Source: Candidatus Bathyarchaeota archaeon
Lineage (GTDB): Archaea > Thermoproteota > Bathyarchaeia > Bathyarchaeales > Bathycorpusculaceae
DNA: 64,000 nt
Assembly: GCA_023488905.1 (NCBI GenBank)
Contig: JAMDCQ010000013.1
Coordinates: 62,001 to 126,000 of the forward strand
Direction: 5' to 3'
Position 1 is the stretch's first letter. Every line of letters begins with the position of its first letter. Position numbers and translations under genes: made by a program. The notes under the pieces are model-generated. The model was not told the DNA's origin. It made no database searches and was given only the letters and a program-made list of their open reading frames with translations. This document shows positions 1 to 64,000 of this stretch, in pieces.

Positions 1-1
1 T

Positions 2-592
2 TTGTCGCTTGACGAGCACCGCAACATACTTTTTGATTGTAATAGCAAAACCGATGATGTCTGCAAAGAGGTTCTGGAGGCAATCATCGCGGGGTTCGAG
101 TACGCTTGCCGTGCTGGTCCGTTGTGTGGTGAACCGATTCGGCACCTCAAAGTCAACCTCCTCGATTTCGAACTTGACGAAGGTGCAGAGACTAACTCTG
201 AGGTTATGCGAGGCGTCGGCAAAGCAGTCTTCGCAAGCTTCCTTACCGCAGACCCAACCCTCCAAGAGCCCATCTACAAAATAATAATTACCGTTGCGTC
301 TGAACTTGCCAGCGAATCCTCGCGAATCATCTCAACCAGAAGGGGCAAAGTTACCTCTTTTGAGCAGAAGGGACTGCTAAGTCAAATCAGCGGCTACATC
401 CCAGTTGCCGAAACGTTTGGTTTCTCCAAAGAACTCCGCTCCGCAACGTCGGGCAGAGCTGTATGGCAGTCCTTCTTTGACCACTGGGAGAAAGTGCCCC
501 CTAAACTTGCCGCAGAAGTCATCGTTGAACTACGCAAACGCAAAGGCTTAGCGCCTGAAGTTCCTAAACCTGAAAAGTTCATGGAGCAGTAG
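2..592 (+). CDS. EF-2 family protein, C-terminal part (5' end outside window)
   Basis: This is the last 196 residues of a translation elongation factor 2-type GTPase, covering domain IV and domain V; the G domain lies upstream of the window. Recognisable segments are AGPLCGEPIR, the GYIPVAETFGFSKELR stretch, SGRAVWQSFFDHWE and the tail RKRKGLAPEVPKP. EF-2 normally catalyses ribosomal translocation. The oddity is the domain IV tip loop: where archaeal and eukaryotic EF-2 have a His-x-Asp-Ala-x-His-Arg-Gly stretch carrying the diphthamide histidine, this protein reads LDEGAETNSEV (residues 58-68), shorter and without histidine. It may be a second, paralogous EF-2. Family call is firm, role as the main EF-2 is not. 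Confidence 0.9.
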   Translation: MSLDEHRNILFDCNSKTDDVCKEVLEAIIAGFEYACRAGPLCGEPIRHLKVNLLDFELDEGAETNSEVMRGVGKAVFASFLTADPTLQEPIYKIIITVASELASESSRIISTRRGKVTSFEQKGLLSQISGYIPVAETFGFSKELRSATSGRAVWQSFFDHWEKVPPKLAAEVIVELRKRKGLAPEVPKPEKFMEQ

Positions 593-594
593 AC

Positions 595-1455
595 ATGCAG
601 CTTGAAGTTGTGTTTGATTTGGATTTTTCGCTCTGTTGTGGGCAGGTGTTTCGTTGGAGAAGAATCGCTGGTTGGTGGTATGGGGTTGTCGGCGATAAAG
701 TCATCAAGATTCGACAATGCGGCTCGGAGTTGGAGTTTTGGGGTGCCAGCGACCGGTTTGTACGGCAGTATTTTAGGTTAAACGATAATTTGACTGAAAT
801 CAACAAGTGTATCGCTAAAGACAGCTACATCCAAGCTGCGCTTAAGCGGTTTGAGGGGTTGCGCATAGTACGACAGGTGCCCTGGGAATGCCTTGCCAGC
901 TTCATCTGCGCTACCTACAAGAGCATAGCCGCCATAGAGTTGATGCTGCGTAAAATTTCTGAAAAATATGGCGAAAAAAGGGTCATTGATGGCTTGGACT
1001 TCTATACTTTCCCGTCCGCTCAAAAGCTTGCGGGTGCAAGCGAGAATGGGCTGCGTGAATGCGGTTTAGGTTACCGCGCAAAGTACTTACAGGCGACCGC
1101 TAGAAAGATTGTTGACGACAAAATAGACCTTGAAGCCCTCAAAGCTCTGCCATATTTGGATGCGAGGAAGAAGCTTTTCGAGTTTTCGGGTGTTGGTTTG
1201 AAGGTGGCTGATTGTGTGTTGCTGTTTTCGCTGGAGAAGCCAGAGGCGTTTCCGGTGGATGTCTGGGTTAAACGGGTAATCCTCAACCACTATGCTGACC
1301 AGCTCCCTGCGGAGTTAGTGACGAAGATGAAAAGCCATGACTCCTTAACTAACGGCGAATACCAAAAAATCGGCGGCTTTGCCCGCATATACTTCGGCCG
1401 CTACGCAGGTTACGCACAGGAGTACCTCTATCACTACGAGCGGACGCAACATTAA
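595..1455 (+). CDS. ogg: 8-oxoguanine DNA glycosylase/AP lyase (OGG1-type)
   Basis: This bifunctional base-excision repair enzyme removes 8-oxoguanine from DNA and cuts the abasic site. The 286-residue protein has an OGG N-terminal domain (residues 1-110, starting with CGQVFRW-like sequence) followed by a helix-hairpin-helix GPD domain. The hairpin GVGLKVADC carries the catalytic Lys at residue 203, and PVDVWVKR carries the catalytic Asp at 222; the 19-residue spacing equals that of Lys249 and Asp268 in human OGG1. It starts 2 nt after the EF-2 stop codon, so the two genes are probably cotranscribed. No sign of damage. Confidence 0.93.
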   Translation: MQLEVVFDLDFSLCCGQVFRWRRIAGWWYGVVGDKVIKIRQCGSELEFWGASDRFVRQYFRLNDNLTEINKCIAKDSYIQAALKRFEGLRIVRQVPWECLASFICATYKSIAAIELMLRKISEKYGEKRVIDGLDFYTFPSAQKLAGASENGLRECGLGYRAKYLQATARKIVDDKIDLEALKALPYLDARKKLFEFSGVGLKVADCVLLFSLEKPEAFPVDVWVKRVILNHYADQLPAELVTKMKSHDSLTNGEYQKIGGFARIYFGRYAGYAQEYLYHYERTQH

Positions 1456-1493
1456 AATTCCCTCAGTAGGCAATTGCTTAACGGGTGCCATGT

Positions 1494-1748
1494 ATGAGTG
1501 AAGGCAAAATTGAAGAATTAATCAAACACAAACGAGCATTCCTACAGCAAACTAACCCCGATTATGCTGCAGGCGGTAACGACATGCTTGACGACGTTGA
1601 AGCCGCGCTTAAAGAGGCAAAAGCTGAAATTGCTCATAACCTTGAACTCGTTAACTGCCTGCGCAAGGAACAGGGAGAAGAGGCTTATCAAAAAGACTGC
1701 CTTAGCATGTTTAACACATGGTACGATAAGTGGTTTGGCAACCCCTAA
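1494..1748 (+). CDS. small conserved-looking helical protein, unknown function
   Basis: An 84-residue acidic protein with no family I recognise. It is almost entirely helix-forming (EGKIEELIKHKRAFL, AALKEAKAEIAHNLEL) and ends in an aromatic segment FNTWYDKWFG. The ATG at 1494 is preferred; a GTG at 1485 is also in frame. It follows the glycosylase gene by about 40 nt on the same strand, so it may be the last gene of that operon. The T-rich stretch just after its stop and the repeated element at 1764 mark the probable transcript end. Confidence 0.6.
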   Translation: MSEGKIEELIKHKRAFLQQTNPDYAAGGNDMLDDVEAALKEAKAEIAHNLELVNCLRKEQGEEAYQKDCLSMFNTWYDKWFGNP

Positions 1749-1763
1749 ACTCTGTTTTTCTAG

Positions 1764-1803
1764 TAGTAGTTGTCGGGTAGACCCCTATACACAACAACAA
1801 CCA
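1764..1803 (+). repeat. Two-copy intergenic element, copy 1
   Basis: A 40-nt stretch that recurs at 38789-38830. Both copies begin TAGTAGTTGT and share an identical 22-nt end (positions 1782-1803 and 38809-38830) that contains CCTATACACAACAACAACC. Both lie 15-45 nt after the stop codon of a plus-strand gene and follow a T-rich run. The ends GTTGT and ACAAC can pair, giving a weak hairpin. Possible roles are a 3'-end processing or termination element, or a short mobile repeat. Confidence 0.6.
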
Positions 1804-1861
1804 GCCGATTGCCCTACATATTGCTTTTTTGCGTCAGCATCCGCCCCACAACGCAGACTGA

Positions 1862-2045
1862 TTGTGCAACCTGCCACAAGTAGCAACCACAGAAATCCAC
1901 ATCAACCTCGAATCAGCCCTATTCCTAACAACAGAAGAATAGACAAGCAAAGTCCCACAACATAGAAGACGAAACCCTACTAATCGAAGCGGGATTTCAA
2001 TTAGTCAGAGTCGTAAACACAGGCATCTACAAGAAAAGAAAGTGA
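1862..2045 (+). pseudogene. decayed C-terminus of an archaeal tyrosine recombinase (integrase)
   Basis: Translation from 1862 gives QVATTEIHINLESALFLTTE, then an in-frame TAG, then TSKVPQ; after a shift of frame it resumes IEDETLLIEAGFQLVR and ends GIYKKRK with a TGA at 2043. This order resembles the end of archaeal Xer-like integrases (TTxIYxxLExALF, then LIEAGFEYV, then a RKRK tail). The codon expected to encode the catalytic Tyr reads CAC (His). The relic stops 1 nt short of the CCA end of tRNA-Trp, a typical integration site. This was recognised by eye, so a profile search would be decisive. Confidence 0.6.
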
Positions 2046-2046
2046 C

Positions 2047-2186
2047 TGGTGGGGCCGATCGGATTTGAACCGATGACCAATGGGTATCTACAGCTCCAGA
2101 ACTTCGTCATTCTCCCAGAGGAGTCAGCATACCCATTCTGTGATGCTTCTGGAGCCCATCGTAATACCTGGCTATACTACGACCCC
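2047..2186 (-). tRNA. trnW: tRNA-Trp (anticodon CCA) with intron
   Basis: The 5' strand GGGGTCG (2186-2180) pairs with CGGCCCC before discriminator A (2050) and an encoded CCA (2049-2047). The anticodon stem ATGGG/CCCAT flanks the loop CTCCAG, giving anticodon CCA. The T arm is ATCGG-TTCAAAT-CCGAT. An intron of about 63 nt (roughly 2086-2148) lies after position 37, the usual archaeal site. It contains a CTGA box and an ATGACGA box. Stretches in it are complementary to the anticodon loop (TTCTGGAG) and to the region of position 39 (AATGGGTAT). A TATAAATA box sits about 33 bp upstream. Confidence 0.93.
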
Positions 2187-2211
2187 ACACAATTCCCAAT
2201 AATTAAACAAA

Positions 2212-2224
2212 CCAATATTTATAC
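2212..2224. promoter_or_regulatory. Shared TATA region between tRNA-Trp and the candidate small RNA
   Basis: The sequence CAATATTTATACC reads as a TATA box in both directions. On the minus strand it is TATAAATA about 33 bp before the tRNA-Trp 5' end. On the plus strand TTTATA lies about 23-25 bp before position 2242, the start of a predicted structured RNA. A divergent promoter is inferred from position only. Confidence 0.45.
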
Positions 2225-2241
2225 CATAAGGACAAGGCGCT

Positions 2242-2305
2242 GTGGGGCGAAGTTCGCGGTTAGGTAAAAGACCAAGTAGCGCTGGGTTAAACCCAGTTGC
2301 CCCAC
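2242..2305 (+). ncRNA. candidate small structured RNA with a cloverleaf-like fold
   Basis: A 64-nt stretch is closed by a perfect 7-bp stem, GTGGGGC (2242-2248) with GCCCCAC (2299-2305). Inside are three possible hairpins: GCGAAGTTCGC, GGT...ACC around TAGGTAAAAG, and CTGGG-TTAAA-CCCAG. A run of five T follows at 2306-2310 as a likely archaeal terminator, and a TATA-like sequence lies about 25 bp upstream. It is not a normal tRNA: there is no T-loop consensus or anticodon arm. It could be an unknown sRNA or a degenerate tRNA. Expression is not shown. Confidence 0.45.
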
Positions 2306-2362
2306 TTTTTAGTTTGGATTGTTGTTGGACAGGTTGATGGCTTTGGAGGGGAAACCAAAAGA

Positions 2363-2381
2363 GTATAGTATATCACTATAC
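2363..2381. promoter_or_regulatory. Palindromic operator overlapping a TATA box
   Basis: A perfect inverted repeat, GTATAGT-ATATC-ACTATAC, with 7-bp arms and a 5-bp spacer. The core TAGTATAT could act as the TATA box, placing transcription start close to the ATG at 2394. The gene behind it encodes a winged-helix protein, so an autoregulatory operator is a reasonable inference. Confidence 0.5.
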
Positions 2382-2393
2382 ACGCTACAACTT

Positions 2394-3377
2394 ATGTTAA
2401 TGCAGCAACCCCAACCCACCACAAACTCAGCATTCACAAACGACCCTGACACAACATTCCTACAACTTTACCCCAGTCTACTCATCCCCAAAAACGGCGG
2501 CACCCGCCAAAAAACCCGTATCCAACGCCGACTACTCTGCATAGCAACTGCCGGCACAAATGGGCCGTCTACAATATCGAGTTTAGCGGGAAAAACAGGC
2601 TTATCACACTTCCAAGCAGCTAAAACCCTAAAAGAACTCTCCGCCTTGGCGCTTGTTAACCCCCAAAAAAACGGCAGAAAAGTCACATACGAGTTAACAA
2701 CCAAAGGCACCGTTGCCCTGATGGCTTTTGAGGGTTTCCGTAACTGGCAACCAGTGAAATCTGCTTTGGCGGTGCCACAGAAGAAAAACGACTCCTTAGC
2801 GTATGCCCTGCCCGTTATCGGTTTCAGTTCAAACAAACCCGACACCCTATACCAAACCATACGCAGGTATGCCGCACAGGGTGCAACCATCGAAAACTCA
2901 TCCGCCGAAGCCGCAGCCGAATCGCTACTGTTTTTTTATCGTCAGCAACTTCGAGCACAAAGCCCCGTTCCCCCTGCATACTTGAGCGTTTTTAAGGAAT
3001 TTACAACCACGGGTTTCCAAGACTTCTTCAAAATGCTCCTCGTAGCCGTTAAACCCACAGCGGAAGACTACAATTGGCTAGTAGAGTTCTTCAACGAAAT
3101 CTCAGAGTTCCACTTCGACCCCGCACGCGTCGCCTTTATCAACCTACTCCCTCAAACACACATGCTACAGCAGAAGCTAGAGGAATTCAAGAAAAACCAG
3201 GACCAGCAAATCAAAAAACAAAACGGCAACCTCGAAGTCACCTTCACCATCCCCGGCTCCGGGCTATCAAAAGTTGATGCAATGCCGCCTCACCTCCGAG
3301 CTATAGGCATGCGACTAATTCTTGAACCCGCCAAATTCATAAACAACGCTTTGGTTGAGTATTTCTGGGGTAAATAA
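2394..3377 (+). CDS. winged-helix DNA-binding protein, probable transcriptional regulator
   Basis: A protein of about 327 residues. Residues 39-105 look like a MarR-type winged helix: RRLLCIATAG, then ISSLAGKTGLSHFQAAKTL as the recognition region, then a wing at NGRKVTYELTTKG. The remaining 220 residues are mixed helix and strand with a charged stretch (KLEEFKKNQDQQIKKQ) and match no domain I know. The frame is open back to a TTG at 2319, but the ATG at 2394 (or 2400) fits better because the palindrome and TATA at 2363-2381 lie just before it, which would give a near-leaderless mRNA. Target genes are unknown. Confidence 0.65.
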   Translation: MLMQQPQPTTNSAFTNDPDTTFLQLYPSLLIPKNGGTRQKTRIQRRLLCIATAGTNGPSTISSLAGKTGLSHFQAAKTLKELSALALVNPQKNGRKVTYELTTKGTVALMAFEGFRNWQPVKSALAVPQKKNDSLAYALPVIGFSSNKPDTLYQTIRRYAAQGATIENSSAEAAAESLLFFYRQQLRAQSPVPPAYLSVFKEFTTTGFQDFFKMLLVAVKPTAEDYNWLVEFFNEISEFHFDPARVAFINLLPQTHMLQQKLEEFKKNQDQQIKKQNGNLEVTFTIPGSGLSKVDAMPPHLRAIGMRLILEPAKFINNALVEYFWGK

Positions 3378-3383
3378 CCCCTT

Positions 3384-3867
3384 TTACTGTTTTGATTTTT
3401 CTTTTAAAGCTACGGCTTTGATTGCTTCGAGCATTTCCGCTGATGGCGGGGTTGGGACAATGGTTAGTTTTATTATGCTTGAGGTTTCGGGTTTGTAGTT
3501 GTAGGCATTTTGGTATTTAGCGTCAACCATGTCTGTTTTGAAAAGGTAGGTGCTTCGGTTTTGGGTGTCTGCGGTTTTGGCTACGGATAGAGCTGTTCGG
3601 ATTTCGACAGTGCTGCTCTGGATGCTAAGAAGAGTGGGCATTACACCAAAAGATAGGGCGTTGCCTTTGATTTCCCGTTTTTCGTTTTTGCCTTCATTAT
3701 TTTTTGTGTAACTTATGGTGACGTCGGTTGCCGCTAACTCTTCGATGCCTGCCATGAAGGCGCTGTTTGCTTCGTTTTGGGCTGCCACCATTGCTAGTAG
3801 CAGGTTTCGTATCATTTGGTCGAAAGGGTACGTTTGCTAGTTCAGTTCCTATAGAAAGAGCTGACAT
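3384..3867 (-). CDS. DUF2589-like protein, apparent +1 frameshift near the N-terminus
   Basis: The continuous frame from 3815 encodes 143 residues (MIRNLLLAMVAAQNEAN...). Its pattern of a short amphipathic N-terminus, AAQNEAN, then FGVMPTLLSIQSSTVEI, resembles DUF2589 proteins, whose function is unknown. The true start is probably the ATG at 3867: it has a Shine-Dalgarno GAGG five to six bases upstream and encodes MSALSIGTELANVPF, which would join onto FDQMIRNLL after removal of one base in CCCTTTCGAC (about 3822-3832). A TATA-like CTTAAATAG lies near 3907. The shift may be an assembly error, decay, or +1 slippage at CCC-T (both Pro codons). Confidence 0.55.
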
Positions 3868-4065
3868 TTTGTTTCCTCGGTTTCTGAGTATCAAAATCTT
3901 GCTATTTAAGAATTAAGATAACTCCTATCAGGAGAAGATTTGTTCAACAGACAGGAAGTTGGTTTACGCTAAAATCGAAGACCCCTCAAATTTGTCTGCT
4001 CCAGCAATTTGTTTTGGGTTAGCAAACTAAAATAACTTCGTCATTGAACATTACTGGTTAAGCGA

Positions 4066-4854
4066 ATGCAAATGGTATCCACCCAAAGGCTCGGATGGCT
4101 CAAAAAGAAAGCGCCCCTTCTTATCTTTGTAGCAATCGCACTGGGTCTATGCGGTTATGTGCTGTTTATCCTTTTGACTGACACCCTAGTAAAAGGGGTC
4201 CCGATAACAAGCTCACCCATGATTAGCGCCATCATAAACTTCACCCATGACGTAACCCGAACGATTAGTTCATTGGGCTACGGCGGCCTCTTTGGTTTGA
4301 TGGTGCTTGAAGCCAGTTCCCTGCCGATCCCCAGCGAAATCATTCTGCCCTTCGCAGGTTACCTTGTCTATAAAGGCGAATTCGTTTTTTGGCTAGCCGT
4401 GGCTGTGACAACCGTTGCAGCCGTGATTGGCGCATTAATCGAATACTATATCGGCTTAAAAGGCATCCAAGTCCTAACTAAATACCGAATACTTGGCAGA
4501 TACATGGTTTCCGAGCGCCAAATCAAAGTGGCGGCAGACTGGTTTAACAAGTACGGCGTCGCCATGGTTTTTTTGGGGCGCATGGTTCCAGTCATTAGGA
4601 CACTTATCTCGTTTCCGGCGGGTGCAGTGAGAATGCCGCTGATTAGGTTTGTGATTTACACAGGGGCAGGTAGTTTGATTTGGAATACCCTTCTGATTTA
4701 TGGAGGGTACTATTTGGGTTCAAAATATTCCCAGATTGCGGATGTATCAGATTACCCGATTTTAATCATCGCCACCGCGTTGATATTAGCAGGAGCCGTT
4801 TTCTTGGTTAGGCAACACAGCAGAAAGAAAACTGCGGTAAATCCGACTGCTTAG
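4066..4854 (+). CDS. DedA/VTT family membrane protein
   Basis: A 262-residue integral membrane protein of the DedA family, thought to act as lipid scramblases or transporters. After an N-terminal membrane segment (residues 15-37) come the re-entrant motif LEASSLPIPSEIILPFAGYL (about 84-103), a second segment, and the second half with FNKYGVAMVFLGRMVPVIRT and SFPAGAVRM (about 164-190), where the conserved Arg and Pro residues lie, then two more helices. Length and motif order are normal. It converges on the DUF362 gene with a 4-nt overlap. The substrate cannot be told from sequence. Confidence 0.85.
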   Translation: MQMVSTQRLGWLKKKAPLLIFVAIALGLCGYVLFILLTDTLVKGVPITSSPMISAIINFTHDVTRTISSLGYGGLFGLMVLEASSLPIPSEIILPFAGYLVYKGEFVFWLAVAVTTVAAVIGALIEYYIGLKGIQVLTKYRILGRYMVSERQIKVAADWFNKYGVAMVFLGRMVPVIRTLISFPAGAVRMPLIRFVIYTGAGSLIWNTLLIYGGYYLGSKYSQIADVSDYPILIIATALILAGAVFLVRQHSRKKTAVNPTA

Positions 4855-5891
4855 TTTAGGGTTTTGATTTCTGGGTTTAATTCGCCTTGGATGCCCAACG
4901 CCTTTGCCTCTTTAACCTGTACCATACAATCCAACTCTGAGGCCTCATTGAACACATGGTAATCCACGGAATGCAGAAAAGCAGCGTCGATAGAGACAGC
5001 TGAATCAGCTGCGAAGATGCCGACATCTTTGAAGGAGATTTTGCCTGGGTTCGGGAGACAATCGCATCCTTGCGCTATGTCTTTTGCGAAGCTGATGTAG
5101 GACACTTTTTTGGGCTTAAACGCGGAGAGGGCGCCGTATGCCGCTGAAGCGAGGGCTTTAGAGAGGTTTTCTTTGTCAGTGTAGCTTATGGCGTTCATGG
5201 GGCAGTTTTCTATGCAGACTGGGCAACGCATGCACTCAGTGGAGGTGTTGTGGGCTTTGCCTTCGATGATATTTGGGAGGTGTAAGGCGCAGACTTCTTT
5301 GCATTTTCCGCAACCCACACATTTCGAGGTATCTATCTTTAATCCGATTGTGCGATGCTGCCTTAGCTTGCCCGCATGAGGCGTACAGCCCATGCCCAAA
5401 TTTTTGATAGCGCCGCCGAAACCACTCAATTCATGCCCCTTGCAGTGAGAAACGACAATCATGGCGTCGGCTTGAACTATGGCGCCTGAAACCTCGATTT
5501 CCTGTAGGATGCCTTTGGTTTTGATGAGCTGAAAGTTTTCGCTTTTCAAGCCGTCGGCAACGATGAAGGGCGCCATGTTAAACCCGTTCATTAAGGCGTT
5601 GTTCATGTGGTCGTAGGCGTTGTGGCGCTGGGCCATGTAGTAGGTGTTTGAGTCGGTTAGAAACGGCTTGCCACCGACTTCTTTGACTCTACGTGCAATT
5701 TCATGGACAAAGTAGGGTTGAACGTAGTAAGGGTTGCCCAGTTCGCCCACGTGGAGTTTAATGGCTACTAAATCGCCTTTTTCGATGCAGCTGAAGGTTT
5801 CTGCTTTGGCGTAGAGGTGGTTTGCTTCCTCTAGCAGGTTTCGGCTGGTATCCCATGGTAGTAGGTGAACGGTCAAGGTTTCTTTCCCCAC
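4851..5891 (-). CDS. DUF362 domain protein with two [4Fe-4S] ferredoxin motifs
   Basis: A 346-residue iron-sulfur protein. Residues 1-180 form a DUF362 domain (VAIKLHVGELGNPYYVQP, MIVVSHCKGHELSGFGGAIKNLGMG). Residues about 190-235 carry two ferredoxin-type motifs, CVGCGKCKEVC and CMRCPVCIENCP. A short C-terminal domain returns to the DUF362 fold. Such proteins are common in strict anaerobes and probably handle electrons in the cytoplasm, but no reaction has been settled. Translation starts at a GTG. It is convergent with dedA and has no obvious operon partner. Confidence 0.85.
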   Translation of the reverse strand: MGKETLTVHLLPWDTSRNLLEEANHLYAKAETFSCIEKGDLVAIKLHVGELGNPYYVQPYFVHEIARRVKEVGGKPFLTDSNTYYMAQRHNAYDHMNNALMNGFNMAPFIVADGLKSENFQLIKTKGILQEIEVSGAIVQADAMIVVSHCKGHELSGFGGAIKNLGMGCTPHAGKLRQHRTIGLKIDTSKCVGCGKCKEVCALHLPNIIEGKAHNTSTECMRCPVCIENCPMNAISYTDKENLSKALASAAYGALSAFKPKKVSYISFAKDIAQGCDCLPNPGKISFKDVGIFAADSAVSIDAAFLHSVDYHVFNEASELDCMVQVKEAKALGIQGELNPEIKTLN

Positions 5892-5964
5892 TATTTTAGC
5901 ACTTTAATTGTGGGTATAAACCTTGGCTTCGACCGAGCGAAAAATTTCTCGCAAGGAGTAGGAG

Positions 5965-6216
5965 TCAGTATCTTTTTCCTTCCGCCAGCTTCCGCAATAT
6001 TATTTCTGCATCCGCTTCATTATCAGCCAAAATGCCTATCCAAAGCTCAAACTCGGCCTTAGAAATCTCCTTCTCAATAACACCTTGCTGGTCAGCGGAG
6101 AAATACCGCGAAAGTGCAGAGGAAAAGAGTTTTACATAAAAGATTCTGTCCGCGATTGTTATCTGTAAGGAGCACCCGGCTTTTTCGCCTGCGGGGTAAT
6201 CGATTTGGTAGACCAT
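5965..6216 (-). CDS. small protein of unknown function
   Basis: An 83-residue soluble protein, MVYQIDYPAGEKAG..., with an N-terminal strand-rich half and a C-terminal helical half (VIEKEISKAEFELWIGILA). I do not recognise the family. The ATG at 6216 has an AAGGT stretch nine bases upstream; a GTG at 6252 is also in frame and would add 12 residues. It lies between the kelch gene and the DUF362 gene, all on the minus strand, so cotranscription is possible. Confidence 0.5.
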   Translation of the reverse strand: MVYQIDYPAGEKAGCSLQITIADRIFYVKLFSSALSRYFSADQQGVIEKEISKAEFELWIGILADNEADAEIILRKLAEGKRY

Positions 6217-6306
6217 AGAGTTAGACCTTTCTATGCGTGGGTTTCTGTTCACTTAAAATTTTCCCTAAACTTTTGGCAAAACGCAAGAATTGACTGAGCG
6301 CTTTGT

Positions 6307-7872
6307 CTATCCTGCTCTTCTCTTAAAAAGTATGAAGCCCGTGGCGCCAACGATTATTGCAATCGTTAATGCAGCGATAACTGCTAGAAAAGGAAACGGT
6401 GCAACGTTGAAGTAAACAGTTTTCTCTGATGTGTTACCCATTTCATCTGTTGCGTAAATCGTCAAGTGATGTGAGCCGTCACTAAGTGCAACCAGTGTGA
6501 TGTTGCCGCTGATGGCGATGTTGGGTTGTCCATCCAAGCTGTATGCTAACGTGTTGTTTCCTTCGTCTACTGTGAATTCAAGCTGGACGTCTGTTGAGTC
6601 GTAGGATTGGTTTGCGGGAAGCAAAATAACGATCATTGGACCCACGGTGTCGACCGCAAAGTACACGGTGTTAGAAACACCCATGTTGCCTGCTGAATCG
6701 TTAGCAAACATCGCAATGTAGTGTCCGCCTTGTGCAAGGTTGCTTAGTCTAGTCTGCCCCGTAACTGTTACGTTGGTTTGCCCATCTAAGCTGTAACCCA
6801 CCCATTGAGCGCCTCGATTCAGGGTGAAATCCAGTATCACCTGCTGGTAAGTTTTGTTTTCTGGAGAGGTAATTCTAATAACTGGCGCCACCGTACCGTA
6901 ACCGACGGGTTTGTATTGTTCATTGGTTGTCAGCCATTTTTCTCCATCAAAACCGCCAATTGCGTACACCACGTCGCTTATGACTGCCACGCCCAATTTC
7001 TCTCGGGCGGTAGGTAATGATTCCAGGTTCACCCAGGAATTGTTGGATAAATAATACATCATTGCTTGTTTGCTTGGGGCAGAGCCAATGGAGCCTCCTG
7101 CAAAGATAATTCCTGCAGGGGCAAAGGTGCCTGTTGTTGCGGCGGCTGCGCCGTAGCTTGTTGTGGTTGGAAGCGGTGCAGCTTGGGTCCACTGGTCTGT
7201 TAGGGCATCATAAACCTGATTAATATTTACTATCGCCACGGTGCCTGATGAAACATGTCGCCTTTCACCGCTTATGATATAGATTTTGTTTTCTATGACG
7301 ACTGAACTGTATCCCTGAACTGAGGTGGGCGCGGCTGTTTTCTGTTGGCTCCAAGTATCGTTTTCTGGATAATAACATTCGGTTATGCCTGTGTCTATGT
7401 AGTAGGGGCTGGTGCTGGTGTATTGTTTTCCGCCGATAAGGTAGATTGCGCCATTCACCACGTTGGCTGATAGGTCGGCTCGTGGTGTAGGCATAGAGGC
7501 TTTATTGATCCACGTATTGGTCGCTGGGTCGTATACCTCGTTGTGTGAAACATACACGTTGTTGACGGTTCCGCCTATGGCGTAGATTTTGTTGTTGTAG
7601 ACTGCAACAGCTAAGCCGCTTCGAGGTGTAGGCATATCCATTTTCTTTGTCCAAACATCAGCAAGTGGATTGTACTCTTCCACGGTGCCAAGCGGCGTAT
7701 TGTCTTGGTTTATTCCGCCTATCACATAGATTTTTCCCGCTACCACCGCGATGCCAAATTCTCCTCGTGCGGTCGGCATGCCTGTTAGGGTTTTCCAGTT
7801 TGAGGTTGTTTCAGCTGCGGCTTCAATGGGCCCTAAACTCAGCGGCACCATTAGGGCTGAAAGCAGCGTCAC
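6307..7872 (-). CDS. Kelch-repeat surface protein with Ig-like domains and a C-terminal anchor
   Basis: A secreted, membrane-anchored beta-propeller protein. About six kelch repeats (residues 25-325) have the pattern MPTARxEFGIAVVxGKIYVIGG. Two Ig-like repeats follow (about 335-500), each with YSLDGQxNxxxxG. The protein ends in one membrane helix and KRRAG. It is probably exposed outside the cell and binds a partner or glycan. The start is uncertain: GTG at 7872 gives a signal peptide without basic residues, yet the same frame reads TKRSQVVTLLLITV just upstream, a proper signal sequence lacking a standard start codon. An ATG at 7930 is in another frame, so an indel is likely. Confidence 0.8.
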   Translation of the reverse strand: MTLLSALMVPLSLGPIEAAAETTSNWKTLTGMPTARGEFGIAVVAGKIYVIGGINQDNTPLGTVEEYNPLADVWTKKMDMPTPRSGLAVAVYNNKIYAIGGTVNNVYVSHNEVYDPATNTWINKASMPTPRADLSANVVNGAIYLIGGKQYTSTSPYYIDTGITECYYPENDTWSQQKTAAPTSVQGYSSVVIENKIYIISGERRHVSSGTVAIVNINQVYDALTDQWTQAAPLPTTTSYGAAAATTGTFAPAGIIFAGGSIGSAPSKQAMMYYLSNNSWVNLESLPTAREKLGVAVISDVVYAIGGFDGEKWLTTNEQYKPVGYGTVAPVIRITSPENKTYQQVILDFTLNRGAQWVGYSLDGQTNVTVTGQTRLSNLAQGGHYIAMFANDSAGNMGVSNTVYFAVDTVGPMIVILLPANQSYDSTDVQLEFTVDEGNNTLAYSLDGQPNIAISGNITLVALSDGSHHLTIYATDEMGNTSEKTVYFNVAPFPFLAVIAALTIAIIVGATGFILFKRRAG

Positions 7873-8056
7873 TGTGATGAGTAGAAGGGTAACGACTTGG
7901 CTGCGTTTAGTTATCGAAGTACACCCGCATTTCTTCTCTTTTAGATAGATTAAGTAGCAGTTTATCCTTATATTGTTAAAGGGTAACTGCCCTTAACTTA
8001 GGTTTCTAGAAACCTTTAATGAGGAAAAATAGTCATTGATTAATGAGGCAGTTAAT

Positions 8057-8509
8057 TTGATACGAAATGTTCTGGTCGCCGTTGACGGCTCCGAAAACTC
8101 TAAACGTGCACTCGATTTTGCGCTCGACTTCGCCGATAGGTATGGTGCAGCATTAACAATTATGAATGTCAGTGAATCATCTACTGTGGCTGCGGTTCCA
8201 GCTGATCTCGCTGCGTACAGTGGAGACAACAGCATGGTTGTTGTCGCCAAGGACATAAGCAAGTATCATGAGGACATCTTAAACAATGCCTTAGCACATG
8301 CAAATGCAGCTAAGCCAAATCTGTCTGTTTCAACCTGTTTGCGGGAAGGTAATCCTGCGGCAGAGATTGCTGCTTTGGCTAAGGATGGTAACTTTGATGT
8401 GGCAGTGGTGGGTCATCGGGGTTCAGGTAAAGTCAGGGAGTTCTTGTTGGGCAGTATAAGCGAGAAGATAGCTCATTCCCTTGACTGTACAGTGATACTC
8501 GTTAAATAA
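8057..8509 (+). CDS. universal stress protein (UspA family)
   Basis: A 150-residue Usp-fold protein. MIRNVLVAVDGSENSKRAL is the N-terminal strand and helix, and VVGHRGSGKVREFLLGSIS is the ATP-binding G-x2-G-x9-G(S/T) motif, so it belongs to the nucleotide-binding type. Such proteins bind ATP and support survival under stress, usually as dimers. The TTG at 8057 is chosen because GAGG lies eight bases upstream and the product then begins like other family members; TTG at 8036 is also in frame. It stands alone upstream of the malate dehydrogenase gene. Confidence 0.88.
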   Translation: MIRNVLVAVDGSENSKRALDFALDFADRYGAALTIMNVSESSTVAAVPADLAAYSGDNSMVVVAKDISKYHEDILNNALAHANAAKPNLSVSTCLREGNPAAEIAALAKDGNFDVAVVGHRGSGKVREFLLGSISEKIAHSLDCTVILVK

Positions 8510-8574
8510 GCCAGAAAAGAATACGCGGCGGCCCTTAAATTCTCTATTTAGCAGAGAAGCGTCTGCAACAAAGC

Positions 8575-8582
8575 CTTAAATC
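8575..8582 (+). promoter_or_regulatory. TATA box of the malate dehydrogenase gene
   Basis: CTTAAATC is centred 28 bp before the ATG at 8607, the usual distance to transcription start, so the mRNA is probably leaderless. No ribosome-binding site is seen. Confidence 0.5.
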
Positions 8583-8606
8583 TCCTTCTCAGCTCCCTTT
8601 TCTGTT

Positions 8607-9518
8607 ATGATAACCATTATTGGCGCAGGCCGCGTCGGCAGCTCTGCAGCTTTTGACATTCTGCGATACAAAATCAGCGACGTCGTATTAATCGACACTA
8701 ACGAGAAACTGGCTATGGGCGAAGCATTGGACATGATGCAGGCTGCGCCAGCTATAGAGTTCGACGGCACCATCCGCGGCACCGGTGACTTCCGAGAGAT
8801 GGCGGGTTCAGAGTTAGTTATTGTTACTGCTGGCTTCGCACGCAAACCAGAGATGACTCGCATTGAACTTATGAATACAAATGCCCAGATAGTGCGCAGT
8901 GTCGTCCGCGAAGTCACCAAGTATGCACCAAAAGCTAAGCTGATGCTTGTCACTAACCCAGTGGATGTTATGACCTACATTAGCTTCAAAGAGACTGGTT
9001 TTCCGCGCAGTCGACTCTTTGGCATGGGTAACATTTTGGACGCTATGCGTTTTCGCACCTACATAGCTAGTGAACTGGGAGTTTCACGTGAAGATACAAG
9101 GGCGCTTGTTATGGGGGAACATGGAGATTCGATGGTGCCGCTGGTTGAGTACGCTTCCGTTTCAGGTGTACCCATAACGAAGCTGCTTTCACCTCAACAG
9201 ATAGAACATATCGTGCAGCGCACCGTAACCTCTGGTGCAGATGTGATTAAACTCAAGGGCAGCACAGAGTTTGCACCCGGCGCAGTTATCGCTGTCACTG
9301 CAGACGCGATTTTAACAGGTAGAAACAGAGTGATGAGTGTGTCAACATGCCTCGACGGCGAATATGGGCAGTCATGCGTTTCAATCGGCGTTCCAGTAGT
9401 GATTGGCAAAGACGGAGTAGACAAAATAATAGAACTTGACTTGTCACCTAAAACGAAGGCACTGTTTGAGAATTCTGTTGCTAAAGTAAAAGAAGCCATA
9501 GCTGCATTGCAAGCTTAG
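8607..9518 (+). CDS. mdh: malate dehydrogenase (LDH/MDH superfamily)
   Basis: A 303-residue NAD(P)-dependent 2-hydroxyacid dehydrogenase. The Rossmann motif is IIGAGRVGSS (residues 3-12), with Asp30 in VVLIDTNE favouring NAD. The mobile loop reads AGFARKPEMTR, with the substrate-binding Arg pair typical of malate rather than lactate enzymes. VTNPVD, a second Arg at RLFGMG and the catalytic His in MGEHGDSMVPL complete the site. It interconverts malate and oxaloacetate in the cytoplasm. It converges with the small gene at 9515 with a 4-nt overlap. Confidence 0.92.
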   Translation: MITIIGAGRVGSSAAFDILRYKISDVVLIDTNEKLAMGEALDMMQAAPAIEFDGTIRGTGDFREMAGSELVIVTAGFARKPEMTRIELMNTNAQIVRSVVREVTKYAPKAKLMLVTNPVDVMTYISFKETGFPRSRLFGMGNILDAMRFRTYIASELGVSREDTRALVMGEHGDSMVPLVEYASVSGVPITKLLSPQQIEHIVQRTVTSGADVIKLKGSTEFAPGAVIAVTADAILTGRNRVMSVSTCLDGEYGQSCVSIGVPVVIGKDGVDKIIELDLSPKTKALFENSVAKVKEAIAALQA

Positions 9519-9712
9519 GTGGGTGTGCGTTTTCGGGCGCAGTAAAAGTTGCCGTTTAACCTCACAAAAGCGGGGCATTTACCCTGATTGCAGTGCTCCA
9601 GCCACTGGCAGGGCGCTTGGACTTCGTGGACTCGGGGCATGTAATCGCGTGGGTTGATGAGTTCTTGGTGGGGTTCTCTTCGAGAAATCTGTTTTAGTAT
9701 TACTTCCATCAA
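9515..9712 (-). CDS. small four-cysteine protein, unknown function
   Basis: A 65-residue protein with four cysteines in the C-terminal half (CQWLEHCNQGKC and YCARK), a spacing that could hold zinc or an Fe-S cluster. It is not a family I can name. A TATA box lies at 9808-9816 with a palindrome at the expected transcription start, giving a leader of about 75 nt. Another small cysteine-containing protein at 52127 also lies beside a copy of the repeated module. Confidence 0.5.
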   Translation of the reverse strand: MMEVILKQISRREPHQELINPRDYMPRVHEVQAPCQWLEHCNQGKCPAFVRLNGNFYCARKRTPT

Positions 9713-9788
9713 AAACGACCTCGAACAATCCTTTCCTGAATTGAGTACTGTATTGAGCGCTTCCAGTTAATTAAAAAATGTGACAGAC

Positions 9789-9816
9789 GTTGTACAACAA
9801 CAAAAACATATAAGCA
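9789..9816 (-). promoter_or_regulatory. TATA box and palindrome upstream of the four-cysteine protein
   Basis: On the minus strand GCTTATATG (9816-9808) is a good TATA box. The perfect 10-bp palindrome GTTGTACAAC (9789-9798) falls 14-23 bp downstream, where transcription would start, so it may be an operator. The same GTTGT...ACAACAAC wording occurs in the two-copy element at 1764 and 38789. Confidence 0.4.
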
Positions 9817-9858
9817 CTAACTCGCCCAAACCAGAACAGCAAGCTGCTCTTGGGTGAC

Positions 9859-9954
9859 TAGACCCCCTTATTTAAAGGCGCATACGAAACCGTATCCGCA
9901 ACAGCTTGAACCACGCGACGTCTCCGAACTGACCTCCCCTCCCTTATATAAAGC
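9859..9954 (+). repeat. Repeated intergenic module, copy A (complete)
   Basis: A 96-nt module. Its first 40 nt (9859-9898) match 47087-47126 at 38 of 40 positions, and both differences fall in the loop of a small hairpin ATACG-N4-CGTAT. Its second half holds CACGCGACGTCTC and CTCCCTTATATAAAGC, which match the inverted copy at 52401-52443. Each half contains a TATA-like core (CTTATTTAAAGG, CTTATATAAAGC). It lies between the four-cysteine gene and the small ORF at 10082. A regulated promoter or a small RNA locus is inferred. Confidence 0.7.
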
Positions 9955-10081
9955 AAATAACCGCCACTGTGACCTCTGTTTTCTGCTCGCATAGTGGAAG
10001 GGGTTTTCGTCGGTATTTGCCCAAAAATTCAGCGTTAACTATAGAAAATTAAATAAGGCATACCACCCAAAGACGCGAACT

Positions 10082-10213
10082 ATGCTAGAAACATGGCTAC
10101 TTGCGCAGGTAATCGCTTTCGCCGCGTTCTTATCGTTTAGTTCCTACCTTACCTATCGGCGGCAAACCAAACTGGCAAAGCGGCTAAAACGCAACTCCTC
10201 GATTCTCATTTGA
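10082..10213 (+). CDS. very small membrane protein (43 aa), candidate
   Basis: An ATG-started frame encoding one hydrophobic helix (WLLAQVIAFAAFLSFSSYL) followed by a strongly basic tail (YRRQTKLAKRLKRN), the layout of a single-pass membrane peptide with its C-terminus inside. It lies 130 nt downstream of module A and 64 nt before the ABC transporter ATPase, so it might be a regulator or accessory subunit of that exporter. I see no clear ribosome-binding site. Homology is unknown. Confidence 0.4.
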   Translation: MLETWLLAQVIAFAAFLSFSSYLTYRRQTKLAKRLKRNSSILI

Positions 10214-10277
10214 TAGGCATCTAAGAAAATTAAAATAACTCGTTTGCCGTTGACAAGGACAAGACAGAGGGAATGAA

Positions 10278-11009
10278 TTGAGTTTCGCAGTTAAGGCTAC
10301 ATCTTTAACTAAGCAATTCGGGCAAATACGCGCGCTCGACGGCGTAAGTTTTAACATTCACCCCGGCGAGATTTTCGGATTAATTGGCCCAAACGGGGCA
10401 GGTAAAACCACAACCATCCGAATGGTCTGCACATTAATCAAACCCACCTCAGGCAGCATAACAATCTACGACTACAACGCCGTGAAGCAACCAGAGAAAA
10501 CCCGCTCCATCATAAGCTACCTCCCCGAAGAATCAGGCGCATACCCTAACCTCACAGGCTGGGAATACCTCAACTTCATGGCTAAACTCCAAGCTAAACC
10601 AGACACAAACATAAAAGACATCGTAAACGAGGCGGCACAAATCTGCGGGTTAGGTGACCGCTTAAAGGACAAAGCCAAAACCTACAGCAAAGGCATGAAG
10701 CGACGTCTCCTCGTCGCACGAGCGCTTATGACCAAGCCCAAACTGGCGGTGCTTGATGAACCCGCAAGCGGCCTCGACGTAATGCACGCCTACCTCGTGC
10801 GAGAAATCGTCAAAAGCTACGTCAAAGAACACGGCGTAACCGTACTGCTAAGCAGCCACAACATGCTCGAAGTAGAGTACCTCTGCAACCGCGTGGTGCT
10901 CATCAATAAGGGTCGCTTGGTTGTGGAGGGTGAACCCAAACAACTCAAAGCGCAATATGAGTGTGAGAACCTTGAAGAGGTTTTCATGAAGGCGGTTGGC
11001 ATTGCTTAA
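10278..11009 (+). CDS. ABC transporter ATP-binding protein (NatA-like)
   Basis: A 243-residue ATPase of an ABC-2 type exporter. Walker A is GPNGAGKTT (residues 37-45), the signature is YSKGMKRRLLVARAL, Walker B is LAVLDEPASGLD, and the switch His lies in SSHNM. The N-terminus begins at a TTG. The permease gene starts 14 nt before this one ends, so they form one operon. In NatA/NatB-like systems the complex exports ions or small toxic molecules, but the substrate here cannot be inferred. Confidence 0.92.
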   Translation: MSFAVKATSLTKQFGQIRALDGVSFNIHPGEIFGLIGPNGAGKTTTIRMVCTLIKPTSGSITIYDYNAVKQPEKTRSIISYLPEESGAYPNLTGWEYLNFMAKLQAKPDTNIKDIVNEAAQICGLGDRLKDKAKTYSKGMKRRLLVARALMTKPKLAVLDEPASGLDVMHAYLVREIVKSYVKEHGVTVLLSSHNMLEVEYLCNRVVLINKGRLVVEGEPKQLKAQYECENLEEVFMKAVGIA

Positions 11010-12300
11010 GGGTTTCACGACTATTCTGGTTAAAGAACTCAAAGAGTTGATGCGTGACCCCAAAATCCTAGTCGGCATGATCGTTTTGCCCCTGATTATG
11101 TTCCCAGTTTTGGGGTTGGTGCTGGGTTACGCCGCGGAAACCGCCCAGTCCGAGGCACTCAGAGCTACCCTTCTGGTGGTTGACAACGACAACGGCGCTT
11201 GGAGCAGCATCTTCGTCAACTACATGAACAGCAGCGGCCTAAACGTGGCAGTCGTAAACAACATGCTACCGCAACAAGTAGTAGACCAAGGCTTACTCGC
11301 CCAGTACAACAGCAGCACCTTTGCAGTGATACCGCAGGGTTTCAGCGAGAACCTAACGCGGCACGCTGCAGGCGAATCCAACATAACCGGAACGGTGAAT
11401 GTGTATGGCATTTTCAATGCTGGCGGCGGCATCTTTAGTGGCATCGGCGGCTCCGCAGTAGGCGCATTAGTTGAAGGCTTTAACCGTGCTGTAGCGCCGG
11501 ATTTTGTGGTGACTTCTCAATCCAGCATCATCAAAGGCCAAATCCAAGAAGGTGTAGATGCAAGCATCCTATCGGGCTTGATGCTGTCGCAGTCAATTGC
11601 CTTGCCGATTACAATTATGATCATGCTGACTTACGCGATGCAGATTGCAGCCACAAGCGTCGCCATGGAAAAAGAAGAAAAAACCCTTGAAACTCTTCTC
11701 ACGGTGCCAGTGGACCGATTCGCCATCTTGATGGGAAAAGTCTCAAGCACCATCATCGTCGCAGGCGTGGCCTCAGTCACAGTACTCATCGGCTACAATT
11801 ACATGTTAGGCTCAATTTCAACGGGTATCGCGAGCAGTGTCGGCGGAAGCGTTGACCTCGTCGCGTTGGGGCTTGTGCCTTCTGTTGCTGGTTATGCGCT
11901 TTTGGGTGTTAGCCTCTTTTTCACGTTGCTCTCTGCTTTGGCGTTGGCGGTTGTGATGTCTGCGTTTAGCGAGAATGTGCGCGGTGCACAGGCGCTGGTT
12001 GGCTACATTTACCCGCTGATTTTCCTTCCCGCGATGGCGTTGATTTACCTTGATCTAAAATCGCTTCCTTTGGCGTTGCAGGCTGTTTTCTATGCGATTC
12101 CATATAGTCATCCCATAATAGCTTCGAAAGCAGTGGTAACAGGCGACTACCTCACCGTCGTTCTCGGCATAGTCTACGTTGCTGTCTTCACCGTCGTGAT
12201 AATGTACATCGCTTCCAGATTGTTTGCAACAGAGAAAATCCTCACCGCGAAACTGATGTTTGGCAAAAAAGGCGGCAAAAAACAGCAACCCAGTGAATAA
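10996..12300 (+). CDS. ABC-2 type transporter permease (NatB-like)
   Basis: A 434-residue permease of the ABC-2 family. One membrane helix (residues 22-45) is followed by an extracytoplasmic domain of about 150 residues, then five or six helices from residue 190 on, with the conserved MEKEEKTLETLLTVPVDRFAILMGK segment between the first two. This is the layout of NatB and related exporters. It overlaps the ATPase gene by 14 nt and ends in a basic tail (KKGGKKQQ). Together they would form a half- or full-transporter in the cell membrane. Confidence 0.9.
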   Translation: MALLKGFTTILVKELKELMRDPKILVGMIVLPLIMFPVLGLVLGYAAETAQSEALRATLLVVDNDNGAWSSIFVNYMNSSGLNVAVVNNMLPQQVVDQGLLAQYNSSTFAVIPQGFSENLTRHAAGESNITGTVNVYGIFNAGGGIFSGIGGSAVGALVEGFNRAVAPDFVVTSQSSIIKGQIQEGVDASILSGLMLSQSIALPITIMIMLTYAMQIAATSVAMEKEEKTLETLLTVPVDRFAILMGKVSSTIIVAGVASVTVLIGYNYMLGSISTGIASSVGGSVDLVALGLVPSVAGYALLGVSLFFTLLSALALAVVMSAFSENVRGAQALVGYIYPLIFLPAMALIYLDLKSLPLALQAVFYAIPYSHPIIASKAVVTGDYLTVVLGIVYVAVFTVVIMYIASRLFATEKILTAKLMFGKKGGKKQQPSE

Positions 12301-12361
12301 ACCTCTCATGCCCCTTTTTGGACCTCCCCTCTATGGTTTCTGCATTGAGTTTCTAATATGA

Positions 12362-12377
12362 GCCAAATATGTTTGGC
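12362..12377. other. Short perfect palindrome in a convergent gap
   Basis: GCCAAA-TATG-TTTGGC forms a six-base-pair hairpin between the convergent ABC permease and fibrillarin genes. It may be a transcript-end structure. No T run follows directly on either strand. Confidence 0.3.
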
Positions 12378-12458
12378 ACTGGACATCACCATTAAACTAC
12401 TCGTTAAATCCCAAAATTAGGCAAAATTGTGATGGTAAATTATGCAGTCGTTTTAAAA

Positions 12459-13157
12459 TTAGGTTTTTTGGGCTACGATCATGGCGTGGGCTTTGTCGTA
12501 GGGATCCAACGGCACGATCTCCTTTACATCGTAGCCTCTCTTGCGTAGCACACGAGCTTCCTGCTGGTAGACTGCATCAGGCGCCATCGTCACGTCGATA
12601 CTCTGCGACTTGCATGCGAGCATTACCCAGCCGTGTGGTTTGAGGAAAACGTCGGCGTTGTCCGCGAGCAATTTGGCCTGTTCTGGTTGTGCTACGTCGC
12701 AGTAGATGGTGTCCACTTTGCCTGAGATGAACATAGCGTAACGTTCGGGCATCCGCGCATCCTCCAGCATCGGCGTTATGTTTGCTCGGTACGCGGCGAC
12801 GTTGTTAACTAGGTCACGGAGTGAGCGCTGGGCGAATTCGACGCAGTAAACATGCCCCGATTCGCCGACAATGTCCGATACGTGACTCGGAGTAGTTCCT
12901 GAAGCAGCACCCAAATACAAAACCTTAGAACCCGCCTCGATAGGCACATTCTGAAGTCCTTTGATGATGGCGCCTGCGAGTTTGCTGCGGAAGGCATCCC
13001 AAACACGGTACTCAACGCGCCTGTATTTTACGAGGCGTTCGCCGTAGACGGTTAAGCTGGGGGTGAGGTTTTTTGTGCCCAGCCGTTTGGCGCCGTCTTC
13101 AAGGAGTATTTGGTAGACTTCTTTGAATTTGTCGTTTGGTTTAACTCTGACGCCCAC
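12459..13157 (-). CDS. flpA: fibrillarin-like rRNA/tRNA 2'-O-methyltransferase
   Basis: The catalytic subunit of the archaeal box C/D ribonucleoprotein, which methylates rRNA and tRNA riboses using S-adenosylmethionine. The 232-residue protein starts VGVRVKPNDKF and has the methyltransferase motif VLYLGAASGTTPSHVSDI, the acidic YCVEFAQRS, and the catalytic region IYCDVAQPEQAKLL with KPHGWVMLACKSQSID. The GTG at 13157 is chosen because GGAGAG lies just upstream and the family begins here; a longer frame to 13349 runs inside nop5 and is unlikely. It overlaps nop5 by 17 nt, so translation is probably coupled. Confidence 0.93.
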   Translation of the reverse strand: MGVRVKPNDKFKEVYQILLEDGAKRLGTKNLTPSLTVYGERLVKYRRVEYRVWDAFRSKLAGAIIKGLQNVPIEAGSKVLYLGAASGTTPSHVSDIVGESGHVYCVEFAQRSLRDLVNNVAAYRANITPMLEDARMPERYAMFISGKVDTIYCDVAQPEQAKLLADNADVFLKPHGWVMLACKSQSIDVTMAPDAVYQQEARVLRKRGYDVKEIVPLDPYDKAHAMIVAQKT

Positions 13158-14580
13158 GCTTGTCTCTCCACTGTTTGCGTCTGCGTTTGCCACCTCTCGG
13201 TGGTCCCTCATGTGGGGGTTTGGGCGTAAATGGACGTTGTTGGTCGTCTCTTGGTGGTCCTTCGGGTCGGGGGTTTTGCTGGAATGGGCGTGGTCTTTGG
13301 CCTTCTCTGGGTGGTTCACGATAATGGAAACGTTGTTCCCTCTGGTCACCTCTACCTTCGAAGCGTCGCCCGCCTCCTTCTCTGCGTTCGAAGCCTTGCT
13401 GTCGCGGTTTGGATTCTTTTGGAGGCGGAGGCTCCTTGTATTTCTCGTGGATTTCTTCGATGCGTTTGTTTATTTCTTCTTTGAGTAGGTCGCCAATGTA
13501 GTGTTTGTCTCCGAAAGCGTCGGCGCGTGCGGCTATGGCGAGTTTGCCTGCGATGACACGCGCGATTTTTCCACGTTGCCAGCGTTTGGCGTCGTGGAGT
13601 AAGGTGTGTTGGAAGATTAGGCCGTGTTTGGGTGGGCGTGCGCCTGTTTTGAGTGAACGGAATAGGGCTTTTTCTGCGCCTAAAACTTGGATGGTGCTGG
13701 CGGGTCGCATGGCGAGGTTCTGTAAGCCACCTGCCATGGATATCATGCGTGCGCCGAGGAGTGCTCCTGCGACGGTCCGCACGTTTGGTGCTACTTCCTC
13801 CATGGTGCGGTCAACGTAGTCCTCCATGCTTTTTCTCAGGTTATAGAACGCCAAAACATCTTTAGCTAAAGCTTGCACTTGCGCTAAATCTGGTTCCGCG
13901 ATGTCTGCGCCCATGGATGATTCGGCAGCTTTCGCAACCAGCTGGGTGCGTTCTTTGGGGATGTTTTCTGCTTCAAGAGTTTCTACGGTAAAGTTTTCTC
14001 TGTCGCCTATGTTCATAACGAGGCGCGCGTAAGTTTCATGTTTCTCGATGAGGCGATCTAGTTCTGGGAAGTAAACGCCGTACCATTCGCGGAGTCTGCC
14101 CATGAAGAGGTTCACGGTTTGATCTAGGCTATCAAGGGTTTGGATGCCTTGGGCGACGATGAGGTCGCGTTTGCCTGTGGCACCTTTGATGCGTAGCTTG
14201 GAGAGTTCCATGCTAACGTTGCGGTTCCAATTGTCGAGTTCCGCTTGGTCTGCGGCGAAGCCTGACTCCATCGCTATTTCGCTCATGCGAGAGCTAAAAA
14301 CGGCAGATTCTGTTGGTTTGGCGACTTCAACGGTTACTTTGAGTCGATGCTGTGCCTCTTCTGCTAAATTGCCGTTAGTAAAAACAAAGGTGTCGTAACC
14401 TGTGTTTTTGAGTAGAGTGATAAGTGATGTAACTTGGTCTGAGAGTTTGCCCTGTTCGGTGCGTAGAAGGCTTTTGGCTGCTTGAATTGCCTTTTTTGGA
14501 AAAAGCGCTTTTTCAACTAGCTTGTTGGTTTCGTCGAAGGCTGCTACGCCGAAAGGAAACTGGACGATGAATACTTTCAT
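13141..14580 (-). CDS. nop5: Nop5 (Nop56/58-like) box C/D RNP scaffold with RG-rich tail
   Basis: The 479-residue scaffold joins fibrillarin to the L7Ae-bound guide RNA. The N-terminal domain (residues 1-130) binds fibrillarin, a coiled-coil follows, and the Nop domain (about 240-370) contains NVRTVAGALLGARMIS and APRP-like ALFRSLKTGARPPKHGLIFQH. Residues from about 395 to the end are a low-complexity, Arg/Gly/Pro-rich tail (RREGGGRRFEGRGDQRE, then many PR and GP pairs), far longer than the short Lys-rich tail of most archaeal Nop5. MKVFIVQFPFG is the usual start; an upstream in-frame start at 14613 is rejected. Operon with flpA. Confidence 0.93.
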   Translation of the reverse strand: MKVFIVQFPFGVAAFDETNKLVEKALFPKKAIQAAKSLLRTEQGKLSDQVTSLITLLKNTGYDTFVFTNGNLAEEAQHRLKVTVEVAKPTESAVFSSRMSEIAMESGFAADQAELDNWNRNVSMELSKLRIKGATGKRDLIVAQGIQTLDSLDQTVNLFMGRLREWYGVYFPELDRLIEKHETYARLVMNIGDRENFTVETLEAENIPKERTQLVAKAAESSMGADIAEPDLAQVQALAKDVLAFYNLRKSMEDYVDRTMEEVAPNVRTVAGALLGARMISMAGGLQNLAMRPASTIQVLGAEKALFRSLKTGARPPKHGLIFQHTLLHDAKRWQRGKIARVIAGKLAIAARADAFGDKHYIGDLLKEEINKRIEEIHEKYKEPPPPKESKPRQQGFERREGGGRRFEGRGDQREQRFHYREPPREGQRPRPFQQNPRPEGPPRDDQQRPFTPKPPHEGPPRGGKRRRKQWRDKRGRQS

Positions 14581-14622
14581 TTTTCTGTGCCCCGATAAAC
14601 TATGTATTGTCAACGTCTTAAG

Positions 14623-15120
14623 TTAATAAATAGTTTCTTTACTATTAGGCGTGTTCATGTGGGGGTAAGGGTAGACTTTGCCGCCTTCTATGTAGAGATT
14701 CCGCTTGTTTCTGCGTTGCCAACGCCAATAGAAAATCGCTGATGTGAGAGATATGGCAGCTTGAAATGGAACTACAAGGTTCACTAAAAAAATCCAGAAT
14801 GGGTGATAATACGCTATGCAGAAGGCCATCAGGATTATGCCTATTCCTGCGGCTAATAGAGCAAATGTTATTTTGAGCGCATATCCAAACCGGAAATTAA
14901 CAGTAGTGACCTTAGGTCCTTGCTCGATTGTTTTCAACTCTTTCTTTGCATTAACAAATCCTATGGCAATCCACATTATGGCGCCTAAAACCAGCGTTAA
15001 ACCCGAGATAACTGCTGAAGCTTGTAAGTATCGGTTGAGTATCAATAAAGAGAGCGGCACTGCCGAAAGCCAACAAAAACCTGTGATTACGTTCAATGTA
15101 ACGGCTTTTTGAGGCGCCAT
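14623..15120 (-). CDS. four-helix membrane protein, unknown function
   Basis: A 165-residue protein with four predicted membrane helices (about residues 10-30, 38-55, 78-102 and 108-128) followed by a basic, Tyr-rich tail (RWQRRNKRNLYIEGGKVYPYPH). No family is recognised. It sits between the sensor kinase and nop5 on the same strand. The kinase gene ends 66 nt upstream of it, so cotranscription with the kinase is possible. Confidence 0.6.
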   Translation of the reverse strand: MAPQKAVTLNVITGFCWLSAVPLSLLILNRYLQASAVISGLTLVLGAIMWIAIGFVNAKKELKTIEQGPKVTTVNFRFGYALKITFALLAAGIGIILMAFCIAYYHPFWIFLVNLVVPFQAAISLTSAIFYWRWQRRNKRNLYIEGGKVYPYPHMNTPNSKETIY

Positions 15121-15186
15121 ACGCTTGCACTCTTTTGATGCATTGCTTAGCGCTTGTTTTAGATTTATGATTTATGATATTCGAAG

Positions 15187-16560
15187 CTATTCTTTTACTG
15201 GCAGGCTTATAACGAATTTTGTTCCCTTACCCACTTCGCTTTCAAAGGCGATGGAGCCGCCTAAAACTTCAACGATACGTTTCACTACAGCTAAACCTAA
15301 ACCTTGACCTTTAGCTTTAGTTGTCACCAGCGGCGTGAACAGTTTGGGTTTGATTTCTTCAGGTACACCTCGGCCTGTATCGCTTACTTCAATGATGGTT
15401 GCTTTGGGCGTCTTTTGGGCGTTGAGGCTAAGGGTGCCGCCTTCGGGCATGGCTTGGATGGCGTTGTTGACCAAGTTGGTTATGGCTCGCCTAATCAACG
15501 TGGGGTCTGTCGATATTTTCGGCAAATCCTTAACATCGATTTTCAGGGTTATAGTAGCGGGTACACAGATAACTTGGAAAACGCTGGCGATTAGTTTTGT
15601 GGTTTCTATTTCTTTTATTTCAGGTTTCAGCGGGCGAGCATAGTCTTGGAGGTCGGAGACGATTTTGCTGATGTAGTCGGTTTGTTCTTCGATTAATTCG
15701 ATGCTTTCAAGGGCTGGGTTTTTGATTTCTGGGGGCATCGGGCTTTCGCTAATGGATGCTCTTGCGATGTAGAGTTCGCTGGTGATGGCTTGCAGGGGGT
15801 TGCGGATGTCATGCCCAATCATGCCTGCAGTTTGCCCGATAGCTGCTAAGCGTTCTGTTTCTTTGCGTTCCTTCAAGTTTTGGTAAATTCTCCAGCGATA
15901 CGAACTCATCTGCAGGCTGCTTAAGGCGCCTATGGCGTTTGCGAAGCCCAAACTGAACAGCGCCGTGATTAACCCTGGCTCCATGAACAATTGAAACGTA
16001 AAGATTACAATGACAACTTCGCCTATGGTGAAAATCAGGGAGGGCAAGGCTTGAAAGATGAATCGTGTGGGTAGGACGAGGTAAAATAGGAAGACTGCCA
16101 TGTCGATGACTAAGATGTGGGGGATGAAGTTTTCGGGTCGAGTGAAGTTAACTAGAAGTATGCCTAAAACGATAGTCAACGATAAGATGAACACTGACCT
16201 GTCGTATGAGCGGTGATCCTTAACTTTTTTTAGGTGCATGAACTGAAAAGCACAATACGCTACCAAGCTGACTCTGAGTAGTGCTAACCCGTAGAATATG
16301 TAGTTAAAACCGAAGAAAGTGTAATCGCTGATTATGAAGAGCGCTATCGGTAGGGTTAATAAAAAAATCACCAGCCTAGCCTGAGGGATGGCTGATGCAA
16401 GGTAAAACTGGCGGTACTCTTGGAGGTTGTCTTTGGGTTTTTTGGTCCAGACACTTCGAACCCTTTGAGAAAACTGGGAAAAACCAAATCCAACTGCTGA
16501 AGGGTCATTCGGTGTTTGCTTTCTATAAGTAGTGTCGGTTTTGGTTTTATGCTCTTGCAA
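15187..16560 (-). CDS. membrane sensor histidine kinase
   Basis: A 457-residue two-component kinase. Six or seven membrane helices (about residues 58-215) replace a classical extracellular sensor domain. The HisKA region has the phosphorylated His in GMIGHDIRNPLQAI (about 246-259). The HATPase domain shows the N box LVNNAIQAMPEGG, the G1 box VSDTGRGVPEE and the G2 box KGQGLGLAVVKRIVE. It would sense a membrane or small-molecule signal. No response regulator gene is present nearby, so its partner is elsewhere or unknown. Confidence 0.9.
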   Translation of the reverse strand: MQEHKTKTDTTYRKQTPNDPSAVGFGFSQFSQRVRSVWTKKPKDNLQEYRQFYLASAIPQARLVIFLLTLPIALFIISDYTFFGFNYIFYGLALLRVSLVAYCAFQFMHLKKVKDHRSYDRSVFILSLTIVLGILLVNFTRPENFIPHILVIDMAVFLFYLVLPTRFIFQALPSLIFTIGEVVIVIFTFQLFMEPGLITALFSLGFANAIGALSSLQMSSYRWRIYQNLKERKETERLAAIGQTAGMIGHDIRNPLQAITSELYIARASISESPMPPEIKNPALESIELIEEQTDYISKIVSDLQDYARPLKPEIKEIETTKLIASVFQVICVPATITLKIDVKDLPKISTDPTLIRRAITNLVNNAIQAMPEGGTLSLNAQKTPKATIIEVSDTGRGVPEEIKPKLFTPLVTTKAKGQGLGLAVVKRIVEVLGGSIAFESEVGKGTKFVISLPVKE

Positions 16561-16788
16561 GGCTGGCTCTCCCCAAAAAACAATACTTATGCTACTATAT
16601 GGCTTCTTGCGAATTAAGCTTTTTTACTCAAGCGCTTTACTGCATGATTAGTTCTCCAAAAGAAATCTTCGTAAATATTTTTCCTGAAAAAATCTTGCCA
16701 ATGGCAGACAAATAGCCACCGTTTTGCATACTTTTAAATAGCCCTAACTTGAGATATAGCTACACGGAAAAACAGAGGAGGGATTAGG

Positions 16789-17034
16789 TTGAAGAAAATC
16801 TATATAGCAATAATATGCCTCGTGGCAGCGGTCGGATTGTTTTTCTGGAGCATCGGCGTAGCATCAGACTTGTTTAGATCCAAAGCGTTTTCTTCTTTCT
16901 GGTGGCTAAGCTATGAGCAAGCTCACATAGCAGAGTTCGTGGCGTTATCAATCGGCGGAGCTGCACTTATGGTTGGCATAAACTTCTGGGTGTTCCGAGA
17001 CGAAAAGAAACCCCAACTACCAAAAAACGATTAG
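16789..17034 (+). CDS. small two-helix membrane protein
   Basis: An 81-residue protein with two membrane helices (residues 4-24 and 47-68) and a charged C-terminus (RDEKKPQLPKND). The TTG start has a GGAGG sequence about ten bases upstream, and a TATA-like CTTTTAAATAG lies near 16729-16740, so it is a real transcription unit. No family is recognised. It is the first of a plus-strand run with the SGNH hydrolases, acyltransferase and glycosyltransferase and may be part of the same envelope group. Confidence 0.6.
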   Translation: MKKIYIAIICLVAAVGLFFWSIGVASDLFRSKAFSSFWWLSYEQAHIAEFVALSIGGAALMVGINFWVFRDEKKPQLPKND

Positions 17035-17088
17035 CCGCCGCCCCATGAGCTGAAGCTTAATACGCAGGTTCGTACCCGATTACCAAAC

Positions 17089-17646
17089 ATGAGCAAAACC
17101 CGCGTAGCACTCGTAGGCGACAGCATCACTGAACTATCAGGATACCCAGATCACGCTGCAAAGTTGCTCGGCCCAACCTTTGAGGTTAGAAACTTTGGCG
17201 TCTCCGGCTCAAACGTGCTAGTTGACGCCTACTATCCATACCTGTCCACTCGGGCTCTAAGCGATGCATTGGCATTCCAACCCGACATAGTCGTCGTCAT
17301 GCTTGGAACCAACGACGCCAACTATGAAATAGAGCAATACATGGGCAACTTCGAAGGAGATTACATAAGGTTAATCCAAAAGTTCCAAGCACTCCCCACT
17401 AAACCGCGGATTTGGCTTGCGAAACCTCCGCACATTTACGGGGAAATGCATGGGTTGAGTAACCAAATTTTGGAGCAGCAAATAATTCCCTCGATTGAGC
17501 ATATCGCCGATAATTCTGGTTTCCCCTTAATCGATGTCTATTCGGCGTTGAATAGTGCCCGTTTCTTCTTCGATGGTGTTCACTCTAACGATTGCGGCGC
17601 AAGAGTTATCGCTCAAGTCGTATGTCGGGCATTATCTTCAAACTGA
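17089..17646 (+). CDS. cytoplasmic SGNH/GDSL hydrolase
   Basis: A 185-residue esterase-like protein. Block I is VALVGDSIT with the nucleophile Ser13. Block II Gly lies in FGVSGSNV, block III Asn in MLGTNDAN, and block V in FFDGVHSNDCG with Asp and His. The set is complete, so it should be active on ester or acetyl groups of carbohydrates or lipids. No signal peptide is seen. The next gene encodes a paralogue with a membrane anchor. Substrate unknown. Confidence 0.85.
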   Translation: MSKTRVALVGDSITELSGYPDHAAKLLGPTFEVRNFGVSGSNVLVDAYYPYLSTRALSDALAFQPDIVVVMLGTNDANYEIEQYMGNFEGDYIRLIQKFQALPTKPRIWLAKPPHIYGEMHGLSNQILEQQIIPSIEHIADNSGFPLIDVYSALNSARFFFDGVHSNDCGARVIAQVVCRALSSN

Positions 17647-17683
17647 CCTTGTAACAAAGATTGTTGCACCGTAAACTAAAATT

Positions 17684-18421
17684 ATGAGGATGTCTTCTTT
17701 TTGGAAGATTCATTTGGACAGAGATGTGCGAAGGAAAAAAACCGCCCTTGCGTTTGGGCTGATTGCATTACTCGCCGTGTCATGTATAGCTATGCTGAAT
17801 TTCGCTATATGCAACCTGCCTCGGCCGATCCGTGTGGCGTGTGTAGGCGACAGCATCACTGTAGGCGGTTACCCTCTTTATCTTCAAGATATGCTTGGAT
17901 TCGGCTACCAGATTAAAAACTTCGGGGTATGCGGCGCGACGGTGTCTCAGAATTCAACTATACCCTACATGAATCAGCCTGAATTCAAAAAAGCATTAGA
18001 ATTCGACCCTGACATAGTTGTGGTAATGCTTGGGACCAACGATGCTAACCCCGAAATCACTTATTGCGGAGAAAACTTTGTCTCAGACTATGAACAGTTA
18101 ATCCAATCTTTCCAGTCGCTGAAAGGTCAGGAACAAATCTGGATTGTAAAGTCGCCCCCGATTTTCTCCGATAACTCCGCCTACAACAACACATACCTCT
18201 CTCAAACGGTGCTTCCCCAAATCGACACTTTAGCCAACCAACTGAACCTGCCGACAATCGACGTTAACAGCGTATGTGCCAACTACTCGGATTACTTCGG
18301 TGATGGCGTTCACCCAAACAGTGATGGCGCATCACTTATCGCAGAAAACGTTTATGAAGCAATAACTTTGCCTGACGGCTCCCCAGCCTACATGTATTAC
18401 GAGAGCGCCTACTACGACTAA
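17684..18421 (+). CDS. membrane-anchored SGNH/GDSL hydrolase
   Basis: A 245-residue paralogue of the preceding gene. A basic N-terminus and one hydrophobic helix (residues 20-42, ALAFGLIALLAVSCIAML) should anchor it in the membrane with the enzyme outside. Catalytic blocks are CVGDSIT, FGVCGATV, MLGTNDAN and FGDGVHPNSDG, all complete. The two copies share the phrase DIVVVMLGTNDAN, which points to a tandem duplication. Being next to an acyltransferase 3 gene suggests turnover of acyl or acetyl groups on cell-surface glycans. Confidence 0.85.
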   Translation: MRMSSFWKIHLDRDVRRKKTALAFGLIALLAVSCIAMLNFAICNLPRPIRVACVGDSITVGGYPLYLQDMLGFGYQIKNFGVCGATVSQNSTIPYMNQPEFKKALEFDPDIVVVMLGTNDANPEITYCGENFVSDYEQLIQSFQSLKGQEQIWIVKSPPIFSDNSAYNNTYLSQTVLPQIDTLANQLNLPTIDVNSVCANYSDYFGDGVHPNSDGASLIAENVYEAITLPDGSPAYMYYESAYYD

Positions 18422-18485
18422 CCTCTTTTCTGAAACCCGAATTATGCAAACTATTATAATTCTTGGCTCCTATCAAAGATGATTG

Positions 18486-19583
18486 ATGACAGGGCAAGAT
18501 GAATTAACCCTCAAAAATGGGGGCGACAATCTTCCTGTTGACCTCATCCGCACCGTCGCCATAGTCTTAGTTATTCTCCTCCACGCCTCGATTGAGCCGA
18601 ATCCAAACGTTGACTTCATGTCGCCGCAGGGAGTCGAACTCTGGTGGGTATCTAACGTCTACGATTCCATCGGTCGCATGTGCATTCCCCTGTTTGTGAT
18701 TCTGACGGGTGCGCTGCTGCTCCAGCCAAGCAAGGTTGACGAGCCGCTTGGAGTGTTTTTTAAGAAAAGATGGCGCCGCATAGGCATCCCAGTGATCTTT
18801 TGGAACATTGTGTTTTTTGTTTGGGTTTTCACTGTTAAGGGGCAGTCGTTGAGTGCTGTATCCGTTGTGCAGGGGGTGCTGGCGGGGCCTTATGTGCATT
18901 TCTGGTACCTTTACCTACTGGTAGGATTATACCTGATTACGCCTCTTCTGCGGGTTCTTGTAGCATACGCGGATTGGAAGATTATCCGCTATTTTCTAGT
19001 CGTTTGGTTCTTGGGCACAGGCATAATTCCGCTGTTATCTCTGTACTCCGGCATCAGTCCGCAGGCGGTGTGGTTTAGGGACAGTGTTTTCCTCTTGACA
19101 GGGTTGATTGGGTACTATATTTTTGGAGCGTACGCAACGCGTTTAAGGATTCGAGCGCGGGTTTTGTGGACGGGTTTGATCTTGAGCACTTTGTGGACGA
19201 TTTTGGGAACCTACTTTTTGATCGGCACGCTGGGGGAAGCCTACAGCCACTTTTTCCTCGACGCCTCCAGTTTCAGTGTCATATTGGCCTCAGTATCTTT
19301 GTTCCTTATCTTGGCTGCCATACCCAGCCAGAAGATCCAAAACAGGTTACCCCGAGGCAGCCGAGTGCTCAAAGCTATAAGCGAAAACACTTTGCCGATT
19401 TACATTTTCCACGTCATAGTTTTAGAGGCACTGCAGCAGGGTTATTTGGGTTTCAAAGTAAGTGTAACCACCCTCAACCCAATAATTGCAATACCATTAG
19501 TAACCATTTTAACGCTACTGATTTGCTTAGCCATTTTTGTTCCACTAAAGAAGCTGCCCTATGTTAAGAGACTAATTGGCTAA
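18486..19583 (+). CDS. acyltransferase 3 family membrane protein
   Basis: A 365-residue protein with about ten membrane helices. The first helix carries the family hallmark VDLIRTVAIVLVILLHAS, whose His is the catalytic residue that passes an acyl group to a sugar. Then come GRMCIPLFVILTGALLL and RRIGIPVIFWN, also conserved. Such enzymes O-acetylate surface polysaccharides or glycolipids. The ATG at 18486 is chosen over the adjacent TTG at 18483. The two SGNH hydrolases upstream and the glycosyltransferase downstream support an envelope-glycan role. Confidence 0.87.
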   Translation: MTGQDELTLKNGGDNLPVDLIRTVAIVLVILLHASIEPNPNVDFMSPQGVELWWVSNVYDSIGRMCIPLFVILTGALLLQPSKVDEPLGVFFKKRWRRIGIPVIFWNIVFFVWVFTVKGQSLSAVSVVQGVLAGPYVHFWYLYLLVGLYLITPLLRVLVAYADWKIIRYFLVVWFLGTGIIPLLSLYSGISPQAVWFRDSVFLLTGLIGYYIFGAYATRLRIRARVLWTGLILSTLWTILGTYFLIGTLGEAYSHFFLDASSFSVILASVSLFLILAAIPSQKIQNRLPRGSRVLKAISENTLPIYIFHVIVLEALQQGYLGFKVSVTTLNPIIAIPLVTILTLLICLAIFVPLKKLPYVKRLIG

Positions 19584-19645
19584 CCACGAAATGGCAAAAA
19601 CTTATGTTTCCTAAGTGCTAAAGGCTGATTTAGGGAGAAACCGCT

Positions 19646-21022
19646 TTGGAAAACAAAGGAACTGTTACCCAAACCTTTCATCTTAAGCAGTTTCTAAGTG
19701 TGCACTATCCGCTGCTTACTGTTTTAATTGGTTTTTTGATGGTTTCTCTATCCCTTGGACCCTACACCAACGGCGACACCCAATGGGAAATGGACGCCGT
19801 AGAGGGCGTTTTAAACACGGGGTTGCCATATGCCAACGGGTATTTGATGGATCAGCCGCCCATCGGATTCTATCTCCAAGCCCTCTGGTTCACTGCGTTT
19901 GGCGTATCGGTTGGCAATGGTGTGTTTTTGGTGACGTTGTTTGGGTTAGGCTGTGTGGCTTTAGTTTATGGTTTAGGCTGTTTATTTTATAGTCGGACTA
20001 CAGGGTTTTTTGCTGCGCTACTGTTTACTTTCAGCCCCTGGCACCTTATCCTCTCCAGAACCTTCCTCATCGACGCGCCATGCTTGTTCTTTACTTTGCT
20101 GAGCCTATTTGTCGCTTTAGTTGCGCTCAAGAGAGATTCGTTTAGGCTTTTTGTAGCCGCGGGAATCGTATTTGCTGTGGCTTTTAACACAAAACTCTAC
20201 GCCGTGTTCATGCTAATTCCGCTTCTGATTTTCCTCTACCAGCATAAACGCAACAACCGAAAACGTTTGGCAATTTGGCTTGCTACCTTTATCCTTCCCG
20301 TATTAGTGGCGTCCATCGTTTGGTATGAAATAATTACGGGGTCAGATTTGTACGCCGTCTTTCTCCATACAGATTTCTCTGCTCCGATTCCCGATTTAGC
20401 TAATCCAACACCGTTTTTCGCAACCCACTTCTTGGTCAGCTACGGGTTAGGCTGGTTCTTCATCGACGCGTTAATCCTTTCATTGGTTTTTTCTGTGTGG
20501 CAGAGGCATCTGTTCCGAGGCGTTAGGCTTTCCGACGCGGTATGCGTGGCAGTTATAGCCTGCGTTATAAGTATCAACGTATTCTTGGGCGCGATTTTGG
20601 ACCTTAAAGCACCCTTCCTAAACACCATCAAATACAGTTACCAAGCGCTGCCCTTCTTCAGCCTTCTGACGGCTTCGTTAGTTACAAAAGGCTTAGCCTT
20701 GCTTAAGGTCAGCCGATTAAGTATTGGATTGAGAAAGCCCTTTTTTGTTGGGCTGGGGGTTTTGGGGTTTATCTTGGTGGCGGCGGCAGTTTTCTACAAC
20801 ATGTATTTCGTGCACATGTTCTCTACATGGGAGTACCTGATTTTCAAAGTTGATCCAAACATCAACGTCGGTTATTCGCTTTTTAATTTTCAGCCGATCA
20901 CTGCGGATAGCCTTCTGATGTATTTGCAGTATTTGGGGTTTGCACTCGCGTTATCGGGAGCACTCTGGGTGAGCCGTAACAAGTTGCAGTTGTTGCTTAA
21001 GAAAAACCGTGCTGCCCTCTGA
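19646..21022 (+). CDS. GT-C glycosyltransferase (GT39/ArnT-like)
   Basis: A 458-residue polytopic enzyme with about eleven membrane helices. The first external loop carries NGDTQWEMDAVEGVLNTG and YLMDQPPIGFYL, the acidic and PP-containing motifs of the dolichyl-phosphate-sugar dependent family to which Pmt and ArnT belong. SRTFLIDAPCLFF in a later loop is also typical. It would transfer a sugar from a lipid-linked donor to a protein or lipid on the outer face of the membrane. The start is a TTG. It closes the envelope group. Confidence 0.82.
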   Translation: MENKGTVTQTFHLKQFLSVHYPLLTVLIGFLMVSLSLGPYTNGDTQWEMDAVEGVLNTGLPYANGYLMDQPPIGFYLQALWFTAFGVSVGNGVFLVTLFGLGCVALVYGLGCLFYSRTTGFFAALLFTFSPWHLILSRTFLIDAPCLFFTLLSLFVALVALKRDSFRLFVAAGIVFAVAFNTKLYAVFMLIPLLIFLYQHKRNNRKRLAIWLATFILPVLVASIVWYEIITGSDLYAVFLHTDFSAPIPDLANPTPFFATHFLVSYGLGWFFIDALILSLVFSVWQRHLFRGVRLSDAVCVAVIACVISINVFLGAILDLKAPFLNTIKYSYQALPFFSLLTASLVTKGLALLKVSRLSIGLRKPFFVGLGVLGFILVAAAVFYNMYFVHMFSTWEYLIFKVDPNINVGYSLFNFQPITADSLLMYLQYLGFALALSGALWVSRNKLQLLLKKNRAAL

Positions 21023-21226
21023 GATTTCTTATTTTGCCTTATAAGCTGTCCTGTGAATTGCAGTTTACCGTTTAGCACTGCTGCTGTATAAGCTGTGCCT
21101 TTAGTGGACTGCCGTTTTAGGTTTTAGTTTCGAAAAAACCCCTCGATTTCGATGCAGGGGGCTTAGTTTGGGCTTGTTTTTCTTCTAAGGTTTTTGTCTC
21201 TCGCCGCATTGAAGTAGCTGTGTTGT

Positions 21227-21571
21227 GTGGTGCGATTGGAAAGGGCAAAGCAAACCAAAAAAGTTCTCAACGAGTTAACCGAAAGCTATGTTGAACTTCA
21301 CAGAGCAGTCAAGACAACGACACAGACAACTGCTAAAACGAAGAAACTCTGGCGTGAAGGCAATAAATCTAACCTCATAAAAATCGGCATGGCATGCATA
21401 ATGTTCCCTGACCCCTCGCCAGTAGGCGAAATCATCGGGGCAGGCTTCTTGGTTGCAGGCGCAGTACAGTTGGGAATACAGAAAAGAACCCTCTACGTCA
21501 GCGACCTAAAGAAAAACCTTGAAGGTATCCAAAGAGAACTAAGCGCTACCCAACTAAGCCTTCGTACCTAA
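21227..21571 (+). CDS. small helical protein with a hydrophobic centre, unknown
   Basis: A 114-residue protein with charged helices at both ends and a hydrophobic stretch in the middle (SPVGEIIGAGFLVAGAVQLGI). The central Gly-rich segment may insert into or pass the membrane. Two adjacent GTG codons (21227 and 21230) can start it. No family is recognised. It is followed 43 nt later by another helical protein, so the two may act together. Confidence 0.5.
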   Translation: MVRLERAKQTKKVLNELTESYVELHRAVKTTTQTTAKTKKLWREGNKSNLIKIGMACIMFPDPSPVGEIIGAGFLVAGAVQLGIQKRTLYVSDLKKNLEGIQRELSATQLSLRT

Positions 21572-21614
21572 CAAGTCTTATTTAGTAGTTATCCATACAG
21601 AGAAGCGATCAAGC

Positions 21615-21998
21615 ATGCAAAACGACACAGAAACCAAAATCAAACAAGACCTATTAGCAGAAATCCAAACGCTTGAACAAAACTACAAAATAATCTACGG
21701 CTTCATAGCGGGAACAGACTACGACCCATCAACCATTGGGACAAGCATGCAGGCCTTCAAAGACAGCCTCAGCCGCTCAAGCGCCTATGTTCTGGCACTC
21801 TACAACCTCAAAGGCAGAAGAGTCAACATCCCCTGGGAACCACTGTTCACCAGCCTAGATTATGCGTTGGCTACGCTTGCAACTTCTGCGACCGTTAAAC
21901 AGAGGGATGCGGTAAGAGCGATTTTGTCAATGTCGCAGGAGCAGATGGGGCAGGTTTTGTCGTATTTTGCGGCGCTAAAAGAATCACTCAAATCATAA
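21615..21998 (+). CDS. helical protein of unknown function
   Basis: A 127-residue, all-helical soluble protein (ETKIKQDLLAEIQTLEQNY, then FKDSLSRSSAYVLALYNLKG). No motif or family is recognised. It shares strand and close spacing with the gene at 21227. Confidence 0.5.
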   Translation: MQNDTETKIKQDLLAEIQTLEQNYKIIYGFIAGTDYDPSTIGTSMQAFKDSLSRSSAYVLALYNLKGRRVNIPWEPLFTSLDYALATLATSATVKQRDAVRAILSMSQEQMGQVLSYFAALKESLKS

Positions 21999-22080
21999 TT
22001 TCTTCAAAGCGCGATATTTTTAATAGGAAACAGCGCTTCTTTTCTATTAGGTCACTCAATCAGTTGAGGGTGTTTTAAAG

Positions 22081-22842
22081 ATGAATAGTCTCCGAGTAGG
22101 AAACATCATCGCTTTAATTGTAACCTTGATAGTCAACGGGTTAGCAGGCACCACCCTGCTCAACGGAAGAACCACCGCAGAGGTCTCCGACACCTATTTC
22201 ACGCTCATCACTCCAGCGGGCTACGTCTTTAGCATATGGGGTGTAATCTACATCCTGCTCGCAGCCTTCGCCGTCTACCAAGCCCTGCCCAGCCAAAAAG
22301 ACAAACCCTACCAAAAACAAATCGGCGCACTATTCATCCTAAGCAGCGTATTCAACTGTGTCTGGCTTTTCCTGTGGCAATACGACTACATCACTCTCTC
22401 GGTGGTTGTGATGTTTGCTCTTTTAGCAACGCTAATTTCGATTTATACCCGCTTAGGTGTAGGAAAAAGTAAGGCGCCTCTGAGGGAAAAACTCCTTATC
22501 CAAACACCGTTCAGCGTCTATTTAGGCTGGATAACGATTGCATCCATCGCGAACGTTTCGGCAGCGTTGGTTTCGGTGAATTGGGATAGGTTGGGCATAA
22601 GCGCAGATACATGGGCAGTCGTCGTTCTTGCGCTGGCGTTAGTTGTTGCGTTAGCAGTTATCTTTACGCGCCGCGACATCGCCTATAGCTTAGTGATTAT
22701 TTGGGCTCTGGCTGGAATAGCCATAAACCAAAGCAGCTACCCAAATATCGTCTTAACCGCTGAAGTTGCCATAACAATAATAGTTGTCGCGCTGGTCGCT
22801 ACGCTTATTGTGTTTTGGCTTCGAAGGCGGCATTTCAAATAG
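22081..22842 (+). CDS. TspO/MBR-related membrane protein
   Basis: A 253-residue protein with seven or eight membrane helices. The segment ITPAGYVFSIWGVIYILL is the hallmark of a family related to TspO (tryptophan-rich sensory protein), which binds porphyrins and other hydrophobic ligands. NCVWLFLWQYDY gives the aromatic cluster of helix 3. It is longer than classical TspO (about 155 residues). The ligand is unknown. It has its own short upstream region and no clear operon partner. Confidence 0.75.
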   Translation: MNSLRVGNIIALIVTLIVNGLAGTTLLNGRTTAEVSDTYFTLITPAGYVFSIWGVIYILLAAFAVYQALPSQKDKPYQKQIGALFILSSVFNCVWLFLWQYDYITLSVVVMFALLATLISIYTRLGVGKSKAPLREKLLIQTPFSVYLGWITIASIANVSAALVSVNWDRLGISADTWAVVVLALALVVALAVIFTRRDIAYSLVIIWALAGIAINQSSYPNIVLTAEVAITIIVVALVATLIVFWLRRRHFK

Positions 22843-22901
22843 TGAAGCCTTGGAAAAAAGCCTGTGCATTTAAATAAAAACAGAGCTTTAGAATTGAGTC
22901 A

Positions 22902-23270
22902 GTGATTATCGTGGCGTACACGCGGGACGAAAAAGAAAAACTAGAAATCGACTATCCACTGGAGAAGGTTTGGGCAGCTATTCCACAGGCAGTCAAAGCC
23001 TTAGAGTGGGCTATTCAAGAAAAAGACGACTCCACGTTCAAGGCAAAGTTGAAGACTAAAGGGGGCTTTCTCTCGTATAGCTCCTTGATTGATGTGGAAT
23101 TGGTGGCTGCGGACGATAAGACGCATATGTCTTTGACTGCTGAGACGCCTGTTACCACGATAACGTCGATGGTGGATTTTGGCAGGACAAGGGACCGCAT
23201 GGATCAATTCGTAGGTGTTATGGCTGGAGTCTTAAAGAAGGGTGAAGGAAAGAAAAAGAAGCCCGCCTGA
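22902..23270 (+). CDS. small SRPBCC-like protein, unknown function
   Basis: A 122-residue protein with alternating strands and a final helix (LEIDYPLEKVWAAIPQAVKAL, then FKAKLKTKGGFLSYSSLIDVEL, then FGRTRDRMDQFVGVMAGV), a layout like small START/SRPBCC or DUF1499-type domains. The basic end KKGEGKKKKPA is notable. Starts at GTG 22902 or GTG 22911. The call is from fold impression only. Confidence 0.45.
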   Translation: MIIVAYTRDEKEKLEIDYPLEKVWAAIPQAVKALEWAIQEKDDSTFKAKLKTKGGFLSYSSLIDVELVAADDKTHMSLTAETPVTTITSMVDFGRTRDRMDQFVGVMAGVLKKGEGKKKKPA

Positions 23271-23333
23271 TTCGCCATCATATTTGGCGGCTAATAGTGG
23301 TTCTATGCAGGAACCTATAGAGGGTCTATGGAT

Positions 23334-24305
23334 TTAGAGCCCAACAATCCATATCCTTAGAGCCAAAACAGGTATCACAATCACTATCCCAAACAGCGCC
23401 GCCGTCAACGTCATCACACGCAACGCTTTCTCGATGTCCTCATGAGAAATGTGGCCATGGTCATCGCCCAGCGTGTAGTGGCCCTGCTTTTCGAGTTGAA
23501 TGTTAAGGGCGCCTGCCATTGCGGATATGGTGAAGCCTGCGTTGGGGCTCGCCGTTTTGTGCTTGTCGCGTTGTAGGATACGCCATGATTCACGCCAATC
23601 CTCGCTCAGCAGAAGTGCCGCTGCAACCATCAGGTACGCGGTAATTCTGGCGGGTAAGTAGTTGGTTAGGGTGTCCATTTTTGCGCTGAACCACCCAATG
23701 TTTCTGTACTCCGCATTCTTGTAACCCACCATAGAATCCAATGTGTTTATGACGCGGTAGACGAAGGCGCCAGGGACACCGAAGAGGGCAAAGAAGGTGA
23801 AGGGGGCGGTGATGCCGTCGGTGGTGCTCTCTGCGATGGATTCGACGGCTGCGGAGATGATTTGGCGTTCGTTGAGGCTGTTTGGGTCTCGGCGGACGAT
23901 GTAGGGGAGCCATTTGCGTGCGCCGTCTATGTCGTTGTTTTTGAGTGCAGCTGCGATGGGTTTGGTGTATTGTCCCATGCCGCGGATTGCGAAGGTTGCT
24001 TTAAAGAGGATTGCGCCTGCGATGATGTAGGGTATGGAACCAAAAGAGAAGCGCAGCCACAACAACAGCGCGCCGACTGGAACCGCAACCACCAGCATAA
24101 TAGCCAGCGCCATCAAGACACCGTTAGCTTTCTCCACGCGCGGGTTGGGGTGTTTGGCTTTCTTTTTGAGGTACAAGATAAGTTTGCCTATGCCGATGGT
24201 CGGGTGGATCCTGTCAGGGTACTCGCCTAAAACAAGATCAATGAGAAAAGCTAATGCGAAGATGAAGACAGAATCAGTGAACCATGACAGGACAAGCGTA
24301 AACAT
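23334..24305 (-). CDS. cbiB: adenosylcobinamide-phosphate synthase
   Basis: A 323-residue integral membrane enzyme that joins adenosylcobyric acid to (R)-1-aminopropan-2-ol phosphate, forming the nucleotide loop arm of cobamides. Family motifs are FLIDLVLGEYPDRIHPTIGIGKLI near the N-terminus, VRRDPNSLNERQIISAAVESIAEST (about 135-160) and PNAGFTISAMAGAL with GDDHGHISHEDI near the end. It lies 7 nt downstream of the decarboxylase-like gene that supplies its aminopropanol phosphate, so the pair forms an operon. Confidence 0.93.
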   Translation of the reverse strand: MFTLVLSWFTDSVFIFALAFLIDLVLGEYPDRIHPTIGIGKLILYLKKKAKHPNPRVEKANGVLMALAIMLVVAVPVGALLLWLRFSFGSIPYIIAGAILFKATFAIRGMGQYTKPIAAALKNNDIDGARKWLPYIVRRDPNSLNERQIISAAVESIAESTTDGITAPFTFFALFGVPGAFVYRVINTLDSMVGYKNAEYRNIGWFSAKMDTLTNYLPARITAYLMVAAALLLSEDWRESWRILQRDKHKTASPNAGFTISAMAGALNIQLEKQGHYTLGDDHGHISHEDIEKALRVMTLTAALFGIVIVIPVLALRIWIVGL

Positions 24306-24312
24306 GGCACAA

Positions 24313-25446
24313 TCAAACCGACTTTAGCGCCCTCTTAAACGCCTCAATCAACCGCACATTTTCGTCGTGAGTTTTAACTGCGACTCTTATGTAGAATTCG
24401 TTTAATCCGACAAAGGAGCTGCAGTCTCGGATGAGGATGCCTTGCTGGAGCATTTTGTGTTTGAGGTTGTTAGCGGTTATGTTGGCGTCTTTTATGTCTA
24501 TGAAGAAGAAGTTGGCGTCTGGCGGCTCAAAACTGAAGCCTTTGACTGCGCCCAGTTCCTGCTGAAGCCACACTTTTTCCTTTCTGATGAGCTCCCGCGT
24601 AACACGTAGATGTTCTTGGTCTTGGATGGCGGCGACCGCAGCGGCCTGTGCTAAACAGTTAACGTTCCAAGGAATCTTGGCGCACAACAGGACACTGGCA
24701 AGCTCTTTAGATGTTATCCCGTAACCGACACGAAGCCCAGTTAAACCAAAAATCTTGGTGAACGAGCGCAGAACAAGCAGGTTCGGAAACTTGGCAATGT
24801 TCTTAATCTGCGTGAGCCCCTTTTCGTCGTCTACGAATTCCAAAAAGTCCTCATCAAGAAAAACCAAAACATCCTGTGCCAATGCGGTTTCGAGGATGTC
24901 AGTTAAAGTGTCTTTTGGGATGAGTTTGCTGGTGGGGTTGTTTGGGTTGCAGAGAAAAACCATTTTGCAGCCCGCCATCTCACGCTTGAAAGCTTCTGCC
25001 TCCACTTGGAAGCTGCTGCCTAACCTGACGAATTTCGGGGCCTCACCTGTTTTGCGGACCGCGCTTTCGTATTCCCCGAAGGTCGGTGCAGCCATGAGCG
25101 CTTTGTCGCCCTTTTTAAGGAAAGCCTCCGCAAAAAGGTACATCAACTCGGTTGAGCCGTTGCCTACTACTATGTTGTCTTTTGTTATGCCGCTGAAGTG
25201 GCTTGCAATAACCTGCCGTAGCAAATTAGAGTTCGAGTCGGGGTAAGCCGCCACCGTGCTAAAGGCCTCCTTTGCGGCGTCAAGAGCTTTTTTTGATGGA
25301 CCCAGCGGATTCACGCTTGAACTGAAATCCAAAATCTCCTGCGGTTTCAAGCCGCTTTCCGTTGCGGCGCCATACACTTCTGCGCCGTGTGGGCAGGGTT
25401 TGAGGTTTTTTATGTTATCCCTGACTAAACTCTCGATTGGCTTCAT
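24313..25446 (-). CDS. cobD: threonine-phosphate decarboxylase (CobD/HisC-like, PLP)
   Basis: A 377-residue fold-type I PLP enzyme. The substrate region HGAEVYGAATESG is followed by DFSSSVNPLGPSKKAL, FLCNPNNPTSKL, FLDEDFLEF with the cofactor-binding Asp, and SFTKIFGLTGLRVGYG with the Schiff-base Lys. By fold alone it could be histidinol-phosphate aminotransferase, but the adjacent cbiB argues that it makes (R)-1-aminopropan-2-ol O-phosphate from threonine phosphate. A TATA box CTTTATATGA lies near 25498-25507, giving a leader of about 30 nt. Confidence 0.87.
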   Translation of the reverse strand: MKPIESLVRDNIKNLKPCPHGAEVYGAATESGLKPQEILDFSSSVNPLGPSKKALDAAKEAFSTVAAYPDSNSNLLRQVIASHFSGITKDNIVVGNGSTELMYLFAEAFLKKGDKALMAAPTFGEYESAVRKTGEAPKFVRLGSSFQVEAEAFKREMAGCKMVFLCNPNNPTSKLIPKDTLTDILETALAQDVLVFLDEDFLEFVDDEKGLTQIKNIAKFPNLLVLRSFTKIFGLTGLRVGYGITSKELASVLLCAKIPWNVNCLAQAAAVAAIQDQEHLRVTRELIRKEKVWLQQELGAVKGFSFEPPDANFFFIDIKDANITANNLKHKMLQQGILIRDCSSFVGLNEFYIRVAVKTHDENVRLIEAFKRALKSV

Positions 25447-25497
25447 AGTATGTGTTCCCTATGCCGCTGGATTCCATGCTTTTTGTTAAACGTAAAT

Positions 25498-25507
25498 CAT
25501 ATAAAGG
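25498..25507 (-). promoter_or_regulatory. TATA box of the cobD-cbiB operon
   Basis: CTTTATATGA on the minus strand, about 55 bp before the ATG of the decarboxylase gene. This implies a 5' leader of about 30 nt. Confidence 0.45.
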
Positions 25508-25600
25508 TTTGGTCGAGTGCTCCAGCCAAAAATTTTGGGTGCAAAAGGCTTTAGGGCAGGCGCAAGAACGGTATTATAGAGCCAAATACGAGGATGAAGC

Positions 25601-25789
25601 ATGAGCAATAAAATTGTAGATGAAAAACACGCTAAAGAAGCACTCAAAGAAATGATAAAAGACCGAAAGCCAAACGAACCAGTAGAGGAAGTTCTCGCCA
25701 TATTTTGCCAGCGCTACGGCCTTACCATGGCGGCATGTAGAACCTTCTATGAAGATTTGGTTAAGAAAGGCGAAATCAAAGAAAAATGA
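25601..25789 (+). CDS. small helical protein upstream of dphB
   Basis: A 62-residue charged protein (KHAKEALKEMIKDRKPNEPVEEVLAI, then RYGLTMAACRTFYEDLVKKGEI). The second half looks like a small helix-turn-helix but no family is certain. The ATG lies about 25 bp after a TATA-like GTATTATAG, so the message should be near-leaderless. It probably opens the dphB operon. Confidence 0.6.
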   Translation: MSNKIVDEKHAKEALKEMIKDRKPNEPVEEVLAIFCQRYGLTMAACRTFYEDLVKKGEIKEK

Positions 25790-25829
25790 CTTAAAGCCCC
25801 CGCGCCAGATAACAGGGTTAGGGCTTAGA

Positions 25830-26627
25830 TTGACTGAACTTGTATTCATAGGGTTAGGGTTAAACGATGACAAAGGAATAACCCTCAAGGGCTTAGAGGA
25901 AACCCAAAGCGCAGATGCGGTGTTTATGGAGACCTACACCAGCCGCATGCCTGACTTTAACATGGAGCGCTTCGAGGCAGAGTGCGGCAAAAAAGTCCAG
26001 CTTATTACGCGCAGAGACCTTGAAGAAGACAGCGGCAAAGTTGTCCTTCAAGCCGCCAAAGCAGGCAAAGCGGTGTTTTTGGTGCCCGGCGATCCCTTTA
26101 TCGCCACCACCCACGTGACACTGCGGATTGACGCGGAAAAAATGGGCATAAAAACCCGCATCGTCCACGGCATATCCATTGTGTCCGCCATCGTTAGCCT
26201 ATCTGGGCTGCACAACTACAAATTCGGCAAAACCGTCACCGTCCCCTTCCCAGACAACTTCTCGGAAACCCCCTACAACGTCATAGCGCAGAATAGAAAG
26301 CTGGGTTTGCATACGCTGTGTCTTTTAGATTTGAGGGCAGCGGAGGACAGGTACTTGTCGATTAAAGACGCACTCAAGCAGTTGCAGTTGGTGGAGGAGA
26401 AAAAGAAGCTAGAGGCTGTTACTCCAGTCACGGTTGCAGTCGGCATCGCCAGGGCAGGCAGCAGCAAACCCACTCTAAAAGCGGGCTTCGTCAAGGATTT
26501 GGTTGACTGGAACTTCGGGGAGCCCCCCTTTAGCCTCATTATTCCGGGGGATTTGCATTTTATGGAAATCGACGCCCTAATCGCTTTCGCGGGTGCACCC
26601 GGCGAGTTTAGGAGGCTTGCCAAATGA
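25830..26627 (+). CDS. dphB: diphthine synthase
   Basis: A 265-residue S-adenosylmethionine methyltransferase that makes the diphthine step of diphthamide on EF-2 histidine. It starts LTELVFIGLGLNDDKGITLKG, the usual N-terminus, so the TTG at 25830 is chosen rather than the frame start at 25749. Then FLVPGDPFIATTHVTL, VHGISIVSAIVSLSGLHNYKFG and PEFxE-like VAVGIARAGSS are conserved. It overlaps the DUF357 gene by ATGA. Its presence shows that the organism probably makes diphthamide, although the EF-2-like gene at the start of this window lacks the target histidine. Confidence 0.93.
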   Translation: MTELVFIGLGLNDDKGITLKGLEETQSADAVFMETYTSRMPDFNMERFEAECGKKVQLITRRDLEEDSGKVVLQAAKAGKAVFLVPGDPFIATTHVTLRIDAEKMGIKTRIVHGISIVSAIVSLSGLHNYKFGKTVTVPFPDNFSETPYNVIAQNRKLGLHTLCLLDLRAAEDRYLSIKDALKQLQLVEEKKKLEAVTPVTVAVGIARAGSSKPTLKAGFVKDLVDWNFGEPPFSLIIPGDLHFMEIDALIAFAGAPGEFRRLAK

Positions 26628-26905
26628 GCGCCGAGTTTCTCGCATCCAAATACATCGCCTCAGCCGAGAAAGTTTTTGCTGAACTTAAACGCAACCCAAC
26701 CCCAATCAGCGTAACAGAGGAGACTGCGGCGGCGGTTTTGAGTTGGGCAACCGATTACCTCAACGATGCAAAGTATTATAAGCAGCAGGGTAAGCTTGAA
26801 ACCAGCTTAACGTCCGTGGCTTACTGTGAAGGGCTACTGGACGCATTAAGATTAATCGGCGCAGTGAACTTCCAATGGCCAACCAAACAACAAAACCAAG
26901 AGTAG
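26624..26905 (+). CDS. DUF357 family protein
   Basis: A 93-residue helical protein of the archaeal DUF357 family: an N-terminal helix, then AAAVLSWATDYLNDAKYY and a final helix SLTSVAYCEGLLDALRLIGAV. The family's function is not known; it is often a neighbour of ribL in archaea. It overlaps dphB by 4 nt and the ribL start by 31 nt, so translation is tightly coupled. Confidence 0.8.
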   Translation: MSAEFLASKYIASAEKVFAELKRNPTPISVTEETAAAVLSWATDYLNDAKYYKQQGKLETSLTSVAYCEGLLDALRLIGAVNFQWPTKQQNQE

Positions 26906-27348
26906 TCCTTGCTTCAGGCGTCTTTGACCTCCTCCACCTCGGGCACGTAAGGTTTCTGGAGGACGCAAAAAAAGCAGGCGGACCAGACGCCAAATTAATC
27001 GTCATCGTCGCCAAGGATAGCACAGCTGAGAAGTTGAAGGGCAAAAAACCCATTATGAACGAAGACCAGCGGCGTGCGCTTGTGGAGTCGCTCAGGGTGG
27101 TGGATGAAGCGGTTTTGGGTTATGAGGGGTTAGATATTGGTGAGGTTATCGCGAAAATCAAGCCCGATGTCATCGCGTTGGGTTATGATCAAGCTGACAT
27201 GGAAAACGAAGTCAAAACATACTTGCTGCAGCGTAAATTGGCTGTTTCTGTTGTTAGAATTGGTAAGTTTGGGGAGAATACTTTAGATAGCTCCACAAAG
27301 ATTAAACAGCAAATAATCGACAACCTCGCCAAACGGTCAACGCCATGA
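26875..27348 (+). CDS. ribL: archaeal FAD synthase
   Basis: A 157-residue nucleotidyltransferase that adenylates FMN to FAD. The signature GVFDLLHLGHVRFLEDAKK holds the HxGH motif (residues 22-25), and the end motif SSTKIKQQIIDNL corresponds to the conserved ISTS-like region. The protein is the typical length and lacks the kinase half of bacterial RibF. Riboflavin kinase RibK lies 600 bp downstream on the other strand, so both flavin-cofactor steps are here. It overlaps the rhomboid gene by 4 nt. Confidence 0.92.
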   Translation: MANQTTKPRVVLASGVFDLLHLGHVRFLEDAKKAGGPDAKLIVIVAKDSTAEKLKGKKPIMNEDQRRALVESLRVVDEAVLGYEGLDIGEVIAKIKPDVIALGYDQADMENEVKTYLLQRKLAVSVVRIGKFGENTLDSSTKIKQQIIDNLAKRSTP

Positions 27349-27950
27349 AGAGTGACAAGTACAAACCCACCTACATCTTAATCGCCCTAAACGTAGCTAT
27401 CTACATTGCAGGCACCATAGTCGGCGGCAACGCCATAGAAACAGGCGACGAAGTTGTACTCGTATGGGGGCAGGTTAACTCCTTCGTGTTCCAAGGAGCG
27501 TACTGGCAACTCTTCACATCTATGTTCATCCATGCCTCAATATTCCACCTCGTCGGCAATTTGCTGTTTCTGCTCATCTTTGGGCTTCGCGGAGAAGAGA
27601 TGTTTTCGTTACCTGAATACCTCGGCGTCTACTTTTTAGGCGGCTTAGCAGGGAACTTGCTGTCGCTGGTGTTTGGCCCCAATTTCATCTCGGTGGGTGC
27701 CTCAGGAGCCATCTTCGCCTTGTTTGGCGCATGCATAATATACGATAGACGCTCCGTTCGCCAATCTATATTGGGCGCGGTGGTGTTTGCGTTCTTCTTG
27801 TTTTTCATAAACACAGGCGAAGGCGTAAACATCCTTGCACACTTAGGCGGCTTAGTTGTCGGTTTGCTCCTCGGCTACATAATAGCGGCCAGACGCAAAC
27901 CTGAACAGCAAGTAAACTACCAATTCCAGTACAGAACCACGCCATTTTAG
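27345..27950 (+). CDS. rhomboid family intramembrane serine protease
   Basis: A 201-residue six-helix rhomboid. Helix 2 has the HxxxHxxxN-like FIHASIFHLVGNLLFL, helix 4 has GASGAIFALFG with the catalytic Ser, and helix 6 has ILAHLGGLVVGLLLG with the catalytic His. All required residues are present. It would cut membrane proteins within the bilayer. It is the last gene of the dphB-DUF357-ribL operon and converges with ribK, overlapping it by 4 nt. Confidence 0.92.
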   Translation: MKSDKYKPTYILIALNVAIYIAGTIVGGNAIETGDEVVLVWGQVNSFVFQGAYWQLFTSMFIHASIFHLVGNLLFLLIFGLRGEEMFSLPEYLGVYFLGGLAGNLLSLVFGPNFISVGASGAIFALFGACIIYDRRSVRQSILGAVVFAFFLFFINTGEGVNILAHLGGLVVGLLLGYIIAARRKPEQQVNYQFQYRTTPF

Positions 27951-28636
27951 AAGCTTGTGCAGATTTCCACTTTGACTTTGTTGCCGTCTTTTAGCCCCAA
28001 CTGCTTGCGAAGGCAAACAGGAGCAATCAACTCAAGCACAGACGAGTCGTAGTGACTGCGTTTAGCTGTAACTAAGGCGCCTTTGATTTTGCCGCCGATG
28101 ATAGCTGGGTAGCATTTGACTAGCCCATAGCTGCGGTTTTCTCCCTGAAAACCCATAACTTCGATGGCTGGGTACGATTCGAGTTCATTGCGGGTTTTTA
28201 TGTCGTAGTCAGTTGACAGTTTAACGTTCAATGTGCCGGGGTACGGTATGAAACCTACTTTTTCCACTATCTGTTTTTGATAGTCAGGCTTCGATACATA
28301 GTACGCGCCTTCGCCTAGTCCAGTGAAAACGTTGCCTTCCAGAGTCACCGAGGGCGGATACGATTTTTCCATAAGCACCTTGAGGTTAGAATGGAGTTTC
28401 TGTAGTTCACCATTGCCTTGGGCTTCGATTTTAATCAGGCTGCCCTCAGGGGTCACTTTGCGTGCAATCCAGCCCTTATGTTCCAGCTCGATAAGGTAGC
28501 GTGAAGCGGTTTGCTGGCTGATGTCGAGTTTCTTAGCTAAGTATTCCGTTGAGATTTTGGCCGTTCGATTGTAGGCGCCCATTTCAGCCAGTTTTAGCAG
28601 CATGTAGAGGTGCTGCCAGTCCGCTTTGTCAGTCAA
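27947..28636 (-). CDS. ribK: CTP-dependent riboflavin kinase with N-terminal winged helix
   Basis: A 229-residue protein made of a winged-helix domain (residues 10-75, EYLAKKLDISQQTASRYLIEL) and the archaeal kinase domain (about 95-229): VFTGLGEGAYYVS, GFIPYPGTLNVKL, and KRSHYDSSVLELIAP. It phosphorylates riboflavin to FMN using CTP. The DNA-binding half suggests that it can also act as a flavin-responsive regulator, as proposed for RbkR-type proteins. A TATA-like CTTAAATATTC lies near 28672-28684, about 40 bp before the start. Confidence 0.93.
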   Translation of the reverse strand: MTDKADWQHLYMLLKLAEMGAYNRTAKISTEYLAKKLDISQQTASRYLIELEHKGWIARKVTPEGSLIKIEAQGNGELQKLHSNLKVLMEKSYPPSVTLEGNVFTGLGEGAYYVSKPDYQKQIVEKVGFIPYPGTLNVKLSTDYDIKTRNELESYPAIEVMGFQGENRSYGLVKCYPAIIGGKIKGALVTAKRSHYDSSVLELIAPVCLRKQLGLKDGNKVKVEICTSF

Positions 28637-28770
28637 ATGCAGGGGTCTCCGTTGGATTAGTCAATGAGCGGTTGAATATTTAAGCGGCTCGAAACAGAAC
28701 CACTAAAAACCCCGCTACCGAGATTAATCTGTAGGCTGAGGCGAAGTAAACGGCAAGCGTTTTCGACGAA

Positions 28771-29544
28771 ATGGGCAACATTTGGGCAGAAATCGCTGAT
28801 AAAAGCCAGACTGAGCGCCAAATCAGCTTCCTAATAACCCACCTTAAGCCCGGCGGGGTCATTTTGGACATCGCCTGCGGAACAGGACGCCACCTTACCC
28901 CCTTAAGCGCGGCTGGGTTTGATGTGGTGGGGTTGGATGTCTCCGCGAAACTGTTAAAAATAGCTAAACAGCGGCAGCCTTCTGCTCAACTGGTTAGAGG
29001 CGACGTACGGTTTTTGCCCTTCAAAACGGGAGCAGCTGTCGCAGCCATCAGCATGGATACAAGCCTTGGTTATCTGCCCTCAGAAAAAGACGACCAGCAA
29101 AGTCTGGTCGACCTCCATAGAGTGCTTGGGCGGGGCGCTGTTTTGATGCTGGATGTTTTCAACCGTGAACAGCTCTGGCGCAAGTATGGTCAGAGGCGCG
29201 TATTGAAGCGGTTGAAATGGTCAGGCTTGCCGTTTATGTTGAAGTTACATAGTCGCTGGCTACTGTTTGGGGCGTTTAAATGGCGGGCGTATCCGAGTTT
29301 TTATCTTCTTCAGAAGAGAACTGTAAGCCGCAGTGGCAATTTACTGTGCGATTTGTGGGTGGTTTGGGAAAAGGCCACTGGGAAGCTGGCGGTTTTTGAG
29401 CATCGCGCCCGCTTATACGACAAAACCAAGTTGCAGGCTTTGTTGGGCAGCGCGGGTTTTGCCGTTGAGGCGGTTCATGGGGATTATGAGGGGCAAGAAT
29501 TCGCGGCAGACTCGCCAAGACTCATAATCATGTCAAAAACTTAA
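28771..29544 (+). CDS. class I SAM-dependent methyltransferase
   Basis: A 257-residue methyltransferase. Motif I is VILDIACGTGRHLTPLS (about residues 29-45), the acidic end of strand 2 is VVGLDVSAKLL, and motif IV is AAISMDTSLGYLPSE. The C-terminal half (KLHSRWLLFGAFKWRAYPSFY) is likely the substrate-binding region. The closest match in my memory is the generic Methyltransf_11/25 group, so no substrate is proposed. It is divergent from ribK. Confidence 0.85.
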   Translation: MGNIWAEIADKSQTERQISFLITHLKPGGVILDIACGTGRHLTPLSAAGFDVVGLDVSAKLLKIAKQRQPSAQLVRGDVRFLPFKTGAAVAAISMDTSLGYLPSEKDDQQSLVDLHRVLGRGAVLMLDVFNREQLWRKYGQRRVLKRLKWSGLPFMLKLHSRWLLFGAFKWRAYPSFYLLQKRTVSRSGNLLCDLWVVWEKATGKLAVFEHRARLYDKTKLQALLGSAGFAVEAVHGDYEGQEFAADSPRLIIMSKT

Positions 29545-29616
29545 ACTGGTTTTTCTGGGCGATTTGGAAAAAAAGTTATAAGCGCCCAAAAAGAAATCAT
29601 TTGAGAAGTGAGTTTC

Positions 29617-30597
29617 ATGAACGCTTGGAAACTGCGTTTTTCCATGGTTGCCACCTTAGCAGCCATCTTTGGATTAACCACACTGGTCTTCTCCGCTGTC
29701 CTACTCTACGTTGGATACTTTAGTATATTAACAGTCGGATTATTAGTCGTGGTGCTAAACGTTGTGCAGTGGCTTCTCTCACCTTATTTGGTGGGCGCCA
29801 TTTACCGCGTTAAGGAATTAAAGGAAGGCGACAACCCCAAACTGCACCAGATGGTCGCCGAACTAAGCAAGAAGAGCAAAATTAGAAAGCCGCAAGTTAT
29901 GCTCTCTCAGATTAAACTTCCCAACGCATTCGCATATGGCTCGCCGCTGACGGGCAGCAGAGTTGCAGTAACCGAGGGATTACTCAGCAATCTCGATGAC
30001 GGAGAAGTTGAAGCCGTAATCGGTCACGAACTAGGTCACCTAAAACATCGGGACGTGCAAGTCATGATGGTCGTCTCCTTCTTGCCTGCCTTATTCTACT
30101 ACATCGGTTGGACTATGATGTGGTCGGGTATGCTGGGCGGAGGACGCAGAAACGATAGCGGAGGCGGTAACAATGCTCTAATCGGCATAGCGTTCATGGC
30201 TTTCTCTTGGGTGCTAACTCTTTTCACTTTGTACCTGAGCCGCCTGCGCGAGTACTACGCTGACCGCCACAGTGCCTCCATCGTTGAAAACGGCGCTGAA
30301 AAACTCTCCACCGGATTAGTCACCATCGTAGAGGAAAGCAGACGAAGCGGCAAACCAAACCAACAGCAAAACAAAAACAACAACGCCTTCAAAGCCCTCT
30401 TCATCTCGGACCCTGACCGCGCAAACGTTGACTCCGCAGAACTCCACGCCAACCAAGTGGCAAGCAAACAAGATCTGCTCCGACAGAAACTTTCCGAGAA
30501 ACCGACTCAAGCTGACTCACTAATCGAAATCTTCTCCACCCACCCAAACATAATCAAACGCCTACGCGCCCTACAGCAACTCAGCCAAAACGCATAG
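29617..30597 (+). CDS. htpX: HtpX-type M48 membrane metalloprotease
   Basis: A 326-residue zinc protease. Two N-terminal membrane helices (about residues 10-65) lead to the cytoplasmic catalytic region: AVTEGLLSNLDDGEVEAVIGHELGHLKHRD with the HExxH zinc motif, a second pair of helices, and the third ligand Glu in SRLREYYADRHSA. It degrades misfolded membrane proteins in heat-shock control. The ATG at 29617 has GTGAG just upstream; a GTG at 29608 is in frame. A TATA-like AGTTATAAGC lies near 29575. Confidence 0.93.
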   Translation: MNAWKLRFSMVATLAAIFGLTTLVFSAVLLYVGYFSILTVGLLVVVLNVVQWLLSPYLVGAIYRVKELKEGDNPKLHQMVAELSKKSKIRKPQVMLSQIKLPNAFAYGSPLTGSRVAVTEGLLSNLDDGEVEAVIGHELGHLKHRDVQVMMVVSFLPALFYYIGWTMMWSGMLGGGRRNDSGGGNNALIGIAFMAFSWVLTLFTLYLSRLREYYADRHSASIVENGAEKLSTGLVTIVEESRRSGKPNQQQNKNNNAFKALFISDPDRANVDSAELHANQVASKQDLLRQKLSEKPTQADSLIEIFSTHPNIIKRLRALQQLSQNA

Positions 30598-31221
30598 TTA
30601 ATAGATTAAGTCGGGGCTTCGGTGCTCAAAGAAGGGGTTAACTCTTTTTTCTTCCCCAATCATTGATGTTTCTCCATGACCGGGATAAACGATGAGTGCA
30701 TCAGGCAGCGTTTCCAGCTTTCGCAATGACCGCGTCATATCAAGCATTGAACCTTCGGGAAAATCTGTTCTGCCGATGCCGCCAGCAAATAGCGTGTCAC
30801 CTGTGAAGATTAGGTGGTCTCCAAGTAGACAGATGCAGCCTCGAGTGTGGCCGGGTGTGTGGATGACTTTTAGGGTTTCTTTACCGAACTGTATGAGGCT
30901 GCCCTCTTCGAGGAGAAGGGTGGCGGGTGTTTTGTCTGTTTGTAGGCTTTCGATAAAGTAAGCGTCGAGTTTATGGATACATAGTGGTACGTTGAATTTT
31001 TCTTGAAAGATTTCGTCGCCTTTTATGTGGTCACTGTGGCCATGAGTGTTGATTATGTATTTGATTTTTAGTTGAGCTTGCTCTATGTAGTCTAGAATCG
31101 ACTGCGCTTCGGAGAGATAATCTAAGCCAGGGTCAATTATGATTGCTTCTTTTGTGTCGTGACAGCTGGCTACGTAGCAGTTGGTTGATAACATGCCAAC
31201 GGTGAACGTTTCGATTAGCAT
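30598..31221 (-). CDS. metallo-beta-lactamase fold hydrolase (glyoxalase II-like)
   Basis: A 207-residue hydrolase with the two-metal site motif THGHSDHIKGD and the later ligands HTPGHTRG, FTGDTLF and PGHGE. The order and spacing match the glyoxalase II subfamily that hydrolyses thioesters, but the short C-terminus lacks the usual glutathione-binding helices. The ATG at 31221 (MLIETFTVGMLSTNCY) is preferred; the ATG at 31230 is also in frame. Its stop abuts the stop of htpX on the opposite strand. Confidence 0.87.
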   Translation of the reverse strand: MLIETFTVGMLSTNCYVASCHDTKEAIIIDPGLDYLSEAQSILDYIEQAQLKIKYIINTHGHSDHIKGDEIFQEKFNVPLCIHKLDAYFIESLQTDKTPATLLLEEGSLIQFGKETLKVIHTPGHTRGCICLLGDHLIFTGDTLFAGGIGRTDFPEGSMLDMTRSLRKLETLPDALIVYPGHGETSMIGEEKRVNPFFEHRSPDLIY

Positions 31222-31230
31222 ACAAATCAA

Positions 31231-31626
31231 ACCTTCTCACTATCTTCTATATCAGAAGCTGAATATACCATTTTGCTTTCTACCCACATCCTCGTGAAAC
31301 CTGCAAACGGGATACCGCGCAATCGGTAATAGAAAAGTCAAGTAAGTTAAATTTTCTAGAAGCCCAACTGTGGGGGATGGCTTCACGGAAATCGCAACAG
31401 ACATCACGTTTTCGTCAGGTGTGGTGCGTTTTGCGTGGACACATTTGGATGCAAATATCAGATGTATGCAGAAACCTATAGAGGGGCTCTGAGCGGCGGC
31501 GGGATGGTGCGTTTAGCGCAGCACGCAGTTGCCCGCCCCAAGTCCGGCCATACCCTGATAATGTGGCTGCTGCGAAACCTTAAATTCACCGTTACGCCAA
31601 AAGTATTGTGGCAGAAGGCGAAGAGG
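31231..31626. other. 396-bp intergenic region upstream of the oxidoreductase genes
   Basis: No coding signal is convincing. A possible hairpin region at about 31495-31540 pairs GGCGGG with CCCGCC around an inner TGCG/CGCA stem. A CTTAAATTC box near 31580 could be the TATA of the plus-strand operon. The stretch at about 31467-31488 (TATGCAGAAACCTATAGAGG) nearly repeats 23305-23327. Confidence 0.4.
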
Positions 31627-31764
31627 ATGAGTGAACAAGATCAACCTCGATGCGTGTACTGCGGCAACTTTATCGATGACTGCAACTGTGTATGTCCTTT
31701 CTGCGGGGAAACCGCGAAATGTACCTGCTGCATTGGCAGCGATAAAGCAACCGGCGGCGGATAA
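31627..31764 (+). CDS. small Cys-rich metal-binding protein
   Basis: A 45-residue protein with nine cysteines arranged CVYCGNFIDDCNCVCPFCG and CTCCIG, a pattern that should bind two zinc ions or an Fe-S cluster. The ATG at 31627 follows a GAAGAGG sequence; an open frame upstream to 31435 is not convincing. It ends 37 nt before the 2-oxoacid:ferredoxin oxidoreductase genes and may be cotranscribed with them. No family is certain; a zinc-ribbon or rubredoxin-like role is inference. Confidence 0.6.
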   Translation: MSEQDQPRCVYCGNFIDDCNCVCPFCGETAKCTCCIGSDKATGGG

Positions 31765-31801
31765 ACGCCACACAAAATAAATTCTCAAATGGGAAAGCGA
31801 T

Positions 31802-34685
<2,884 letters not shown>

Positions 34686-34808
34686 ATTTAAGGAGGGGCA
34701 AGAAGCTTCTCCTTTCTCCTCGATTTTCTCCTGATTGTCCTTCTCAAAACATCTATCGTCGATTTGGCTTATAACCCGTATTTCCAGATTAGGAATATGT
34801 CAGCGCTT

Positions 34809-35177
34809 CTATGGTTCCTCATCAACGTAGCATTCTTCAGTGAAACGCGGTGCGCATACGCAGTAAAAAATCAGGTCGGTTTCGCCAGTGTTTGTTATTT
34901 TCTGAGAAGTTAGGGGCGGAATTACAACCACATCGCCAACAGTAACCTCGGTGGGTTGGAGGTTGCCAACGTGGACTACGCCTTTGCCGCTTGTGATGAT
35001 GTAGATTTCTTGCACTCCTTTGGTTAGGTGGTGTGCTTTGGTTGTTACACCTGGTTTGATTGTGGCTCGGGCAATTGACACGGAGGGGTCGCTGTGGTTT
35101 TCAGCTATATAGCACCTCTCGGGAGTGAGGTATTCGAGGGGTTGGTTGGCGCGCACGATTTTTGGAACCATTTTCAT
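34809..35177 (-). CDS. single-domain cupin protein
   Basis: A 122-residue protein with one cupin barrel. KAHHLTKGVQEIYIITSGKG carries the first metal-ligand motif (His residues and Glu), and VGDVVVIPPLTSQKI the second. The second motif has no histidine, so metal binding may be altered. Function and ligand are unknown. It is a single minus-strand gene, divergent from the nrd operon, and its promoter region shares the AT-rich 300-bp gap. Confidence 0.75.
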   Translation of the reverse strand: MKMVPKIVRANQPLEYLTPERCYIAENHSDPSVSIARATIKPGVTTKAHHLTKGVQEIYIITSGKGVVHVGNLQPTEVTVGDVVVIPPLTSQKITNTGETDLIFYCVCAPRFTEECYVDEEP

Positions 35178-35482
35178 ATCCCTTTTAGTTTTAGATAACT
35201 TATTTTTGAGGTAATTATGGATGTGGCGAGTTTTTTATTTATAGTGTTTACGCAATCTTTAACCAATGTATGTATTTACGTAGAATGGGCTGTTTTTCCG
35301 TTTTAGTCGTTTTTCTGGGTTTTTATATGTTGAGTTTTTTGTGTATTTGTCATGGAGTTACACTGACATGTATATGGTTGTTTGAGGTTTTAATGTAAAA
35401 AATTATTATATATGCGCTAACTGTAGTGTACTGAATTAGCCTACTAACACTACGCTTAAAGTTAAGCGCGAGTATGTATATA
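35178..35482. other. 305-bp AT-rich divergent promoter region
   Basis: It separates the cupin gene (minus) from nrdR (plus). Apart from the two-box operator and TATA at its right end (35406-35462), it is a T-rich stretch with poorly conserved TATA-like sequences (TTTTATATG near 35322). No ORF or clear structure is seen. Confidence 0.5.
35406..35462 (+). promoter_or_regulatory. nrd promoter with two predicted NrdR boxes
   Basis: A TATA box TTATATATG (about 35405-35414) runs into box 1, GCGCTAACTGTAGTGT (35414-35429). Box 2, ACACTACGCTTAAAGT, lies at 35447-35462. Both fit the NrdR consensus ACACTATATATAGTGT in outline (ACACTA and TAGTGT halves), and the boxes are 33 bp apart start to start, close to three helical turns, as in bacterial nrd promoters. 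The nrdR start follows 20 bp downstream. Binding would block transcription start, giving autorepression. Confidence 0.65.
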
Positions 35483-35932
35483 ATGAGATGCCCCTACTGC
35501 AACTCTGAAGAATCAAAAACCCTCGAAACCCGAGACTCCCCAGAGAACACCACCCGCAGACGCAAAGAATGCATAACCTGCGGAAAACGCTACACCACCT
35601 ACGAATACCTCGAAACCATCGAACTCATGGTACGCAAAAAAGACGGGCAACTACAACGCTTCGACGTCAACAAAATCATCCGTGGGCTACAAAAAGCATG
35701 CGAAAAACGCCCCGTCACCATGAACCAAATCACAGCCTTAGCTGAACAAGTACGCCAAGACCTCATGCTTAAAGGCACACAGGAAGTTGCGTCCAGAGAC
35801 ATCGGCGATTTAATCATGAAGCACCTAAAAGCCGTGGACCGCATCGCCTACATCAGATTCGCTTCAGTTTACAAACAGTTTGAAGAGCCTGACGATTTCA
35901 GGCGGTTACTTTCGGAAGTGAAGAAACAATGA
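35483..35932 (+). CDS. nrdR: transcriptional repressor NrdR
   Basis: A 149-residue regulator of ribonucleotide reductase genes. The zinc ribbon is MRCPYCNSEESK with CITCGKRYTTYE, and an ATP-cone domain follows (about residues 45-135: MVRKKDGQLQRFDVNKIIRGL). The ATP cone senses ATP/dATP and controls DNA binding. MRCPYC is the usual start, so the ATG at 35483 is chosen over 35474. NrdR is widespread in bacteria and uncommon in archaea. It overlaps nrdD by 4 nt and a matching two-box operator lies just upstream. Confidence 0.92.
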   Translation: MRCPYCNSEESKTLETRDSPENTTRRRKECITCGKRYTTYEYLETIELMVRKKDGQLQRFDVNKIIRGLQKACEKRPVTMNQITALAEQVRQDLMLKGTQEVASRDIGDLIMKHLKAVDRIAYIRFASVYKQFEEPDDFRRLLSEVKKQ

Positions 35933-38055
35933 AGTTTGTCCTAAAACGTGATAGTAAATTAGAACCATTCGATCAAGAAAGAATAACAACTGCCATTTGG
36001 AAAGCCGCAAAAGCAGTCGGCGGAAAAGACAAGGAACAAGCCAAACGCGTAAGCGACGAAGTCGTAGCGGAGCTACAAAAAACATACGGCGACGACGGCG
36101 TCCCCACAGTCGAAGAAATACAGGACCTCGTGGAAAAACGCTTAATCGAGAATGGGCATGCCTCTACAGCTAAAGCCTACATACTCTACCGCAAACAGCA
36201 CACTGACATGCGGGAACTCGCCGCACTACTGAGTTCCTCAGACATGGTGGATCAGTACCTTGAGGTTGAGGACTGGCGAGTAAAAGAGAACAGCAACATG
36301 AGCTACTCGCTACAGGGCTTAAACAATTACCTCTCCTCAGCGGTTATCGCCAAGTACTGGATAGCCCGCATCTACCCCGAAGACATCGCCGCGTCACACT
36401 TCTCAGGTGACATACACATCCACGATCTCGGCGTTTTGGGGCCTTACTGTGTCGGCTGGGACGTCAGCGACCTGTTGCTCTCTGGATTCGGCGGAGTTTC
36501 AGGTAAAATCGAGAGCAAACCTGCCAAACACTTCCGCACCGCATTGGGGCAAGTCGTTAACTTCTTCTACACTTTGCAGGGTGAAGCGGCTGGTGCACAG
36601 GCATTCAGCAACTTCGACACATACCTCGCGCCTTTCATACGCTATGACCATTTAACTCAGAAAGATGTGGAGCAGGCGCTGCAGGAATTCTTCTTCAACA
36701 TGAACGTGCCCACCCGCGTCGGTTTCCAAACCCCTTTCACCAACCTAACCTTGGATTTGAATGTGCCTGACTTCATGAAAGACGAAGCCGTAATCTACAA
36801 TGGAAAAGTCACAACCGACACCTACGGCGACTTCACCAAAGAAATGGAAATGTTCAACCTAGCATTTGCCGAGGGCATGAGACAGGGCGACGCAAAGGGT
36901 CGAGTCTTCACTTTCCCAATCCCAACCTACAACATAACTAAAGACTTCAATTGGGATTCACCTGTTTCGCAAGCGATCTTTGAAGTCACCGCCAAATATG
37001 GTGTCCCCTACTTCAGCAACTTTGTCAACAGTGACATGAAACCCGAAGACGTACGCAGCATGTGTTGCAGATTACGCATCGACAACCGTGAGTTGCGTAA
37101 ACGTGGCGGCGGCTTCTTTGGCGCTAACCCCTTGACTGGAAGTATTGGTGTAGTCACCATAAACATGCCCAGAATCGGCTACCTCTCAAAGGATGAGGAT
37201 GAGTTCTTTGAGAAACTAAGTAACCTCATGGAAACCGCGAAAGCGAGCCTTGAGTTGAAACGTAAGGTACTTGAAACCTTCACAGAAAACGGCCTATACC
37301 CCTATTCACGGCGTTACTTGCGCCATGTGAAGGAGGGTTATGGTAAATTCTGGAAGAACCACTTCTCAACCATCGGCATAGTCGGCGTTAACGAAGCTGT
37401 GCTGAACTTGTTGGGGACAAATATCGCTTCAAAAGATGGTCAAGCCTTTGCAGTGAAAATGCTCTCGTTTATGCGTAAACGTTTAGCGGATTACCAAGAA
37501 GAGACAGGTGCGATATACAACCTTGAAGCCACACCAGCAGAAGGCACATCATACCGTTTAGCCCGCTTAGACAGAAAACGCTACCGCGACATAGTCTTCG
37601 CTAACCAAAAACACATAGTCTCAGAACATGCGGAGCCCTTCTACACTAACTCTTCACAGTTGCCAGTGGATTTTGCAGGCGACCTCTTCGACGCATTAGA
37701 ACACCAAGAAACACTCCAGACACTCTACACAGGCGGCACAGTTTTCCACATCTTCCTTGGCGAACGGCTGAACTCTTGGAAATCAGCTGCTGAACTCATC
37801 AAAAAAGTCAGCTGGAACTCCAAGCTGCCCTACTTCACCCTGACACCCACCTTTAGCGTCTGTCCAACACACGGCTACACAGCGGGTGAACATAAAACCT
37901 GTCCAGCATGCGGTGCCAAAAGCGAAGTCTACAGTCGAGTCGTCGGATACCTGCGTCCCGTTGACCAATGGAACGACGGTAAACAAGCCGAATTCTCTAT
38001 GCGTAAAACCTTTGACCGCTCCACCGTACTGCAAACCTCACCCCTAACAGTCTAA
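35929..38055 (+). CDS. nrdD: anaerobic (class III) ribonucleoside-triphosphate reductase
   Basis: The 708-residue glycyl-radical enzyme that reduces ribonucleotides to deoxyribonucleotides for DNA synthesis without oxygen. Residues 1-90 are an ATP-cone (KRDSKLEPFDQERITTAIWK) for allosteric control. The C-terminal zinc site CPTHGYTAGEHKTCPACGAK is followed by SRVVGYLRPVDQWNDGK, the radical motif with Gly near residue 673. It is activated by the NrdG gene 14 nt downstream. The enzyme is destroyed by oxygen, which fits a strict anaerobe. Confidence 0.95.
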   Translation: MKFVLKRDSKLEPFDQERITTAIWKAAKAVGGKDKEQAKRVSDEVVAELQKTYGDDGVPTVEEIQDLVEKRLIENGHASTAKAYILYRKQHTDMRELAALLSSSDMVDQYLEVEDWRVKENSNMSYSLQGLNNYLSSAVIAKYWIARIYPEDIAASHFSGDIHIHDLGVLGPYCVGWDVSDLLLSGFGGVSGKIESKPAKHFRTALGQVVNFFYTLQGEAAGAQAFSNFDTYLAPFIRYDHLTQKDVEQALQEFFFNMNVPTRVGFQTPFTNLTLDLNVPDFMKDEAVIYNGKVTTDTYGDFTKEMEMFNLAFAEGMRQGDAKGRVFTFPIPTYNITKDFNWDSPVSQAIFEVTAKYGVPYFSNFVNSDMKPEDVRSMCCRLRIDNRELRKRGGGFFGANPLTGSIGVVTINMPRIGYLSKDEDEFFEKLSNLMETAKASLELKRKVLETFTENGLYPYSRRYLRHVKEGYGKFWKNHFSTIGIVGVNEAVLNLLGTNIASKDGQAFAVKMLSFMRKRLADYQEETGAIYNLEATPAEGTSYRLARLDRKRYRDIVFANQKHIVSEHAEPFYTNSSQLPVDFAGDLFDALEHQETLQTLYTGGTVFHIFLGERLNSWKSAAELIKKVSWNSKLPYFTLTPTFSVCPTHGYTAGEHKTCPACGAKSEVYSRVVGYLRPVDQWNDGKQAEFSMRKTFDRSTVLQTSPLTV

Positions 38056-38069
38056 GGTGAACATGCACA

Positions 38070-38747
38070 GTGAAGTTTAGTGGACTACAAAAAACCAGTT
38101 TACTAGATTACCCTGACCGTGTAGCGTCAGTGCTGTTCACACCCGGCTGTAACCTTCGCTGCCCATACTGTCACAACTACAAAATCGCCGTTGACCCTCA
38201 ACCGCCTTTTCTCCAAGAAGGCGCCGCGCTGCAGATTTTGGAGAGCCGCAAGAAATACGTGGACTCAGTGGTCATCACAGGCGGTGAACCCTGCATGCAC
38301 AAAGAGCTGCCCAGATTCCTTGCTAAACTCAAAGAACGCGGCTTTATGGTGAAGCTGGACACAAACGGCTGCTTCCCCAACGTACTTGAGGAATGCCTTC
38401 CACATGCAGATTACGTTGCGATGGATGTCAAAACAAGCCCGGAAAAATACAAGCTGCTCGGTACAACAGACACAGCCAATATAATGCGGTCCATAGAGTT
38501 GCTCAAGGCAGGTAAGGTTCCGTACGAGTTCCGCACTACCGTTTGCCCCGAAATCGTAACAGAAAAAGACATGTCTGCAATAGGGGAAATGGTGAAGGGC
38601 ACAAAAACTCTCGCCCTCCAGCAGTTCATACCAAACGACACACTTGATAAACGCTTCAGAACAATCAAGCCATATACACCCGAAAAGCTGCAGGAATTCG
38701 CTGTCGCCCTAAAAAAGTCTGCAGACACCGTTCTGCTTAGACTGTAA
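38070..38747 (+). CDS. nrdG: anaerobic ribonucleotide reductase activating protein (radical SAM)
   Basis: A 225-residue radical-SAM protein that makes the glycyl radical of NrdD. FTPGCNLRCPYCHN carries the CxxxCxxC cluster motif (residues 27-34 region), VVITGGEPCMHKELP the SAM-binding GGEP motif, and VKLDTNGCFP and YVAMDVKTSP later strands. It starts at a GTG and lies in the nrdR-nrdD operon. Its end is followed by a T-rich run and by the second copy of the two-copy repeat element. Confidence 0.93.
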   Translation: MKFSGLQKTSLLDYPDRVASVLFTPGCNLRCPYCHNYKIAVDPQPPFLQEGAALQILESRKKYVDSVVITGGEPCMHKELPRFLAKLKERGFMVKLDTNGCFPNVLEECLPHADYVAMDVKTSPEKYKLLGTTDTANIMRSIELLKAGKVPYEFRTTVCPEIVTEKDMSAIGEMVKGTKTLALQQFIPNDTLDKRFRTIKPYTPEKLQEFAVALKKSADTVLLRL

Positions 38748-39111
38748 CCATGCTTGTGTAGCTTCGCAGTTTTTTTTCTTGTTTTTATTAGTAGTTGTTG
38801 CCGAGAACCCCCTATACACAACAACAACCAACAGGCTGCGCTAAGGACTGCGCTTTGTTTTCTGCGTCGGGTTCGGGTTGCTGGCTGGTTGTGGCGGCTT
38901 CCTCAAGTAGTACAAAACTACGGATGCCTTCTGGATCGGGGTAGAAGAGGCGCGTGGAATTCAAAAGCAAGGATCCGCTTGCAAAACTCATCAAACACCT
39001 TTATCAATGTACAATTAGATCAAGAAAAATCTGTAGTAACAGTAAAGAATATTTAACTATGCCAACCCATGCATGAACTAATACAACAAACAAACGTCGG
39101 GAGCGAAACAC
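38748..39111. other. 364-bp intergenic region after nrdG
   Basis: It begins with an oligo-T run (38771-38778) that could terminate the nrd operon, then holds copy 2 of the two-copy element (38789-38830), then about 230 bp with no clear feature, and the promoter of the CorA-like gene near 39040-39060 (AATATTTAAC). Confidence 0.45.
38789..38830 (+). repeat. Two-copy intergenic element, copy 2
   Basis: The partner of 1764-1803, with an identical 22-nt end (38809-38830). Both copies follow the stop of a plus-strand gene (here nrdG) after a T-rich run, then a further 20-40 nt downstream both have a GC-TTT-GCGTC-like stretch. An intergenic repeat with a possible role in transcript ends. Confidence 0.6.
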
Positions 39112-40299
39112 ATGGATCCACAGACAGACACCTCTGCACAAACCAGATTCTCCACAACACCATCCACCCTAGAACTGTTGCCTAAGCGTTGGTTTTGCAC
39201 GGGCTTAGAAGCTTCAGGTAAAACAACTAGACAGGAAGCTGAAACGCCGGCTGGTTTCATGGAAATACTGAACCGCTCCGTGATTACTTGGGTTGACTAT
39301 ATCACTGATGATCCAGTAAAAGATCTGCCTGTTGTAGCCGCCCAAATGGGTTTCAGTGAAGCATTTATTGGTAATTTGTCATGTTGCGATCAACTCAATT
39401 ATTCAGACTTCGATACTGAAATGTGGCTTACCTTCCCCGCTATTCAAATCAGGGGAAACGACGTTAAAGCTTACCCGTTAATCTTTCTAATAAGAAAAAA
39501 CCTTGTTTTTACCTTCCATACACGTCTCGTTGACAAAAGATTTCTGCGTCTAAGAAGATATTCAGAGACGATTCTACGGAAAATCCCAACTGACTTCAGA
39601 CCAGAAGATAGACTCACAATCCTACTGTCACGTATTCTTGAAGCTAATAATGACAGCAACTTTAGGCACCTGAGGGCGATTGAGGAATTCGGTGACGAGT
39701 TAAACCGCGATTTGATGGATAGAGATGTTGACAAGTCTACGTTGGGGCCGAAAATCTACGAGATGAAACACGCCCTCATCATCTACCTGAATGCGCTGTG
39801 GGAAAGCGTGGATGTGCTGCAAGGCATTCGGTATGGAGATGCGGAACTCCTCACTGACGACCCGAAACTGGTGAACCTGTTCGCTGCCATGGTGGAGCAG
39901 GTTAAAAGTCAAATTGCGCTGTCCGAGCATATGTCGGAAGTGTTAGCGTCAGGAATAGAGGCAACTCAAGCCATATACAACAATCAATTGACAATCGCAA
40001 ACAATCAGCTAACGATATCCAACAACAGATTGACTTTGCTTAACAACCGTTTATCAAAAATAGTCGCTTATTTAACTATCATCGGCACGGCGATATTGAT
40101 TCCTAATACAATCGCCACTATGCTTGGTAACTCGGTTTGGGTTTTGGGGCCAGATTTTCTACCTGCATATCTAGCTCTTATGTTTGGAGCGACTGCGCTT
40201 GGTAGCATCCTAATGTGGGTGTGGATTAAAAAATCAGGTTTATTAAACCGTGAACACGAGCACGATGCAGACAGCAAAACCCATGTTCAGACCCTCTAA
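39112..40299 (+). CDS. CorA-like divalent metal transporter, GMN motif absent
   Basis: A 395-residue protein with the CorA layout: a large N-terminal cytoplasmic domain (about residues 40-300), a long stalk helix, and two C-terminal membrane helices (about 318-342 and 350-375). The usual GMN motif after the first helix is missing; the position reads TMLGNSVW. Just before that helix is a four-fold 7-residue repeat NNQLTIA, NNQLTIS, NNRLTLL, NNRLSKI. CorA family members take up Mg, Co or Ni. Without GMN its selectivity may differ or it may not transport. Confidence 0.75.
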   Translation: MDPQTDTSAQTRFSTTPSTLELLPKRWFCTGLEASGKTTRQEAETPAGFMEILNRSVITWVDYITDDPVKDLPVVAAQMGFSEAFIGNLSCCDQLNYSDFDTEMWLTFPAIQIRGNDVKAYPLIFLIRKNLVFTFHTRLVDKRFLRLRRYSETILRKIPTDFRPEDRLTILLSRILEANNDSNFRHLRAIEEFGDELNRDLMDRDVDKSTLGPKIYEMKHALIIYLNALWESVDVLQGIRYGDAELLTDDPKLVNLFAAMVEQVKSQIALSEHMSEVLASGIEATQAIYNNQLTIANNQLTISNNRLTLLNNRLSKIVAYLTIIGTAILIPNTIATMLGNSVWVLGPDFLPAYLALMFGATALGSILMWVWIKKSGLLNREHEHDADSKTHVQTL

Positions 40300-40344
40300 A
40301 TAACGGGAGCCGTCTCTGGTGAAATAACAGAACCGCCACTATGT

Positions 40345-40824
40345 TTACTTTAGTTTCCTTACCGATTCGTTGGCTACCTCAAGGTCCTTCCTCTTGGTTT
40401 CTTGGTAGCCTTTTACTTTAGCAAGCACTTCAGGGTCTTCTAAACCCAAAATTTTCGCTGCTGCAATCGCCGCCCCCTCAGGTTCTATTGTCACAACGGA
40501 ACCTATGCCGCTGGGTACCCGCAATGAAGAGAAGATGTCTGCACCACCGTATTTTTCGCTGTAAGGTGGGCAGGCAATGACGGGTTTAGCGGTGCTTCCA
40601 TCGATAAAGGCGCTTAGAGCATTGGAGCGCCCTGCAACTGTTATATAAACCACTTTTTCTTTTTCGAATTCTTTGAGGATCTCCAGTACTGTAAGCGGGG
40701 TTTTGTGTGCTGAGGCAACGCGGAATTCATAGTTTACGCCGAGGAGTTTTAGGTACTTTGCGATTTCACGGGAGAAATCTAGGTCCCGCTCGGACCCCAT
40801 GATGATAACTGCCTTGCCAGCCAT
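40345..40824 (-). CDS. purE: PurE, AIR carboxylase (class II type)
   Basis: A 159-residue purine-synthesis enzyme producing 4-carboxy-aminoimidazole ribonucleotide. The N-terminus has VIIMGSERDLDFSREI and VASAHKTPLTVLEIL. The motif ITVAGRSNALSAFIDG, with AGRSN instead of the bacterial AGGAAHLPG, and CPPYSEKYGGADIFSSLRVPSG mark the class II form that carboxylates AIR directly with CO2, as in animals. If so, no PurK partner is needed, and none is present in this window. The gene stands alone on the minus strand. Confidence 0.85.
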   Translation of the reverse strand: MAGKAVIIMGSERDLDFSREIAKYLKLLGVNYEFRVASAHKTPLTVLEILKEFEKEKVVYITVAGRSNALSAFIDGSTAKPVIACPPYSEKYGGADIFSSLRVPSGIGSVVTIEPEGAAIAAAKILGLEDPEVLAKVKGYQETKRKDLEVANESVRKLK

Positions 40825-40882
40825 GACTATTTCACAGCATAGCTGTAACTGATAACTGGCTAATTAATTTTTAAGAAGGCGG

Positions 40883-41446
40883 TTAAGGTTCGCCGAAGAA
40901 CCTATGTTCAAACCTCTTAATCCATAAAGGAGTTCTGAACAGCGCATACACTAATACGCCAAGGATACTTGCGCCGATAGCGAACAGTACAGGTAAAAGC
41001 ACGTACACGACAACCGGTGCCCCCTCGATTATGGCAATGTAGCCGATGTACGCCCACAAGGCAACAAAAACCGTCATCATTACGATGTTAATGATGAGAA
41101 TTGCTTTTACTATGGGTTGGAGGCTGCCCTTTTGAGACAGCGTAGCAATCTTAACATACCTTTCATCATCTGAACTGGTTCTCTGTTCGATGAGGTTTAG
41201 GTGTTCAGCGGTCTTTTTGCCAAACGGCGTCAGAACATAATAGTTGCTATTGTTCTTTTCTAAGACGCCCTTTAGCTGCTCTAAATGGTAGTTAAGCTTC
41301 CCAGTGGACAAGCCAAGTTCAGTGATAAGCTCAGTGTAGGATACACCCATGCTTCTAGATTGCACTATCCTAAGTATAGTGCGGCGAGTTGGGTGAGCTA
41401 AGGCTTGAAAAGTTACATTTTCAATCTGTTCATTTTGAATTGACAT
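40883..41446 (-). CDS. winged-helix regulator with C-terminal membrane helices
   Basis: A 187-residue protein. Residues 10-75 are an ArsR-like winged helix (FQALAHPTRRTILRIVQSRSMG, then TELGLSTGKLNYHLEQLKG). A linker leads to two membrane helices (about 115-140 and 148-172) and a basic tail. Such membrane-bound regulators are common in archaea and may sense envelope state. The ATG at 41446 is chosen because GAGG lies about nine bases upstream. The signal and targets are unknown. Confidence 0.7.
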   Translation of the reverse strand: MSIQNEQIENVTFQALAHPTRRTILRIVQSRSMGVSYTELITELGLSTGKLNYHLEQLKGVLEKNNSNYYVLTPFGKKTAEHLNLIEQRTSSDDERYVKIATLSQKGSLQPIVKAILIINIVMMTVFVALWAYIGYIAIIEGAPVVVYVLLPVLFAIGASILGVLVYALFRTPLWIKRFEHRFFGEP

Positions 41447-41590
41447 CTTGGCTATCCTCAAAAGCTATTGGTTGTTTAGGGCTTAAATCGCTTTTTGACA
41501 ACAATTCTTTGACAAATCCTGCAGTTGCTGTAGGGTTACAGTCACATGTCCTTATCAACCGATTCTCCAACAAATGGGTGAGGAACGGAT

Positions 41591-42061
41591 GTGGCTCAGG
41601 AAAGCATCAAACAACCCAAAGAAGCAGAGGCGCTTAAACGACTATTGGGGAAGTGGTCGGTAGGTGTAGCCCTTAAAACGGCAGACGGCAAAGTGGTTTC
41701 TGGATGCGGCGAGATGGATGCCAAAGAAACCGACTCAACCATAAACTTGGAGGTTAACACCCAAATCGAAGGTTACGAAGACTACTACGAAAATCAACTC
41801 TGGACTTACGACCCCGTCAGCGGCAAAGTGCACCTCTTCAGCATAACCTCAGAAGGTCAAACACGCGACCACGTGGGCAAGTGGGTGGATGATTCAACCC
41901 TTGAGTTGCATTGGAGAGGAACATATGAGGATCAAGACCAAGAAGAGCATATAGTCGCTCGATGGGTCTCCGAGGATCACATTGAACTGAAACAGACAAA
42001 CTATGCACAGGGCAAACCCCTGTTAACAACTGATTACGTTTTCAAAAGAAGAGAAGCCTAA
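41591..42061 (+). CDS. small beta-barrel protein, unknown function
   Basis: A 156-residue protein. LKRLLGKWSVGVALKTADGKV is a typical first strand of a lipocalin/DUF1579-type fold, and alternating strands continue to the end (DDSTLELHWRGTYE, EDHIELKQTN). The exact family is uncertain. It starts at a GTG and overlaps the maturation-protease gene on the other strand by 4 nt. Confidence 0.55.
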   Translation: MAQESIKQPKEAEALKRLLGKWSVGVALKTADGKVVSGCGEMDAKETDSTINLEVNTQIEGYEDYYENQLWTYDPVSGKVHLFSITSEGQTRDHVGKWVDDSTLELHWRGTYEDQDQEEHIVARWVSEDHIELKQTNYAQGKPLLTTDYVFKRREA

Positions 42062-42543
42062 CTTAGCAGGCTAAGCAAGGTTTTGGTTAGTTTTTTGGCT
42101 GTCGCCTGAACTTCTGGACTTAATCCCTCTGCAAAATCCATACTCTTGGGTTCAATCAGCAGTAGCCTGATTTTGGCAGTTGTGGATTTTTGGATGTATT
42201 CGCAGAAAAGCCTCAGGGGCAAAACGTGCGAAGTAACCGCGGAGAACGCTGGAACTGCATCCAACTCAACTAGGCAGGTGTCTCCAGCTTTGTGACCCAG
42301 TACGGCTGCATCGATGAGGAGCACATGGGTGGGGTAATATTCCTCGATGTCTAAAAGGAAACTCTCAGGAACAGTTTCACACTCCAAAAGGCAAACATCC
42401 CCACGAACCTTGTCTTGCAATTCTTCCACAATTTTTAGGCCCACGTAGTCGTCTGAGCGATTGGGATTCCCTATGCCTGCTACTACAACCTTTTTTGCAC
42501 CCACAAACCATGCTTGGAGTTCTTGCTCAGTTTGGTCAGCCAC
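42058..42543 (-). CDS. [NiFe]-hydrogenase maturation protease
   Basis: A 161-residue endopeptidase that trims the C-terminal extension of the hydrogenase large subunit after nickel insertion. VVVAGIGNPNRSDDYVGLKIVEEL is the N-terminal motif with an acidic nickel ligand, ECETVPESF another conserved segment, and TSHVLPLRLFCEYI holds the His ligand. Its likely substrate is MvhA, encoded about 500 bp further along on the same strand, whose tail AAVGQMPLTVKVF would be cleaved. Family members are HycI, FrcD or HyaD-like. Confidence 0.88.
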   Translation of the reverse strand: MADQTEQELQAWFVGAKKVVVAGIGNPNRSDDYVGLKIVEELQDKVRGDVCLLECETVPESFLLDIEEYYPTHVLLIDAAVLGHKAGDTCLVELDAVPAFSAVTSHVLPLRLFCEYIQKSTTAKIRLLLIEPKSMDFAEGLSPEVQATAKKLTKTLLSLLS

Positions 42544-42591
42544 GAAAGCACCGAATAGAAAATGAGAATGTGGCTAGAAAAAGGTTTGCCG

Positions 42592-42951
42592 CTAGTTTGT
42601 TTTCTTTGCAAGGGTCGGCGGTTTTCTGTGAGCATCCCACGCGTGGTGAAGCGCCAAGCCGGGGTGATGGAGCAGCATTCGTGGGCCTGAGTAGCGCATG
42701 ACTTTTCTGACTTTTTCTTTCATGTCTGGGCGGTAGCAGTGGACGACGCATTTGCCGCAGGTGCTTTTTTTCTCTTGGAAGGGGCATTTGTCGAGACGCA
42801 TAAAGGCGTAGGTTTTGAATTCGGTGCATTCTGGGCAAAGTTCGCCGTGGGTGCCGTGGTGACCTTTGCAGTAGGTTTCGACCATGTAGCCTATGGTTTT
42901 CTTTTCGCGTTTCATTCGTTTATGTTCGGGGTTTGGGGGTTGCACCTGCAT
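42592..42951 (-). CDS. YgbA_NO family (nitrous-oxide-stimulated promoter) protein
   Basis: A 119-residue protein with conserved ETYCKGHHGTHGELCPECTEFKTYA, CPFQEKKSTCGKCVVHCYRPDMKEK and RYSGPRMLLHHPGLALHH. These are the hallmarks of the family named for E. coli YgbA. It has many Cys and His residues, so a metal centre is likely; its biochemical role is not settled. The ATG at 42951 is chosen, with TTG 42960 in frame. It lies between the maturation protease and mvhA, so it may belong to the hydrogenase gene group. Confidence 0.85.
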   Translation of the reverse strand: MQVQPPNPEHKRMKREKKTIGYMVETYCKGHHGTHGELCPECTEFKTYAFMRLDKCPFQEKKSTCGKCVVHCYRPDMKEKVRKVMRYSGPRMLLHHPGLALHHAWDAHRKPPTLAKKTN

Positions 42952-43052
42952 GTCAATCAAGCCTGATAGATGATATGCGTGTTTTTACTTAAGGGTTGAC
43001 CCTAACAAGTAAGGGATTTCAAAAAAGGGATTGACCCAAAGAAATGGGTGAA

Positions 43053-44507
43053 TCAGCGGCTAACGGAATCTACTAACCGCTTTTGTGCGTCAAAGACTTT
43101 CACTGTCAGCGGCATCTGCCCCACTGCAGCGTGAGTTGAGCAGCCAAAACAGGGGTCGTAAGCGCGGAAAGCCATCTCAACCATGTTAAGTATGCCTTGG
43201 TCAACCTCGCCGTTGTGGATGAAGCCTTTTGCTGCGTCACGGACACTCATGCATATGGAGGGGTAGTTGTTGGTTGTTGCGACGATTAGGTTTACGTCTT
43301 TAACCATTGCATCCTTGTCTAGGGTATAGTGGTGGAAGAGTGTGCCGCGGGCTGCTTCGACGACTCCGACGCCTTCGCCGGGTTCGCCTGGTTTGTTGCG
43401 GATGTGGGTGCTTGTGATTTCTGGGTCTTTGATGAGTTCCATTGCGCGTTCAGTTGCGTAAAGCAACTCTATGAGTCTTGCCCAGTGGAACGCCAATGTG
43501 CTGTGGACGGGTTTGCCGCCGAAGGTTTTGTACATTTCTTGGTATTCTGCCTGTGCCAGCGGGGTTGCCATGCCGTCTGCTACGTTTAAGCGTGCAAGTG
43601 GACCCACACGGTACAAGCCGCTGTCTGCGCCTGCAGTTAGCCCTTTGTAGCCGACTGCTTTAAGGTAGGGGAATTTGCTGTATGTCCATTCCTCGACGTG
43701 TTCGCCGATGTGGCTGAGGTGGTCCTGTGGATCGAATTTGGCGAATTGGTTGCCGTTGGGGTCGACTACGCGGATTTTGCCGTCGTAAAAGTTGACTTTG
43801 TTGTTTTCGTCCACGGTACCCATGTAATACGTTGGCATCGTGTAGGGGTTACTCTTGATTAAACCCACATACTTTGCGTTTCCTAAAACGATGTCATGGA
43901 ATAGATTAAGAGTGAATTGGGCGAAGTCTCTGCATGAAGACGCCATTTGCTCGATTTCTTGGCGGTTGGCTTCGCTAAGCGCTTTCGAGATTCCGCCGGG
44001 TAAGCCGCAGACTGGGTGGGTGGCTTTGCCGCCGATTATCTCCGTGATTTTCTGGCCGTAAGCACGGTGCTTTATGACGTCTTTGGCGACGTCCATGCCT
44101 GCCTTTTCGATGACGCCTAAGATGTTGCGTTTTTCTGGGGGTGCATCGATGCCGACGATGAAGTCAGGGCCACCTAAATAGTAGAAGTGCAGTATGTGGT
44201 CGTAGATGACGTATGCGGCGTACATGAGTTCACGGAGCTTCTTTGCCGCTGAAGGCGGCTCCACGTTAAAGGCTACGTCAAGCGCTTTAGTTGCTGCGAA
44301 GTGGTGGGCAACGGGGCAGACACCACAGATACGCGAGGTCAACTGAGGCATCAATTCGGCGCGTCTACCGATACAGAACTTCTCGAACCCGCGTAATTCT
44401 GGGATTTTTAGGTAAGCGTTTTCGACTTCGCCTTTGTCGTTTAGGAATATGGAGACGTTTCCGTGTCCTTCAAGTCGTGTGATTGGGTCGATTAGAATTT
44501 CTTTCAT
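43053..44507 (-). CDS. mvhA: F420-non-reducing hydrogenase large subunit
   Basis: The 484-residue [NiFe]-bearing subunit of a group 3 hydrogenase. RGFEKFCIGRRAEL and RICGVCPVAHHFAA give the first pair of nickel-iron cysteines, and DPCFGCSTHAAVG near the end gives the second. The tail after the last motif (about 20 residues) is the extension removed by the maturation protease. It splits H2 in the cytoplasm. It overlaps mvhG by 4 nt and is the last gene of the hdrC-hdrB-mvhG-mvhA operon. Confidence 0.93.
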   Translation of the reverse strand: MKEILIDPITRLEGHGNVSIFLNDKGEVENAYLKIPELRGFEKFCIGRRAELMPQLTSRICGVCPVAHHFAATKALDVAFNVEPPSAAKKLRELMYAAYVIYDHILHFYYLGGPDFIVGIDAPPEKRNILGVIEKAGMDVAKDVIKHRAYGQKITEIIGGKATHPVCGLPGGISKALSEANRQEIEQMASSCRDFAQFTLNLFHDIVLGNAKYVGLIKSNPYTMPTYYMGTVDENNKVNFYDGKIRVVDPNGNQFAKFDPQDHLSHIGEHVEEWTYSKFPYLKAVGYKGLTAGADSGLYRVGPLARLNVADGMATPLAQAEYQEMYKTFGGKPVHSTLAFHWARLIELLYATERAMELIKDPEITSTHIRNKPGEPGEGVGVVEAARGTLFHHYTLDKDAMVKDVNLIVATTNNYPSICMSVRDAAKGFIHNGEVDQGILNMVEMAFRAYDPCFGCSTHAAVGQMPLTVKVFDAQKRLVDSVSR

Positions 44508-45496
44508 TTCTTAATCACCTTTCTTTTGAGAATCGAGGCTGGCAGACTGTACATGTAAAAAGTGCCAGTTGGGTCTTTTATTTGGCTGATGATTTCTTCT
44601 ATCTCTTTCTGTGTATATGTTTCTTTTCCCGGTTCAGTGTCGTAACCCAAAATCGATGCAAGAGCAGTAATCATAGCTGCACCCTGCTCAGGCACGTTTG
44701 GCGCTTTGCCGCCGCAGCCAGTGCAAGGCATATCAACCTTTAAGCATTGTGCGCCACAGCCGCTTCGGGTCGCGATGCCCATGCAGAGGATGCCCTGTTC
44801 AAGGAGGCATTTTTCGGGTTCAGGCTCTTTCTCGTAGACGCGGTAGAGTTTGCCGATTTTTTTGTTGTCGCGTTTGCGTGGGCATTCGTCGCAGACCGGT
44901 TTAGGTGGAGCAAGCACTGAACCTTTTGGTGGAAGGCTGTTGCTTGCGATTGCATCAATCGCTGCCACGATGAGTTTGGTTGGCGGTGGGCAACCTGGAA
45001 GATAGTAATCTACATCTACGGTTTGGGCGAGGGTTTTGACTGTGTCGTAGAACTCGGGGATTTTGAGGGCTCCCTCTTTCACCTGACTCTCGGCTTTGGG
45101 GGTGGTTGCTTGGGGGTTGACGTTTGATTTGTCGTCGAGGAAAACTTTGTCAAACACTTCTTGCTTAGTGCTCAAGTTTGCTAAGCCAGGGACACTGCCC
45201 TCATGAGCGCAGGAACCAAAAGCCACAAGGGTCTTGCTCTTCTGACGCAGCAGCTTTGCCATGTGTTCCTGTTCGCTGTTGCGTATGGAGCCGTTAAAGA
45301 AGGTGATGTCGATGTGTTTGTCTGGAAGTGCCTCAACGTCTTTGTATTTGGTGTCCATGGCGACTGGCCAGAAAACTATGTCAGCTAGTTGGACTACGTC
45401 GAGGATTTTCTCGTTTATGTCTAGGACGGCGATTTCGCAGCCGCCGCAGCTTGCAGCCCAGTAAAAGGCTATCTTCAGCTTAGGTTTACCCATCAT
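44504..45496 (-). CDS. mvhG: F420-non-reducing hydrogenase small subunit
   Basis: The 330-residue electron-transfer subunit. WAASCGGCEIAVLDI holds the first proximal-cluster cysteines, VAFGSCAHEG and YLPGCPPPTKLI the others. Later Cys runs (VCDECPRKRDNKK, CLLEQGILCMGIATRSGCGAQC, PCTGCGGKAP) hold two more clusters, as in MvhG. No signal peptide is present, so the enzyme is cytoplasmic. It overlaps mvhA and hdrB by 4 nt, so the four subunits are translated together. Confidence 0.93.
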   Translation of the reverse strand: MMGKPKLKIAFYWAASCGGCEIAVLDINEKILDVVQLADIVFWPVAMDTKYKDVEALPDKHIDITFFNGSIRNSEQEHMAKLLRQKSKTLVAFGSCAHEGSVPGLANLSTKQEVFDKVFLDDKSNVNPQATTPKAESQVKEGALKIPEFYDTVKTLAQTVDVDYYLPGCPPPTKLIVAAIDAIASNSLPPKGSVLAPPKPVCDECPRKRDNKKIGKLYRVYEKEPEPEKCLLEQGILCMGIATRSGCGAQCLKVDMPCTGCGGKAPNVPEQGAAMITALASILGYDTEPGKETYTQKEIEEIISQIKDPTGTFYMYSLPASILKRKVIKK

Positions 45497-46386
45497 TGTT
45501 TTGCACCTTGAGTAGCGAATTGTTCAACTATTTTTTTGGCGTTTACTCGAAGTTCGCTAAAGGCTAATTCTTCAGGCGACATACCCATGGCTAACCCGAG
45601 TAGTTGTGGATAATGGAGAATTGGAATGCCGTAGACCTCGTTAAAAGTTTTCTCTATACGCAGCTCATTTGTATCGTACATTATGTGGCAAAACGGGCAA
45701 ACCGTCACTAAAGCCTGCGCTTCAACCATCTTTATGTGATTAAGCTTATCCCGCGCAAGTTGGAGGGCAATTTTGTCGCTGACGCCGACGCTAGGTGCTC
45801 CGCAGCATTCCGTTTCGTCAATGTAGTCTAAGCAGGTGGCGCCTGTAGCTTCAATCAGCATCTTGAGTGTTTGGGGGTCTTCGGGGTCATCGAACCCGAT
45901 AAACTCTTTGGGGCGCAGTATGTGGCAACCGTTGTGCTCGGCGACTTTGAGGCCAGTAAGCGGGCGAGTAACTGCGGCTTTGATTTTTTCTACGCCCACA
46001 TCCTCTTTGAGGAGCTGCAGGAGGTGTTTAGTTTCGACTGTGCCCTTGAATTCTAAACCTGCCTCTTTTAGGTGACCGTTAATTTTTTCTTTAAGCGATT
46101 TGTCGGCTTTCAAAATCTTGTTTACTTTTTTGAGTGTGCCTGCGCATCCGGGGCAAAGGGTGAGGATGTTTAAGCCCACCTGTTCAGCCATCGCCAAGTT
46201 CTTCGCCGCCAAAATCAGCATGGTTTCATGGCTCACAGGGTCAAAGGGTAACCCACAGCAGTTGAATTCAGGCATCTCCGCCAGCTCCACGCCGAGTTTA
46301 GCGAGAACTTTGCGTGAAGAAATCTCAAACGATGAAACACGGTAAGGGATTGCGCATCCGAGGAAAATCAGGTACTTACTGTTTGC
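45493..46386 (-). CDS. hdrB: heterodisulfide reductase subunit B-like protein
   Basis: A 297-residue protein with two CCG domains, FNCCGLPFDP and DETECCGAPS, which hold the noncubane [4Fe-4S] clusters of HdrB where disulfide reduction takes place. The start is the GTG at 46386 (VANSKYLIFLGC), with GGAG nine bases upstream; this overlaps the end of hdrC. In methanogens HdrABC with MvhADG bifurcates H2 electrons to ferredoxin and CoM-S-S-CoB. The disulfide used here is unknown, and hdrA is not in the operon. Confidence 0.92.
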   Translation of the reverse strand, partial: ANSKYLIFLGCAIPYRVSSFEISSRKVLAKLGVELAEMPEFNCCGLPFDPVSHETMLILAAKNLAMAEQVGLNILTLCPGCAGTLKKVNKILKADKSLKEKINGHLKEAGLEFKGTVETKHLLQLLKEDVGVEKIKAAVTRPLTGLKVAEHNGCHILRPKEFIGFDDPEDPQTLKMLIEATGATCLDYIDETECCGAPSVGVSDKIALQLARDKLNHIKMVEAQALVTVCPFCHIMYDTNELRIEKTFNEVYGIPILHYPQLLGLAMGMSPEELAFSELRVNAKKIVEQFATQGAKQ

Positions 46387-46945
46387 CACTTGCTTGTTCT
46401 CCTTGAGGTTTTTGGACGCGATCAAAAAACGCTACGCCTTTGAGGGTTTTCTTAACTGCGTCGGGGTTGCCTTTGGGCAGAGGCGGAAGCCCTTGACTCT
46501 CACGCTTTTTGATTCGCAAATCTGGGATTTTGTAAGCGTATCCAGTTTCTATGAGGCTCTGCGCTTGATCTTTGAATACTTGGGGGATGCAGCCTTTTTC
46601 TGTGGCGAGGTTGCGAAAGACGCGGATGACGCTTGCGACTTCGACGTCTTGGGGGCAGCGATCTGTGCAGGTAAAACAAGCCGCACAAAGCCACAATGTA
46701 TCGCTGTTTAGAACGCGGTCTTTTAAACCCAACTGCGCCATGTGGATAAGGGTGCGTGGGCGGTAAGAATCGCTGAAGCGGGCGACGGGGCAGTCTGAGG
46801 TGCAGGTGCCGCATTGGAAGCATTTGAGGATTTTTTCGCTGCCATGCATTTTTTGGAGTTCATACTTGAATTTGGGGTCGATTTCAGAAGCTTTAATGGG
46901 CTGCTCCTTGCCCTGCGGGGGGGAAGTTGATGCTGCCTCAGTCAT
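46376..46945 (-). CDS. hdrC: heterodisulfide reductase subunit C-like protein
   Basis: A 189-residue iron-sulfur protein with two [4Fe-4S] motifs, CFQCGTCTSDCPVA and CAACFTCTDRCPQD, which pass electrons to HdrB. The N-terminal 30 residues are Ser/Pro/Lys-rich and specific to this protein. It is the first gene of the operon. Module B of the repeated intergenic element lies about 140 nt upstream, and its first half faces this gene on the minus strand. Confidence 0.92.
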   Translation of the reverse strand: MTEAASTSPPQGKEQPIKASEIDPKFKYELQKMHGSEKILKCFQCGTCTSDCPVARFSDSYRPRTLIHMAQLGLKDRVLNSDTLWLCAACFTCTDRCPQDVEVASVIRVFRNLATEKGCIPQVFKDQAQSLIETGYAYKIPDLRIKKRESQGLPPLPKGNPDAVKKTLKGVAFFDRVQKPQGEQASGKQ

Positions 46946-47290
46946 AACGGTGACACCTTACTGGTTGGATAGCACCGTACGTGTGCTTATCGTTTGAAAT
47001 GGCTTTGTCGAGTAATTAAAGATTGAGCAGAGACAAAGTTGATTCGTACATGTTGGATATGATGAACATGGAGCCTCTCGGACTGATAGACCCCCTTATT
47101 TAAAGGCGCATACGATTCCGTATCCGAACAAGCTAGAAAGCGTTGTTGCTCTCAGACGACCCCTCCCCTCCCCCTATATAAACAAGCCAATTAGTCAAAG
47201 AAGTTGGACACACTTCAATTTCTGAGTCAAGAAACCTTGACAAGAACGCTTTTAAACAAAACAAAACCCAAAAACCATTTGGCGACTACA
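46946..47290. other. 345-bp divergent intergenic region
   Basis: It lies between hdrC (minus) and a small membrane protein gene (plus) and contains module B (47087-47183) with TATA-like cores near both ends. A separate TATA-like CTTTTAAAC lies near 47249-47257, about 40 bp before the ATG at 47291. No ORF of its own. Confidence 0.55.
47087..47183 (+). repeat. Repeated intergenic module, copy B (complete)
   Basis: A 97-nt partner of 9859-9954. The first 40 nt match at 38 of 40 positions and the ATACG/CGTAT hairpin is kept while its loop differs (AAAC versus ATTC). The second half is less alike but ends the same way, with a CCCCTCCC run followed by CTATATAAAC. It lies upstream of both the hdr operon (minus) and a small membrane protein (plus). 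Confidence 0.7.
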
Positions 47291-47485
47291 ATGAATAAAG
47301 CAATACCTCTGCTGTTGATTTTGATCCTTGTTTCAACCGCCCTTTTACTGTTATTAGCCTTTACGATTTCGTCTTCGGCTGACCTGTCACCCTTCCTCAT
47401 AGCCGCAACTATTGTGGCTTCGGTTGCTCTTTTAGGCGCGGTCTTTTCGCTCTATACCGAAAACAGATACAAAAACAGAATTTAG
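47291..47485 (+). CDS. small two-helix membrane protein
   Basis: A 64-residue protein with two membrane helices (residues 4-25 and 33-53) and a polar end (YTENRYKNRI). The ATG at 47291 is preferred over a possible start at 47204 because the extra 29 residues are not membrane-like and a TATA-like sequence lies between. No family is recognised. It is convergent with the PRC-barrel gene. Confidence 0.55.
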   Translation: MNKAIPLLLILILVSTALLLLLAFTISSSADLSPFLIAATIVASVALLGAVFSLYTENRYKNRI

Positions 47486-47490
47486 CGAGG

Positions 47491-47772
47491 TTAATCTTTG
47501 CATTGTCTAAGGCTGCGCAACTCTTCCAACGTCTGGTTGAGCATCGCAACGTCAGCGATAGATTTCACTGCAGAAACAGGCAGGCAAACGGTGACCCTGC
47601 CAAGGTAGGGATGCTTGAACCCAAACGCCTTCGACGCTTCATCAGTCAAATTCACGTATAGACTTGTTATTTGCCAAGTGCTCAGGTCAAGTTCCGCGCT
47701 GTGTACTTCGCCCAATTCAAAATTGTCCGCGGTAAAAGCCTTCTTCCAGAATAACCTTGTAATTTCAACCAT
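47491..47772 (-). CDS. PRC-barrel-like protein
   Basis: A 93-residue beta-rich protein (FELGEVHSAELDLSTWQITSLYVNLT, then VTVCLPVSAVKSIADVAML) resembling the small archaeal PRC-barrel domain proteins, which occur alone or in RNA-processing and photosynthetic proteins. Its partner is unknown. It lies between the small membrane protein and msrB. Confidence 0.6.
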   Translation of the reverse strand: MVEITRLFWKKAFTADNFELGEVHSAELDLSTWQITSLYVNLTDEASKAFGFKHPYLGRVTVCLPVSAVKSIADVAMLNQTLEELRSLRQCKD

Positions 47773-47873
47773 AAAAAAACCTTCAACTATAAGGTGCCAA
47801 ACGCATCTTATATCTGTTCTTTTAGAATACTATTTTACAAGCCTTAACCATAATTAGTGATGGTGACGTCTTT

Positions 47874-48248
47874 TTGTCGGTTTCTCAACATCAAAGGAAA
47901 CTCACACCAGAAGAGGAACAGGTCATAGTTCACAAAGGCACCGAGATGCCCTTCACAGGCAAATACTACGCTTTCTGGGAAAAAGGCACCTACGTCTGCA
48001 AACGCTGCGGAGCCAAACTGTACCGCTCGGAGAGCAAGTTTGAAGCCCACTGTGGCTGGCCAAGCTTCGACGAAGAAATCCCCGGCGCAGTCAAACGGCT
48101 ACCGGACCTGGATGGGATGCGAACGGAAATTCAGTGCGCTAACTGCGGCGCCCACCTTGGGCATGTTTTTGCGGGAGAGCAGTTTACAGAGAAGAATACG
48201 CGGCATTGTGTTAATTCGTTGTCTATGGAGTTTATCCGCGACAGATAG
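47874..48248 (+). CDS. msrB: peptide-methionine (R)-S-oxide reductase
   Basis: A 124-residue repair enzyme that reduces methionine-R-sulfoxide in proteins. CKRCGAKLYRSE and CANCGAHLGHVF are the two zinc-binding CxxC pairs, and CGWPSFDEEI plus RHCVNSLSMEF carry the conserved Trp/Pro and the catalytic Cys. It starts at a TTG. Its presence in an anaerobe suggests exposure to oxidants now and then. Confidence 0.93.
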   Translation: MSVSQHQRKLTPEEEQVIVHKGTEMPFTGKYYAFWEKGTYVCKRCGAKLYRSESKFEAHCGWPSFDEEIPGAVKRLPDLDGMRTEIQCANCGAHLGHVFAGEQFTEKNTRHCVNSLSMEFIRDR

Positions 48249-48328
48249 ATGAGCAGCGACCCTGTAGCTTCGCGAAAGAGTTATAGTGCCACGTAGAGTA
48301 AGTAGAGATAGCAAGCGGCGAAGCAGCG

Positions 48329-49135
48329 ATGTCGACGCCTACACCTGAACCCACAGTTGCGCCTGAACCGTCTTTTCTGGGCATACCAGTGGATACCATC
48401 TTTGGAATTATAATCATCTCAGTAATCGCTATCTCGCTTGAGAGAATTGTAACACGTTATTTGTCACGGTTTGCTAAACGCACAAAACTGGCGCCCAACG
48501 TAGCCAACAATCTCGCTTTGACGTTTCGCATCTTTGTTCTGGTCGGTGCCGTAGCTGCAATTAGCCAGGTAGGCGGCTTTAGTGCAGATTGGATTGTTTC
48601 CATCTCAGCCATCGGCGCTGCAGCTGTCGGCTTTGCCTCGCAGAAAACCATCGGCAACTTTGTAGCAGGCCTCTTTTTGATCGCGGCTAGGCCGTTTAGG
48701 GTGGGCAACTATGTTCGAATCGGCACGGTAGAAGGCATAGTCTCCGAGATTACCATAAACTACACTAAAGTGATCACTGCCTCAAACAATACGATTTCAA
48801 TCAGTAATTTGCAGATTTTGGATAGGGAAATAACCAATTTCCTCTATGAAACAGTGGATCATGTGGACTTGTACTGTTACACTTTTGATCTGGGGTTCGA
48901 TCACTTGGTTCCAGCAGACAAAATCGCTGAGCTTTTCTCGGAGGTTTTTTCCAAAATCCAGCAGTCGCTGCCCAGACGTCCCTGTGCGGTTTTCTCCCGC
49001 TCAACCGCTGCCGAACGCGTCTACACCATCTACCTCTACGTGAACGACCCACAGGAAATCTTCATCCTTAAACCAAGAATTGCTCAAGAAATGTTCCAGC
49101 GCTGGGATGAAGAGAGGGCAAGAGTAAAGAGATAA
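48329..49135 (+). CDS. small-conductance mechanosensitive channel (MscS family)
   Basis: A 268-residue channel. Two N-terminal helices (about residues 18-40 and 65-85) lead to the pore helix ISAIGAAAVGFASQKTIGNFVAGLFLI, with the Gly/Ala pattern of MscS TM3, then the beta domain RPFRVGNYVRIGTVEGIVSEI and the C-terminal domain. It releases solutes under osmotic down-shock. Length is near that of E. coli MscS (286). Confidence 0.92.
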   Translation: MSTPTPEPTVAPEPSFLGIPVDTIFGIIIISVIAISLERIVTRYLSRFAKRTKLAPNVANNLALTFRIFVLVGAVAAISQVGGFSADWIVSISAIGAAAVGFASQKTIGNFVAGLFLIAARPFRVGNYVRIGTVEGIVSEITINYTKVITASNNTISISNLQILDREITNFLYETVDHVDLYCYTFDLGFDHLVPADKIAELFSEVFSKIQQSLPRRPCAVFSRSTAAERVYTIYLYVNDPQEIFILKPRIAQEMFQRWDEERARVKR

Positions 49136-49167
49136 CCAGCGGTAACCACACTAAGGTAGTGATGTAT

Positions 49168-49503
49168 ATGTCGAACCCAAAAAAAGAATCCCTCAGTGCA
49201 CAAGCATCTAACCTGTCTGAGTTAATTGCTTATCAGGAAGGCTCAGTGGTTAGCCGAACAATAATTGACAAGAAAGCCGGAACAGTAACCCTTTTTGCGT
49301 TTGATGCCAATCAGGGCTTAAGTGAGCACACAGCACCCTACGACGCCATGGTTTATGTACTGGACGGCGAAGTCGAAGTCACCATCGCAGGCAAACCCGT
49401 CAACCTCAAAGCAGGCGAAATGACCATCATGCCCGCCAACAAACCACATGCTCTGAAAGCGAAAACACGGTTCAAGATGCTGCTGGTTATGGTTAAGTCC
49501 TAA
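49168..49503 (+). CDS. single-domain cupin protein
   Basis: A 111-residue cupin. LSEHTAPYDAMVYVLDGEVEV is the first motif and KAGEMTIMPANKPHALKA the second, with His in both, so a metal site is possible. Function unknown. The ATG at 49168 is chosen because AAGGT lies ten bases upstream; ATG 49162 and GTG 49159 are in frame. It converges on the nitroreductase gene with a 4-nt overlap. Confidence 0.82.
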   Translation: MSNPKKESLSAQASNLSELIAYQEGSVVSRTIIDKKAGTVTLFAFDANQGLSEHTAPYDAMVYVLDGEVEVTIAGKPVNLKAGEMTIMPANKPHALKAKTRFKMLLVMVKS

Positions 49504-50117
49504 ACCAACCCTTTGCCCCATACATCAACGTAACAAAAGTCTTTGAGCGGCTTTCTCGGTGGAGTCTTCGGCTTTTCCGCGGGGTAACCAAGGATTATTA
49601 GCGCTGACGGCTCAACCTCAGGGGGAATCGCTAAAACTTTTCTGACGGTTTCTTTGGCGAATGCGGGCGCACAGAACCAGCAAGCCCCCAAACCCGCCTC
49701 ATGCGCCGCCAGAAGCAGATTCTGCAACCCCGCACCCAAGCTTTCCACCGCCAAGTCCCGTTCAAAGCCTTGCCGTTGTGCGTCGGGGAATTTTCTGAGC
49801 CCTTCCATCGTCAAACAGGCAAGAATGAGAGCGGGCGCTTTTGCAAATCGCAACTCTCTTTCGCTACGTAACTTTGGGTCAACCTTTAAGTCGTCTTTTA
49901 CAAGGTCAGCAGCCCAAGCATCAGCCAAATCTTTTGATAGTTCCTGTTTGACTTTGGGTTTTTCGATTATTATGAAGCGCCAAGGTTGAGAGTTATGCGC
50001 GGAAGGCGCCCACCCAGCAGCCTCCAAAACATCCAAAACAAGCTCTCGCGGGACCTCTCTGGGCAGATACTTCCGTATGTTGCGCCTCTGCCTAATCGCG
50101 TCATGTAGGTTTGACAT
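49500..50117 (-). CDS. nitroreductase family FMN protein
   Basis: A 205-residue flavoprotein. IRQRRNIRKYLPREVPRELVLDVLEAAGWAPSAHNSQPWRFI contains the FMN-binding Arg/Ser motifs, and SLGAGLQNLLLAAHEAGLGACWFC and ILGYPAEKPK are also typical. It reduces nitro, quinone or flavin substrates using NAD(P)H. Its C-terminal KPLKDFCYVDVWGK is like that of archaeal FbiB-type members, but no coenzyme-F420 role is claimed. Confidence 0.87.
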   Translation of the reverse strand: MSNLHDAIRQRRNIRKYLPREVPRELVLDVLEAAGWAPSAHNSQPWRFIIIEKPKVKQELSKDLADAWAADLVKDDLKVDPKLRSERELRFAKAPALILACLTMEGLRKFPDAQRQGFERDLAVESLGAGLQNLLLAAHEAGLGACWFCAPAFAKETVRKVLAIPPEVEPSALIILGYPAEKPKTPPRKPLKDFCYVDVWGKGLV

Positions 50118-50149
50118 AGAAGAAAGTAAGGAAAAAGTTGGTTTTATGT

Positions 50150-51187
50150 TTATATGCGGTTGGGTTCCAGAATGACTTTTAGCGAGTTGCCTGCTTCTGC
50201 CATCAATCGGAAGCCTTCCTGTGCCTCGCGGATGCCCAGCCTATGCGTAATCATGTCCTTGACGTTTAGTTCGCCTGTTGCCAGCACGTGCAGTGAGTCT
50301 TCGATGTCGTTGGGTGCGGCGCCGTAGCTTGTGCGCATGGTGATTTCGTTTCGCCAGAACTGGTTAATCGGCACGGGCAGCTTAACTGTTGGGTCTGGCA
50401 CAGCAAAGAAGAGGATTGTGCCGCCGTTCTCAACGCAATCCATAGCTGACATAGCCGCGGATGTGGCGCCTGTGCAGACCACAACTTGGTCGGCTAAGTG
50501 CCCCGTCAGTTCTTTGAGTTTTTCTGGCAGGTTGCCTTTGGCGTCGAGAGCGTGGTGTGCACCGAATTTTTTGGCAAGCTCCAACCGATAGGGGTTGATG
50601 TCGGCTACGATGATGTTTTCTACTCCTTTGAATTGGGCGAGTTGGGCGTGGAGGATGCCTGAGATGCCGCTGCCGATAATGAGCAGGGTGTCGTCAGCTT
50701 TTAGGTTTGAGAGCCGCTGCCCACGTGAAACGCATGCCAAGGGCTCGATGAATGTGCCTTCCTCAAAGCTCATGGCATCTGGGAGCTTGTAAATGCCGTG
50801 TTGGACGTTGATTTTTGGCACCAACACGTACTGTGAGAAGCCGCCGGGGTAGTAGTTGGTGGTGTGGAGTGTGTGGCAGGCTGTGTGGTTGCCCCGCTTA
50901 CAGTGACGGCACTCAAAGCAGGGAACATGGTGTGAGACAAATACACGGTCACCCACTGCCACGTTTTTGACTTTGGCGCCAACTTGAGTGAGAACGCCGG
51001 TAGCTTCGTGACCCAGCACACGCGGCGCCTTAGGAACACGATACCACTCGATAACGTCGCTGCCGCAGATGCCGCTCGCCATCACTTTGAGCAGAACTTC
51101 TTCCTCGCCTGCACGCGGCGTCGGAATATCTTGGACGCGAACGTCATGGTTATTGTAATAAAAGGCGGCTAACAAAAAATTCACCAA
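50150..51187 (-). CDS. zinc-dependent alcohol/polyol dehydrogenase
   Basis: A 345-residue medium-chain dehydrogenase. SGICGSDVIEWY, LGHEATGVLTQVG and ECRHCKRGNHTACHTL give the catalytic and structural zinc ligands, and LLIIGSGISGILHAQLAQFKG with IVADINPYR the NAD(P)-binding domain. It most resembles sorbitol/threonine dehydrogenases. The ADH family cannot be resolved from here. It follows the LsrF-like aldolase gene on the same strand by 13 nt, so the two are probably one operon. Confidence 0.85.
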   Translation of the reverse strand: MVNFLLAAFYYNNHDVRVQDIPTPRAGEEEVLLKVMASGICGSDVIEWYRVPKAPRVLGHEATGVLTQVGAKVKNVAVGDRVFVSHHVPCFECRHCKRGNHTACHTLHTTNYYPGGFSQYVLVPKINVQHGIYKLPDAMSFEEGTFIEPLACVSRGQRLSNLKADDTLLIIGSGISGILHAQLAQFKGVENIIVADINPYRLELAKKFGAHHALDAKGNLPEKLKELTGHLADQVVVCTGATSAAMSAMDCVENGGTILFFAVPDPTVKLPVPINQFWRNEITMRTSYGAAPNDIEDSLHVLATGELNVKDMITHRLGIREAQEGFRLMAEAGNSLKVILEPNRI

Positions 51188-51200
51188 GAAAGAGAAGGGG

Positions 51201-51998
51201 TTATGCTTTGCCCGCTTTGATCTGGTTATAGAGGTCGTCGGCTTCTTGTGCTGTGTAGCCTTCGTGTATTATAGCTTTTATAGCTCGGATTGAAGCAACG
51301 GGGTGCTCGGTTTGCCAAATGTTCCGTCCAAGGTTAACGCCTGCCGCGCCCTTCTGCATACCGTCATAGATAAAGTCGAACACTTCGCGTTGGGTTTCGG
51401 TTTTAGGTCCGCCCGCGATGACGACTGGAACTGGGCAACCTTCGATGACTTTTTCAAATTTCTCTTTACAATAGTAGGTTTTAACGACACGTGCACCAAT
51501 TTCCGCAACGATTCTCGCGGCTAAGGCAAGGTAGCGGGCTTCACGTTTTTCAAGCTCCTTGCCGACAGCGCAGACAGCCATGACGGGTACACCGTAGTCT
51601 TCGCATTCGTCAATCAGCCTTGCAAGATTGGTTAGGCTTTTGTTTTCATATTTGCTCCCAACGAAGACGGACATGGAAACTGCTGAAGCGTTCAATCTGA
51701 GGATTTCCTGAATCGAAGTAACTACAGATTCGTTAGCTAAGTCTTCGCCAACCACTGAAACAGCGCCCGAAACACGCATGATAACAGGCTTCTCAAGGGC
51801 AGGGTCCACACAGTTGCGCAGCACCCCCCGGGTGAGCATTAAGCCGTCGGCGTATTGGATAATTGGTTTTATAGTTTCTCCGGGCTTTTCAAGGCTGTGT
51901 GTTGGTCCTTGGAAGTAGCCGTGGTCGATTGGTAAAAAGAGGGCTTTTCCATCTTTTTGGAATAATCTGCTTAAGCGGTTTTGCATTCCCCACTCCAT
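51201..51998 (-). CDS. LsrF/DhnA-type aldolase or thiolase
   Basis: A 265-residue class I aldolase-fold protein. LPIDHGYFQGPTHSLEKP, LMLTRGVLRN, VSGAVSVVGEDLANESV, ARVVKTYYCKEKFEKV (with the Schiff-base Lys region) and CPVPVVIAGGPKTETQ match E. coli LsrF over its full length, including WGMQNRLSRLF at the N-terminus. LsrF processes the phosphorylated autoinducer-2 product; archaeal relatives instead make sugar-derived intermediates (for example for aromatic amino acids). The dehydrogenase downstream may use its product. No other lsr genes are present here. Confidence 0.8.
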   Translation of the reverse strand: MEWGMQNRLSRLFQKDGKALFLPIDHGYFQGPTHSLEKPGETIKPIIQYADGLMLTRGVLRNCVDPALEKPVIMRVSGAVSVVGEDLANESVVTSIQEILRLNASAVSMSVFVGSKYENKSLTNLARLIDECEDYGVPVMAVCAVGKELEKREARYLALAARIVAEIGARVVKTYYCKEKFEKVIEGCPVPVVIAGGPKTETQREVFDFIYDGMQKGAAGVNLGRNIWQTEHPVASIRAIKAIIHEGYTAQEADDLYNQIKAGKA

Positions 51999-52126
51999 AA
52001 GTCATTGCTCCGAGACAGCAGTGGGCTTTGGGAATAAATAACTTTATCCTTTTAGTGAGAAAAAGGTGATTAGGCTAAAACCAGCCACAGCAGATAAATC
52101 GATGGCGAGCTTTCATTATCTTAACT

Positions 52127-52348
52127 TTACTTCGATGCAGGCTTTAAAATCAGGTAGCCCTTTTCTATGAGCCAATGATGAAACTGCCAAGTCGTATAGA
52201 GACAACTGTCGCCACATTTTTTTCGAATAGCCTCATACTGCGGAGACCCCTCGGTTTGACGCTCTAAATCCAGTTGATTTGGGCATTTGACGTCTTTGCA
52301 GAATTCTCGACGTTTATACTCAACATAACCCTGAGGAGCCATAGCCAT
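52127..52348 (-). CDS. small Cys-containing protein, unknown function
   Basis: A 73-residue protein, MAMAPQGYVEYKRREFCKDVKCPNQ..., with four cysteines (CKDVKC and KKCGDSC) and an aromatic end (TTWQFHHWLIEKGYLIL). The frame is open to 52426, but the ATG at 52348 (or 52342) is preferred because repeated module C, with its TATA-like CTTATTTAAAGC, lies inside the extension and places transcription start near 52375. No family can be named. Confidence 0.6.
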   Translation of the reverse strand: MAMAPQGYVEYKRREFCKDVKCPNQLDLERQTEGSPQYEAIRKKCGDSCLYTTWQFHHWLIEKGYLILKPASK

Positions 52349-52400
52349 CAAAGGTAAGGTCGGATCAAAATCATATAAACGTTGCCAGTGAAGCAGTTGT

Positions 52401-52443
52401 GCTTTAAATAAGGGAGGGGAGGTCACAGCTGAGACGTCGCGTG
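52401..52443 (-). repeat. Repeated intergenic module, copy C (second half only, inverted)
   Basis: On the minus strand this reads CACGCGACGTCTC, six variable bases, then GACCTCCCCTCCC and TTATTTAAAGC. It matches the second half of module A (9911-9954) at 13/13 and 23/24 positions. The first half with the ATACG hairpin is absent. It sits between two divergent genes (52127 minus, 52500 plus). The TATA-like core can serve both directions. Read on the plus strand it is followed by GGAGGGGAGGT. Confidence 0.7.
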
Positions 52444-52499
52444 AATTCAGTCACTTGGCAGTTGCCCAAAACGCTAAATATCCAAACCCCAAAGAAGTA

Positions 52500-52847
52500 G
52501 TGGTGAACGATTTGGTTTTTGCAAGAATGTCCACATGGACCTTTAAGGCGGGCAAACGAGAAGAGGGCTTTTTAGAATTAGACAACCTACTCAACTCCCT
52601 AACTAGGCATGCTGAGGGGTTCCGCGGCTACATGTCCCTGCTTCCAAAGGAGGAACCCAACACCGTATTGGTTTTGACGCTTTGGCAAGACGAAGAATCT
52701 CGCCAAGCTTCCGAAAAAGGGGTTTTCGCCCAGACCACGCTGAAGATCCAGAAGTACCTCGAGAAACCACCCGCCAGCAAAAACTACCGTGTGTTCTCCA
52801 CCGAACTGTTCCAGCGTATAGAAAGAGCTCACATCCAAGATACATAG
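52500..52847 (+). CDS. antibiotic biosynthesis monooxygenase (ABM) domain protein
   Basis: A 115-residue dimeric ferredoxin-like protein. FARMSTWTFKAGKREEGFLELDNLLNSL and EPNTVLVLTLWQDEESRQA match the ABM fold, whose members are monooxygenases, haem-degrading enzymes or of unknown role. Adjacent GTG codons at 52500 and 52503 are likely starts, although the frame continues up to 52455. The short gap to 52860 suggests cotranscription with the phosphodiesterase. Confidence 0.65.
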   Translation: MVNDLVFARMSTWTFKAGKREEGFLELDNLLNSLTRHAEGFRGYMSLLPKEEPNTVLVLTLWQDEESRQASEKGVFAQTTLKIQKYLEKPPASKNYRVFSTELFQRIERAHIQDT

Positions 52848-52859
52848 AGGCGTTTATGG

Positions 52860-53525
52860 ATGCTACGTGTGGGTCACCGCGGCGCAAAGGCTTACGCGCC
52901 TGAGAATACGCTGGCGAGTTTTAGGAAAGCGCTTGAAATCGGTGTGGACGCCGTGGAGTTGGATGTCAGAAAAACCCGTGATGGCGAGTTGGTTGTTATG
53001 CATGACGCCGACGTAAAGCGCACAACTAATGGTAAGGGTTTGGTTAGTGATTTGACGCTCTCACAGATTAAGGCGTTTTCTTCGGAGGGGGAGATGGTTC
53101 CGACTTTGGGTGAGGCGCTGGATTTTTTGGGCGGCAAAGTCAAGGTCGTCATAGAACTCAAGGAGCAAGGCTGTGAAGAGCAAGTTCTTGCAGAAGTACA
53201 GAAGCGAAGCATGGAAAAAGACGTTGTGATCAGTTCCTTTCTTGAGGACGCCCTCAAAACAGTCAGAGACCTCAACGCCGACATCCCGACTGGGTTAATC
53301 TACGCTAAACACAGCAACCCCCTCAAAGCAGCGTTGGCGTTGAAGGCGAATTACCTATTGCCCCTCTACAGGTTCACCCATACAGCAAACGTGCAGAAAG
53401 CGCACCAAAACGGCTTAAAAGTCATCGTCTGGACCATAAACACCCCTGAAGAAGTGGTGGAGTATGCCAAGAAGGGCGTGGATGGCATCGCCAGCGACAA
53501 ACCAGACATACTAACTACACGTTAA
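52860..53525 (+). CDS. glycerophosphodiester phosphodiesterase
   Basis: A 221-residue TIM-barrel enzyme that hydrolyses glycerophosphodiesters to glycerol phosphate and an alcohol. VGHRGAKAYAPENTLASF holds the HR and ENT motifs, AVELDVRKTRDGELVVMHDADVKRTT the metal ligands and acid/base, and KVVIELKEQG, GLKVIVWTINTPEE and ASDKPDIL later conserved strands. No signal peptide, so it acts in the cytoplasm on lipid-derived or archaeal glycerophosphate compounds. Confidence 0.92.
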   Translation: MLRVGHRGAKAYAPENTLASFRKALEIGVDAVELDVRKTRDGELVVMHDADVKRTTNGKGLVSDLTLSQIKAFSSEGEMVPTLGEALDFLGGKVKVVIELKEQGCEEQVLAEVQKRSMEKDVVISSFLEDALKTVRDLNADIPTGLIYAKHSNPLKAALALKANYLLPLYRFTHTANVQKAHQNGLKVIVWTINTPEEVVEYAKKGVDGIASDKPDILTTR

Positions 53526-53589
53526 CTTGTCAACGTCAATAACCGCAATCTCTATATTTCGCAATGGAACCTTTTTAAAAAGCGCGTGT

Positions 53590-53667
53590 GGGCCCGTGGC
53601 TCAGTCAGGCTAGAGCGGAGGACTCTTAATCCTTAGGTCGCGGGTTCAATTCCCGTCGGGCCCGCCA
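53590..53667 (+). tRNA. trnK: tRNA-Lys (anticodon CTT)
   Basis: GGGCCCG (53590-53596) pairs with CGGGCCC (53657-53663), with discriminator G and encoded CCA ending at 53667. The D arm is GCTCAGTCAGGCTAGAGC, the anticodon loop CTCTTAA reads CTT (Lys), and the T arm is GCGGG-TTCAATT-CCCGT. No intron. A CCTTTTTAAAAAGC stretch lies just upstream. An open frame crossing it on the minus strand is a shadow. Confidence 0.95.
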
Positions 53668-53740
53668 CCATTTTGATTTGATGGTTTTTGAGTTTTTGTT
53701 TTGTTGTGGGGTTGTGTTTGTCCGAAATCCATATAAGTAA

Positions 53741-53765
53741 ATCTTTACTATAATTTGGTAAAGAT
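53741..53765. promoter_or_regulatory. Perfect 8-bp inverted repeat at the HTH gene promoter
   Basis: ATCTTTAC (53741-53748) and GTAAAGAT (53758-53765) flank TATAATTTG. A TATA-like ATATAAG lies just before it (53731-53737), so transcription should start inside or just after the repeat, 12 bp before the ATG at 53777. Likely an operator for a dimeric regulator, perhaps the protein it precedes. Confidence 0.5.
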
Positions 53766-53776
53766 TGGAAATTGTG

Positions 53777-54274
53777 ATGGAAACACTCTCAAAAGACGAA
53801 GCAACCGTCTGGCAAGAATTCCAACAAGACAAAACCACCAGCACCATCGCCGAACAAAACCCCGAATGGAACCCCGCATACGTCTCACGCGTCCTAAACC
53901 GCGCCAGAGAAAAAATCGCCAAAACCCTCAAAGCACACGCCAACAGCCACCGCCTCGACATAGAAACCCTCCTAGACTACAAAGGCCTCCTCATCGGCTT
54001 CGACTACCAAACAAGCAGCCAAGTCTACATAGTCTACACCCAAAAACTCGGAGTCATCGTCTGGTACAAACACGACTCGTACGGTGGAAAACTCTGCTCC
54101 GACTGCCCCAAAGAAAAAGAATGCAGAGAAACACTAAACACCATAATCCAAGAGTACAATATCACACTAAGGGAAGACGAAAAGCAGCTATGCATGACTA
54201 AACAAGCCATCGCAGTCTTCAACAAATTAGCCGCTAAGGAAACGCCGCGGTACAAACGAAAAGGAGGCGAATAG
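53777..54274 (+). CDS. helix-turn-helix regulator with a Cys-containing C-terminal domain
   Basis: A 165-residue protein. The N-terminus (METLSKDEATVWQEFQQDKTTSTIAEQNPEWNPAYVSRVLNRAREKI) looks like a sigma-region-4-type helix-turn-helix. The C-terminal part is mixed, with CSDCPKEKEC, which may bind a metal ion. Function is unknown; the operator-like repeat just upstream suggests autoregulation. It is followed 2 nt later by a PH-domain membrane protein on the same strand and may control it. Confidence 0.6.
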   Translation: METLSKDEATVWQEFQQDKTTSTIAEQNPEWNPAYVSRVLNRAREKIAKTLKAHANSHRLDIETLLDYKGLLIGFDYQTSSQVYIVYTQKLGVIVWYKHDSYGGKLCSDCPKEKECRETLNTIIQEYNITLREDEKQLCMTKQAIAVFNKLAAKETPRYKRKGGE

Positions 54275-54276
54275 AT

Positions 54277-54987
54277 ATGGGAAAAAACGAAGCAGAAAAA
54301 GTCATCCGACCCCCAGTGCAGCAGATTACCAGCGGAACAATCTTCAAGCCATCAAAAGCATACCTGCAAAAGATGCAATTCCAAAACATCCTCGCCTTCG
54401 TATTCATTGTGCTGTTGGTGTTCTTGTCGTTTATAGCCGTTGCATACATGGCTGCCTCTGACCCCGAGAATCCAAGTGCAGCGCAAATAATCCAAGATTA
54501 CATGGTGACCGTGAACCTCTGGTCGCTTATAGCAAATCTACTATGGTTCATCCCCGCCTTGGTTCTGACGCCGATGTACTTCAACAGCATAGAATACTCT
54601 GTAAAAGCCCAAAGCGGAGACACAATGCCTGAAATCTACTCCAAAGAAGGCATCATAACAATCACCCGCCGCCATGTACCCTTCAGATGCATAACCAACA
54701 TTTCAAGCAAAGCAGGCCCGTTTGACAGACTGTTCAAAATCGGCTCAGTACACGTAGAAACCGCAGGCTACTCTGGCTCCAACCAGAAAGGTCCCGAAAC
54801 CGTCCTCAACGGCATTGTATTCTACGAGGAAGTACGCGACTTCATCTTAAGAGAGCTAAGAAAATACCGAGAACCATACACCACAACAACCGAGGTAAAC
54901 CAGCCAACTCCAGAACCAACAAGCAACAACAGCGATGAGGTTTTGGTCACTTTGCGAGAAATACGCGACCTACTAAAAACCAAGTAG
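54277..54987 (+). CDS. membrane protein with a bacterial PH (bPH2) domain
   Basis: A 236-residue protein. Two membrane helices (about residues 35-60 and 82-105) are followed by a bPH2/DUF304 domain: FNSIEYSVKAQSGDTMPEIYSKEGIITITRRHVPFRCITNISSKAGPFDRLFKIGSVHVETAG. A flexible Thr/Pro tail ends in a helix. Such domains are found in membrane proteins of uncertain function, often with stress regulators. It shares an operon with the HTH gene. Confidence 0.75.
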   Translation: MGKNEAEKVIRPPVQQITSGTIFKPSKAYLQKMQFQNILAFVFIVLLVFLSFIAVAYMAASDPENPSAAQIIQDYMVTVNLWSLIANLLWFIPALVLTPMYFNSIEYSVKAQSGDTMPEIYSKEGIITITRRHVPFRCITNISSKAGPFDRLFKIGSVHVETAGYSGSNQKGPETVLNGIVFYEEVRDFILRELRKYREPYTTTTEVNQPTPEPTSNNSDEVLVTLREIRDLLKTK

Positions 54988-55049
54988 AGTCTCCCCCAGT
55001 TTTATTTTCATTAAATTTTCAAACAGATTTTAATTTAATAATCACTCGA

Positions 55050-56306
55050 TTACGCAGCAGTTTCTTTGGCGGTTCCTTCTTGAACTGTTGGCCGTCCAGC
55101 CTCAATTAAAGATTTATTTCCAAACATTAGAAGCCCTACAACAAAAATTAGCAGCCCTGACCCAATCAGCAACCACTCAATCGTCACAATATCAGCCACG
55201 GGACCAAAAAAGATCATACCCATCGGCATCATAACGCTCGATATCATGCCGAGAACCCCAAAAACTCTTCCGAGGAAATCTGGATCAATTTTTTGCTGAA
55301 GCAGAGTAGTGGCGGGTACATTGAAGATCGGCAACGCAATTCCAGTTAACGCCATACAGAGTAAGTAGAGCCAGAAGATGGGTGTGATTCCAAGAGCAAA
55401 AGTAAAAGCACCCATAACCAAAGTTGAAGCAATAATTGAGTGGGTTTTGTTTTTGAATCCACCTCAGTAAGCTATGAGTAAACCGCCCGAAATCATACCA
55501 GCCGAAAAAGCAACTTCAACCGCAGTTAAACGCCACACGTCACTTCCAAAGGTTCTTGTTACTTGGAGGGGGGAAAGAAACGCGGCGGGGGCGACTAAGA
55601 AGAAAAATACTGCGGCAAAACCGAAAAGTGCTTTGAGATAGCCTTGATTGTTGATGTATTTTAAGCCGAGTTTTAGGTCGGCGAAGTATCCGGTTGTTTG
55701 CTTCAGTAGCGCTTTTGCGTGAGGGGGAACATGGACAGAGAGAAGCAATATCGATACAGCTAAGGCTGCGGTGATTACGTCGATGAAGAATACTATTTCG
55801 ATACTTGCTATGACAAGTAGCATACCGCTGATCATGGGCGCGATAAGCATTGATGTTGACTGAATGCTGGTGTTTGTTGCGTTTATCTTGGTGAGTTTAT
55901 CCTGCGGCACCAGTTGAGGAATAATAGCGCCTACAGAAGGCGTATGAATTCCCGCTCCAACTGATCGTATGCTTAAGACTAGGAAAAGCAGCCATAAATC
56001 ATTGTGTCCTAAGAAAAATAATATAGCTAGAGTAAATGTTGCCACTGCTATAAGCGAATCCGACAAGATGATGAGTGTTTTTCGATTGTAGCGGTCTGCC
56101 CATACGCCCGCAAACGGAGAGATAATAAAAGTCGGCAGAAAACCACAGATAATTGCCAGAGTCATCATCACCCCCGACTGTGTTGTCAGCGTAATATACC
56201 ATGTGATGGCATACTGAACCAGTAGTAACCCAAACAACGAAATATTCTGGCTTACCAAGAAGAGCAGAATAGTTGTTCCAAACTTAGAGAGCCTGCTAAC
56301 CTGCAT
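55050..56306 (-). pseudogene. MFS drug/metabolite transporter interrupted by an in-frame TGA
   Basis: Two pieces in one frame encode a full major facilitator protein of the MefA/DHA3 type: an N-terminal piece (residues 1-280, with LVQYAITWYI, FAGVWADRYNRKTLIIL) and a C-terminal piece from GGFKNKTHSII to AGRPTVQEGTAKETAA. Between them a single TGA (55466-55464) sits in GGLLIAY-TGA-GGFKNK, where relatives usually have Trp (TGG). Either the gene is decayed or there is a point error, or the codon is read through. TGA stops other genes normally (dphB, ribL). The start is the ATG at 56306 behind GGAG. Confidence 0.7.
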
Positions 56307-56399
56307 ATTATCTCCGAACTGATTGAGCACCAAAATTTAAACTGATTTGTGGCAAACAGCGCAAAAAGATTAGTTCTAACAGTAAGGAACAAAAGAATG

Positions 56400-57269
56400 T
56401 TAGCTGAGCAGTCTCTTTAACCGCTGCACTAAGCCTTCTCGTTCACTGGGCTGTCGCATCCATAACTGGCGGTTTTCCCTGAACTGTTCACCGCTGATCT
56501 TGCCTTGCTTTTGCAAGTCGCCCAAAAGCCTCATGAATCCCTGCAGCTCCAGCTGTTCGTTCGATACAGCGTTGCCAATTTTTCGCTCGCTTTGGGCGTT
56601 GACGCCGATGGGTTCAGTGTCTGGCGGCGGATACATAGCGTAGAGGAAGCGTGCAAAGTACAGATTATCCCAGTCCTTAGCGAGGGGCAAGCTGTTTTTT
56701 GCGTTTAGGAGTTCGGCGGTGTATCGTTCGTATTCTTGTCCGGGCGAAAGATACTTTGTCTGCACCGCCGCCAAACCCACAACACGGTTAACAAAGTACC
56801 GCATGTGCTGATTGTCAAAAACGGGTAGCGCCAACCCTTTCTCGTAGTTGAAGCAGTAGATGATTTTTTTAGCCACGAATTTGTCCTGTGACATTCCGCC
56901 GAGTCTTTCCCATGGAGCGTCCACTTTTTGAGCCAGCGATTTACGGTCATCTACTGCGGTGCGGAGGAGGTTTCGGAATTCTTTGATTTGGAGGCGGGTG
57001 TTGCGGTAGAGGTTGGAGTTGTTCTGGATTGGTGCACCTTGGATGTTGAGGTTTTTTTCGAGGAATTGGAAAAATTCGCCTACTTCGTCGGGGTTGACTT
57101 TGAAGAGTTTATCAGCGTCAAGCCACTCTATTGAAGCGAGGTTTTCGGCGAAGGTAAATTTCTGTCTAAACTCTTTAAGTCTGCCAAGTGTGATGTTGAC
57201 TTCGTGTTTTATGGCGTTGTTTTTGTCGAATGCATCGGCTTTTTCTTGCAGGAGGTTACTTTTGGACAT
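56400..57269 (-). CDS. protein of unknown function
   Basis: A 289-residue soluble protein. The best-conserved-looking block is DAPWERLGGMSQDKFVAKKIIYCFN and LALPVFDNQHMRYFVN, which has the appearance of a nuclease- or glycosylase-like helix-rich core, but I cannot assign it. The ATG at 57269 is chosen over 57350, because the extra N-terminal segment is hydrophobic and unlike the rest. It is a single minus-strand gene. Confidence 0.45.
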   Translation of the reverse strand: MSKSNLLQEKADAFDKNNAIKHEVNITLGRLKEFRQKFTFAENLASIEWLDADKLFKVNPDEVGEFFQFLEKNLNIQGAPIQNNSNLYRNTRLQIKEFRNLLRTAVDDRKSLAQKVDAPWERLGGMSQDKFVAKKIIYCFNYEKGLALPVFDNQHMRYFVNRVVGLAAVQTKYLSPGQEYERYTAELLNAKNSLPLAKDWDNLYFARFLYAMYPPPDTEPIGVNAQSERKIGNAVSNEQLELQGFMRLLGDLQKQGKISGEQFRENRQLWMRQPSEREGLVQRLKRLLS

Positions 57270-57440
57270 TTTGACCGTATTGGTATGGGTGCTTTGTCTA
57301 ATAAGAGTTGCAACCAGGCAAAGTGTGATAACACAAATTCCAGACAACAATACAACAGCGACTCAAGTACAATTCTTTAGAGGATGCGGTCAAGGAAACA
57401 ATATTAGTCTTTGAACGCCAATTGCTTTAAGGTCACCACC

Positions 57441-57851
57441 ATGAAAAAGCAGGTGTTCATAGCAGGTCCCATCATAGGCATGGAAAAACAGCAAGACTTC
57501 CGTAAAACCATCACTGACATAGTCGAAAGAATAGGGTTACAGATTATTGATCCGTGGAAACGCGAAAGAGTCCTTTTCAACGGGACTGAGGATTGCTGGT
57601 GGGATAAGGTGCCCACTTTTGATTTTGTGCAGCGGGACCTCGACGACGCCGACCGATGCGACATCATGGTGGTGTATTTGCCGATTCTCTCGGCGGGTGC
57701 CTGCATGGAAATGTTCTACGCCAAACGCAAAGGCAAAAGAATCATCGTTGTTTCGCCCATCAAGTGCCTCAGCCCATGGATTGTGTTCCACTCTGACAGG
57801 ATAATCAAGAGTTTTGACGAGTTGGAAGGGGCACTGAAGGAATTTCTTTGA
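57441..57851 (+). CDS. nucleoside 2-deoxyribosyltransferase-like protein
   Basis: A 136-residue protein. QVFIAGPIIGMEKQQDF is the N-terminal motif of the family, VQRDLDDADRCDIMVVYLP the acidic centre, and SAGACMEMFYAKRKGKRIIVV the catalytic region with the Glu nucleophile. Members transfer deoxyribose between bases or break N-glycosidic bonds of nucleotides. The ATG at 57441 is chosen over 57411. Substrate unknown. Confidence 0.8.
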   Translation: MKKQVFIAGPIIGMEKQQDFRKTITDIVERIGLQIIDPWKRERVLFNGTEDCWWDKVPTFDFVQRDLDDADRCDIMVVYLPILSAGACMEMFYAKRKGKRIIVVSPIKCLSPWIVFHSDRIIKSFDELEGALKEFL

Positions 57852-57910
57852 TTTTTTAGAAAAAGCCTATATCGGCGTAAAGCTAGCAGAGAGGCATTAC
57901 GGTGTAAACA

Positions 57911-58471
57911 GTGGACGCCTTTACCGTCGTCTTGATCGCTGTCGGGTTGGCTATGGATGCTTTTGCAGTTTCAATTGCGAACGGCATGACCATCACGCGC
58001 AACCGGCGGCGCTCAGCGCTTTTGACGGCGACGGCGTTTGGCGGTTTCCAGATGCTGATGCCAGCCATCGGATACCTCGCGGGTTTAAGCCTTGAAAGCA
58101 TCATAGCCAGCGTGGATCACTGGGTAGCTTTTGGGCTGCTGGCGTTTATCGGCGCAAAAATGTTCTTTGACGGTTCTAAAAAAGAGAAGCCGCAAGATGG
58201 ACCTACAGACCTCAAAATGCGGACATTGTTGGTTTTGGCGGTTGCCACCAGCATCGATGCGTTGATGGTTGGGTTGAGTTTTGCGTTTCTGCAAACCCAA
58301 ATTGCGGTGCCTATAGCGGTGATTGGCGGGGTGACGTTTGGACTTTCGTTTGTTGGATTCTATTTTGGATGCGGACTGGGCAAACAGTTTGGTCACCGAA
58401 TAAAAATCGTGGGCGGCGCTGTGTTGATTCTTATTGGGCTGCGGATTCTGCTGGAGCACCTGTTCGCTTAG
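57911..58471 (+). CDS. mntP: manganese efflux pump MntP
   Basis: A 186-residue protein with six membrane helices in two repeated halves. Each half carries the Asp-rich LAMDAFAVSIANG-like motif (VGLAMDAFAVSIANGMT and ATSIDALMVGLSFAF), which binds Mn. It exports manganese from the cell. Translation starts at a GTG. It is convergent with uvrC and overlaps its end by 41 nt, an unusually long convergent overlap. Confidence 0.9.
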   Translation: MDAFTVVLIAVGLAMDAFAVSIANGMTITRNRRRSALLTATAFGGFQMLMPAIGYLAGLSLESIIASVDHWVAFGLLAFIGAKMFFDGSKKEKPQDGPTDLKMRTLLVLAVATSIDALMVGLSFAFLQTQIAVPIAVIGGVTFGLSFVGFYFGCGLGKQFGHRIKIVGGAVLILIGLRILLEHLFA

Positions 58472-60080
58472 AGCACTTTTTGGGTTTGAATTCTTCTCGG
58501 ACCTGCATTTGTCGGCGTTTGCGGTTGTAGCCCAACGAGAACTCGTGGGTAGCGTCGCGGATTTTTCGTAGCAGAAGCATCATGCGGCTGTTTTTAGCAA
58601 AAACATGCGGCTCAGGGTCATCTGGGAAGTAGATTTCTTCGCGTTCCTTCGCCAACCCAATCAACGGCACCTGCAAACCCAGCTTCTGCAACGCAGCCTG
58701 TGCGGCGCTGACCTGTCCAGGGCCGCCATCGATGACCACAATGTCAGGCAGGGGGTTTTTCTCTTCAAGTTGGCGCGTGTAGCGTCGGGTGACGACCTCG
58801 TTGACTGCGGCGAAGTCGTCTTGCCCAGCGAAGGTTTTGATTTTGAATTTGCGGTAGTTCTTTTTGTCGGGTTTGGCGTCTTTGAATGTGACCATGCCTG
58901 AGACGACGTGTTCGGTTCCGAGGTTGGAGATGTCAAAGCACTCGATTACGCGGGGCAGTGTGGGTAGATTGAGGTTGTTTTGCAGGTCCACTATTGCGCT
59001 GTCGACTTCGAGCGTGGATTCCAAGTTTTTTTCCGCCAGCTTAAGTAGCGCCAGTTTGTCGGCTTTTCTGGGGATAGTCAAAGAAACAGGCGCCAATCGC
59101 TTGGCAGCCAGAAACTCTTCCAGCACATGCTTTTCTTGGGGTTCCTGCCAGACAGGTTGGTTGAGCAGTATTTCGCGGGGAATCTGATTGGAAGTATAAT
59201 AAGCCTTCAAAAATTCCTGTTCGATCTGCGGCTGCAAATCCACCGTGAACTCCTTTTTGCCCAGCAAAACCCCTTTGCGGACGCCCATCTGCACCACATG
59301 CAGCTTCTCGCCCACCCGCTTGAACGCCATCACATCTTGGTCGAAGCGTCGCTCGTTGTCCACGATTTGGCGCTCTGTTAGGAGTCGGATGGAGGCTATT
59401 TGTTTGCGCAGTTCTAGGGCTTCCTCAAACCGCTGACTCTCGGAAGCTTGCTGCATTTGCTGGGTAAGTTGCTCTATGGTTTGCTCGTAGTTGCCGTTTA
59501 GAAACGACCGAGCCTGCTTAACCTGCTGCTCATACTGCTCGGCTGAAACGTTGCCGACGCAGGGCGCGGTGCACATGTGGATGTGGTGGTTTAGGCAGGC
59601 GCGTTTATGCATGTTTTTGCAGGTGCGCAGTTTGAAGACGCGAACCACGGCGCGTTGGAGGTCTTGACGTGTAAAGCCCTCTGTATAGGGACCAAACGAC
59701 TCCAGCTTGCGGCTGACTTTGCGGCTGGTCAAAACCCGTGGAAATGGTTCGCGGGTGAGTGAGATGTAGGCGTAGCTTTTGGCGTCTTTGAGGTCGATGT
59801 TGTATTTGGGCGAGTGCTGCTTGATGAGTTTGTTTTCGAGTAGGAGGGCTTCGACTTCGTTGTTTACGACTATCCAGTCGATAGTGCGGATATGTAGGAG
59901 GAGTTGGCGGGTTTTGGCAGGTTGGTCTATGCTTGAGAAGTAGCTTTTGACGCGGCTGCGGAGGTTTTTGGCTTTGCCCACGTAGAGGATTTCTTCTGCC
60001 TCGTCGCGGTAGAGATACACGCCTGGCTCGGTTGGAATGTCGCTGGCTTTGAAGTCGCTTGGACTGGATAGTTTAATCAT
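58431..60080 (-). CDS. uvrC: UvrABC excision nuclease subunit C
   Basis: A 549-residue nuclease that cuts damaged DNA on both sides of the lesion. The N-terminal GIY-YIG domain (PGVYLYRDEAEEILYVGKAKNLRSR) makes the 3' cut, a Cys cluster CKNMHKRACLNHH-C follows, then the UVR domain (RFEEALELRKQIASIR) that binds UvrB, and the RNase H-like domain (ECFDISNLGTEHVVSGMV, VIDGGPGQVSAAQ) that makes the 5' cut. It ends soon after RDATHEFSLGYNRKRR, so the C-terminal tandem helix-hairpin-helix of bacterial UvrC is missing. Start at 60080 is chosen. Confidence 0.92.
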   Translation of the reverse strand: MIKLSSPSDFKASDIPTEPGVYLYRDEAEEILYVGKAKNLRSRVKSYFSSIDQPAKTRQLLLHIRTIDWIVVNNEVEALLLENKLIKQHSPKYNIDLKDAKSYAYISLTREPFPRVLTSRKVSRKLESFGPYTEGFTRQDLQRAVVRVFKLRTCKNMHKRACLNHHIHMCTAPCVGNVSAEQYEQQVKQARSFLNGNYEQTIEQLTQQMQQASESQRFEEALELRKQIASIRLLTERQIVDNERRFDQDVMAFKRVGEKLHVVQMGVRKGVLLGKKEFTVDLQPQIEQEFLKAYYTSNQIPREILLNQPVWQEPQEKHVLEEFLAAKRLAPVSLTIPRKADKLALLKLAEKNLESTLEVDSAIVDLQNNLNLPTLPRVIECFDISNLGTEHVVSGMVTFKDAKPDKKNYRKFKIKTFAGQDDFAAVNEVVTRRYTRQLEEKNPLPDIVVIDGGPGQVSAAQAALQKLGLQVPLIGLAKEREEIYFPDDPEPHVFAKNSRMMLLLRKIRDATHEFSLGYNRKRRQMQVREEFKPKKCSKRTGAPAESAAQ

Positions 60081-60203
60081 GGCTTCTGCCGCTGCTATCT
60101 CACTGAACGCGGGACGCATTAAGCATTTCCCATTAACTGCTCAAAATTGCTGGCGCTATTGCTCTGCAGAATACCCCGCCCCTTTTTGACTGGGCTGCCT
60201 TTA

Positions 60204-60377
60204 TCAGGGTATTTTGGCTATTTCTTCATCCAGCCAGTACTCGCGTTCCTTGACGCGCATTGGGTTGGACTTTTGCCAGATTTCACACTCTTTTTCAAAA
60301 TCCTCTGTACTCATATTCTCCATCTCCTCGATGCCTAATGAAACCGGCGCTTTCTTGAAAATTAAGAGGACGCCCAT
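60204..60377 (-). CDS. small charged protein between uvrA and uvrC, unknown
   Basis: A 57-residue acidic and basic protein (EEMENMSTEDFEKECEIWQKSNPMRVKEREYWLDEEIAKI), likely helical. A longer start at 60419 is possible. Just upstream is a partial inverted repeat TATTCC-N7-GGAATA with a TATA-like sequence. No family is recognised. It may be a small partner of the repair genes or unrelated. Confidence 0.4.
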   Translation of the reverse strand: MGVLLIFKKAPVSLGIEEMENMSTEDFEKECEIWQKSNPMRVKEREYWLDEEIAKIP

Positions 60378-60443
60378 CGCTTTTAAGGTATATTCCGAAT
60401 TTGGGAATACCACAAGCAACTCGCCTTGGCACCGCTAAGAAGC

Positions 60444-63308
60444 CTACGACGTGCGAAGTATCTTTTTCAAAAAGGTGCCCGTATAAGACGCCTCATCCAA
60501 CGCGACTTCCTCAGGTGTCCCCTTTGCCAAAAGCCGCCCGCCTGCAGCGCCCCCTTCTGGACCCAAATCTACAAGGTAGTCACAGCTTTTGATGACGTCA
60601 AGGTTATGTTCGATTATGTAGACGGTGCTGCCGTTGTCCACGAGCCGATTGAGTACTTTGATGAGGCGTTTGGTGTCGTCGAAGTGCAAACCCGTGGTGG
60701 GTTCGTCAAGCATGTAGACGACGTGCCCCGTTTTGTGTTTGCTGAGTTCGCGGGTGATTTTTATGCGTTGACTCTCCCCGCCTGATAATTGCGTGCTGCT
60801 TTGCCCCAACTTGATGTAACCTAAACCGACATCGAGCAGCGTCTGCAGTTTACGGTGCACCCGCGGCGTGTTCTCGAAGAACTTGGCGGCTTCTTCCACG
60901 GTCATGTCGAGGACTTCCGCGATGTTTTTGCCCTTGTACTGCACGTCAAGGGTTTCTTTGTTGTAACGTTTGCCTTTACATTCACTGCACTGCACGTACA
61001 CATCGGGGAGGAAGTTCATTTCGATACGGATGACCCCGTCGCCTTGGCAGTTTTCACATCTGCCGCCTTTGACGTTGAAGCTGAAGCGGCCTTCCTTGTA
61101 GCCCCGTGCTTTGGCTTCTTTGGTTGAGGCGAAAATCTTGCGGATTTCGTCGAAGAGCTTTGTGTAGGTGGCTGGGTTGCTTCGGGGTGTGCGTCCGATG
61201 GGGTCTTGATCGATGACGATGACGTTGCGAACCACTTCGGGCACTTGAAGCGCCTCATGCTTGCCGACTTTATCAACCTGCTCGCCGAACATCTGTTTGA
61301 GCGCGGGGATGACTGTGAGGTTCATCAGTGTGCTTTTGCCTGAGCCTGAGACGCCTGTGACTCCGCAAAGAACGCCCAGCGGCAGCTGGAGGCTGAGGTG
61401 TTTGAGGTTGTTCTCGCATGCGCCCTTGACCGAGATGAAATCGGCTGGTTCTCGGCGTTGGGTGGGTACTTCGATTTTTAGTTCGCCTGAAAGGTACTTG
61501 CCGGTTAAACTACGGGGATTTGCCATGACCTCTGCGGGTGCACCTTCCGCGACGATGTGGCCGCCGTGCACGCCTGCTCCGGGTCCCATGTCCACAATGT
61601 AGTCGGCGTGGCGCATCGTGTCCTCATCATGCTCCACCACGATTAGGGTGTTGCCGAGGTCGCGGAGCCGCGCTAAGGTGGCGATGAGTTTGGCGTTGTC
61701 CCGCTGGTGGAGGCCGATGCTGGGTTCGTCGAGGATGTAGAGTACGCCCATGAGGTTGCTGCCGATTTGCGTTGCTAGGCGAATGCGTTGGGCTTCGCCG
61801 CCTGACAACGTCTTAGCAGCACGTGAAAGCGAGAGGTAACCTAAGCCGACGTTTTTGAGAAAGCCAAGGCGCTCATTGATTTCTTTTAGCACCTGCTTGG
61901 CAATGGAGAGGTCTTTCTCGTTTAGCTTCGGCGGCAAATCGCGGAAGAACTCCACTGCGTCTTCGATGGAGAGGTCGGTGGCGTCGATGATGCTTTTGTC
62001 AAGTATTTTAACTGCAAGCACTAGCGGCTGGAGTTTTTTGCCGTTGCAGGCGTTGCAGGGTCGGGCTGTCATGAATTTCTCTATGTCTTCTTTGCGCCAT
62101 TCGCTCTCGGTTTGGCGATAGAGGCGCATAGTTTGGGGTATAACGCCTTCCCAGCCGTCACGCATCCACATGCTTGCACCGTTTGACCAGTTACCGTTTA
62201 TCGGCTCGCGGTCGCCGTAGAGAAGAACTTTGAGTTGCTCCTCTGTGAAGTCTTTGATTGGGGTAAAAACGTCGAAACCGTGCTTTTTGCCCACCGTCGC
62301 AAGCTGCTGTACTCGCCAGCTAAGGTCCATTTTACCGTAAACAGAGAGGGCGCCGTCCATGATGGAGAGGTTGCGGTTCGGGATGACTTTGTCTGCGGTG
62401 ACTTCGGTGATTTCTCCTAGTCCATGGCAGATTGGGCATGCTCCCCATGGAGAGTTGAAGCTGAACATACGGGGTTCAAGGGCTTCAAACATTATTTCGG
62501 GGTGGTTGGGGCATGCGCCGAAGGTGCTGTACATGGTTGCGCCTTCGAAGCTTTCTAGTTCTTTCTTTTTGGCGGCGTCTTGTTGGGCTGCGTCGATGAC
62601 TATCATGGTGCCCTTGCCCGTTTTAAGCGCGCTCTCAACAGCCTCGGCGATGCGCGAGCGCTCCTCGTCGTCGATAGTTACTGTATCTATGACAGCTTCT
62701 ATCCAGTGCTTCTCGTAGCGCACCAGTTTGACTTCTTCTTTGATTTGGTCGGTTTCGTAGATTTTTTGGTCCACGCGGATTTTGGTGTAGCCCTCTTTTT
62801 TGAGGTCATCAAACACTTGCTCGTGTGTGCCTTTCATGCCTCGGATGATTGGGGCGAGGAAGACGAGTGTTTTGCCTTTTTCTGCCATGATGAGGCTGGT
62901 GATGTTTTCTGGGCTCTGTGGATGAATTGAGCTGTTGCATTTGGGGCAGTGATGTGTACCGATGCGGGCGAACAGTAAGCGGAGGTAGTCGTAGATTTCG
63001 GTTACGGTGCCGACGGTGGAGCGGGGGTTTTTGCTTGTGCTCTTTTGTTCGATGCTGATGGCTGGGGACAATCCGTCGATGGAGTCCAACAAGACGCCGT
63101 CCATTAAACCCAAGAATTGTCGTGCGTAAGCGGAGAGGCTCTCAACGTAGCGGCGTTGACCCTCAGCGTAGATAGTGTCAAACGCAAGCGTGGATTTGCC
63201 AGAGCCAGACAGCCCAGTTATAACTATTAACTTGTTGCGGGGCAACTCTAAATCGATGTTTTTGAGGTTGTGCTCCCGTGCACCTTTAATGGAAATGTTA
63301 TCACGCAT
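60444..63308 (-). CDS. uvrA: UvrABC excision nuclease subunit A
   Basis: The 954-residue damage-recognition ATPase. Two ABC-type halves show Walker A sequences [12 protein letters not shown] and [12 protein letters not shown], signatures [14 protein letters not shown] and [14 protein letters not shown], and Walker [12 protein letters not shown] and [11 protein letters not shown]. Zinc fingers are [12 protein letters not shown] and CENCQGDG...[10 protein letters not shown]. Length is that of a normal bacterial UvrA. In archaea the UvrABC set is patchy and usually taken as transferred from bacteria. Its neighbours on both sides are uvrB and uvrC. Confidence 0.95.
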
Positions 63309-63387
63309 TACTGAAAGTCCCTCTCCGTTTTTTGTAGATTCTAGCTTGTTTTAGCATCTGAGATTAGAACGTTATTGCATCAAACCC

Positions 63388-63999
63388 CTAAATTTCGGGT
63401 TTAACCGCCTCGTTTTCAGCCTTCTCAATCTTTGCCGCCAGCGTCCTCTGCAACTCAGCAATCGCATCGCGCAATTCGATGGCTTTCTCAAACTCCAATT
63501 TCTCAGCGGCTTCACGCATCTTGGCGTCTAACTCGATGATTTGGCGTTGTATGTCTGATTTGGCGAGGTGCTTGGCGCCTTTGATGGTACCTTCTTTGAT
63601 GGAAACTGACTTGACAATAGTTGTCGGGGTGATGCCGTATTTTTCGTTGTAGCGTTTTTGGATGTTTCGGCGGTAATAGGTGATTTCCATGGCGCGTTTA
63701 ATCGACTTGGTTTGCACGTCAGCATAGAGGATGACTTTGCCATTGACATTGCGGGCTGCTCTGCCGATGGTTTGGATAAGGCTGCGTTCATCACGGAGGA
63801 AGCCTTCTTTGTCCGCATCTAAAATGAATATGGAGGCGACTTCGGGGATGTCTAACCCTTCACGGAGCAAGTTGATGCCGACAAGGACATCGAATTCACC
63901 CACACGAAGTTGACGTATAAGCTCAATGCGGTCGAGGCTCTCGATTTCACTGTGCAAATAGCGCACGCGGAAACCCTCTTTGACGAGGTAATCCGCCAA
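63388..63999 (-). CDS. uvrB: UvrABC subunit B, C-terminal part (start outside window)
   Basis: The final 203 residues of the UvrB helicase: helicase motifs V and VI ([47 protein letters not shown]), the linker [12 protein letters not shown], and the C-terminal UVR domain ([19 protein letters not shown]) that recruits UvrC. UvrB receives the lesion from UvrA and unwinds the DNA. It lies upstream of uvrA on the same strand, so the order is uvrB-uvrA-uvrC. Confidence 0.95.
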
Positions 64000-64000
64000 A

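Follow-up and report, generated by a model that had tools for sequence, protein, structure and literature searches.

The window, the whole stretch of 64,000 nucleotides that was analysed, begins inside a gene for an EF-2-like protein without an intact diphthamide loop. It belongs to a genome of 1.79 Mb in 23 contigs, estimated to be 90.9% complete. The window gene and its relatives are referred to as type B, and a second EF-2 of the same genome and its relatives as type A. The following features of the window were used.

2..592, + strand: type B EF-2-like protein, C-terminal part (residues 511-706, domains IV-V), from the open reading frame and Pfam
173..211, + strand: degenerate equivalent of the diphthamide loop plus flank, LDEGAETNSEVMR, without the His and Arg of HRG
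595..1455, + strand: OGG-type 8-oxoguanine DNA glycosylase (Pfam OGG_N 64 bits, HhH-GPD 51.1 bits)
25749..26627, + strand: diphthine synthase Dph5 (TIGR00522 283.6 bits, cut-off 114.3)

The type B gene

The open frame at 2-592 (+) encodes 196 aa and is the C-terminal end of an EF-2-like protein whose start lies upstream of the window. The full frame (L004:8473-10593) encodes 706 aa, its remainder outside the window being L004:8473-10001. In the full protein GTP_EFTU, GTP_EFTU_D2, EFG_III, EFG_IV (37.2 bits) and EFG_C (72.3 bits) were matched in order, each above its Pfam cut-off, and EF-G_D2 scored under its cut-off. The domain order of canonical aEF-2 (GTP-binding, II, III, IV, V) and the GTPase motifs are present. 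Against the TIGR00490 aEF-2 equivalog model the protein scored 668.1 bits, below the cut-off of 738.45. An AlphaFold model of the window part had a mean pLDDT of 74.9, with ten-residue blocks of domain IV at 48-73 and most of domain V above 90. In other genomes of the family the OGG gene likewise follows type B on its downstream side, where it serves as a marker of the native EF-2 locus.

In the window part, LDEGAETNSEV occupies residues 58-68 (window 173-205), as the initial annotation had reported, and stands in place of LHEDPVHRGPAQ, the corresponding stretch of type A. The diphthamide histidine is absent. Canonical archaeal EF-2 carries a modifiable His within HxDxxHRG, which we take to be the diphthamide loop motif and which was also observed in the type A rows; type B lacks it. 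The initial annotation had placed Thr or Asn at the position of the modified His. The multiple alignment gives a deletion of His and Arg instead, L-H-E-D-P-V-H-R-G-P-A-Q becoming L-D-E-G-A-E-(gap)-(gap)-T-N-S-E, and the gap was placed differently in the pairwise alignment. Related type B genes were read from 29 further genomes of this family, the closest being that of G141 (90% identity over domains IV-V). Their His was absent in 27 of 29. Mis-assembly of the loop, which had been raised as a possible explanation, is held unlikely because none of these 29 genes has an intact loop.

A second EF-2 and the diphthamide pathway

EF-G/EF-2 domain IV was matched in two genes of the genome, the window gene and a type A gene on contig C13. 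The type A protein (738 aa) retains the loop LHEDPVHRGPAQ, with LHEDPVHRG kept, and scored 839.6 bits against TIGR00490, above the same cut-off of 738.45. The known archaeal diphthamide pathway consists of Dph2, Dph5 and Dph6. Dph2 (TIGR03682, 296.5 bits) and Dph6 (TIGR03679, 278.3 bits) were both found in the genome above their cut-offs, and the diphthine synthase that the initial annotation had recognised in the window was recovered at 25749-26627. The true start of this Dph5 is probably internal to the called frame, because the TIGR00522 match begins at residue 31. Across the class Dph2 was found in 224 of 250 genomes, including 73 of the 75 with type A (exceptions G151 and G213).

The remark in the initial annotation that dph5 is useless in the absence of a target histidine no longer applies, since the other EF-2 supplies that target. 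The substrate of Dph5 is likely to be the type A EF-2 on the other contig, and type A is evidently the client of Dph2, Dph5 and Dph6. A sole EF-2 accompanied by decaying dph genes, the case that would have spoken against a second paralogue, was not found in this genome; it is ruled out by type A on C13 together with Dph2, Dph5 and Dph6 above their cut-offs.

Distribution of the two types

One set of 250 class genomes was searched with the C-terminal parts of both B and A, and matches came from 215 of them. Type A was called at a minimum identity of at least 66% over domains IV-V and was found in 75 genomes, all from four families (f1, f2, f4 and f5) of the window's order. Type B was read in 122 of the 144 matching genomes of the order, giving 123 rows, with two copies in G060. 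The 22 order genomes without a B row comprise 16 with A only, G012 (which has both genes), G039, G126, G199, G201 and G221. Within the window's own genus, type B was found in 29 of the 31 genomes of the set. The two type B genes of G060 (L048, L049) both have an intact HEDPVHRG loop and represent a different kind of duplication.

The state of the histidine in B was compared with the presence of A. Of the 123 B rows, 54 come from genomes in which A was not found and have kept the His, every one with the exact HEDPVHRGPAQ. Where A is present, the His was lost in 46 of 58 rows; the remaining 12 of these kept it, five with the exact motif and seven altered around the His. In 11 rows His was lost and A was not found. 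HEDPVHRG was kept in all 48 type A rows read.

Genomes with A only make up 16 of the 75 A-bearing genomes and are spread over several genera. Re-testing 11 of these 16 with the Pfam domain IV model gave one match above the cut-off in each, and one A-only genome, G136, is listed at 100% completeness.

In the wider genome collection the best 80 of 460 matches contained 62 named type A loci (L128-L189) at 66% identity or higher. Among these best 80 matches the A loci were labelled mostly Candidatus Bathyarchaeota or Bathycorpusculum, with a minority of Crenarchaeota, Nitrososphaerota and uncultured archaeon labels and one Rickettsiales bacterium. Judged by these relatives, the window's genome belongs to the Bathyarchaeia. 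The locus labelled Rickettsiales, L137, is a type A fragment with 92% identity to the A of the window's genome and is probably a mis-binned contig. L143 has, some 2 kb beyond the full gene on its downstream side, extra short stretches (10571 and 10603) with 88-91% identity to part of A.

Further irregular EF-2 frames were seen among the genomes searched. EF-2 genes from other families of the class, L301:95-4090 (G064) and L302:325-4134 (G082), contain an intein in the GTPase P-loop (DHGK / CVSGDT...), with a LAGLIDADG domain (Pfam Intein_splicing and LAGLIDADG_3), and EF-2 frames of 1200-1275 aa in G030, G035, G091 and G109 may hold the same intein type. In the EF-2 of G018 (L041 / L303) the P-loop reads GLLIPPRTT for AHIDHGKTT, which may reflect a frameshift, an intein edge or an assembly error. 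A 1394-aa frame in G062 (L304:134-4315) joins many TPR repeats to EF-2 domains and is either a true fusion or an assembly error.

Rows without the histidine and without type A

The 11 rows with a His-less B and no A found come from two genera that both have A-bearing sisters, five from the window's own genus of 31 genomes (G072, G134, G144, G177 and G189) and six from genus g35. At L182, L184, L186 and L187, which by coordinates belong to the g35 genomes G159, G169, G168 and G124, A lies in a conserved block with uS19 and ArgS (named by eye). ArgS was therefore sought in the seven g35 genomes without A. It was absent in G024, G056, G102 and G133 and cut at a contig end in G105 and G184, the latter also without B found. 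In G205 ArgS is whole and the contig ends 1.4 kb further on without A. Because the essential ArgS is missing together with A, the pattern points to assembly or binning gaps as the explanation of most g35 exceptions. A His-less B as sole EF-2 in g35 was dropped as a candidate, since ArgS at the A locus is missing or cut in most such genomes. G205 and the five own-genus exceptions stand as cases against an A-linked loss of His.

Phylogeny and gene order

All trees were 'quick' trees. In a 69-row tree B formed one clade grouped with the EF-2s of the class (support 99) and A a separate clade (support 100) on a long stem. A grouping of A with Micrarchaeota in this tree was lost once outgroups were added and was taken for long-branch attraction. 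In a 46-row tree, which included Micrarchaeota and three EF-2s of solved structure, presumably euryarchaeal, A fell outside the other EF-2s of the phylum (support 99). The genome rows of both trees came from the window's own phylum, and neither tree held a row known as Asgard or Korarchaeota. A clade of A and B was rejected by the AU test (p-AU 0.0018), and with it the origin of A as a recent duplicate of B within the order.

The neighbourhood PurP - kinase - B - OGG is common, whole or in part, to the family f1 genomes examined. These are the window's own genome, G177 and G130 with an altered B, G170 and G142 with A and a His-bearing B, and G006 with a His-bearing B only, whose contig covers the OGG side of the locus. 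PurP, kinase and OGG neighbours were not seen at the B loci of the B-only genomes G196 (f2) and G128 (f4), so the gene order speaks for family f1 only. Both genes lie at one locus in 9 of the 62 named A loci among the best 80 of 460 matches. At eight of the nine, A lies head-to-head with B and separates it from the kinase; the ninth locus is too short for its neighbours to be seen. At the other A loci looked at, A is located elsewhere than beside B.

Since phylogeny places B with the EF-2s of the class and gene order puts it at the shared f1 locus, the window gene is well supported as the native EF-2 of this Bathyarchaeia order, at a locus common to its family. The initial annotation had given as the simplest reading either a second EF-2 paralogue with another role or a main EF-2 that has lost the site. 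The existence of two paralogues stands, with the HRG-bearing EF-2 on C13, and type B may have another role; which copy is the outlier is reversed, the HRG-bearing one being the divergent gene.

Type A would be either an added gene or an old second gene that has disappeared from most families. A gain from outside is less than proven, because the placement of A together with the wider class was not rejected by the AU test (p-AU 0.086). In a search of 300 phylum genomes that also covered the own order, matches from outside that order reached at most 52% identity to A; in the genome collection the first of the best 80 of 460 matches below the type A group reached 49% over domains IV-V, and no donor clade was found in either set. 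These results, and the presence of A in four families, would fit an ancestor of the order that carried both genes, with A lost later in most families. Such differential loss would require that B was never relaxed in the 54 rows without A, whose loops are unaltered. It also sits poorly with two A genes from f4 and f5 that group together (support 100) among f1 sequences, which looks like transfer between families. We regard differential loss as unlikely.

A tree of 63 B rows was built with the loop columns removed and rooted on the EF-2s of the class. B-only rows with His branched first, followed by the group with A and a His-bearing B, and then by the altered rows. By parsimony this tree needs four changes of His state and nine of A state. 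In an independent-pairs test with 8 pairs, none of 200 draws contained a pair favouring a link between A and His loss, and 2 draws contained one pair opposing it. With four changes of His state and no support from the pairs test, the link depends on a small number of events. The g35 B genes were placed among fast altered genes of f1 (support 82), which may reflect transfer or long-branch attraction.

Features kept and lost in altered type B

The 49 B rows without an intact HEDPVHRG, termed altered B, were set against 56 His-bearing EF-2 rows; five of the 49 still have a His at that position. Entirely or for the most part, altered B has lost the diphthamide loop and its flank (598-611 in A numbering). 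H492, the His of SPNKH, is invariant in the His-bearing rows (100%) and remains in 8% of altered B. Leu528 and Trp533, together with the part of domain IV around them, and Gly556, Gln558 and Gly587 are likewise lost wholly or in most rows. In structures of EF-2 the SPNKH and diphthamide loops are close to each other at the end of domain IV, the part that reaches into the decoding centre. The GTPase motifs were retained (DTPGH 49/49, NKxD 49/49, HGKTT 48/49).

Between the window's genome and G141, dN is 0.069 and dS 0.852 for B (dN/dS about 0.08 for this one pair), and 0.044 and 0.512 for A, so that the two ratios are about equal. In five further altered-type B pairs and in G130/G155 dN was well below dS. 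Judged from these substitution patterns, altered B is under purifying selection.

A redundant old EF-2 on its way out, decaying slowly and with no distinct job, would account for the A-only genomes in several genera and for the faster change of B, which differed more than A in 105 of 105 pairs among 15 own-genus genomes, about 3.2-fold by the median of pairs. Decay agrees badly with the low dN/dS of the G141 comparison and with the retention of B in nearly all genomes of the own genus. Across the 49 altered rows, moreover, 205 columns are conserved at 90% or more, among them Ala126 of B, which is absent from all 56 His-bearing rows. We judge slow decay very unlikely.

Type B could alternatively serve as a translocase without diphthamide under stress or low energy, during starvation or for a subset of mRNAs. 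Its five domains, its GTPase motifs and the purifying selection would fit, and yeast EF2 without diphthamide is viable. To our knowledge Bacteroides EF-G2, the model for such a role, carries no diphthamide. In the available text of PMC6989115 it is an additional EF-G with a role of its own, increased on carbon limitation. Against a stress translocase, the loss in most altered rows extends beyond the modified His to the SPNKH histidine and a portion of the domain IV arm. Loop length and loop sequence also differ from species to species, unlike in a part that still reads the A site. We consider this role unlikely.

Proposed takeover of EF-2

The reading that we prefer, and consider probable as a whole, is an EF-2 takeover in which the old copy would persist as a ribosomal GTPase that does not translocate and may act in aIF6 release. 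Its evolutionary part, the takeover of the native EF-2 by A, appears highly probable from the comparisons above. Many genomes of the order contain a second, deeply divergent EF-2 with a diphthamide loop and, where it is present, native B has in most cases lost its own loop, the histidine of SPNKH and a portion of the domain IV arm, with GTPase motifs and purifying selection retained. Type A would then perform translocation with diphthamide. Altered B would still bind the ribosomal factor site and hydrolyse GTP, would no longer translocate, and would retain a subset of the original jobs of EF-2. In other A-bearing lineages native B was not found; A can cover the job of B, as the A-only genomes show.

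In the portions available of PMC8024482, recombinant Sulfolobus EF-2 without diphthamide hydrolysed GTP on ribosomes and released aIF6 from 50S subunits, and the release proceeded in the absence of mRNA and tRNA. Since that reaction ran without mRNA and tRNA, aIF6 release, or other work that a GTPase performs on the free 50S subunit, would be the likeliest job remaining to B. As the specific role of altered B, aIF6 release is a tentative suggestion and on balance doubtful.

Comparison with known systems

Efl1/Ria1 is a eukaryotic paralogue of EF-2 that releases eIF6. Type B resembles it as a five-domain EF-2-like, putative ribosomal GTPase beside a canonical EF-2; a common origin is not claimed. 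Archaea are said, in the text available of PMC8024482, to lack Efl1. The jobs of EF-2 might have been split as between eEF2 and Efl1, here by replacement, with the newcomer translocating and native B as a dedicated GTPase of the 50S subunit (aIF6 release or subunit quality control), and intermediate stages of the replacement might survive in living relatives; taken jointly, we find this rather unlikely.

His-less second EF-2s have been described in archaea that lack dph genes (PMC10307638, in its summary of Narrowe et al. 2018). As far as that summary goes, both cases share a canonical EF-2 accompanied by a second one that lacks the diphthamide His; there the paralogue goes with loss of dph, whereas here Dph2, Dph5 and Dph6 are kept. 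The His-less copy is, moreover, the native EF-2 here. What is already known is the existence of His-less second EF-2s; what differs is that dph is kept and that the His-less copy is native.

The closest evolutionary parallel may be that of EF-1alpha and EFL in eukaryotes, where, according to the part of PMC3699394 at hand, native EF-1alpha is divergent if EFL is also present. The distribution described in that part comprises native only, both and alternative only, as here; the factor and the domain of life are different, and both genes of the dual lineages were judged there to be vertically inherited (PMC3699394). Bacteroides EF-G2 is alike as a second translocase-family GTPase with a distinct role and differs in being bacterial, with fusA remaining the essential factor and no takeover, so far as the text available of PMC6989115 describes it.

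In the literature on diphthamide and on archaeal and Bathyarchaeota EF-2 paralogues no account of the present case was found, and an earlier mention, for example in Narrowe et al. 2018, is possible. Four Bathyarchaeota EF2 sequences were added to a tree in PMC5484517, the available part of which does not name a second type.

Significance

EF-2 is an essential factor that is as a rule encoded by one gene per genome and that serves as a marker in phylogenetics. Here a second EF-2 appears to have displaced the native one and to be the only copy that retains the diphthamide site. Trees of Bathyarchaeia EF-2 can mix two different genes. Genomes with the native gene only, with both intact, with the native gene altered and with the newcomer only all occur within one order. 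Comparison across these genomes could reveal the regions of EF-2 that are tied to diphthamide, the SPNKH loop and a portion of domain IV changing along with it, and the functions of EF-2 that are left after translocation has been removed.
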